Virus record (IMG/VR): IMGVR_UViG_3300030107_005827
Coordinates: 1 to 35,373 of that record
Source of the DNA: a virus
Strand: one strand, 5' to 3'
DNA length: 35,373 nucleotides
Under the pieces are notes generated by a model. That model saw nothing but the letters and a program-made list of their open reading frames with translations. It did no database searches and had not been told where the DNA came from. Every line of letters starts with the position of its first letter. The first letter of the stretch is position 1. A program made the translations under genes and the position numbers. Below are positions 1 to 35,373 of the stretch, in pieces.

Positions 1-2
1 TA

Positions 3-143
3 ATGGACAATAAACTACCAGAAAGTGTTAAAAAACAGTTGAAAAATGCTTATATTCAGTATCATTCACCTTGGATAAATAGCACACAAAAATCATACTA
101 TTGGAAATTAATACAAACGCTAACTAACAAGTATTACCAATGA
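3..143 (+). CDS. Small hypothetical protein, 46 aa
   Basis: I do not recognise this protein. The frame opens with ATG at 3 and runs 46 codons to TGA. The first five bases read TAATG, so an upstream gene may end on the TAA at 1-3 and be coupled to this start, but the frame could also continue beyond the window edge. The product is polar and aromatic-rich, with several Tyr and Trp residues, a basic N-terminal third (KLPESVKKQLKNAY) and no obvious membrane segment or metal-binding motif. It overlaps the next ORF by ATGA. Tiny tandem ORFs of this kind are common in the early regions of T4-like phages. No function is assigned, and it could be a chance frame. Confidence 0.5.
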   Translation: MDNKLPESVKKQLKNAYIQYHSPWINSTQKSYYWKLIQTLTNKYYQ

Positions 144-277
144 ATTACATGATCTACGTTATTAACAACCTTGTGGAAATCGTGTGGAAAAAGTATATAT
201 TTAAATGTGCAAATAAATGTATATCTTTTGTGTATAGATTGCGTGAGGAATGTGTTAATAAAGGGGTGTATAATTAG
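140..277 (+). CDS. Small hypothetical protein, 45 aa
   Basis: This short frame starts at ATG 140 in an ATGA overlap with the previous stop and ends at TAG 275-277. A second in-frame ATG lies at 149. The product has an N-terminal hydrophobic stretch (MNYMIYVINNLVEIVW) followed by a Lys/Arg/Cys-rich tail with three cysteines, so it could be a small membrane-associated peptide. I recognise no family. The stop-start overlap supports it. Against it, the DNA inside the frame carries two TGTGGAAA-type boxes (172-180 and 183-191) that belong to the repeat family of the neighbouring non-coding region, so the sequence may be under selection as DNA rather than as protein. Confidence 0.38.
   Translation: MNYMIYVINNLVEIVWKKYIFKCANKCISFVYRLREECVNKGVYN
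172..191 (-). promoter_or_regulatory. Two DnaA-box-like 9-mers (upstream pair)
   Basis: TGTGGAAAT (172-180) and TGTGGAAAA (183-191) lie two bases apart. The second is a perfect reverse complement of TTTTCCACA, and the first differs at one base. They have the same orientation as the boxes at 506-514 and 576-584. The identification as DnaA boxes is inference from similarity to the E. coli TTATCCACA consensus and the cyanobacterial TTTTCCACA form. Confidence 0.4.
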
Positions 278-294
278 TCTATTAAAGTGTATAG

Positions 295-309
295 AATCCT
301 TATAGGATT
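295..309. repeat. Short perfect inverted repeat (6-bp arms, 3-nt loop)
   Basis: AATCCT (295-300) is followed by TAT and AGGATT (304-309), 18 bp after the stop of the 45-aa ORF. There is no T-tract after it, so I do not call it an intrinsic terminator, though it may form a small hairpin at the end of the upstream transcript. Confidence 0.4.
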
Positions 310-414
310 AGCGTCTTATAAATGTTACTTTCTTTAGTGATCTTGGCGTTCATTCTATCATAAAACTCAGAGAAAGTCAACCCCTCACAGTAATAATCAG
401 CAGACCCTAATATT

Positions 415-443
415 TTGACAGAATAACACTTTTCGTGTATAAT
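415..443 (+). promoter_or_regulatory. Perfect-consensus sigma70 promoter
   Basis: TTGACA at 415-420 and TATAAT at 438-443 are separated by exactly 17 bp, a full match to the housekeeping bacterial consensus. Early genes of T4-like phages are transcribed by unmodified host polymerase from such promoters. The start point would fall near 449-451. The only ATG close by (450) opens a 7-codon frame, and the first credible gene downstream starts at 1066, so the transcript has about 615 nt of leader or is itself a non-coding RNA. Confidence 0.75.
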
Positions 444-491
444 AGTAGTATGAAAGTAACAGTCACCTTATGAACAGTTAGTAACAATGAG

Positions 492-514
492 TTTTCCACA
501 ATACCTGTGGAAAA
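492..514. promoter_or_regulatory. Perfect dyad of two TTTTCCACA boxes
   Basis: TTTTCCACA (492-500) and its exact reverse complement TGTGGAAAA (506-514) flank a 5-bp spacer. The dyad could be a paired DnaA-type site, a repressor operator, or the stem of an RNA hairpin, since it lies about 42 nt inside the transcript expected from the promoter at 415-443. It also overlaps the possible -35 element (508-513) of a second promoter. Confidence 0.55.
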
Positions 515-643
515 GTATCAACAATTAGGGTATAATACTCCAAGGGTTTATAACACTCTCATTCGTGTAATTGCCTGTGGAAAACTATCAACAATTCGTG
601 AAGGATTGCAGTGTAGTTGTTAACACTGAGAGGCTTCAAGTCT
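504..643 (+). repeat. Two degenerate 70-bp direct repeats
   Basis: Positions 504-526 and 574-596 match at 22 of 23 bases (one G/C difference), 70 bp apart. The next feature in the same phase, TAACACT at 551-557 and 621-627, also repeats at exactly 70 bp. The rest of the units has diverged. AGGATTGCA at 602-610 and 671-679 continues a similar period (69 bp) into a poorly preserved third unit. Each of the first two units begins with a TGTGGAAAA box, giving an iteron-like arrangement. Confidence 0.65.
508..536 (+). promoter_or_regulatory. Possible second sigma70 promoter
   Basis: TATAAT at 531-536 is preceded at 17 bp by TGGAAA (508-513), which matches the -35 consensus at four of six positions. 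The -35 lies inside the dyad at 492-514, so protein binding there could regulate it. This is a weak call in A+T-rich DNA. Confidence 0.3.
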
Positions 644-657
644 TATGGAGTATTATA
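531..657. repeat. 12-bp perfect inverted repeat with 103-nt spacing
   Basis: TATAATACTCCA (531-542) is exactly complementary to TGGAGTATTATA (646-657). The arms could close a large RNA domain enclosing the hairpin CAGTGT (609-614) / ACACTG (623-628). A related TATGGAGTGTAT sequence appears again near 744-755. Confidence 0.5.
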
Positions 658-718
658 TCATAAATCGGTGAGGATTGCAAGACTTACGTGCATAAGAACA
701 CAGTGTAAATGACAGTCA

Positions 719-768
719 CTAAGTAACACTCTCAAAACAGTAATATGGAGTGTATTTGTATTACTTAG
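719..768. repeat. Inverted repeat with 8-bp arms
   Basis: CTAAGTAA (719-726) pairs with TTACTTAG (761-768). Inside it, AGTAATA (739-745) could pair alternatively with TATTACT (759-765). The two pairings compete, which is a pattern seen in structured or switching RNAs but can arise by chance in A+T-rich DNA. A separate perfect 9-bp pair joins CATAAGAAC near 691 with GTTCTTATG near 818. Confidence 0.4.
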
Positions 769-1065
769 AGTCTTATGATTACGTGTTCGTGAGTATTAGT
801 GAAAAAACAGTTATTTGCGTTCTTATGTGTTGCTTGTGTCGCCCCTTTGCCGTTTAAAAGCTGCTAACTACCCTAACCTACAGAGGTGACAATTCGAGAG
901 ATAGATATAAACCTCATAAAAAATTTCCAGAATACAAAAACCCCTCCAAGACCCCTTTCAGAAAAAAAATATTCCTAGGCTTAGAATGCAGGGAGACCTT
1001 CGTGTAGAAAAATTCAAAGTAATATATAAAATGAAATAATCAATATAACTTGGAGTAACTCAGAC

Positions 1066-1218
1066 ATGCCAATTGAAGTAGACCAGTATGAAAAAGATCT
1101 CCTAATTGAGACGTTACAATTCCGTTTAGAGAATGATAGTCATTTAATGCAAGAGATGACATTGAAAGATAACTTGGAAGATCTTTTAGGTAAATTGGAA
1201 GGCGAAGAATATACATAA
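1066..1218 (+). CDS. Small acidic hypothetical protein, 50 aa
   Basis: The frame begins at ATG 1066 with GGAG at 1052-1055 as a ribosome-binding site and ends at TAA 1216-1218. The product is acidic and Leu/Glu-rich, and the spacing of hydrophobic residues (LLIETLQFRLENDSHLMQEM) suggests one long amphipathic or coiled-coil helix. I do not recognise a family. It is the first credible gene after the 788-bp non-coding region, and the promoter at 415-443 could reach it. A longer frame on the opposite strand over the same bases is taken as a shadow because this one has the ribosome-binding site and the direction of all its neighbours. Confidence 0.65.
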   Translation: MPIEVDQYEKDLLIETLQFRLENDSHLMQEMTLKDNLEDLLGKLEGEEYT

Positions 1219-1228
1219 AAACACACCA

Positions 1229-1257
1229 TTGCAATTATTTGATTGAAGTGGTATAAT
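1229..1257 (+). promoter_or_regulatory. Sigma70-like promoter of the glycosyltransferase gene
   Basis: TTGCAA (1229-1234) and a perfect TATAAT (1252-1257) are spaced by 17 bp, and the glycosyltransferase start codon lies 23 bp beyond the -10. It would allow expression by host polymerase independently of the late promoters used by the structural genes. Confidence 0.55.
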
Positions 1258-1280
1258 AACAACATAGTAATTCAAAGATT

Positions 1281-2039
1281 ATGGCAAAAGGATTTACAGT
1301 AAAAGCAGCAACACCTCAAACGACGAAGAAAGAACCTGAGTTTGATTTGGCAGCAGCAAAGGGACTTGTTAAAGGTAAAACGATAGTATTCTGTTTACCT
1401 GGTAGAGGGGTTTCTTATATCTTCTTGAAGAATTTTGTTCAGATGTGTTTCGATCTGGTTCAGAATGGTGCTGCGATACAGATATCTCAAGACTATTCAT
1501 CAATGGTAAACTTTGCACGTTGTAAGTGTCTTGGTGCAAATGTATTACGTGGACCTGATCAGAAGCCATGGGACGGCAACTTAAAGTATGATTGGCAACT
1601 ATGGATTGACTCTGATATTGTATTCAATGTCGATCAGTTGTACAAGTTAATTGCATTGGATAAGGACATTGCAGCAGGTTGGTATTGCACAGAGGACGGT
1701 AAGACTACTTCGATTGCTCATTGGTTAGAGGAAGGAGACTTCAGAAAGAATGGTGGAGTCATGAATCATGAGACAATTGATACCATGAGTAAGAGAAGAA
1801 AACCTTTTACATGTGACTATACAGGTTTCGGATGGACATTGATTAAGAATGGTGTCTTTGAGGATGAGAAAATGAAGTATCCTTGGTTCGCACCGAAGAT
1901 GCAAGTATTCGAATCAGGAGAAGTGCAGGATATGTGTGGAGAGGATGTATCTTTCTGTTTGGATGCAATCGAGGCAGGTTATGAGATCTGGTGTGATCCT
2001 ACAATTCGTGTAGGTCATGAGAAGACAAGAGTTATCTAA
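1281..2039 (+). CDS. GT-A-fold glycosyltransferase (family 2-like)
   Basis: The 252-residue product looks like a soluble nucleotide-sugar-dependent glycosyltransferase. An unstructured Lys/Thr-rich start (1-25) leads into a beta strand (KTIVFCLPGRGVS, 33-45). A metal-binding DxD-type motif lies in WIDSDIVF (DSD at residues 110-112). An acidic pair in CGEDVSFCLDAIEAGYEIW (ED at 221-222) would supply the catalytic base, and a C-terminal RVGHEK places a His (246) where GT-A enzymes often bind the metal. There is no signal peptide or membrane segment. Such genes are frequent in T4-like marine phages; targets may be virion proteins, host surface glycans or DNA, and the sequence does not decide. 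It has its own sigma70-like promoter and stands just ahead of the structural cluster. The fold is fairly sure; donor and acceptor are unknown. Confidence 0.8.
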   Translation: MAKGFTVKAATPQTTKKEPEFDLAAAKGLVKGKTIVFCLPGRGVSYIFLKNFVQMCFDLVQNGAAIQISQDYSSMVNFARCKCLGANVLRGPDQKPWDGNLKYDWQLWIDSDIVFNVDQLYKLIALDKDIAAGWYCTEDGKTTSIAHWLEEGDFRKNGGVMNHETIDTMSKRRKPFTCDYTGFGWTLIKNGVFEDEKMKYPWFAPKMQVFESGEVQDMCGEDVSFCLDAIEAGYEIWCDPTIRVGHEKTRVI

Positions 2040-2087
2040 AAAAAGCCCCCGTGGCCGCGTAAAAAATCACCAAGGAGTTCTAAAATT

Positions 2088-2228
2088 ATGGGAATGAGAA
2101 GTTTATCTGGAGACACACAGATTGAATCCAGACCAAAAAAGACCCGACAAGGGCGAGGTAAGCATTCTAAATATAGTGCAACTGCTTCTAACAAAGCAAA
2201 AAAACGTTATCGAGGACAAGGTAGATGA
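2088..2228 (+). CDS. Small basic protein, 46 aa
   Basis: A strong AAGGAG (2072-2077) stands 10 bases before ATG 2088. The product is very rich in Lys and Arg, with patches such as RPKKTRQGRGKHSKYS and NKAKKRYRGQGR, and has no hydrophobic core, so it is probably disordered and binds nucleic acid or another polyanion. Short basic proteins of this look occur in cyanomyoviruses, but I know of no proven function. It overlaps the following gene by ATGA (2225-2228), so the two are probably co-translated. Candidate roles are RNA or DNA binding or interaction with a host acidic protein; none is shown by the sequence. Confidence 0.75.
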   Translation: MGMRSLSGDTQIESRPKKTRQGRGKHSKYSATASNKAKKRYRGQGR

Positions 2229-2374
2229 CTAATAAGCGAGTAATACAGGAGGTGACTCATGACGAGGCACCTCTTTATAATGAGAATGAAGATAAGGTAG
2301 AATATAAGAAGAAAAAAGACGGTATTTGGGTGCTACAGAACGAAGAATATAAGAAAATACCCTCTCGTTACTAA
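2225..2374 (+). CDS. Small hypothetical protein, 49 aa
   Basis: The start overlaps the stop of the basic 46-aa gene (ATGA) and the frame ends at TAA 2372-2374. The product is charged: an acidic first half (THDEAPLYNENEDKVEY) followed by a Lys-rich segment and a short possible beta strand (GIWVLQNEEYKKIPS). No domain is recognised. An AGGAGG-like sequence inside it (near 2252-2257) precedes an out-of-frame ATG and is ignored. The gene is followed by 62 bp holding a late-promoter-like octamer, so it is probably the last gene of the upstream block. Confidence 0.6.
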   Translation: MTNKRVIQEVTHDEAPLYNENEDKVEYKKKKDGIWVLQNEEYKKIPSRY

Positions 2375-2378
2375 GTGT

Positions 2379-2386
2379 AATAAATA
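2379..2386 (+). promoter_or_regulatory. Late promoter octamer before gp25
   Basis: AATAAATA at 2379-2386 differs from the T4 late promoter core TATAAATA at the first base, a position reported as variable in cyanomyoviruses. It is 50 bp upstream of the gp25 start in one of the few gaps of the region and would be read by a phage gp55-type sigma factor. Confidence 0.45.
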
Positions 2387-2436
2387 TTTTTGTTAAAAAC
2401 CATTATAGATATATTAACAAAGTATATCATAATTGA

Positions 2437-2838
2437 ATGGCCATCAAAATATCTCGTGCATTTAAGGATATAAGTCTATCTTTTACGAGACATCCAGTAA
2501 CAAATGATATAACGATCCTTAAAAATGAGGACGCAATTAAAAGGTCTGTCATTAATTTGTGCAGAACATCGAATAATGAGCGATTTTTTAACCCAGAAAT
2601 AGGTTCAAGAGTTGCAAATTCATTATTCGAATTAAATGATCCTGATGTTACTGAATTACTAGAGGATGATATTAAGAATTTGTTGGATAATTATGAACCA
2701 AGAATTAAAGTAACCAAAGTTACTGCCGATTCATTGATTGATTCGAACAATTTAAACGTTCAAATAGAATATGACATTGTTGGATTGCCATTTCCTAGAC
2801 AGAATATTGAGTTTTTACTACAACCTAGCAGGGTATAA
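2437..2838 (+). CDS. 25: Baseplate wedge subunit gp25
   Basis: The 133-residue protein matches the T4 gp25 / type VI secretion TssE family in length (T4 gp25 is 132 aa) and layout. The start MAIKISRAFKDISLSF is followed by an N-terminal strand pair, helix DAIKRSVINLCRT, the conserved NERFFNPEIGSRV segment, and the family hallmark EPR at residues 87-89 (DNYEPRIKV), the loop that contacts the sheath and primes its polymerisation. It sits at the inner ring of the baseplate next to gp6 and gp53. The stop overlaps the gp6 start as TAATG, indicating translational coupling. No strong ribosome-binding site precedes it. Confidence 0.95.
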   Translation: MAIKISRAFKDISLSFTRHPVTNDITILKNEDAIKRSVINLCRTSNNERFFNPEIGSRVANSLFELNDPDVTELLEDDIKNLLDNYEPRIKVTKVTADSLIDSNNLNVQIEYDIVGLPFPRQNIEFLLQPSRV

Positions 2839-4778
2839 TGTCATTTAATCAATTTACCAACTTAGATTTCAATACATTACGCACTCAGATTAAAGATTAT
2901 TTGAGAAGTAATTCAAAATTTAGTGATTTTGACTTTGAGGGGTCTAATTTTTCCGTATTAATCGATACTTTAGCGTATAATTCCTATATTACTGCCTATA
3001 ATACTAACATGGCAGTTAATGAATCCTTCTTGGATAGTGCCACAGTAAGGGAAAACGTCGTTTCGATGGTAAGAAACATAGGTTATGTGCCTCGTTCGAC
3101 CAAATGTGCAACTGCAAAGATCAATTTTGATGTAGATTTAGGAACATATACCGATGCAGAAGGTGCACAGAACCCATTTAATGCAACAAGTGTAAAATTA
3201 CATGCAGGAGTTGTTGCTATAGGTTCTGTTGACAGTGGAAATTACATATTTTCAATACCAGAAGACATAACTATACCTACAAATACAATTGTTAGGCAAG
3301 ATGCTGACAATAGAACAGCTAATTTTACTGATATTTCAATATATGAAGGAAATTATATTACAAAAACCTTTACAGTAGATAGTTCACAGTTAGATCAGAA
3401 GTTTTTATTACAAAATTCTAATATTGATACATCAACAATTCGAGTTTCAATCTCAAGTGGGGGAGTTACTGAGGATTATACCGAATATAAGAACATTTTT
3501 GAAGTAAATGAACATTCAAGATTGTTCTTAGTACAAGAAATTGAAAATGAATACTATCAAATATTGTTTGGAGACAATATTTTAGGTAAAAAACCAGAAA
3601 ATGGTAGCGAAATTACTGTATCATACATTGTTACAAATGGTGATGTAGGTAATGGAGCAAAAAACTTCACATTTTCAGGTAAATTAACTTATAATTATGG
3701 TGCAAATGACCTTGCTGTTACAAGTGGTATATCAAATATAACCACTACAGAATCGTCTCAGAGTGGTGATAGTATAGAAACCATAGACAATATCAAATAT
3801 CTTGCTCCAAGGGTCTATGCGTCCCAATTTAGGGCAGTTACGGCAAATGATTACATCACTTTAATACCTAGTCTATACGGAAATATTGATTCTGTAAGTG
3901 CATATGGTGGTGAAGAGTTGGATCCTCCACAGTATGGTAGAGTGTATATTACAATTAAACCAAAAAATGGTGAAATTTTATCAACAGCTGTTAAGGATAG
4001 TATAAAATCTGACCTTAAAAAGTATACAGTTGCAGGAATTAAGCAAGAATTGCTCGATCTAAAGTATCTTTATGTGGAATATGACACCACTGTTGCATAT
4101 GATTCAAGTTTTATAAGTAATAAATTGGATTTACAGTCCAGAATTGTCTCTGCAATTCAAACATATGCAAGATCATCTGATATCAATTCATTTGGTGGAA
4201 GAATGAAGTATAGTAAACTGCAATCTATAATCGATACAGTTGATAAAGGAATCACTTCAAATATTACAAATATTAAGATTCGAAGGAATTTGACTCCTCT
4301 TTTCAATCAATTGGCAACTTACGAATTGTGTTATGCCAATGAATTTCATGCAGATTTAGAAGGTTTTAATGTTAGATCAACATCATTTACACTCGATGGT
4401 GTAAATGGAGACATTTATTTGACCGATTTCCCAAATCCTGATCAAAAAACAGGAATTATAAAGTTCTTTACGTTATCAGATAATGGTGAAGTCTTGTATG
4501 TGAATGAAAAAGCAGGTGAAATTCACTACAATAAGGGTGAAATTATACTTTATCCTACCAATATTACATCTACAAGTTTGAATGATCGAATTGAAATTGA
4601 AGTAATACCAGAATCCAATGATATTGTCGCAAAACAGAACCTTTATATTGTGCTAGATACTACAGGAAATAGTGCATTACACTTAATTGAAGATGTAATT
4701 TCTTCTGGTGCAAATAGGTCTGGTAACATGTACAAACCTCCATCTAGTTTCATTAGCAGTAAAAAATATACGAGATAA
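2838..4778 (+). CDS. 6: Baseplate wedge subunit gp6
   Basis: The 646-residue protein is close to T4 gp6 in length (660 aa). The N-terminal segment with FEGSNFSVLIDTLAYNS, then NMAVNESFLDSATVRENV and GYVPRS, is the conserved gp6/baseplate J-type core. In T4, two gp6 copies with one gp7 form the wedge core and the gp6 ring that holds the six wedges together. The middle (about 330-470, ASQFRAVTANDYITLIPSLYG onward) is the J-like domain. A C-terminal beta-rich part ends in a basic tail (ISSKKYTR). It is coupled to gp25 by TAATG and is followed after two bases by the giant gp7-like gene. Unlike its neighbours it carries no obvious inserted repeat modules. Confidence 0.95.
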   Translation: MSFNQFTNLDFNTLRTQIKDYLRSNSKFSDFDFEGSNFSVLIDTLAYNSYITAYNTNMAVNESFLDSATVRENVVSMVRNIGYVPRSTKCATAKINFDVDLGTYTDAEGAQNPFNATSVKLHAGVVAIGSVDSGNYIFSIPEDITIPTNTIVRQDADNRTANFTDISIYEGNYITKTFTVDSSQLDQKFLLQNSNIDTSTIRVSISSGGVTEDYTEYKNIFEVNEHSRLFLVQEIENEYYQILFGDNILGKKPENGSEITVSYIVTNGDVGNGAKNFTFSGKLTYNYGANDLAVTSGISNITTTESSQSGDSIETIDNIKYLAPRVYASQFRAVTANDYITLIPSLYGNIDSVSAYGGEELDPPQYGRVYITIKPKNGEILSTAVKDSIKSDLKKYTVAGIKQELLDLKYLYVEYDTTVAYDSSFISNKLDLQSRIVSAIQTYARSSDINSFGGRMKYSKLQSIIDTVDKGITSNITNIKIRRNLTPLFNQLATYELCYANEFHADLEGFNVRSTSFTLDGVNGDIYLTDFPNPDQKTGIIKFFTLSDNGEVLYVNEKAGEIHYNKGEIILYPTNITSTSLNDRIEIEVIPESNDIVAKQNLYIVLDTTGNSALHLIEDVISSGANRSGNMYKPPSSFISSKKYTR

Positions 4779-4780
4779 AA

Positions 4781-7700
4781 ATGATCGGAACTTCAACTTC
4801 TAAAAATAAGGTAAAAATCTCAAATATACTTGATGGTCAAATTCTTGACTTTATACATGAAGAAAATCCTGATTTCAATGATTTTTTACAACAATATTAT
4901 ATCACAGAAGAACGTGAATTTGGTTCAACATATCTTGTTGACAATTTAACTTGGTTAAAGGATATTCCACAATATAATGATTTGGTTTATGCTGCTGTTC
5001 CAACTGCAACACTTTCCGAAATTTTTGCCTTTGATGATGTTATTCCTGTAAACACAACTGTTGGTTTTCCTGAAGAATATGGTCTTTTAAAGATTGATAA
5101 TGAAATTATCACATATACTGGTAAAACTGCCAATTCATTTACTGGATGTGTTCGTGGTTTTAGTGGTATTTCTGATATTTCTCAAGGTGGAACCTCTGAA
5201 TTTCTTACATTTAGTGATACTGATAGTTCTGGACATGCTGCTGGAGCTTCCGTTCAGAATTTAAGTCTAGTATTTGTTCTTGAGTTCTATAGAAAGTATA
5301 AAACACAATTTTTACCAGGATTTGAAGAAAGAGATTTTATAAACGGTGTTTCTATACAAAATATTCTATCCAGAGCAAAGGATTTTTATACTTCTAAAGG
5401 AACTGATACATCTTTAGAGATTCTTTTTAAAGTTTTATTCGGAAAAAGTGTAGATATTGTTAAACCTTTTAATTATACTATATCATCTTCTGATTCAGAA
5501 TGGATAGTTACGGATGATATGATCGTTAAGGTTATTTCTGGTGATCCTTTAAAAATAGAAGAAACTAAGGTATTCCAGGGTAATTTTGATAATCCTACCG
5601 CAAGTGGAACGGTATCTAATGTCCAAGAAGTATTTTTAGGAACAGAAAAATATCATAAATTGTCATTTTCAAAGGAGGGGCATTTTGGTAAATTTAAATT
5701 AGGTGTAAAAACCAATGTAACAGAAAGAAGTCTTGTTTTATCAACAGTTAATGTTGATTCTACTATAGGATTTCCAGATAGTGGGTCTTTTTATTATCAA
5801 AATGAAAGAAATGAATGGTTAATTGCGACATATACATCAAAATCTGAAAATCAATTCTTTGGATGTGAAGGAATTATTAATAATGGATTATTAGAAAATT
5901 CTCATATTATTGATGGAACATTTCTTTATGGTTATGAAAATCATGATCCTAATAAAGTTTGTGTAATGAGAATTACTGGAACTGTTTCAGGTCCAGCTAA
6001 AAATGTAAGCAATTCACTATACACAAATAAAGGAGAAACAATTAAAGTCAAATATTTTGGCGAAAAAATGTCAGGACCAAAGTTTGATACTTGGTTGTAT
6101 AATAATATTTCTTATTTGAATGTAGAAAAGGTTAATGTTGCGATTGGAGAAACTCAAGGTAATAATGTGATATTAAAGGATCCCAATCATTTTTTATATA
6201 AAGATTGTATTGTTGATGTTATTGATTACGATAGAAGATTCCCAACTATTCCAATAACCAAATATGAAAGAGCTAAAATTGCTAGTATTAATGGAAGCAA
6301 TTTGGAAATTATGGATAGTAATGGAGATCCAGTAGTATTGGATGCAAATAGAAAGCATCAAATTAAAAAAAGATTGCAATATGTATCATTTCTTGATGAT
6401 TTAGCTGAAAAAACCGTAGTTCCAGTAAATTTATTAACAAATATACAAAACACATATACAGATGATGATGAAAATACATATGTTTCTTTCTCTGGGTATC
6501 CATCATATCCAATAGATTCTACTAATAGACAAATTTCATTTGGATCCAATACAATTACATCAAATACAATTTCAGAAGCACATAATTTTCTTAATGGTGA
6601 AGAAATTTATTTTGATCATGATACAGATGCTGGATTATTACTTACAAATGGATCAAATTTAGATAAAGGAAGATATTATGTTAAAGTATTGGATAGTGAT
6701 AACTTTAAGATAGCACTTACAAAATCTGATGTTGATATTGATAGATTTATAGATTTTGTTGGTTTAGGAGTTACACATAAATGCTATATTACTCCATTTA
6801 AATTGGCAAATGAATTTTTAGCAAATCAAAATAATTTTAAAAAGATATTAAAAACACCAAAGGATAGAATAATTGATATTGGTAATATTCGAGGACCAGT
6901 TGGAGTTCAATTGAATGGATTGGAATTATATTCTCCAATATTAGATGATTTTATTTCTTATGGTCAAATAGATGATATTGATGTTCTTAATCCTGGACAA
7001 GATTATGATATTGTCCAACCACCATCAATCAGTATTATTGATGATAATGGAAGTAATGGTGAAGTTTATGGTCGATATAGTGGTGAATTAAAGGATATTA
7101 TTGTAAGTGATGGGGGATTTGATTATTTTGATACTCCTTCTATTGAAATAGAAGGTGGAAATAGTATTAATGCAAGAGCTGAAGCAACAATGAAAGGATA
7201 TATTCATTCAATATCCTTTTCTGATCTTGAAGGAGGTATAGCAAGAGTTGATCTAACTAATGATCAAATAAATTTAGGTTTTGCACATAGATTTGTGGAT
7301 GGTGAAGAAGTAGAATATATTGCATCAGGGACACCAATTGGAATTGGAAGTACAGCAGTTGGATTTGATACAAGTAGATTAAATTCAAATACAATTTACT
7401 ATATTATGAATAAAGGAGAAAAATCCTTTTCTCTTACTGTAAATCAGGATGATGCAATTGCTGGAATTAACACTATTGATTTATTGGCTTATGGTACTCA
7501 ACAACATACCTTTGAATCTAGAAAAATAAGAAAAATTGTTGATAGAATTTCAATAGTTGAACCTGGAACCACATTCCATAATAAAAAGATTTTAGTTGAT
7601 TCTCAACATTATCCTCCAAGTGATAATAAGGATCTATTTAAAACCTTTGTAGGAATAAGCACTTATGATAGTTACATCTATGCTAAAAATCATGGATTTG

Positions 7701-10700
7701 CAAGTGGTGATATTGTTCAATATGAAACTACTGATGATCAAATTCTTGGATTAACTACTGTTACTCGATATACTGTTACTTCTTTAGATAATAATAAATT
7801 TAAATTATCAAATGCTGGTGCAATAGGTGGAAGAACAAATTTACTAACTTATAGCACAAATTTAGGTATCATACCTGAAGATGATAGTATTGCACATGTT
7901 GGATGGTCTACTGGTATTGGTAGTAATGCTAGAACCGAAAATTTAACTTCTCCGTTTGGAACAACGGCATGGACTGTTAATGATACTGATACTAATGATG
8001 ATAGAACTCAATTCCAACAAATAACTGAGATAGAACCTAGTTCTACACAAGAATATACATTTTCTTTTTATATTAAGGCAGGAACTGTTAATACTTCAGA
8101 ACAATTATTTGAGTCTTATGTTTTCTTTACTTCTATGCCTTATGTTCAAGACGATGTAAGAGGATCATTATTACGATACAATTTTGATACTGATACTTTG
8201 ACTGCAGTAGCTAGTAATGAAACTACATTATCTGGGGATCAATATTTTGGAATAAAACCATACAATATTGGTAGAGAGATATTATCTGATGGTTGGGTAA
8301 GAGTATGGGGAACTGTGTATGATAAATTAGGAACTAATAATAATATAAGATTAAGATTTTACACTAATGGTAGGGGTGCAAGTAAAACAGGAACACTAGG
8401 TATATGGGGTATACAATTAGAAAAAGGTGCAAGTGTTTCTGATCATATTCTTACTAAGAACAAACAAGTAACTACTGATTTATTTGGAAAAAGTGAAGAT
8501 TATAAGAATGGAAAGTATATTAATTTAAAATCTGTTGGTGTTGGGACACATACATTTAAATATCCAGATATTAGTGTTACTATTAAGGGATCACCTTCTA
8601 TTGGAAATACTACAGTTATTCCAGAATATTATACTGCTAAGTGTTATCCAGTTATAAAGGGAAATTTAGATGGTATTTTTATTAGAAATGGTGGAATTGG
8701 TTATGGAGTCACTGATGTTATTAATTACACAAAATTACCTCAAGTTAAATTAAATGTTGGTGAGAAAGCAGATTTGAGACCAATTATCACTAATGGGGAA
8801 ATTAGTGATATTCGTATTGCAATAGCTGGTAACGATTACAGCACACCACCAGAGTTAAAAGTTGTTGGAATTGGTACAACTTCTGGTAATTATGCTAAAT
8901 TAAAAGCAAATGTGAGTGGTGGAAAAATTGTATCAGTTGATATTATTGATAGAGGACAAAAATATGTTGATGGAGACACTATTATTCAAGTTATTCCATC
9001 AGGATATGGTCAGAAACTTGCTGCAAACGTTCATAAATGGCATATAAACGCAGTTAATAGATATTCTACTATATTGGGTGTAGCAGACCATAAAGACACT
9101 GTTCAGGTCGATTCTGAGGTTAGGTTACAAAATAAATTAGCATCATTTTATTGTGGTGATGAATATAGAGAATTACTTGGTGACAATATAACCAATGGAA
9201 GTGAAGTTAGTCAACCTGACCATTCTCCAATAGTTGGTTGGTCTTATGATGGTAATCCAATTTACGGTCCTTATGGATATGAAAATCCCATTACTGGTAT
9301 TGGAAGTATAACGAAAGTTGAATCTAGTTATGCATTGGATTTAGTAACTGATAGTGGATTAAGACCAAATATAAACAAACCTAATGGTTTCTTTGTTGAT
9401 GATTATCGGTATATTAAAGGAAGTGGTGATTTGGATGAATATAATGGTAGATTTACAAAAACTCCAGAATATCCAGATGGAATATATGCATATTTTTCTA
9501 CTAATACGTCTATAGATAAAGATTTTCCATATACTACGATTAAACATCGAAATATAACAGATGAATTTAATTATGATGTTGGTATTCAACAAACTGATAA
9601 GTATCTAAATTCTGGTGATTATAAGAGAAATGTAACTCCATTGGGAATTAGTGAACCATATAGACAATATCCATTTTTAGAAGATCCTTTAAATACTAAT
9701 CCCAAATTAAGAGTTAGAGATACTTTATTTGGAAGAGTAAAAACTATTACCCCATCATCTCCTGGAAAAAACTATAAAGTAGGAGAAAATTTAAGTTTTA
9801 ATGATACTTCTATTAATTCCAATATTAAAGAAATAATTGGTAAAGAGATAAAAATTATTGAAAATAATGACATTACAAATAATAATATAAACTTTGAAAT
9901 AATTAATAATAAAGTAATTGGTATTACTCCATCACCTCATATTCTTGGTAATGGAGATGTTGTTGAAATTTCTGGTATAACTTCATCATATTATCATAAT
10001 ATTCAAGGATTAAGAACTATTGGTGTTAATAGCACTACAACATTTGTTGCCGTTGCAATTGCTGCTACTACAACAACTGGAATATCTACTTTCATACAAT
10101 TAGATGAACCAACTACTACTGGTAAGATTAAAGTTGATGATGTTATTCAAATTGAGTCTGAAAGGATAAAAATATTAGGTTTAGATAAAGTTAATAATCG
10201 TTATTTTGTTTCTAGAGGTTATGACAATACTTTGGGCCCTGCTCATAATATTGATGTTTCTGCTTATAAACTAGAGAGAGAATTTACTTATGATATTGTT
10301 GGTGCTAAATTAGAAAATAGAAATTTAGAAGAAGTTAAGGTTCAATATTTTTCTGTTAATGATTCTGTTGGTATTGGAACTACTTATAGTAGTGTTGTAG
10401 TAGGAACTGCTGGTAGCACTAATGTATTAAAATCGATTCCAGCTAGAGCAATTTATCTTCCAAATCATAAATTTAAAACTGGGGAAAAGTTATCTCTTGT
10501 TTCTTATGGTGGAACTATTACTGCTTCTAAGTTTGACAGTTTAACTCCATATTTTAATCTTAATGATGAAAGTAATTTATATTGTGTCAAAATAAGTGAT
10601 GAATATATTGGAATTTCAACTCAAAAACTTGGACTTGCTGCTAATACACTTAGTGGATTATCAACTTCTTATGTTTATTTTAAAGAAGTTGATAGTCTTC

Positions 10701-13700
10701 CTATGACTATTGGTGATAGAATAAGAATAGAAAAAATTTCAGATAATTCTGTTACTGGTCTTTCTAATAAAGTTAATACTACAATATCTCTTGGAACTAA
10801 CCATTCTATGAGTATAGGTGATAAAATTAGATTAAATGTCACTCCTAATCAACCTCAGGACGTTATATTTAAGTTTAGTAAGTATCTAAACACTTTAGTT
10901 TCTGATCCTAAAAATGCAGGAAGTAGTGGAATTGGTATAGGAACAGATGCTTCAACAATAACAATTACAAATCATGGATTTGAAACTGGTGATAGTGTAT
11001 TATATGAAGTTTCTGGTGCTCCTATAGGAGGATTGGAAAATAATGAAATTTATTATGTAATAAAAATATCAAGTAGTATTATTCGACTTGCTACATCTTA
11101 TAAAAATGCTACAAAATTCCCTTATGAATATATTACTTTATTTACAGTGGGAAGTGTTGGAACATTATCAAAAATAAATCCAAAATTGAATTTATATAAA
11201 GGAAATATTTTAAGAATTGATGTTTCTGATTCTAGTTTGAGTGGTTATGAACTTAAATTCTATCATGATCAAGATTTTAAAAATTTATATGGAGATTCTA
11301 GGACACCTTTAAATTCAATTACTCGAACTGGTATTATTGGTGATGGATCTACATCAACTAGAATTGAAATTGATAGTAAAACAGAATTACCAGATACTAT
11401 TTTCTATAGATTAGAGGATAATTCAATAGAAAATTTTGTTAATACTGATGTTATAGATCATTCTACTATTAAAATTGTCTCAACTAAGTTTAATGGTTTA
11501 CATACTATTACTGCAGTTGGGAATACTTCTATTACTTACAATTCTATTGTTGGAACTGCAGAAACTGATGTTTATAGTTCTTACATAAATCTTGGATTTT
11601 CTACTGCTACGTATTCTACTAATTCTACTAATGAACTTGGTGGTATTAGTTCTCTTAATATTGTTAATATAGGAAATGAGACGAAAGAAATACCAGCAGT
11701 TACTTCAATTGGTAGCACCACAGGTGTTAGTGCTGTAATTGATATTTCTGTAGATGATATTGGTTCTATTAATGGAACAGAAGTTTTTAATCAAGGATGG
11801 GAATTTTCTCAAAATAAAACATTAGAACCAAAATCAAGTAGTTATGCAATTATAAAATTAAAAGACATATTGACATTAGAATCTGTTGGTGTTGCTACTG
11901 GTGGACAAGATTATACTACTCCACCAAAGGCAATTGGTATTGGTAATACAAATATTTCTATTAAAACTATAGTTCAAGGTAATGCTGTTACTTCTTGTGA
12001 AATTATTAGTAATGATAGTGGATTATCTGAAGAATTGAAAATTATTCCAATTACTAACTCAAATGGAGTTAATATTATAGGTGCAACTTGTTCAAGTAAA
12101 GTTGTTACTCTAGAATTAAAAGCACCTCAAGGTGGATTTACTAGAGGAATGCCTTTTAGTGTAGGAGATAAAATTTTTGTTGAGAATGTTCAGACTATTG
12201 GTGGTGCTACTACTACTCTTGCCAGTTATAACTCTAGTTCTTATCAATATCGATATTTTGATGTAACAGAAGTTAATGCTGGTGATGCAGCTGCAAATCC
12301 AACTGTTAAATATTCTCTTGTTGGAATATCTACTTTAGAAGCTGGAGCGTTTGATCCTGATTATCTTTTTGGTAGAGTCATCAAAGTGCAAGATTTGGCA
12401 TCCTTTAAACCAGAATTTACTACTGTAAATTATCTTGATGGTGAGAAGATAGTAATTGATGGTGGAAAAGCTATTGCATATGTTGCAGAAAATGGTTGGG
12501 ATCCAATCTCTGCAACATTGAGAGTGACTGATATCTCTGGTAAAATTGATGATGGAGATGTTATTGTTGGTTTCTTAGGGAATGCTAGAGCAACAATAGA
12601 GAATTATTCTACTTATGATTTTAATTTAAAAGTTGACAGTTTAGCAGAATCTATTGGTTTTTGGAAAGATAATAGAAATCAACTCAATAACGTTACCGAA
12701 AGATTGCATGATAATAATTATTATCAAAGATTCTCATATGCTCTTAGGACGGAAGTTGATTATGATACTTGGAAAGAACCAGTAGATAGTTTAGGACATA
12801 TATCTGGTTATAAGAATTTTGCTGATTATGAAATTATTAATAGCAAATTTGTTGGTGTTGTTGGTGTTAGTTCTAATATTGACTTTAAAGTTGAAATTTC
12901 ATCAGATGCCTCTGTTTGGGAACAATTTGATTATGATTTTGTATCTGAACAGGAAACTATAGCTGAATTATTATCAAGAGAAGTTCAATTTGAAAGCAAA
13001 AAATTAACTGATTATATTGAAGCTAAAACAAATAAAGTATTAATACATGATGATATTAGTGGGCAATTTAACGGTAGAAGTATTACGTTTACTGGTGATC
13101 ATAAATTCGTATCTGCAGATTCGAATAGTATTAATATAATATCTTCTACTGCATCTGGAACTTTAACTCCAACTACTGGAACTTCATATAATCCAACAAC
13201 AGGTGTATTGACTATTGTTACAACTACTAATCATGGATTAAGTGATGGGGATACAATTACAATTAATGATTTTGCTTTAACATTTACTTGTGATAAGGAT
13301 GATCATAAAACTTATCATGATTATCCTAGAAGACATGATCCTGCTTCAACATCAAATGGATCACTTGATAACGGTGTATTGGAAGTTGATGAGATTAATA
13401 GCAACACATTTACTGTAAATGTGAGAGGATATGGTTCAAATATAGGAGGTCAAATTGTAGGATTAACAACATTTAAACTTAAGTCAGATAATCAAACTAT
13501 ATTACATCATGAATTTGACCCTGTTGGTATTGATACAGTAACTGATGTAATTACTATTTTAAATCACAATTTTAATACTGGTGAAAAATTAGATTATTAT
13601 CCAAATACAGGTGGAAATAGAATAGGTATTGCTTCTACTGGGTCTCCTGGTAGTGGTGTTGCTGCTACTACTATTTTACCTTCTTCAGTTTATGCTATTA

Positions 13701-16700
13701 AAATAAATAACGATTCTATTAAATTAGCAATTGGTAAATCAGAATCTTATGAAGGAGTTGGAGTTGCAGTTTCATTTATGAATGTTATTGGAATTGGTAG
13801 AACTCATACTTTATCTGTTCCTTCTGATCAAGCAAGTGCAAGAACCCTTGTAAGTATTGATAATGTGATTCAAAGTCCTTTAGGTAAAAAAGTAATTTCT
13901 GTTGGTTTATCTAGTGCAATAACCAGCAGTTCACCTAATGTATTTTTCAATAATGTGTCAAAACTTTCAGGAAAGACATTATTCCAAGTAGATGATGAAA
14001 TTTTCTATATCTCATCAGTTGGAGTTGGAACTAGTTCTGTAGATGTTGTTCGTGGATATATGGGAACTACACCTGCTTCGCATGTTATTGGTGCTGCAGT
14101 GACTGTTTTATATGGAGATTATAAAATAGAAAGAGGAAATATTCATTTCGTTGAGGCTCCATATGGACCTACTGGAGGGGGTGATGCTAGTGGTATTGGA
14201 ACTGGAAGTAATGCATTAAGCACGAAATCTAGTTTTAGTGCTAGGTCGTATTACAGATTAGATGATGTTGCAGTTGGACGTACGGCAAATAATAATTTAA
14301 TTGTTGATGATATTTCTGAAGATTTTGATGGTTCTACGAAGAAATTTGATTTAAAGAAAGATAATCAATTCGTTCCAGTAGGAGTTAGTAGTTTCTTTGG
14401 TGCAGTTTTAATTAACAATATTTTCCAAAAACCATTTTATGGTGACGTTGGATCTACACGCAAATCAGATTATAGAATTGTTTCTCCTGTTGGTGGTGGA
14501 ACAACAATTCATTTTCTTGCTAATCCTGATGATGCTAACGATAATACTGATATACCAAGAGGTGGAAGGATTAATGAATTCTTTGTTGGTGTTGGAAGTG
14601 GATATCAAGTTCCAACAAGAGCACTTGCTGATGTTACTATTGGGGCAGGAGGAACAATTACCTCTGTTGGTTTAGCAACTCATGGTCAGGGTTATATAAC
14701 TCCACCTAAAGTTTCAATAGCAGTAACTTATTCACATTATACTCACAAATTTGTTAGTTCTACATTAGATTCTATTAATCCTAATTCTGGACCAAATTTA
14801 ACTCCAACTTATGCAGAATATAATTCTAGAACTGGTAATTTATTATTATCTGTTGGTTCTCATAATTTAACTACAAGTAATACCGTTCAAATTGCCAATA
14901 ATTCATTAACATTCCAATGTTCTAGAGATGGTTTCAATTCAAATAAAACATATCCAAGAACAACAGACCCTGCTTCTGGACAAAATTTAGGAATTACTAG
15001 TTTTACAGCAAATACTATTGTGGTAAATGTTGGAGCAGGAGCAGGTGTTGGTGCAGCATTTACTGCTGTAGTTAGTGCTGCTGGAACGATTACCGAGATT
15101 AAGATTGCAAATCCAGGAATAGGATATACTGCTGCAACTGATGATCCAAAATTAATAATTGACAGACCTGCACCGTATAAAAATATACCATTATATGGTG
15201 GAAGTGGATCTGGAGCTAAGATGGATGTTGTTGTTGGTACTGGTGGTAGTATTATTGATTTTGAAATTTCTGATAGGGGAATTGGTTATGAAATTGGGGA
15301 TAATTTAGAACTTTATGGACTTCCTAATGTTGGAATTGGAACAAGTGCATTTAATATAACAGTTAAGAATAGATACCAAGATAAATTTGCTGCTTGGAGT
15401 TTTGGTAATTTTATAGAATTGGATGATTTTAGTTCATATTTTAATGGGTTTAGAAAATCATTCTTACTAACAAGAACCATAACCAATAAAGAATATTATA
15501 GTATTGTTGCTAAAGAGGAATCTGGAATAACTTTACAGAATAATCTTTTGGTATTCTTAAATGACGTATTACAGAAACCAGGAGTTGATTATGAATTTGA
15601 AGGTGGAACTAGATTCAAATTTAAGGAAGCACCGAAAGGAGGAAGTAAATTTAAGATTTATTTCTATGTTGGTTCTGATGCAGATGTTATTAGTGTTGAT
15701 GTAGATCCAACAATCAAACCTGGTGATAGATTAATTTTGGATAAATGGGAAGATGATGATTTAAACATTAATAAGGGTATCCAAGATCCAAGAATTGTAT
15801 ACGAACTTACATCTTCTACTATTTTAGAAACTCAAACTTATACTGGTGTTGGTATTTGTAGTAATCCTGATTACACCAGACCAGTTAGATGGAAGAAACA
15901 ATTATCAGATAAAGTTATTGATAGTGAGTTAATTACAAAAAATAGAGTTGAGTGGACATCAAGAACATATCCAGTTACTAATATTGTTGCTCCTGTTTCT
16001 GCTAGTGATACTACTTTTAATGTTGTAGAGACATATTCTTTTAATGGTATTGATAATTTAACTGAAACTTCAAATCATATAAAAATAATAGATCAAAGTG
16101 ATAGTCAAGTAGCAATTGCAACTGCTATAATTAATGAATCTACAGAGACAGTTACATCTATTTCTTTGACTAATGGTGGTTCAGGATACACATTTGTTCC
16201 TAAAGTTTATATTCAATCACCCAATAGTGGTGGAATTACTGCTCAAGCAACTGCTACTGTTACTAATGGATCTATAACTGGATTTACTATTGATAATGCT
16301 GGAACTGAATATTCTACTCCACCATTGGTTAATATTGAATCTCCAAAAGTTGTAGAAGAATCTCATAATTCAGTTTCATATGCTGGAGATTATGGAACTA
16401 TTGTTGGTATAAAGAGTGAAACCTCTGGATCTAACTCTGGGGTATCTACAACTTCTCCCGCATTAGTTTTTGATATTGTTCCTACAGCAACATCACCAGG
16501 AGCTGATGCTAATAGAACAGGTATTGTTACTGGACAATATCTTGTTATTAAAGGAACTTTATTTGGTGATGGAGTAACTTCTATAAAAGAACATCAAGAT
16601 TCTGTTGTTTGTGTTGGTAAATCATTTGCAGATAATGTTTATTATGTTAACCATTATACTAATGTCAATTCAACAACTAGAAGAGTCACTTGCAATGTGA

Positions 16701-16897
16701 CATCATTGGTTGGAGTAAGCACAAATATTGGAATTCACACTATAACTGGAGATATTGGTTTTTATAGTTGGGGAACAATTACTACATCTGGTTCTAGAAG
16801 TGGTGAATCTTATGAATTCCATAATCAAAATGGTTTATTAGGAATTGAAACTTCTGCTCAAATTTCTAGAACACTTCAATTAAAACAGATCTATTAA
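4781..16897 (+). CDS. 7: Giant gp7-like baseplate wedge protein, 4038 aa
   Basis: The gene occupies the gp7 slot between gp6 and gp8. Its first 230 residues keep the gp7 core: YYITEEREFG near 40-49, EFYRKYKTQFLPGFEERDF near 169-187 and DFYTSKGTDTSLEILFKVLF at 201-220, which parallels T4 gp7 DFYSTKGIEASYKFLFKVLY. T4 gp7 has 1032 residues; this protein has 4038, and I see no counterpart of the large N-terminal part of T4 gp7. The remaining 3800 residues are beta-rich modules: HxFxxGE units, GGxGYxxPPxVxI units, RG...HxxG units, a jelly-roll-like insertion (about 1018-1225) and a YHYH domain (about 1480-1590). The composition is rich in Gly, Ser, Thr, Asn and Ile, with no signal peptide or membrane segment. 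It should initiate wedge assembly and project a large decoration from the baseplate. The gp7 assignment rests on motif and gene order. Confidence 0.8.
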   Translation: MIGTSTSKNKVKISNILDGQILDFIHEENPDFNDFLQQYYITEEREFGSTYLVDNLTWLKDIPQYNDLVYAAVPTATLSEIFAFDDVIPVNTTVGFPEEYGLLKIDNEIITYTGKTANSFTGCVRGFSGISDISQGGTSEFLTFSDTDSSGHAAGASVQNLSLVFVLEFYRKYKTQFLPGFEERDFINGVSIQNILSRAKDFYTSKGTDTSLEILFKVLFGKSVDIVKPFNYTISSSDSEWIVTDDMIVKVISGDPLKIEETKVFQGNFDNPTASGTVSNVQEVFLGTEKYHKLSFSKEGHFGKFKLGVKTNVTERSLVLSTVNVDSTIGFPDSGSFYYQNERNEWLIATYTSKSENQFFGCEGIINNGLLENSHIIDGTFLYGYENHDPNKVCVMRITGTVSGPAKNVSNSLYTNKGETIKVKYFGEKMSGPKFDTWLYNNISYLNVEKVNVAIGETQGNNVILKDPNHFLYKDCIVDVIDYDRRFPTIPITKYERAKIASINGSNLEIMDSNGDPVVLDANRKHQIKKRLQYVSFLDDLAEKTVVPVNLLTNIQNTYTDDDENTYVSFSGYPSYPIDSTNRQISFGSNTITSNTISEAHNFLNGEEIYFDHDTDAGLLLTNGSNLDKGRYYVKVLDSDNFKIALTKSDVDIDRFIDFVGLGVTHKCYITPFKLANEFLANQNNFKKILKTPKDRIIDIGNIRGPVGVQLNGLELYSPILDDFISYGQIDDIDVLNPGQDYDIVQPPSISIIDDNGSNGEVYGRYSGELKDIIVSDGGFDYFDTPSIEIEGGNSINARAEATMKGYIHSISFSDLEGGIARVDLTNDQINLGFAHRFVDGEEVEYIASGTPIGIGSTAVGFDTSRLNSNTIYYIMNKGEKSFSLTVNQDDAIAGINTIDLLAYGTQQHTFESRKIRKIVDRISIVEPGTTFHNKKILVDSQHYPPSDNKDLFKTFVGISTYDSYIYAKNHGFASGDIVQYETTDDQILGLTTVTRYTVTSLDNNKFKLSNAGAIGGRTNLLTYSTNLGIIPEDDSIAHVGWSTGIGSNARTENLTSPFGTTAWTVNDTDTNDDRTQFQQITEIEPSSTQEYTFSFYIKAGTVNTSEQLFESYVFFTSMPYVQDDVRGSLLRYNFDTDTLTAVASNETTLSGDQYFGIKPYNIGREILSDGWVRVWGTVYDKLGTNNNIRLRFYTNGRGASKTGTLGIWGIQLEKGASVSDHILTKNKQVTTDLFGKSEDYKNGKYINLKSVGVGTHTFKYPDISVTIKGSPSIGNTTVIPEYYTAKCYPVIKGNLDGIFIRNGGIGYGVTDVINYTKLPQVKLNVGEKADLRPIITNGEISDIRIAIAGNDYSTPPELKVVGIGTTSGNYAKLKANVSGGKIVSVDIIDRGQKYVDGDTIIQVIPSGYGQKLAANVHKWHINAVNRYSTILGVADHKDTVQVDSEVRLQNKLASFYCGDEYRELLGDNITNGSEVSQPDHSPIVGWSYDGNPIYGPYGYENPITGIGSITKVESSYALDLVTDSGLRPNINKPNGFFVDDYRYIKGSGDLDEYNGRFTKTPEYPDGIYAYFSTNTSIDKDFPYTTIKHRNITDEFNYDVGIQQTDKYLNSGDYKRNVTPLGISEPYRQYPFLEDPLNTNPKLRVRDTLFGRVKTITPSSPGKNYKVGENLSFNDTSINSNIKEIIGKEIKIIENNDITNNNINFEIINNKVIGITPSPHILGNGDVVEISGITSSYYHNIQGLRTIGVNSTTTFVAVAIAATTTTGISTFIQLDEPTTTGKIKVDDVIQIESERIKILGLDKVNNRYFVSRGYDNTLGPAHNIDVSAYKLEREFTYDIVGAKLENRNLEEVKVQYFSVNDSVGIGTTYSSVVVGTAGSTNVLKSIPARAIYLPNHKFKTGEKLSLVSYGGTITASKFDSLTPYFNLNDESNLYCVKISDEYIGISTQKLGLAANTLSGLSTSYVYFKEVDSLPMTIGDRIRIEKISDNSVTGLSNKVNTTISLGTNHSMSIGDKIRLNVTPNQPQDVIFKFSKYLNTLVSDPKNAGSSGIGIGTDASTITITNHGFETGDSVLYEVSGAPIGGLENNEIYYVIKISSSIIRLATSYKNATKFPYEYITLFTVGSVGTLSKINPKLNLYKGNILRIDVSDSSLSGYELKFYHDQDFKNLYGDSRTPLNSITRTGIIGDGSTSTRIEIDSKTELPDTIFYRLEDNSIENFVNTDVIDHSTIKIVSTKFNGLHTITAVGNTSITYNSIVGTAETDVYSSYINLGFSTATYSTNSTNELGGISSLNIVNIGNETKEIPAVTSIGSTTGVSAVIDISVDDIGSINGTEVFNQGWEFSQNKTLEPKSSSYAIIKLKDILTLESVGVATGGQDYTTPPKAIGIGNTNISIKTIVQGNAVTSCEIISNDSGLSEELKIIPITNSNGVNIIGATCSSKVVTLELKAPQGGFTRGMPFSVGDKIFVENVQTIGGATTTLASYNSSSYQYRYFDVTEVNAGDAAANPTVKYSLVGISTLEAGAFDPDYLFGRVIKVQDLASFKPEFTTVNYLDGEKIVIDGGKAIAYVAENGWDPISATLRVTDISGKIDDGDVIVGFLGNARATIENYSTYDFNLKVDSLAESIGFWKDNRNQLNNVTERLHDNNYYQRFSYALRTEVDYDTWKEPVDSLGHISGYKNFADYEIINSKFVGVVGVSSNIDFKVEISSDASVWEQFDYDFVSEQETIAELLSREVQFESKKLTDYIEAKTNKVLIHDDISGQFNGRSITFTGDHKFVSADSNSINIISSTASGTLTPTTGTSYNPTTGVLTIVTTTNHGLSDGDTITINDFALTFTCDKDDHKTYHDYPRRHDPASTSNGSLDNGVLEVDEINSNTFTVNVRGYGSNIGGQIVGLTTFKLKSDNQTILHHEFDPVGIDTVTDVITILNHNFNTGEKLDYYPNTGGNRIGIASTGSPGSGVAATTILPSSVYAIKINNDSIKLAIGKSESYEGVGVAVSFMNVIGIGRTHTLSVPSDQASARTLVSIDNVIQSPLGKKVISVGLSSAITSSSPNVFFNNVSKLSGKTLFQVDDEIFYISSVGVGTSSVDVVRGYMGTTPASHVIGAAVTVLYGDYKIERGNIHFVEAPYGPTGGGDASGIGTGSNALSTKSSFSARSYYRLDDVAVGRTANNNLIVDDISEDFDGSTKKFDLKKDNQFVPVGVSSFFGAVLINNIFQKPFYGDVGSTRKSDYRIVSPVGGGTTIHFLANPDDANDNTDIPRGGRINEFFVGVGSGYQVPTRALADVTIGAGGTITSVGLATHGQGYITPPKVSIAVTYSHYTHKFVSSTLDSINPNSGPNLTPTYAEYNSRTGNLLLSVGSHNLTTSNTVQIANNSLTFQCSRDGFNSNKTYPRTTDPASGQNLGITSFTANTIVVNVGAGAGVGAAFTAVVSAAGTITEIKIANPGIGYTAATDDPKLIIDRPAPYKNIPLYGGSGSGAKMDVVVGTGGSIIDFEISDRGIGYEIGDNLELYGLPNVGIGTSAFNITVKNRYQDKFAAWSFGNFIELDDFSSYFNGFRKSFLLTRTITNKEYYSIVAKEESGITLQNNLLVFLNDVLQKPGVDYEFEGGTRFKFKEAPKGGSKFKIYFYVGSDADVISVDVDPTIKPGDRLILDKWEDDDLNINKGIQDPRIVYELTSSTILETQTYTGVGICSNPDYTRPVRWKKQLSDKVIDSELITKNRVEWTSRTYPVTNIVAPVSASDTTFNVVETYSFNGIDNLTETSNHIKIIDQSDSQVAIATAIINESTETVTSISLTNGGSGYTFVPKVYIQSPNSGGITAQATATVTNGSITGFTIDNAGTEYSTPPLVNIESPKVVEESHNSVSYAGDYGTIVGIKSETSGSNSGVSTTSPALVFDIVPTATSPGADANRTGIVTGQYLVIKGTLFGDGVTSIKEHQDSVVCVGKSFADNVYYVNHYTNVNSTTRRVTCNVTSLVGVSTNIGIHTITGDIGFYSWGTITTSGSRSGESYEFHNQNGLLGIETSAQISRTLQLKQIY
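5003..5269 (+). repeat. RG...HxxG module inside the gp7 core
   Basis: Residues about 75-163 of the gp7-like protein contain LLKIDNEIITYTG, VRGFSGIS and SGHAAGASV. They separate the two stretches that are contiguous in T4 gp7. Related modules occur later in the same protein (about 3069-3110), in the DUF4815 protein and in gp15. Confidence 0.6.
7832..8455 (+). other. Carbohydrate-binding-like jelly-roll insertion in the gp7-like protein
   Basis: Residues about 1018-1225 begin with RTNLLTYSTNLG, pass through TAWTVNDTD, YTFSFYIKAGT and SDGWVRVWGTV, and end with LGIWGIQLEKGASVSDHI. This series is characteristic of the CBM/concanavalin-like domains found in many phage tail proteins. It interrupts an HxFxxGE unit: DNNKFKLSNAG lies before it and YINLKSVGVGTHTF after it. 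The likely role is glycan binding; the ligand is unknown. Confidence 0.6.
9218..9550 (+). other. YHYH domain in the gp7-like protein
   Basis: Residues about 1480-1590 show DHSPIVGWSYDGNPIYGPYG, then DLDEYNGRFTKTPEYPDGIY and AYFSTNT...DFPY. These are the landmarks of the YHYH protein family (PF14240 from memory), found in bacterial secreted proteins and in cyanophage structural proteins. Function is not established. Confidence 0.75.
13100..13429 (+). repeat. Duplicated module copy 1 (HKFV...YPRxxDPAS)
   Basis: Residues about 2774-2883 run from HKFVSADSNSI through HGLSDGDTITINDFALTFTC to YPRRHDPAS and FTVNVRG. The same order of landmarks recurs about 550 residues downstream, so an internal duplication with later divergence is inferred. 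Confidence 0.65.
14744..15034 (+). repeat. Duplicated module copy 2 (HKFV...YPRxxDPAS)
   Basis: Residues about 3322-3418 run from HKFVSSTLDSI through HNLTTSNTVQIANNSLTFQC to YPRTTDPAS and IVVNVG, parallel to the copy at 13100-13429. Confidence 0.65.
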
Positions 16898-16904
16898 TTT
16901 GAAG

Positions 16905-16912
16905 TATAAATA
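16905..16912 (+). promoter_or_regulatory. Late promoter octamer before gp8
   Basis: TATAAATA is an exact T4-type late promoter core, in the 43-bp gap between the gp7-like gene and gp8 and 28 bp before the gp8 start. It would let gp8 and the DUF4815 gene be transcribed without reading through the 12-kb gene upstream. Confidence 0.7.
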
Positions 16913-16940
16913 ATCAAAAAATGTAACTTATTACGTAAAA

Positions 16941-18524
16941 ATGCCAGCAATAATAACAGATCAATTTAGAATAACCAATGCTGAGACCTTTGTGCAAAGT
17001 TTTGCTGGCATTGGTACAACATCATATTATTATAGTTTTTTAGGTCATCCTGATAATGATAACTCAACTGTTGAGAACTATAAATCGGTAGATGTTAATG
17101 GAGAACCCATTGCTCCAAAAGATTCTTTTCAGCAAGAAGATTTATATCATGATAGCATGTTGTTTATGAAGAGGATCTCTTCTGGTGATATTGCAAGGGT
17201 AGTTCCTAGAATTGATTGGCAGTCTGGATCTACTTATGACATGTATAAAAATAGTGTAGATCGTGATGGTAAGACAAATGTGACTAAATCATCGAATTTA
17301 TATGATTCCAAATATTATATTGTTAATTCTGAATATAAAGTTTACGTTTGCATCAATAATGGATCTTCTCCAGATGCAAATGGAAATATGATTGCATCTA
17401 AATCATTAATTGAACCAAATTTTGTGGATCTTGTTCCACAGGTTGCTGGAAATGGGGCAGATGGATATCTATGGAAATATCTTTTCACCATCAAACCGTC
17501 TGATGTAATTCGATTTAGTACTGATGATTATATACCTGTTCCATCTAATTGGGGTGATATTAATACATCTTCAATTAAAAATTCTGCTGTTGATGGTAAA
17601 TTAGAAACAGCTTTAATAAAGTCTAGGGGATCTAGTTATAAGTTCAATCCTGGTGGTGGATTACCAATAACTGATACTTATAATATTACTAATGTTAAAA
17701 TATATGGTGATGGCGATGGTGAAGCTAGGGCATCTGTTAAAATAACTTCTGGTGAAGTTACTGAAGTAACAATAACTAACGGTGGATCTGGATATACTAG
17801 AGCACATTTAGAATTAAATTCTAGATCTGCTCAAGGAGTTACTTCTTCAACTGAAGCTAAATTTGAAGTTATAATACCACCTAAAGGTGGTCATGGTGCT
17901 GATATTTATAGGGAATTGGGTGCGTATAGAGTTCTATTATATTCTAAATTTGATGATACTGTAGAAGATAGACCAGATTATGTTACAGGTAATAATTTTT
18001 CTAGAGTTGGTGTTATTAAAGATCCAATTAGATATGGATCAACCACCAATGAGTTGATAAATACTACTACTGCAACTACCCTTGGAGCATTAAAATTAAC
18101 TGGAGATACTAGTCAAACTGAGTATCCAAATAATAAACAAATTACAATGGTTCATCCTGACGGTGCTGTTTCTGTAGGGTTAGTTGCATCTTGGAACAAG
18201 AATACTAAAGTGCTTAAATACTATCAGCCAGTTGGGTTTTCAACTCAACAAGCTTATGGTTATGAACTTAAACCATTTGTAGGTTTATCAACAACTATCT
18301 ATTGCACTGCTACTGGTGCACAAAACAATAGACTTGTTGATACAACATTTTCTGGTGATTCCGATACCACTACTGGTACTAATTTGGGACAATCTTTTAC
18401 AAATGGACATGCTAATCCTGATGTTGATAAGTATTCTGGAGATATAATTTATATTGATAATAGAAATACAGTTACCCGATCTTCTACACAAAAAGAAGAA
18501 GTCAAAATTATAATAGAGTTCTAA
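16941..18524 (+). CDS. 8: Baseplate wedge subunit gp8
   Basis: The 527-residue protein aligns by eye with T4 gp8 (334 aa) at three places: the N-terminal third (DSMLFMKRISSGDIARVVPR followed by IDW, near T4 VIPRRDW), GADGYLWKYLFTIKPSDVI (near T4 GDGYVWEYLFEI), and the C-terminus YSGDIIYIDNRNTVTRS...IIIEF (near T4 HSGEMIYMENRPPII...ILFTF). In T4 a gp8 dimer joins the wedge after gp10 and gp7. The extra length includes a segment at about 224-315 with two glycine/tyrosine repeat units (one reads ITNGGSGYTRAHLEL) like those in the gp7-like protein and gp14. It has a late promoter just upstream, and its stop lies four bases before the next start. Confidence 0.9.
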   Translation: MPAIITDQFRITNAETFVQSFAGIGTTSYYYSFLGHPDNDNSTVENYKSVDVNGEPIAPKDSFQQEDLYHDSMLFMKRISSGDIARVVPRIDWQSGSTYDMYKNSVDRDGKTNVTKSSNLYDSKYYIVNSEYKVYVCINNGSSPDANGNMIASKSLIEPNFVDLVPQVAGNGADGYLWKYLFTIKPSDVIRFSTDDYIPVPSNWGDINTSSIKNSAVDGKLETALIKSRGSSYKFNPGGGLPITDTYNITNVKIYGDGDGEARASVKITSGEVTEVTITNGGSGYTRAHLELNSRSAQGVTSSTEAKFEVIIPPKGGHGADIYRELGAYRVLLYSKFDDTVEDRPDYVTGNNFSRVGVIKDPIRYGSTTNELINTTTATTLGALKLTGDTSQTEYPNNKQITMVHPDGAVSVGLVASWNKNTKVLKYYQPVGFSTQQAYGYELKPFVGLSTTIYCTATGAQNNRLVDTTFSGDSDTTTGTNLGQSFTNGHANPDVDKYSGDIIYIDNRNTVTRSSTQKEEVKIIIEF

Positions 18525-18528
18525 AAAA

Positions 18529-21500
18529 ATGACCCAAGTTACCAACTTAAATATCTCACCATATTATGATGATTTTGATTCATCTAAGAATTATAACAGA
18601 GTTTTATTTAAACCAGGTTATCCTGTTCAATCCAGAGAATTAACTCAGTTACAAACTATTTTACAGAATCAAATTGAGAAATTTGGGCAACATTTTTTCA
18701 AAGAAGGTTCAATGGTTATTCCTGGTGGAACAATCGTTGATAAAAGTTATTTTGCAGTAAGATTAGATCCAACCTTTCTTAATATACCAGTAAAGAATTA
18801 CACTCAATATTTGGCAGATAATAAGATAGAAATAAAAGGTGATATATCTGGTGTTACAGCAACAGTTGTTAATAGAATTACTGATGTAGAATCATCAGAT
18901 AATTTTGATACATTATATGTTAAGTATTCTGGGGCAGGAGATGATGGAGTTTCTAAAAAATTTCAAGACGGAGAGAGACTAGTTACTCTTTCTGATATTG
19001 AATATGCAAATACAAAAATATCAGCAAATAGTCAATTTGCTCAAACTATAATTTCAAGTTCAAATAAAATTGGATGTTCTGCTTCAATTAGTGAAGGTAT
19101 ATTCTTCATTAGAGGTTATTTTGTTGAAGTTCCATCTTCTACAATAATTTTAGACCAATATAGTAATTCACCAAGTTATAGAATTGGTTTAAATATAAAC
19201 GAAGAAATTGTTGCACCATCACTTGCTAATTTTGATTTATTTGATAATGCACAGGGATATTCTAATGAAACTGCTCCAGGTGCTGATAGATTTAGAATAT
19301 CTGCTTCATTACAAAAGAAATTATTAACAGATACAGATGATTTAAATTTTGTTGAATTGATTCGTATTGAAGATGGAGAACTTAAAAGACATGTTAATAG
19401 AACAGAATATAATATTTTTAAGGATGAATTAGCTAGAAGAACATACGATGAGTCTGGTGATTATTATATTCGTCCATTTTCAGTTGATGTCAGAGAATCT
19501 TTAAATAACAGAATAGCAAATAGAGGAATATATTTACCAACACAAAAAACTCAGAATGGAAATACACCATCTGATGATCTGATGACTCTTCAGGTATCTG
19601 AAGGAAAAGCATATGTTAAAGGATATGAGATAGATAAAATTTCTACATCTTCTGTAGATGTATTAAAACCAAGAACATCAAAATCACATAAAGATGTTGT
19701 TCTTCCAATTAGAATTGGAAATATTGCTACTGTTGAAAATATTTTCGGATCTCCTGCTGTTGGATTTGATACTAGTATTAAATTATTAGATAGAAGAACC
19801 AATGCACAACGTGTTTCAGATCAAGATGGCAGTGTAATTGGAAAGGCTAGAGTATATGATTTTAATCCAATTGGTTCTGCAAATTATCAAGTTAGATTGA
19901 TTGATATTCAAACATTTACAAAGGTTTCTTTAGCTTCTACTACTTTAATTGCTGTTAATGATCAAATTGAAGGAAAATATAGTGGATCTACTGGTTTTGT
20001 TGATTCTGCAAGTAGTGTTGGATCTGTTTTAACTTTAAGTGATGTTAGAGGTGAGTTTCAAATTAATGAACCACTAATAGTTAATGGAATAGAAATTGGT
20101 AGCAATATTGGAACTGTTAGAGATTATAATTATACAGATATAAAAGCACTTCATAGTGCTGATGGTATTGGTAGTGGAACTACTACTTTTGCTGCTAATT
20201 TGTCTCTAAATCGCACTAGTAGAGTATTTTTACCAAATAGTGAATTTCTCATAACAGCAGGAGATGCGACTAGTGGAATATCAACTATCACCTCTTCTTC
20301 AGTTGCAGATTTTAAAACAATAGTCAGAGATGGGGATATAATTTCTTATAATCGAGCTGGTGATGGTAACACAATTCCAACATATGCTAGGGTTAATGAA
20401 GTTTTAACTAGTGAACTTAGAATAAGTGCAGTAACGAATGTTACTGGTATTAATAATGGAGGAACTTTACCTAGTGTTAACATAACTCCGAATGAAGTTG
20501 ATCTTCGTATTCCATTCTTATCTGAAGCTGGAAATACTGGACTTATAATACCATTTGAAAGATCAAATGTTTCATCCTTGAATATTTTAAATAGTAGTTA
20601 TATTGTCAGAAAGAAATTTAATCAAACATCTTCTAATTTCCAATTAGTTTTAAATTTGAGTAGTCATGGGGATGATCTTTCTTTTGAACCTTTTACTGAA
20701 ATTAGGTATGTAATTACAAGGGATAGTAATGGTGTAAGAGAAACTTTAAGGGCAGCACAATTTACATTTAGTAATAACAGTAGAACATTAACTATTAGTG
20801 GTCTTAGTGCTAATGCAGCATTTACAGTAACTGCTACAGTAAAGAGAACTAGATTTTCATCCATAGAAAAGAATATAACAAGATGTTCTAGTCTTGTAAT
20901 AAATAGATCCAATAATTCAGCATCAGGAATAACAACAACTTCACTTAATGATGGATTAACATTTAGCAAAGTTTATGGAACAAGAGTTCAAGATAAGGAA
21001 ATATCACTAAATGTTCCAGAAATTCATAGAGTTTTGGGAGTATTTGAATCTGATGATACTACAGATCCTGATATCCCATCATTAACTGTGTCATTCCAAT
21101 CAGATCCATTTACTAATAATGTAATTGTTGGAGAACAATTAATTGGATCTGTTTCTGGTGCAGTTTGTCGTGTTGTTAGTATTCCTAGTTCAACCCAATT
21201 AACTTTTGTATATGAAAATGATAAGTCTTTGGAACTTGAAGAATCCTTTACCTTACAAACTTCTGGGATAATAGGAACCATTAGTAATATAGATTCTGGA
21301 GATACAAATATAATTGATAATTATATTTTAGATCAAGGTCAGAGAGCAGAATATGCTGATTATGGAAGATTAATAAGAGATGTTAATTCTAATGAACCTA
21401 CAAGAAAAGTTAGAGTTATATTTGATCATTATTCACGATCTGGTGTTGGAACTGACGGAACATTAGAATCTATTAATAGTTACAGTTCATTAAATTATTC

Positions 21501-24500
21501 AAATGAAATACCTTCCGTTGATGGTAGGAAAGCTTCAGATTTTATTGATATTAGACCAAGAGTTCCATCATACAATACATCATCTTCTGTTTCACCGTTT
21601 GCATTTGGAAGTAGAGATTTTTCCAATTCACCAACAGAGAGTTTAGTTTCTAATGAAACTATGGTAGTAGATTATTCACATTATCTTGGTCGAGTTGATA
21701 GATTATATTTAACAAAAGATGGAGTATTTGACATAGATAAAGGAGAACCTTCATTAAATCCAAAACCACCTGAAAGAAATTCAGAAGCTTTTGAAGTTGG
21801 TGTTATTTCTTTACCACCATATGTTTCTAATGCAAGTAGACAAGTTAGTGTTAGATTAAAATCTCACAAGAGATTTACAATGAAAGATATTTCTGGATTG
21901 GAACACAGAATTAGAAATCTTGAAGAATATACTACATTATCTCTTCTTGAAACTGATACAAAGAATTTATCAATTAAAGATCCAAATACTGGATTAGATA
22001 AATTTAAATCTGGTTTCTTTGTAGATAATTTTACAAATCATAAGTCTCATAGTTTTTGGGGTGAGTCTAACTTTGACATTGATAGGGAAAGAGGAGAATG
22101 TAGACCAAGATCTACAGAAAGAAGTGTTAGTCTTAAAATTGAGACAAAATCATCTAAAGCAAGTCAAACTACTGCTGATTATCGTTGGATTGAAGATTTT
22201 GAAGATTCTAACATTACTAGAAATGGACAAGGATTAACTTTAAAATTTGATGAAGTTGAGTTTTTAAATCAACCTCTTGCCACAAGAGTAGAGAATCTAA
22301 ACCCATATCATATTGCATTATATGCTGGCAGTCTTTTATTGGAACCAGCATCAGATTATTGGATTGAAGAGATTCCTCTTGGAACTCCTGCTGTATTTGA
22401 AGATAATTCTCAATGGGATGCTATGGCATCACTGTATGGTGTTGAAGATCGTGAAAATGGTGGTATGGCAGCTAGTTATTGGAATTCCCATGAAACTACT
22501 TGGAGTGGTAGAGAAGAATTGGTTAGCACAGAAAGACTTAATGAAGAATCTAATTCTACAAGTCATAGGACAAGAGAACATAATCCACATGGAGATGCAG
22601 ATCAAGGTAATGCTATAAGAGATGTTACAACCACTACAACTAATACAAAATGGACTGAAAAGAGAACATTCCAAGAAACTGGAACTGAAAAAACATTTGG
22701 TTTCGAAGTAACTCCAGAAATAACATATATCGATTTAGGTAAAAAGGTTGTTGGAACTGACATTATTCATAATTGCAGATCCAGAAATATTGAAGTTAAT
22801 GCAAGAAGATTGAAACCAAATAGTCAATTCTATGTTTTCATGGATGAAGTTGATGTAACAGAATATTGTACTCCCAAACTTCTTCAAATTGAAATGATTA
22901 GAGGATCTTTCTCTGAGGGTGATATTATTGAAAGTAATTTTGAAGTAGGAATAGCAGAAGGTGATGAACTTCCAAATATAATATTCAGAGCTGCTAAACA
23001 GAATCATAAATCTGGACCATTTGCTGATCCAAAAGATACGCAAAAAACAGAACCATACAATAAAACTAAATTAACTAGCAAATATTCAAGCACTAGTAAA
23101 ATTTTGAATATTGATACTGCTAGTCTTGCTATGGAAGTTGAACCTGATCAATTGGGTTGGGTAAGAAGGGGAATGGATCTTTCAAATAGAAGTGGTGATG
23201 CAGAATGCCAAATAAGTGCTTTGGTATTGATGTCTGATGAAAGAGGTCATTTAACATTCTCATTACATATACCAGATCCAAAAATTGCAAGTAATCCCAA
23301 ATTTACTACAGGAACTAATACGATTAGATTAACAACTAGTCCTACTAATGAAAGTCAGTTGGATCCTGGAGAGTGTTCTGCAGAAGCAACATATTTGGCA
23401 TCTGGAATTGCAGAATATACTCAAGAACAAATTTTAGCAATTAAATCTGCTAATGTAGAGAGAAAACAAATTGGTAATGATAGAATAGTTACAAAGGTTA
23501 GAGAAGAAACGGAAAATAAGGAAGATGTAAATACCACAACAACAGCTGGTGATTGGTATGATCCTTTGGCACAATCCTTCCTAGTTGAATCGAAATATAA
23601 GGATGGTATTTTCATAACAGGTGGTAATTTATACTTTAAATCTAAGGATGAAAAATACCCAGTAACAGTTCAATTAAGAACTATGAGAGATGGATCTCCA
23701 ACAACAACTATAGTTCCTTTTGGTGAAATGGATATTGATCCAGATGATGTTAATTTGTCGGATGATAGTAGTGCTGCGACACCATTTAAATTCCCAACTC
23801 CTGTTTATTTGCAATCTGGTCAAGAATATGCTTTAGTTTTAGTTGCTCCTACCGAAAAATATAATACATTTATTACTAGAATGGGTGAAGAAGATCTTAT
23901 TTTAAAAGCAATAAGTAATCAACAACCATATCTTGGATCTTTATTTAAATCTCAAAATAGTTCTACTTGGACTGCTAGTCAATATGAAGATTTGAAATTC
24001 TCATTAAATAAAGCAAAATTTGTTACTAATACACCAGCAAGTTTTATTTTCTACAATAATAAAATAACCAATAGAAGAATTCTTAAGAATAATCCAGTAC
24101 TTGCATATTCTAAGACTCAATATGTTTCTATGGCTAATACTTCAACAGAGTTTGCAGTTGGAAATGAAATTATACAAGGAACCAATACTGGTCGTATTGT
24201 ATCGATTGGTGGTTCTGTTTTAGAAGGAACTAGTGGATTAACATTTGAAACAACTACTGGTGTTGGACTTACACCAACTAGTGGATCTTTTGATTATACT
24301 GGAATTGGGGCAAGTTCTATTACTGGAATGGGAACTGCTATCACTGCAACAGTTAGGGTAACCAATGGTTCAGTTCAAACTATAACTGTTACCGATGGTG
24401 GTAATGGATATCAAACTGGAGACCTCTTAGTATTAGATCAATTAGGTTCTACAGGAACAAGTGTTAGGTCAGTAGTAGGATTTACTAGTCTAACTAATTA

Positions 24501-25884
24501 CTTAATGGTTAATGAAATTGATAAGAACTTTGTTGATAGTAGTTCTATCACACACATAGATGGTGATGGTGTAAATACAACATTTGATGCAAATAAAATT
24601 AATTCTGTTGTTTCTGATTCAATCAGAAATGGTTTCACATTAAAAATAGACCACAGAAATCATGGTATGCATGGAACTAATAATAAAGTTTCAGTTTCAG
24701 GGTTCAAACCAGACGGTAAACAAACTAATTTAGTTGAAAATATTACCAATGATTCTACAACAATAACTCTTGAAGATGCAACAGGATTTGATAAATTTGA
24801 AGGGGCGACTGTTGGTGCTGCTAATACAGGTTATTTGAGAATTGGTAAAGAAATTATAGGTTATAATGCTGCACCTTCAAATAATGTTATTAATATATCA
24901 ACCGATAAAAGAGGTATTGATGATAGTTTAATATCATTACATAGAGCAAATAGGAAAAAAGTTAGTAAGTATGAATTTAATGGAATTTCCTTAAGGAAGA
25001 TTAATAAAGTTCATAATATTGATGGAACTAAAGATAGATCCTTCAATAATTATTATTTAAAATTAGATGATGATGTTGCTAATAAACCATTTAATAGAAC
25101 TAAGCATGGTGGTGGACATGCTGTTAGAATTTCTCAAAATGTTCCTTTTGAAGCAATAGATCCAAGAATTACTATGATTAATCCTACAGGAACAAATGTT
25201 GCTGCAAGGATAAAGACAATTTCTGGAACAAGTGTTAGTGGAAATGAAAATTCATTTACAGATAAAGGATATGAAGTTGTTTCTCTCAATAAAATGAATA
25301 TTCTTGATGATCCTAGAATAGTTGCATCAAGAACAAATGAAGTTAATTTATTAAACAATGAAAGTTCGTTTGCTTTGGAGTTAGTTCTTAGTAGCAATAG
25401 AGAAGATGTTTCACCAATGATAGATTTGGATAGTGCCAATATTATTCTTATAAGTAATTTGGTTAATGATGAAGTATCTAATTATGAGGAAGATAGTAGA
25501 CCAAGGATTCCTGGTTCTGATCCAAATCATGCAATTTATGAGACACAACCAATTTCTTTAGAATTCCCATCAAATTCATTCTATGTTCAATTTGATGGTC
25601 ATAGAGAAAAAGATGCTAATTTCCGTGTATTTTATAAGTTAATTAGAAGTGATTCTGATCCTGAACAACAAGTTTATGTTCCATTCAATTTAGATGGTAA
25701 ACCAGATAAAGTTGTTAATCCAAACACTACAATAAATGCATTTAGTGAGTATAAGTATACTGCAGAAAATCTTCCACAATTTGATGGATATCAAATAAAA
25801 GTTGTTATGACTTCTAAAGACCAATCAAATCCACCAAGATTTAAGAATTTTAGAGTTATTGCATTAAGATCATTTGATGTTTAA
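18529..25884 (+). CDS. DUF4815-type giant structural protein, 2451 aa
   Basis: The N-terminus (NISPYYDDFDSSKNYNRVLF, then GYPVQSRELTQLQTILQNQI and VIPGGTIVD) and the region near 1053-1200 (GRVDRLYLTKDGVFDIDKGE, RFTMKDISGLEHRIRNLEEY, FKSGFFVDNF) fit the DUF4815 family common in T4-like cyanophage virions. Between them lie beta-rich repeat units of the G.F..GE type (near 460-530 and 860-940). The C-terminal half carries one GGNGYQTGD unit (near 1960) and an RG...H-type unit with IGKEIIGYN and KRGIDDSLISLHRAN (near 2105-2140). A short heptad-like stretch surrounds LEHRIRNLEEYTTLSLLETD. It takes the place of T4 gp9-gp12, so it is probably a peripheral baseplate or fibre-attachment protein. The family name is fairly sure and the exact role is inferred. 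Confidence 0.75.
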   Translation: MTQVTNLNISPYYDDFDSSKNYNRVLFKPGYPVQSRELTQLQTILQNQIEKFGQHFFKEGSMVIPGGTIVDKSYFAVRLDPTFLNIPVKNYTQYLADNKIEIKGDISGVTATVVNRITDVESSDNFDTLYVKYSGAGDDGVSKKFQDGERLVTLSDIEYANTKISANSQFAQTIISSSNKIGCSASISEGIFFIRGYFVEVPSSTIILDQYSNSPSYRIGLNINEEIVAPSLANFDLFDNAQGYSNETAPGADRFRISASLQKKLLTDTDDLNFVELIRIEDGELKRHVNRTEYNIFKDELARRTYDESGDYYIRPFSVDVRESLNNRIANRGIYLPTQKTQNGNTPSDDLMTLQVSEGKAYVKGYEIDKISTSSVDVLKPRTSKSHKDVVLPIRIGNIATVENIFGSPAVGFDTSIKLLDRRTNAQRVSDQDGSVIGKARVYDFNPIGSANYQVRLIDIQTFTKVSLASTTLIAVNDQIEGKYSGSTGFVDSASSVGSVLTLSDVRGEFQINEPLIVNGIEIGSNIGTVRDYNYTDIKALHSADGIGSGTTTFAANLSLNRTSRVFLPNSEFLITAGDATSGISTITSSSVADFKTIVRDGDIISYNRAGDGNTIPTYARVNEVLTSELRISAVTNVTGINNGGTLPSVNITPNEVDLRIPFLSEAGNTGLIIPFERSNVSSLNILNSSYIVRKKFNQTSSNFQLVLNLSSHGDDLSFEPFTEIRYVITRDSNGVRETLRAAQFTFSNNSRTLTISGLSANAAFTVTATVKRTRFSSIEKNITRCSSLVINRSNNSASGITTTSLNDGLTFSKVYGTRVQDKEISLNVPEIHRVLGVFESDDTTDPDIPSLTVSFQSDPFTNNVIVGEQLIGSVSGAVCRVVSIPSSTQLTFVYENDKSLELEESFTLQTSGIIGTISNIDSGDTNIIDNYILDQGQRAEYADYGRLIRDVNSNEPTRKVRVIFDHYSRSGVGTDGTLESINSYSSLNYSNEIPSVDGRKASDFIDIRPRVPSYNTSSSVSPFAFGSRDFSNSPTESLVSNETMVVDYSHYLGRVDRLYLTKDGVFDIDKGEPSLNPKPPERNSEAFEVGVISLPPYVSNASRQVSVRLKSHKRFTMKDISGLEHRIRNLEEYTTLSLLETDTKNLSIKDPNTGLDKFKSGFFVDNFTNHKSHSFWGESNFDIDRERGECRPRSTERSVSLKIETKSSKASQTTADYRWIEDFEDSNITRNGQGLTLKFDEVEFLNQPLATRVENLNPYHIALYAGSLLLEPASDYWIEEIPLGTPAVFEDNSQWDAMASLYGVEDRENGGMAASYWNSHETTWSGREELVSTERLNEESNSTSHRTREHNPHGDADQGNAIRDVTTTTTNTKWTEKRTFQETGTEKTFGFEVTPEITYIDLGKKVVGTDIIHNCRSRNIEVNARRLKPNSQFYVFMDEVDVTEYCTPKLLQIEMIRGSFSEGDIIESNFEVGIAEGDELPNIIFRAAKQNHKSGPFADPKDTQKTEPYNKTKLTSKYSSTSKILNIDTASLAMEVEPDQLGWVRRGMDLSNRSGDAECQISALVLMSDERGHLTFSLHIPDPKIASNPKFTTGTNTIRLTTSPTNESQLDPGECSAEATYLASGIAEYTQEQILAIKSANVERKQIGNDRIVTKVREETENKEDVNTTTTAGDWYDPLAQSFLVESKYKDGIFITGGNLYFKSKDEKYPVTVQLRTMRDGSPTTTIVPFGEMDIDPDDVNLSDDSSAATPFKFPTPVYLQSGQEYALVLVAPTEKYNTFITRMGEEDLILKAISNQQPYLGSLFKSQNSSTWTASQYEDLKFSLNKAKFVTNTPASFIFYNNKITNRRILKNNPVLAYSKTQYVSMANTSTEFAVGNEIIQGTNTGRIVSIGGSVLEGTSGLTFETTTGVGLTPTSGSFDYTGIGASSITGMGTAITATVRVTNGSVQTITVTDGGNGYQTGDLLVLDQLGSTGTSVRSVVGFTSLTNYLMVNEIDKNFVDSSSITHIDGDGVNTTFDANKINSVVSDSIRNGFTLKIDHRNHGMHGTNNKVSVSGFKPDGKQTNLVENITNDSTTITLEDATGFDKFEGATVGAANTGYLRIGKEIIGYNAAPSNNVINISTDKRGIDDSLISLHRANRKKVSKYEFNGISLRKINKVHNIDGTKDRSFNNYYLKLDDDVANKPFNRTKHGGGHAVRISQNVPFEAIDPRITMINPTGTNVAARIKTISGTSVSGNENSFTDKGYEVVSLNKMNILDDPRIVASRTNEVNLLNNESSFALELVLSSNREDVSPMIDLDSANIILISNLVNDEVSNYEEDSRPRIPGSDPNHAIYETQPISLEFPSNSFYVQFDGHREKDANFRVFYKLIRSDSDPEQQVYVPFNLDGKPDKVVNPNTTINAFSEYKYTAENLPQFDGYQIKVVMTSKDQSNPPRFKNFRVIALRSFDV

Positions 25885-25893
25885 TTATTAATT

Positions 25894-26118
25894 ATGAAAA
25901 AATATTTAAAGGTAGATTCTGATGTTTCTTTGATTAGAGACACTCAATCCAATGCAATTATCAATAATAATAAAAGTGAATTTGAAAAATTTACTAACTT
26001 ATCCAAAGCAAAATATAAGGAAAAACAGGAATTTAATAAAGTTAAAGAAGACTTAGCTTCTGTAAAGAATGATTTAGAGGAGATTAAATCATTATTGAAA
26101 TTAATTACACATACTTGA
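25894..26118 (+). CDS. Small coiled-coil protein, 74 aa
   Basis: The 74-residue product has an N-terminal segment with MKKYLKVDSDVSLIRDTQSN and AIINNN that I associate with a conserved small protein of T4-like marine phages. Its C-terminal half is a clear heptad-like helix (EFNKVKEDLASVKNDLEEIK followed by SLLKLI). It lies nine bases after the DUF4815 gene and just before a late promoter, so it is the last gene of that transcription block. The shape suggests an oligomerising virion or chaperone-like accessory protein of the tail; there is no direct evidence for a function. Confidence 0.75.
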   Translation: MKKYLKVDSDVSLIRDTQSNAIINNNKSEFEKFTNLSKAKYKEKQEFNKVKEDLASVKNDLEEIKSLLKLITHT

Positions 26119-26120
26119 AT

Positions 26121-26128
26121 TATAAATA
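26121..26128 (+). promoter_or_regulatory. Late promoter octamer before the tail/fibre genes
   Basis: TATAAATA at 26121-26128 lies in the 39-bp gap before the 113-aa gene, 29 bp from its start. It is an exact match to the T4 late core with the same spacing as the one before gp8. Confidence 0.7.
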
Positions 26129-26157
26129 CCTGAAGATAGATATTATTTAATCTAATA

Positions 26158-26499
26158 ATGGCAGCATATATCAGTAATATAGTAATCGATGCAGGAGCTG
26201 ATTTTAATCAGACATTTAACCTTGAAGGGAGTAATAATTCTGCATTAAATTTGACTGGATATAGTGCTAGTGCAAAAATGAAGAAGCATCCTGCTTCATT
26301 AAATGATACCGCTACCTTTGCTGTTTCTTTTCCTAATAGACCCCAAGGACAATTGAAAATATCTCTCACCAGTGGTGTAACAGCTTCATTGAAAGCTGGA
26401 AGATATACTTATGATGTATTATTAGAGAGTGATGCTGGTTTAAAAACAAGAGTTATTGGTGGTAGTGCAATTGTTACTGCTGGAGTTACCCTTTCTTAA
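26158..26499 (+). CDS. Putative tail structural protein, 113 aa
   Basis: The product is a compact beta-sandwich-like protein: AAYISNIVIDAGADFNQTFN, LNLTGYSASAKMKKHPAS, then GQLKISLTSGVTASLKAGRY and TYDVLLES. The pattern of an intrinsic beta protein with LTGYSA...AGRYTYDV resembles the N-terminal attachment domains of phage baseplate or tail proteins (BppU-like, from general resemblance only). It has a late promoter 29 bp upstream and is followed after three bases by the 89-aa gene. A virion role is likely from context; the exact position is unknown. No strong ribosome-binding site is visible. Confidence 0.65.
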   Translation: MAAYISNIVIDAGADFNQTFNLEGSNNSALNLTGYSASAKMKKHPASLNDTATFAVSFPNRPQGQLKISLTSGVTASLKAGRYTYDVLLESDAGLKTRVIGGSAIVTAGVTLS

Positions 26500-26502
26500 C
26501 TT

Positions 26503-26772
26503 ATGTCTGATATTAATGTAAGAGTTCCTACATCTGATACTACTAATGTTCGAGTAGGAACTGAAGATGCCATAAAAGTTCTTTCCTCTGGTGGGGGAGG
26601 TTCTAGTGGAGGTAGTCTTGGTGGACTTAGTGATGTTGATATTTCTGGTGGTTTATCAAATGGAATGGTTTTAGTATATAACAATACAACTGCAAAATGG
26701 ACAGCAACTTTAGAATTAACACCTGGACCAGAAACAACACAAGATCTTAATATTAACGGAGGTAGTTGGTAG
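26503..26772 (+). CDS. Small fibre-related protein, 89 aa
   Basis: The 89-residue product has a short N-terminal beta segment (SDINVRVPTSDTTNVRVGTE), a Gly/Ser-rich linker (SSGGGGSSGGSLGG) and the motif LSDVDISGGLSNGMVLVYNN followed by TAKWTA. The last is a unit found repeatedly in the shafts of phage tail fibres. As a separate protein it may be a fibre fragment, an adaptor between the 113-aa and 450-aa proteins, or the remnant of a longer fibre. It lies between those two genes with gaps of three and two bases. Confidence 0.65.
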   Translation: MSDINVRVPTSDTTNVRVGTEDAIKVLSSGGGGSSGGSLGGLSDVDISGGLSNGMVLVYNNTTAKWTATLELTPGPETTQDLNINGGSW

Positions 26773-26774
26773 TC

Positions 26775-28127
26775 ATGGCAAGTATTATAAGAGTAAAAAG
26801 ATCAACAGGAACTGCTGCACCAAGTGCTCTAAATTTTGGTGAATTAGCGTATACTGATGGTGTAGGAACCCACGGTGATAAGGGATATAGATTATTTGTT
26901 GGAGATCAGGGTGGTTTAGGAGGAGATGTTGATGTAATTGGTGGTAGATATTTCACTGATTTATTGAGTATTGGTCCAGGTTTAGTTGCAGGACAGACAA
27001 ACCCAACAACTGCTGCAAATGGATTTGTTGCAATTCTTGACCAGAACAGAAAGGTAGATGAATGGAATGTAGATAATTTAACTCTAGACGGAAATACATT
27101 TTCATCTAGTAATACTGATGGTGACGTTATCTTCAACCCGAATGGATCTGGTGAGGTAATGATTCCTGATGATACTTTCTTAGGATTTGGTGGTGGAGCA
27201 GATGGTACTGCAACTGCTGATGCTAAGATTGAATATGATGAAGATGGAACAGATAAAGTTCAAGTAACTGGTGCTGGATGGGTATTTAATGGAGTTCCAG
27301 TTGAATTTCTAAATGGTGGTGTAGTATTTGATAATATAGGAATTTCGTCAAATGTAATTTCATCTAAAGCTGGTGGAGGAAATAAAATATTCATTGATCC
27401 ATATCCAGATGGATTGGATAGTGATGGATTAGTTATCATTAAAGGTAGTCTTCAAGTTGATGGAACTACCACTAGTGTCAATTCTACTACAACAACACTT
27501 AATGAACCAATAATTAATTTAGGTGATGTAACTAGTAAAAAAACTGTTATGTTACCAGTTGCTTCTGGTGTATCAACTGTTAAATTAGATTCAGTTGATA
27601 ATATTGCTGTTGGGGATTTGATTAGTGGTTCTCCATCTTTACCTGTCCCTACAGGAACACAAGTAACTCAGGTAAATGCAACAGTTGGAATAGTTACATT
27701 TTCAGGATCTACTAATGCAGGTATTACTACTGAAACTCAATTAACAATTACACATGCAACAGATACTAATACTGATAGAGGTATAGCATTTAATTATAAC
27801 ACAAGTTCAGGTATTGCAGGTATTACTACTGGATTCTTTGGTTTTGATGATACTGAAAAACAATCACAGAGAATGTGGACTTACATTCCAGATGCAACTA
27901 TAACTGGAAGTGTTGTTACTGGAACTAAAGGTTTCCTAGATATTAAAGGTATTTACTATCAGTCTGGTGATTATGCTACCAGTGGTGTGGTATACTTTGA
28001 TGCTAATGGATTACAAACATCTACTGTTGCTCCTGCTTCTGGTATTAGCACTTCAAATTATGTTTTAACTACTAACGCTTCTGGCGTTCCGACTTGGACA
28101 ACAACTCTCGATGGAGGTGAATTCTAG
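26775..28127 (+). CDS. Putative tail fibre protein, 450 aa
   Basis: I choose ATG 26775 (MASIIRVKRSTGTAAPSALN) rather than the in-frame TTG at 26766, because GGAGG at 26758-26762 stands 12 bases before the ATG and only 3 before the TTG. The N-terminus with RVKRSTGTAAPSALNFGELA and KGYRLFVGD is typical of cyanophage fibre attachment domains. Then come DGDVIFNPNGSGEVMIPDD and EYDEDGTDKVQVTGAGW, which are shaft-type repeats, and GFFGFDDTEKQSQRMWTYIP, a unit common in these fibres. It ends with NYVLTTNASGVPTW and DGGEF. It probably contacts the host surface. The gene's stop lies five bases before the next start. Confidence 0.8.
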   Translation: MASIIRVKRSTGTAAPSALNFGELAYTDGVGTHGDKGYRLFVGDQGGLGGDVDVIGGRYFTDLLSIGPGLVAGQTNPTTAANGFVAILDQNRKVDEWNVDNLTLDGNTFSSSNTDGDVIFNPNGSGEVMIPDDTFLGFGGGADGTATADAKIEYDEDGTDKVQVTGAGWVFNGVPVEFLNGGVVFDNIGISSNVISSKAGGGNKIFIDPYPDGLDSDGLVIIKGSLQVDGTTTSVNSTTTTLNEPIINLGDVTSKKTVMLPVASGVSTVKLDSVDNIAVGDLISGSPSLPVPTGTQVTQVNATVGIVTFSGSTNAGITTETQLTITHATDTNTDRGIAFNYNTSSGIAGITTGFFGFDDTEKQSQRMWTYIPDATITGSVVTGTKGFLDIKGIYYQSGDYATSGVVYFDANGLQTSTVAPASGISTSNYVLTTNASGVPTWTTTLDGGEF

Positions 28128-28131
28128 GATT

Positions 28132-28299
28132 ATGGATAGTGAAGTTGACGTGAATATTTTGGTTAATCGTTATCACCAAAAAATTTCAACATTAATAAAT
28201 CAAAATATTTTATTAGAAGCAAAATTAGAATCTTTAACTAAAGATTATATTAATTTGCAACAAAAAATGACTAACGAAGATAAGGGTATCGAAGAATGA
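28132..28299 (+). CDS. Small coiled-coil protein upstream of gp13, 55 aa
   Basis: I choose ATG 28132 over the in-frame ATG at 28111, because the latter lies inside the fibre gene and would place GGAGG (28113-28117) within the coding sequence; from 28132 the same GGAGG is 14 bases upstream. The product (DSEVDVNILVNRYHQKISTL, then LLEAKLESLTKDYINLQQKM) is almost entirely a predicted coiled-coil helix. Similar short helical proteins precede gp13 in related phages as I recall. It overlaps gp13 by ATGA. It could assist trimerisation of the fibre or neck assembly; function is unknown. Confidence 0.7.
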   Translation: MDSEVDVNILVNRYHQKISTLINQNILLEAKLESLTKDYINLQQKMTNEDKGIEE

Positions 28300-29126
28300 C
28301 CAAACCAAATTCCAGAAGCACACTTAAAGATTATTGTTTAAGAAAACTTGGATATCCTGTATTGGAAATTAATGTTGATGATGATCAAATTGATGATTTA
28401 CTTGATGATGGTATTCAATATTTTCAGGAAAGACATTTTGATGGTATAGAAAGAGTATATTTAAAACACAAGTTAAGAGAAGCAGATATTACAAAAGCAA
28501 AATCAACAGAGACTACATCTTCAGCATCAACTGGTATTAGTAATGGTATCCATTCAGATGGAAATGTAAATAGTTTTATTGAAACAAATAATTACTTAAA
28601 ACTACCAGATCATGTCATTGGTGTAGAAAAAGTATTTAAAATGGATGCAAGCACTATATCTAGTGGATTATTTAATATTAAATACCAGTTATTTTTAAAT
28701 GATCTTTATTATTATGGTGCTTTGGATTTGATGAACTATGCAATGACAAAGACATATTTGGAAGATTTAAGTAGACTTATAACACCAGATACTCAAATAA
28801 GATTTAATAAGAAACAACATAATTTATATTTGGATGTTGATTGGGCTGAAATGACAGAAACTTGGATTATTATGGATTGTTATAGGTTAGTTGATCCAGG
28901 TACTGCAACTGACATTTATAATGATTGGTGGTTGAAACGGTATGTTACTGCTCTTATTAAGAAACAATGGGGTCAAAATTTAATTAAATTCCAAGGTGTT
29001 ATGTTACCAGGTGGAATTCAGTTGAATGGAAGACAAATATATGATGATGCTGTAAAAGAACTTGAGCAGATAGAATATGAACTTAAGACTGAATATGAAC
29101 TCCCACCAATGGATCTAATCGGATAA
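28296..29126 (+). CDS. 13: Neck protein gp13
   Basis: The 276-residue protein matches T4 gp13 (309 aa) at its N-terminus: SRSTLKDYCLRKLGYPVLEI parallels T4 SELKEYVLRKLGAPVIDI, and the following DDDQIDDLLDDGIQYF keeps the acidic helix. gp13 with gp14 forms the neck that closes the filled head and gives the tail a docking site. The C-terminal half (YNDWWLKRYVTALIKKQWGQ, then GGIQLNGRQIYDDAVKEL) is also typical of the family. It starts in an ATGA overlap with the 55-aa gene and ends four bases before gp14. Confidence 0.93.
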   Translation: MTKPNSRSTLKDYCLRKLGYPVLEINVDDDQIDDLLDDGIQYFQERHFDGIERVYLKHKLREADITKAKSTETTSSASTGISNGIHSDGNVNSFIETNNYLKLPDHVIGVEKVFKMDASTISSGLFNIKYQLFLNDLYYYGALDLMNYAMTKTYLEDLSRLITPDTQIRFNKKQHNLYLDVDWAEMTETWIIMDCYRLVDPGTATDIYNDWWLKRYVTALIKKQWGQNLIKFQGVMLPGGIQLNGRQIYDDAVKELEQIEYELKTEYELPPMDLIG

Positions 29127-29130
29127 TGTT

Positions 29131-30828
29131 ATGCCTCTTTCTCCATATTTTCTACAAGGGTCAACTAACGAGCAAAAATTAGTACAAGATCTTATCAATG
29201 AACAATTGAAGATCTATGGGCAAGATGTGGTATATTTGCCAAGGAAAGTTGTCAATAAAAATACAATTATGAAAGAGGTGACTGCATCTACTTTTGATGA
29301 TGCATTCAGAATGGAAGCATACTTAGTTAATTATGAAGGATTTGAAGGTTCTGGGGATATACTTACAAAATTTGGTGTTCAAACTACTGATGCTGTTACT
29401 TTTGTAATATCAAAGCAAAGATATGAAGATTTTGTTACTCCTTTCATGCAAAGTGACACTGCTTATCAAGTAGCAACTAGACCAGAAGAAGGAGATTTAA
29501 TATATCTTCCATTAGATAATACTTTATTTGAAATAAAGTATGTTGAAGGAAAAAAACCATTTTATCAACTTGGTAATTTATATGTTTATAGTTTAAGTTG
29601 TGAGGTTTATGATTATGCTCTTGATGAAAATATTGATACTGGTATTGAAGCAGTAGATAAGGCTGCTGTAGAGTTTGGTTATACTACTAAACTTAATATG
29701 GTTGGAGTAAGTGCTGCAACTGCAGCTGCAACTGTTAATTTGGCAGATTTGGCATTAACTGCAAATTCTGTATACAAATTAGATTTAATACATGATGGAA
29801 CTGGATACACAATGCCACCATTGATTGGAATATCTACTGCTCCAGCTACTGGTTCAAACGCAACTGCTGTTGCAATAATGACAAGTAGAAGTGGACAAAC
29901 AGGTCAATCTATTGATAGAATAGAAATAATAAATCCTGGTTATGGGTATACCGAAATACCTACAGTTACCATTAGAAGTCAAAATGCTTTTGGTAGTGGT
30001 GGAATTGCCACTGCTGTTATAGCACCAACAGTTCTTGGTAGTCCTATTATTACTAGTGCTGGTGATGGTTATGCATTCCCCTCAGAACTTGCACCTACAG
30101 TTACAATTACTCCTCCATCACCTAAAGCAACTGCTACTGCAGTAATTGCTGTTGGTGCAACTGTTATTAGTGGTTTAAATCTTACTGCTGCAGGTGCTGG
30201 TTATACTGCTGCACCTACTGTTACTATTGCATCTCCTAGTTCTGGGGAAACTGCTGCTGCAACCGCTATAATAGGTGCAGGAGGCACTGTAACTGGGTTT
30301 ACTATTACTAATGCTGGAACTGGGTATACAACAAGCAGTCTTCCTTCAGTTACTATTAGTAATGAAGTTGGTATTAAGACATGGACTGGTGAATTAGCAG
30401 TTGCTAATGCATACCTAAGCACATTGGGACAAGTTAATATTATTAGATATGTTAATGCTGGAACTGGATATACTGTTGGATCTGCTCCAGAAATGACGTT
30501 AAGTGCACCAACTAAAGCTGGATTATCTACTGGCGATTATCTCTTTAAAGAAATGGTAAGGGGAGTTTCTACTGGTGCTACTGCATTTGTTTCTGATTGG
30601 GATCGTGATACTAGAATATTAAAGGTTACTGCTCTTACTGGAAACTTTACTATTGGTGAAACTGTTGTTGGAATCGGAACTACTTTAAATGGATCAGATT
30701 CTCAATATGTTATTCAGAGTAAAACTGATCAAAATGATGATGATACTTTTGGTGAAAATACTATGGTTGAAACTGAAGCAGATGCCATTTTAGATTTTTC
30801 AGAAGACAATCCATTTGGAGACTTCTAA
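29131..30828 (+). CDS. 14: Neck protein gp14 with six-repeat expansion
   Basis: Residues 1-190 correspond to T4 gp14 (256 aa in total): SPYFLQGSTNEQKLVQDLIN, YLPRKVVNKNTIMKEVTAS and GDLIYLPLDNTLFEIKYVE. The C-terminus DFSEDNPFGDF also looks like the family end. Between them lie about 250 residues (215-462) made of six GYT-type units, then a GDYLFKEMVRGVSTGATAFV...NFTIGETVVG unit (about 467-515). The protein is thus 565 residues, more than twice T4 gp14. It should work with gp13 in the neck; the repeats probably project outward. The core assignment is firm and the purpose of the expansion is unknown. Confidence 0.92.
   Translation: MPLSPYFLQGSTNEQKLVQDLINEQLKIYGQDVVYLPRKVVNKNTIMKEVTASTFDDAFRMEAYLVNYEGFEGSGDILTKFGVQTTDAVTFVISKQRYEDFVTPFMQSDTAYQVATRPEEGDLIYLPLDNTLFEIKYVEGKKPFYQLGNLYVYSLSCEVYDYALDENIDTGIEAVDKAAVEFGYTTKLNMVGVSAATAAATVNLADLALTANSVYKLDLIHDGTGYTMPPLIGISTAPATGSNATAVAIMTSRSGQTGQSIDRIEIINPGYGYTEIPTVTIRSQNAFGSGGIATAVIAPTVLGSPIITSAGDGYAFPSELAPTVTITPPSPKATATAVIAVGATVISGLNLTAAGAGYTAAPTVTIASPSSGETAAATAIIGAGGTVTGFTITNAGTGYTTSSLPSVTISNEVGIKTWTGELAVANAYLSTLGQVNIIRYVNAGTGYTVGSAPEMTLSAPTKAGLSTGDYLFKEMVRGVSTGATAFVSDWDRDTRILKVTALTGNFTIGETVVGIGTTLNGSDSQYVIQSKTDQNDDDTFGENTMVETEADAILDFSEDNPFGDF
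29773..30516 (+). repeat. Six glycine-tyrosine repeat units in gp14
   Basis: The landmark tyrosines fall at residues 226, 273, 314, 359, 399 and 447, 40-48 residues apart. Examples are HDGTGYTMPPLIGI, NPGYGYTEIPTVTI, AAGAGYTAAPTVTI and NAGTGYTTSSLPSVTI, with Ala/Thr-rich strands (TATAVIAVGATV) between them. The pattern is that of an extended beta structure. Confidence 0.8.
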
Positions 30829-30856
30829 ATAGTTTGTATAGGTATATAACAACATT

Positions 30857-31912
30857 ATGTTAGGAACGTATTACTACCATGAAATTATTAGGAGAACCAT
30901 TATTGCTTTTGGTACTCTTTTTAATACTATTGATATAAAACATAAGACTCAATCTGGAGGTTCATATTCAACTGTGAGGGTTCCTATTGCTTATGGACCT
31001 ACAGAAAAATTTGTTGCGAGATTAGAACAAAAACCAGATTTAAGGAATAGAGTTGCAATAACTTTACCTAGATTATCTTTTGAGATGGATGGGATATCAT
31101 ATGATTCATCAAGAAAGGTTTCAACAATGCAAACCTTTAAAGCATTTACTACTGATGGATCAAAGTCTGCAAGAAAAGTATTCATGCCAGTTCCATATAA
31201 TTTAAGTTTTAAGTTATATGCAATGACACAATATAATGAGGATTCTCTACAAATAATTGAGCAAATACTTCCTTATTTTCAACCATCATTTAATTTAACT
31301 GTTAATTTAGTTTCATCTATTGGGGAAAAAAGAGATATACCTATGGTTTTGGATAGTGTATCTTTTGATGATAATTATGAAAGTGGTATGGAAGAAAAAA
31401 GAGTAATAATTTATACTTTAGCATTTACAGCTAAAACATTCTTATTTGGACCTGTTGCTGATAGTTCTACTGGACTTATTAAGAAAGTTCAAGTTGATTA
31501 TAATACTGAAACTACAAATAGAACTGCTTCATCAAGACAACTTAGATATATTGCTGAACCAAGAGCAATCAAAGATTATAATGATGATGGTGTTACCACT
31601 CTTGAAGAGGAAATTAATAAGACAGTTAAGAGTTTCTTAGTTAGTAGCACTGATAATTTAACTGTTGATACCTATATTGCTATTGGTGATGAATTAATGT
31701 ATATTAAAGCAATTAATGGTAATAAGATTACAGTTAGAAGAGGTGAAGACAATACTGTTATAGATACACATAATAGTGGAACATCTATAGATGCAGTAAA
31801 TGCTGCTGATGATGCCTTAATTGATCTTGGAGATGATTTTGGATTTAGTGAACAACGTTTTGATTTTAGTGATGGAAAAATTTATAGTCCAACAAAAGGA
31901 GTTGATGTATGA
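30857..31912 (+). CDS. 15: Tail sheath stabiliser and completion protein gp15
   Basis: The 351-residue protein begins MLGTYYYHEIIRRTIIAFGT, followed by LFNTIDI and RVPIAYGPTEKF, the conserved start of gp15, the hexamer that caps the tail and binds the neck (T4 gp15 is 272 aa). DSVSFDDNYESGMEEKRVII and YTLAFTAKTFLFGP near 166-198 are also family landmarks. The C-terminal extension (about 255-313) is an RG...HxxG unit with TYIAIGDELMYIKAINGNKI, VRRGEDN and HNSGTSI, related to units in the gp7-like and DUF4815 proteins. The stop overlaps the gp16 start (ATGA). The 28-bp gap upstream shows no clear late promoter. Confidence 0.92.
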   Translation: MLGTYYYHEIIRRTIIAFGTLFNTIDIKHKTQSGGSYSTVRVPIAYGPTEKFVARLEQKPDLRNRVAITLPRLSFEMDGISYDSSRKVSTMQTFKAFTTDGSKSARKVFMPVPYNLSFKLYAMTQYNEDSLQIIEQILPYFQPSFNLTVNLVSSIGEKRDIPMVLDSVSFDDNYESGMEEKRVIIYTLAFTAKTFLFGPVADSSTGLIKKVQVDYNTETTNRTASSRQLRYIAEPRAIKDYNDDGVTTLEEEINKTVKSFLVSSTDNLTVDTYIAIGDELMYIKAINGNKITVRRGEDNTVIDTHNSGTSIDAVNAADDALIDLGDDFGFSEQRFDFSDGKIYSPTKGVDV

Positions 31913-32331
31913 GTAAATTTGATGCTATAGATGAATCTTTAGATATTAATAATTCTGTTGAAGTTATTCCAGAGTCAAAGATTCCAGTAAATAAAGAGGA
32001 AAAAAATGACACAGATCGTGATTATGAATATACACGAGGAAATCTTTATTCTTTGATTGAGAAAGGTCAAGAAGCACTTGACCGTATTATGGAAGTTGCT
32101 GAAGATGGTCAACAACCAAGAGCATTTGAAGTTGTCAGTCAATTGATTAAGAATGTTGCCGATACAACTGACAAATTAATGGATTTACAACAGAAGAAAA
32201 AAGACTTAACAAAAGAAGATAAAAAGTCACCAACTACTGTTAATAATGCACTATTTGTTGGTTCTACATCAGATTTATCAAAACTCCTTAAACAAGGAGT
32301 GATAAATAATAATGGAAATAGTGATGACTAA
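31909..32331 (+). CDS. 16: Small terminase subunit gp16
   Basis: The 140-residue protein is short and largely helical. A disordered acidic start leads to the conserved segment DYEYTRGNLYSLIEKGQEAL, then IMEVAEDGQQPRAFEVVSQL and DTTDKLMDLQQKKKDL, which matches T4-like gp16. The central part forms the helical oligomerisation core; it recognises concatemeric DNA and stimulates gp17. The C-terminal tail (NNALFVGSTSDLSKLLKQG) is also shared with T4-like relatives. The start overlaps gp15 by ATGA, and the end overlaps the next gene by 20 bases. Confidence 0.92.
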   Translation: MSKFDAIDESLDINNSVEVIPESKIPVNKEEKNDTDRDYEYTRGNLYSLIEKGQEALDRIMEVAEDGQQPRAFEVVSQLIKNVADTTDKLMDLQQKKKDLTKEDKKSPTTVNNALFVGSTSDLSKLLKQGVINNNGNSDD

Positions 32332-32683
32332 TTTTATGTTAAATGATTTAGGGGTTGACCCATATGAGTGGTTTGACAATCCTTTAGATAAAATGCCCAT
32401 TGCAACTGATGAATCAATTCAATATGGTAATAGGTATGCTCCTCCCGATAAATTAGCGGAGTTAGAATTGGAGGTTAAAGTTATGAAAGAATCAGAAAAA
32501 AATCCAAGACCAGAAGAAGAGGTTGCTGATGATTGGTTTGTGGAAACTCCTGAGATAAAGGAAGAAACTCCACATCATATAGCATATGATATTGCTACTT
32601 CAAAGTATAATCCATTTGCTGTTGGTGGTTCAGAAAGCATTCATGATTTTGGTGGTGGTTCAGAAATAGTAGGTAACAAATGA
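32312..32683 (+). CDS. Acidic hypothetical protein between terminase genes, 123 aa
   Basis: The first ATG (32312) has AAGGAG at 32294-32299, twelve bases upstream inside gp16; in-frame ATGs at 32324 and 32336 are alternatives. The product is acidic and probably mostly disordered: NDLGVDPYEWFDNPLDKMPI, a Glu-rich helix (LAELELEVKVMKESE), then a Gly-rich end (NPFAVGGSESIHDFGGGSE). No domain is recognised. It lies between gp16 and the basic 296-aa gene, overlapping both (20 bp and ATGA), so it is translated with the packaging genes. Its opposite charge to the next protein may mean the two interact, which is only a guess. Confidence 0.75.
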   Translation: MEIVMTNFMLNDLGVDPYEWFDNPLDKMPIATDESIQYGNRYAPPDKLAELELEVKVMKESEKNPRPEEEVADDWFVETPEIKEETPHHIAYDIATSKYNPFAVGGSESIHDFGGGSEIVGNK

Positions 32684-33570
32684 AAGATTTTTCTAAATTT
32701 AGAAAACTTGCATCTGATGCAATGACTAAAGTTGCAGGTAAGAAAAAGGAAGAAAAAAAACCTGAAAAGGCAATGGATGCTGGTGCGAGAGCTAAAAGAT
32801 TATTGGCAAGAAAAGTTCATAAGGCAACTGTATCAGATTTTGTTCCTGATGATATACAGGATGAATATAAGATTGATGAGAGTAGTTTAAGTCGTATCAA
32901 ATCTAAGTCTGATAAAGGAGGGATGGCAATCATCTCTGGGAGTCGTGGTGACAAATCAAAGAAAGAAAATAAGGCAAGAGCAAAGCAGTTAGATAAAGAT
33001 ATCAAGGGTAAGGGTTTACCTGGTGCTACTAAAGTGCAAGGTAGATGGGATGAGAAAGATGATAAGACTGGTAAAGTAACTAAGGTTAAAGAGCGTAGTC
33101 ATGTGGTCACTTCTGGTAAAAAGGGTAAGAGAAAGTTTAAGAAAGCAATTAAAGCATTAGGTAAAAAGTATGGACAAGATGCAGTTCTTACTCAGACGAA
33201 GAAAACTGGCACTGTTAGTGCAACGAGAAAGGGTGGACTCGGCAAATCTGCAGGTAAAAATGTTAAAAGATTTACCGCAGGAACGATGAAACCTGGTAGA
33301 ACTGGTGAGAATGATACTAAGATCAAGAAGAAGACATTTACTTATGAGTCATATCTTCGTGTTCAGGAAAGGGGAAGAACTTATTTTATAGTTTTAAATT
33401 GGAAAGGAAGAACTTTGAATACTCAAATGTTTTTTGCTAAATTCTCAAGACCAACTAAGGAAGAAATTACTAATGAAGTAAGAAAATTATATCCCAATGC
33501 TATAGTTTTGTATTATAATCCCGTTCAAAATGATCCAACTAAACCAATAATATTCGCAGGAAAACAATAG
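32680..33570 (+). CDS. Basic multi-domain protein between terminase genes, 296 aa
   Basis: Three parts are visible. Residues 1-80 are a Lys-rich helical start (LASDAMTKVAGKKKEEKKPE). Residues about 81-171 (MAIISGSRGDKSKKENKARA, GLPGATKVQGRWDE, ERSHVVTS, LGKKYGQDAVL) have the order of landmarks of the DUF3293 family: R..EN..R, G..G..G.W.E and GQ.AV. Residues about 172-220 are a Lys/Gly-rich linker. Residues 221-296 form a separate small alpha/beta domain (YESYLRVQERGRTYFIVLNW, then FFAKFSRPTKEEITNEVRKL, YPNAIVLYYNP). Function is unknown. The ATGA overlap with the previous gene and the position just before gp17 suggest a packaging- or head-related role. The DUF3293 resemblance is tentative. Confidence 0.75.
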   Translation: MKDFSKFRKLASDAMTKVAGKKKEEKKPEKAMDAGARAKRLLARKVHKATVSDFVPDDIQDEYKIDESSLSRIKSKSDKGGMAIISGSRGDKSKKENKARAKQLDKDIKGKGLPGATKVQGRWDEKDDKTGKVTKVKERSHVVTSGKKGKRKFKKAIKALGKKYGQDAVLTQTKKTGTVSATRKGGLGKSAGKNVKRFTAGTMKPGRTGENDTKIKKKTFTYESYLRVQERGRTYFIVLNWKGRTLNTQMFFAKFSRPTKEEITNEVRKLYPNAIVLYYNPVQNDPTKPIIFAGKQ

Positions 33571-33579
33571 GAGTTAGTT

Positions 33580-35232
33580 ATGTCTTCTGATGATGTATAT
33601 CTTGGTAATCCGAATTTAAAAAAAGCAAATACTCAAATTGAGTTTACTGCTGATCAGATTTCTGAATTTATTAAATGTAAAAAGAATCCTGTATACTTTG
33701 CAAAAAAGTATGTCCAGATTGTTAATCTGGATGAGGGTCTTGTACCGTTTCAACCATATAAATTTCAAGAGAAGTTAATAAAAAGATTCCATAAAGAAAG
33801 ATTCAATATATGTAAGATGCCACGACAGACTGGTAAGTCTACAACTGTAGTTGCATATCTATTACATTATGCTGTTTTTAATGACAGTGTAAATATTGGT
33901 ATTCTTGCAAATAAGGCTGCAACTGCAAGGGAATTGTTAGGTAGATTGCAAACTGCCTATGAAAATTTACCAAGATGGATGCAACAAGGAATTGTTGCAT
34001 GGAATAAAGGTTCATTGGAGTTAGAAAATGGTAGTAAAATCTTGGCTGCGTCTACTTCTGCTAGTGCTGTTAGGGGTATGTCTTTCAATATCCTATTCTT
34101 GGATGAATTTGCTTTTGTTCCCAATCACATCGCTGACTCTTTCTTTGCTAGTGTTTACCCTACTATTACTTCTGGTAAAAGTACAAAAGTAATTATAGTT
34201 TCAACCCCACATGGTATGAATCACTTCTACCGAATGTGGCATGATGCGGAGAAAGGTAAAAATGAGTATGTCCCAACTGACGTTCATTGGTCGGAAGTTC
34301 CTGGTAGAAATGCCAAATGGAAAAAACAAACTATAGCAAACACATCAGAACAACAATTTAAAATTGAGTTTGAGTGTGAGTTCTTAGGATCTATTGATAC
34401 GTTAATTTCTGCAAGTAAGTTAAAGACATTAGTATATGATAATCCATTAACACAAAGTGCTGGATTGGATGTCTATTATCCTGTTCAAGATAAACATGAC
34501 TATCTAATTACTGTTGATGTTGCACGAGGAGTAGGAGAGGATTATTCAGCATTTGTAGTGGTAGATATTACTGAGTTTCCCCATAAGGTAGTAGCAAAGT
34601 ATAGGAATAATGAAATCAAACCAATGATATTCCCAAATATCATATATGAAGTAGCACGAAATTATAACAATGCTTTCATACTTTGTGAGGTAAATGATGT
34701 AGGAGATCAGGTTGCTGCTATTCTAAACTTTGATTTGGAGTATACAAACTTATTGATGTGTTCTATGAGAGGTAGAGCAGGTCAGATTGTAGGTCAAGGA
34801 TTTTCTGGTAAGAAGACTCAGTTAGGAGTCAAGATGTCTAAGACAGTTAAAAAGGTAGGAGCACTGAACCTCAAAGCTATGATCGAGGAGGATAAACTTT
34901 ACTTCAATGATTATGAAATTATTTCAGAATTAACTACCTTTATATCCAAGAGTAACTCATTTGAGGCAGAGGATGGATGTAATGATGACCTTGCCATGTG
35001 CTTGGTAATTTATGCGTGGTTGGTTGCTCAAGACTACTTTAAAGAACTCACGGATCAAGATGTAAGAAAGAGATTATATGACGAACAAAAGAATCAAATA
35101 GAACAGGACATGGCACCATTTGGTTTTATGTCAGATGGGTTAACTGAGGATACATCCTTTGTAGACCCAGAAGGCCAAAGGTGGTATGCAGATGAATATG
35201 GAGATAGATCCTACATGTGGGACTACATGTAA
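33580..35232 (+). CDS. 17: Large terminase subunit gp17 (ATPase-nuclease)
   Basis: The 550-residue protein is the DNA packaging motor. The ATPase half has Walker A PRQTGKST at residues 81-88 (T4 SRQLGKTT), Walker B ILFLDE at 171-176 and the coupling motif VSTP at 207-210. The RNase H-like nuclease half has its acidic triad at Asp313 (TVDVARG), Glu370 (LCEVND) and Asp470 (GCNDDLAM), equivalent to T4 D401, E458 and D542. T4 gp17 is 610 aa, so this is a normal compact cyanomyovirus length. AGGAG (33569-33573) six bases before the ATG fixes the start. The gene is followed by a late promoter and gp18. All catalytic residues are present. Confidence 0.97.
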   Translation: MSSDDVYLGNPNLKKANTQIEFTADQISEFIKCKKNPVYFAKKYVQIVNLDEGLVPFQPYKFQEKLIKRFHKERFNICKMPRQTGKSTTVVAYLLHYAVFNDSVNIGILANKAATARELLGRLQTAYENLPRWMQQGIVAWNKGSLELENGSKILAASTSASAVRGMSFNILFLDEFAFVPNHIADSFFASVYPTITSGKSTKVIIVSTPHGMNHFYRMWHDAEKGKNEYVPTDVHWSEVPGRNAKWKKQTIANTSEQQFKIEFECEFLGSIDTLISASKLKTLVYDNPLTQSAGLDVYYPVQDKHDYLITVDVARGVGEDYSAFVVVDITEFPHKVVAKYRNNEIKPMIFPNIIYEVARNYNNAFILCEVNDVGDQVAAILNFDLEYTNLLMCSMRGRAGQIVGQGFSGKKTQLGVKMSKTVKKVGALNLKAMIEEDKLYFNDYEIISELTTFISKSNSFEAEDGCNDDLAMCLVIYAWLVAQDYFKELTDQDVRKRLYDEQKNQIEQDMAPFGFMSDGLTEDTSFVDPEGQRWYADEYGDRSYMWDYM

Positions 35233-35256
35233 AAATGCATGTAAGAGTAACCAATT

Positions 35257-35264
35257 TATAAATA
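35257..35264 (+). promoter_or_regulatory. Late promoter octamer before gp18
   Basis: TATAAATA at 35257-35264 lies in the 71-bp gap between gp17 and gp18, 39 bp before the gp18 start. The sheath protein is made in large amounts, so its own strong late promoter makes sense. Confidence 0.72.
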
Positions 35265-35303
35265 ATTTTAGTAAAAATGAATTTCTGATCGAGGAAAAAA
35301 GAC

Positions 35304-35373
35304 ATGTCACTTAACTTAGTATCACCTGGCGTAAAGGTAAGGGAAGTTGACTTAACTATTGGTAGAGTAGATG
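35304..35373 (+). CDS. 18: Tail sheath protein gp18 (5' end only)
   Basis: Only 23 codons are inside the window: MSLNLVSPGVKVREVDLTIG and then RVD. The SPGVKVREVD motif at residues 7-16 is the conserved N-terminus of contractile tail sheath proteins of the T4-like type, where the N-terminal arm links neighbouring sheath subunits. GAGG at 35291-35294 is the ribosome-binding site, and a late promoter lies upstream. Its place right after gp17 agrees with T4 order. Confidence 0.9.
   Translation, partial: MSLNLVSPGVKVREVDLTIGRVD

Follow-up and report, generated by a model that had tools for sequence, protein, structure and literature searches.

What would a T4-like phage of cyanobacteria do with a cluster of its host's replication initiation signals? 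The question is raised by the window analysed here, a 35,373-nt IMG/VR record representing a 35-kb fragment of a T4-like cyanophage genome, in which a non-coding gap carries repeated copies of the 9-mer TTTTCCACA. T4-type replication is, to our knowledge, regarded as independent of DnaA. Origins of plasmids and plasmid prophages of the P1 oriR type do depend on this protein and borrow it from the host via DnaA boxes, although they rely on iterons and a Rep protein and do not belong to lytic T4-like phages. T4-like cyanophages count among the most abundant viruses in the sea; viruses of this kind may borrow the replication starter of their host, and such a locus could couple the replication of the phage to the cell cycle of its host. 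The preliminary description of this DNA had proposed a candidate origin or a site recruiting host DnaA, with a phage repressor reading the same 9-mer as the main alternative.

Its account of the sequence was accurate. The assignment to a T4-like phage was borne out by matches to gp25, gp6, gp8 and gp13-gp17, which together with the phrog_1574 gene are the proteins recognised in the window. A scan of both strands recovered four exact copies of TTTTCCACA and one copy with a single mismatch at the positions originally reported (Table 1), the exact ones lying within 402 nt of non-coding DNA, and no further exact copy on either strand of the whole record. We consider the gap as non-coding because no ORF of at least 45 aa was found between 278 and 1039, short ORFs being present at 3-143 and 140-277; no Rfam family matched within it, and the 50-aa ORF that bounds it on the right matches no known family. 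An origin of the cluster in chance or base composition, for which the AT-richness of the DNA and nothing else could be adduced, has practically no probability: about 0.76 exact copies are expected in the whole window, a set of 2000 first-order Markov simulations with matching composition never gave more than two copies per 402 nt, and independent samples show the same cluster. Matches with up to one mismatch, on the other hand, are close to chance (25 including the exact copies vs. 19 expected). The head-to-head pair could form a hairpin, and a role as hairpin or terminator is disfavoured because the sequence of the 9-mer is itself fixed and 204 of the exact boxes do not belong to head-to-head pairs. 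A possible unwinding region is the 60-nt segment adjoining the left boxes, where the gap is richest in AT.

Table 1. Positions of the boxes, promoters and neighbouring genes in the window, and of the palindrome arrays in other phages
Feature	Position	Strand	Description
Left box group	172-180, 183-191	-	ATTTCCACA (one mismatch) and TTTTCCACA; direct repeat with 11-nt period
Most AT-rich 60-nt segment of the gap	181-240		GC 0.23; adjoins left boxes
Element A, leftward sigma-70 promoter	335-384	-	TTGACT-N17-TAGAAT (380 to 352) and conserved first transcribed bases CGCCAAGATCAC
Rightward sigma-70 promoter	415-443	+	TTGACA-N17-TATAAT, 12/12 matches
Head-to-head pair	492-514	both	TTTTCCACA-ATACC-TGTGGAAAA; 492-500 (+), 506-514 (-)
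Single box	576-584	-	Within a 23-nt direct repeat of 504-526
Small ORF, 50 aa	1066-1218	+	Right bound of the gap; similar ORF in L113 (= L054) and L133 (= L006)
phrog_1574 gene, 252 aa	1281-2039	+	Anchor gene downstream of the locus
Baseplate wedge genes gp25 (2437-2838) and gp6 (2838-4778)	2437-4778	+	About 2 kb downstream of the locus
CTCGACKAGA arrays in phages without DnaA boxes	L208:1112-1251, L210:2660-2816, L212:3371-3468, L014:36-214

The preliminary description had named TTTTCCACA as the cyanobacterial form of the DnaA box, and this is indeed the published form (PMC4674748). Upstream of dnaN in 20 genomes of the host family, no other 9-mer is as common: it occurs in 15 of the 20 regions (27 copies), as counted over the 701 nt around the dnaN start with simple repeats left out. 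The phage locus thus shares with the cyanobacterial oriC the same 9-mer, clustered in non-coding DNA, but differs from it in its strong divergent promoters, in the absence of dnaN and dnaA and in the arrangement of the boxes, which in the host are more widely spaced. None of the 121 host-family genomes inspected has a tight exact head-to-head pair; therefore, the phage did not take over its arrangement from a host oriC. The base preceding the phage boxes is G in 63% of them (74% outside pairs), as it is in all four boxes found in the oriC of E. coli, a preference that host oriC boxes do not share. A DnaA encoded by the phage itself was rejected as the reader of these boxes, PF08299 (DnaA domain IV) having no match in nine phage records with a box cluster. 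Given the identity with the host box, binding by host DnaA is probable. The boxes are exact and dense, commonly 2-7 per phage locus vs. about 1-3 exact ones per host oriC, as would suit an array that, with phage copies accumulating, titrates away host DnaA and so stops initiation at the host chromosome. Such a decoy, however, would not have to sit at a set place next to promoters and an AT-rich motif, and the position is nonetheless conserved, which leaves it in our opinion quite improbable.

Conservation was approached from several sides. Among 80 relatives retrieved through the phrog_1574 protein, L006, L054 and L027 carry clusters upstream of the phrog_1574 gene, and no copy of the box was found in the 272 kb downstream of the start of this gene. 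The pair and the promoter preceding it are almost base-for-base the same in L006 and L054, the former having a box also on the left-group side of element A, 57 nt away. A blind scan of IMG/VR for TTTTCCACA-N3..8-TGTGGAAAA matched at least 120 stretches, the head-to-head pairs found having spacers of 3 to 6 nt, compared to nine for the reversed control pattern. Spacers of 3, 4, 5 and 6 nt accounted for 16, 88, 26 and 4 of 134 cases, and 7 or 8 nt were never seen. Among the 120 pair stretches listed, 59 encode phrog_1574, gp25 or gp6, and 68 have T4-like proteins or element A. In the matched control with pairs of the universal box TTATCCACA, a single stretch of 120 had any match to a T4-like protein and none had element A; pairs of the universal box as the same locus in other phages were consequently rejected, gp25/gp6 or element A being found in 0 of 120. 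Near the pairs, exact boxes number 362 vs. 0.9 expected, an enrichment of about 400-fold in loci that were themselves chosen by the pair. A further concern of the preliminary description, that the 9-mer might be common throughout the genome, did not materialise: away from the pairs it occurs at chance level, with 8 copies in 682 kb of relatives. The clusters are confined to one genome locus that is conserved in relatives, the exception being the long contig G124 with a second cluster. Within the locus the arrangement varies among head-to-head pairs with spacers of 3 to 6 nt, direct repeats of 11-12 nt and single boxes. In four loci (L377, L086, L088 and L149) a second box cluster lies about 1 kb from the first, so that these loci may be bipartite.

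A sample blind to the boxes was obtained with CTAACCTACAGAGGTGACA, a conserved non-coding 19-mer located near 876-894 of the window. The exact 19-mer, which is part of a non-coding element at 865-927, was present in at least 120 IMG/VR stretches (loci L553-L672) and gave 114 distinct loci. In all 105 loci having the gene, phrog_1574 or gp25 follows the marker on the same strand. Exact boxes are concentrated on its upstream side, with 95 copies in 171 kb (0.56 per kb) vs. a single one in 292 kb (0.003 per kb) downstream. A tight cluster was found in 19 of the 72 unselected loci with at least 1 kb of upstream sequence, i.e. about a quarter. The conservation that the preliminary description had asked for is there in the closest relatives and in many distant ones, and roughly three quarters of unselected relatives do without the cluster. 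Degenerate boxes were sought in phages devoid of exact ones and not found, loci with element A and no exact box showing no excess of one-mismatch copies. Therefore, the box trait is present or absent rather than graded, and the boxes are dispensable in many relatives.

A second component of the locus, often found together with the boxes, is element A. We had considered it as a palindromic binding site, a reading dropped when the alignment showed a sigma-70 promoter directed leftwards with a conserved start, TTGACA-N17-TATAAT-GCnnGCTAAGATCACAAG. It lies upstream of gp25 and antisense to the baseplate genes in 43 of 45 cases. Its profile matches 59 copies, 52 of them at no more than 700 nt from an exact box (11.7% expected from coverage), most of these loci having been fetched by their boxes; a fairer figure comes from the unselected sample, where 42 of 72 loci have element A and 21 of these 42 a box within that distance. 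A rightward promoter matching at least 11 of 12 consensus positions stands opposite element A in 26 of 41 relatives, compared to 28 of 399 control stretches. An AT-rich 19-mer, AAATGTATTAAAAAACATA, lies close to a box in 28 loci, at a distance of 11-48 nt, and occurs 11 times elsewhere, the near zone making up 4.7% of the DNA; it has no match in the window, which has just a general AT-rich segment, and the surroundings of the clusters are only modestly more AT-rich than controls.

Since the boxes adjoin both promoters, host DnaA might bind them as a transcription factor for divergent early promoters and not at an origin. In several loci, L098 and L132 among them, the -35 of the rightward promoter begins immediately after the last box, and in P-SSM2 and L014 palindromes of another kind sit inside the promoter spacer of the same gap. 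Nonetheless, the place of the boxes relative to the promoters is not fixed, being upstream of the -35 in some loci, while in the window, L006 and L054 the boxes follow the promoter at a distance of about 50 nt, and further clusters lie about 1 kb away in S-RIM32, L086, L088 and L149. We hold a purely transcriptional role to be unlikely.

The palindromes just mentioned bear on the alternative raised at the outset, namely that a DNA-binding protein of the phage recognises the same 9-mer and uses the boxes as its operators. Arrays of CTCGACKAGA occupy the same gap in P-SSM2, S-T4, S-SRM01 and L014 and hold most or all copies of this motif in each genome; in S-T4 they form two identically spaced clusters, and L176 and L200 have both DnaA-box and CTCGACKAGA arrays. 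In P-SSM2 and L014 one copy occupies the spacer of the rightward promoter, between -35 and -10, a placement suggestive of regulation. Nothing speaks more strongly for retaining the operator reading than this other array in the same gap, to which the head-to-head arrangement, absent from the 121 host genomes, and a spacer peaking strongly at 4 nt, as for a dimer, can be added. On the contrary, identity with the host box over all nine positions would have to be a coincidence, the spacer varies from 3 to 6 nt, many boxes stand alone or recur directly every 12 nt, the clusters are not spread over the genome as a regulon would be, and no protein with DnaA domain IV was detected in the nine phage records searched. 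Neither a fixed spacing of half-sites nor a fixed place relative to the promoter, both expected of a dyad operator, was observed; an array of variable spacing and orientation suits DnaA arrays better, and we regard the operator as a rather unlikely explanation. In another phage without boxes (L080:162-304), seven tandem repeats of 22 nt holding GTGCTAGAAAT were noticed directly beside element A.

Among the genomes of isolated phages, a tight cluster is present in seven: S-PM2, S-RIM32, Syn1, S-RIM44, Sf-CH11, S-CAM1 and Sf-FP1. S-PM2 has one triplet (19231, 19244 and 19256), 7.6 kb upstream of gp25, and S-RIM32 a triplet plus a pair 1 kb further, whereas Syn1, S-RIM44, Sf-CH11 and Sf-FP1 have three direct copies, and S-CAM1 has two, with a period of exactly 12 nt. 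DSL-LC02, Syn9 (52565/52589, 5.7 kb upstream of gp25) and S-SM2 each have two boxes at a distance of 21-34 nt, and a single exact box adjoins element A in S-8S55 and S-PRM1. Among the isolate genomes scanned, no cluster was found in P-SSM2, S-SSM7, S-T4, Bellamy, ACG-2014f, S-SRM01, P-SSM4, S-RSM4, P-HM2 or S-B43. The GC skew, named in the preliminary description as a possible indicator of an origin, was uninformative, its cumulative curve rising through nearly the whole genome of S-PM2 and Syn9 with no turn at the boxes. In S-PM2, RefSeq places a tRNA-Asn and a tRNA-Leu over the box triplet (L219:5178-5334, i.e. S-PM2 19177-19333); these annotations look doubtful, since an ARAGORN search finds no tRNA anywhere in the 13-kb stretch L219.

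Taken together, the array of host-type DnaA boxes is real and conserved, and it occupies a fixed place alongside divergent sigma-70 promoters. The boxes lie, in a subset of T4-like cyanophages, between and beside two divergent promoters, early-type as judged by their sequence, some 2-8 kb upstream of gp25-gp6. This place recalls T4 oriE, annotated at 79,355, 1.7 kb upstream of gene 6 and in minus-strand direction, an origin that reportedly requires an early promoter and contains iterons of unknown role (PMC3016281). The cyanophage locus likewise lies upstream of gene 6, with repeated sites nearby and with a promoter, presumably active early, that is directed against the late genes. The T4 repeats, however, belong to the coding sequence of gene 5, recur with a 24-nt period and include no DnaA box, so that T4 iterons as homologues of the boxes were rejected and the analogy is one of place and plan, not of shared sites. 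T4 also has repEA/repEB on its early strand; neither these genes nor T4-type iterons were found at the cyanophage locus, and the window has no minus-strand ORF of at least 45 aa to the left of the promoter. In the literature searched, we found no mapped origin and no link to DnaA for T4-like cyanophages. For the related Syn9 a single theta origin has been predicted (Weigele et al. 2007, cited in PMC2984593), and that review makes no mention of DnaA.

Against this background, the identity of the boxes claimed in the preliminary description has stood, and the origin proposed there remains plausible, helped by the oriE-like position and the promoters. As the best single explanation we predict an oriE-like origin or initiator-loading site that recruits host DnaA, giving this prediction an even chance; the absence of a cluster from about three quarters of unselected loci, the lack of a head-to-head pair and of the preceding G in host oriC, the missing skew turn, the palindrome array in the same gap of other phages and the hairpin that the pair could form were all counted against it. 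Early after infection, host RNA polymerase would transcribe leftwards from element A, against the late genes, while host DnaA would occupy the box arrays; the bound protein and transcription might together open the adjacent AT-rich DNA, onto which, by analogy with T4, the phage gp41/gp59 replisome could be loaded, or synthesis could be primed from the transcript. It is tempting to extend this to a widespread group of T4-like cyanophages that recruit host DnaA to an oriE-equivalent locus in order to start replication there, the locus being a cassette site where initiator-binding arrays (DnaA boxes, CTCGACKAGA palindromes or none recognisable) are exchanged between lineages, a tentative generalization that in its full breadth we rather doubt. 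A conserved locus with a host initiation signal offers an exact place for a test, at 19.2-19.7 kb in S-PM2 and 60.8 kb in S-RIM32. As to T4 itself, the oriE repeats lie at 79402-79569 (L376:3403-3570) inside the coding sequence of gene 5; therefore, the so-called iterons may reflect repeats of the encoded protein.
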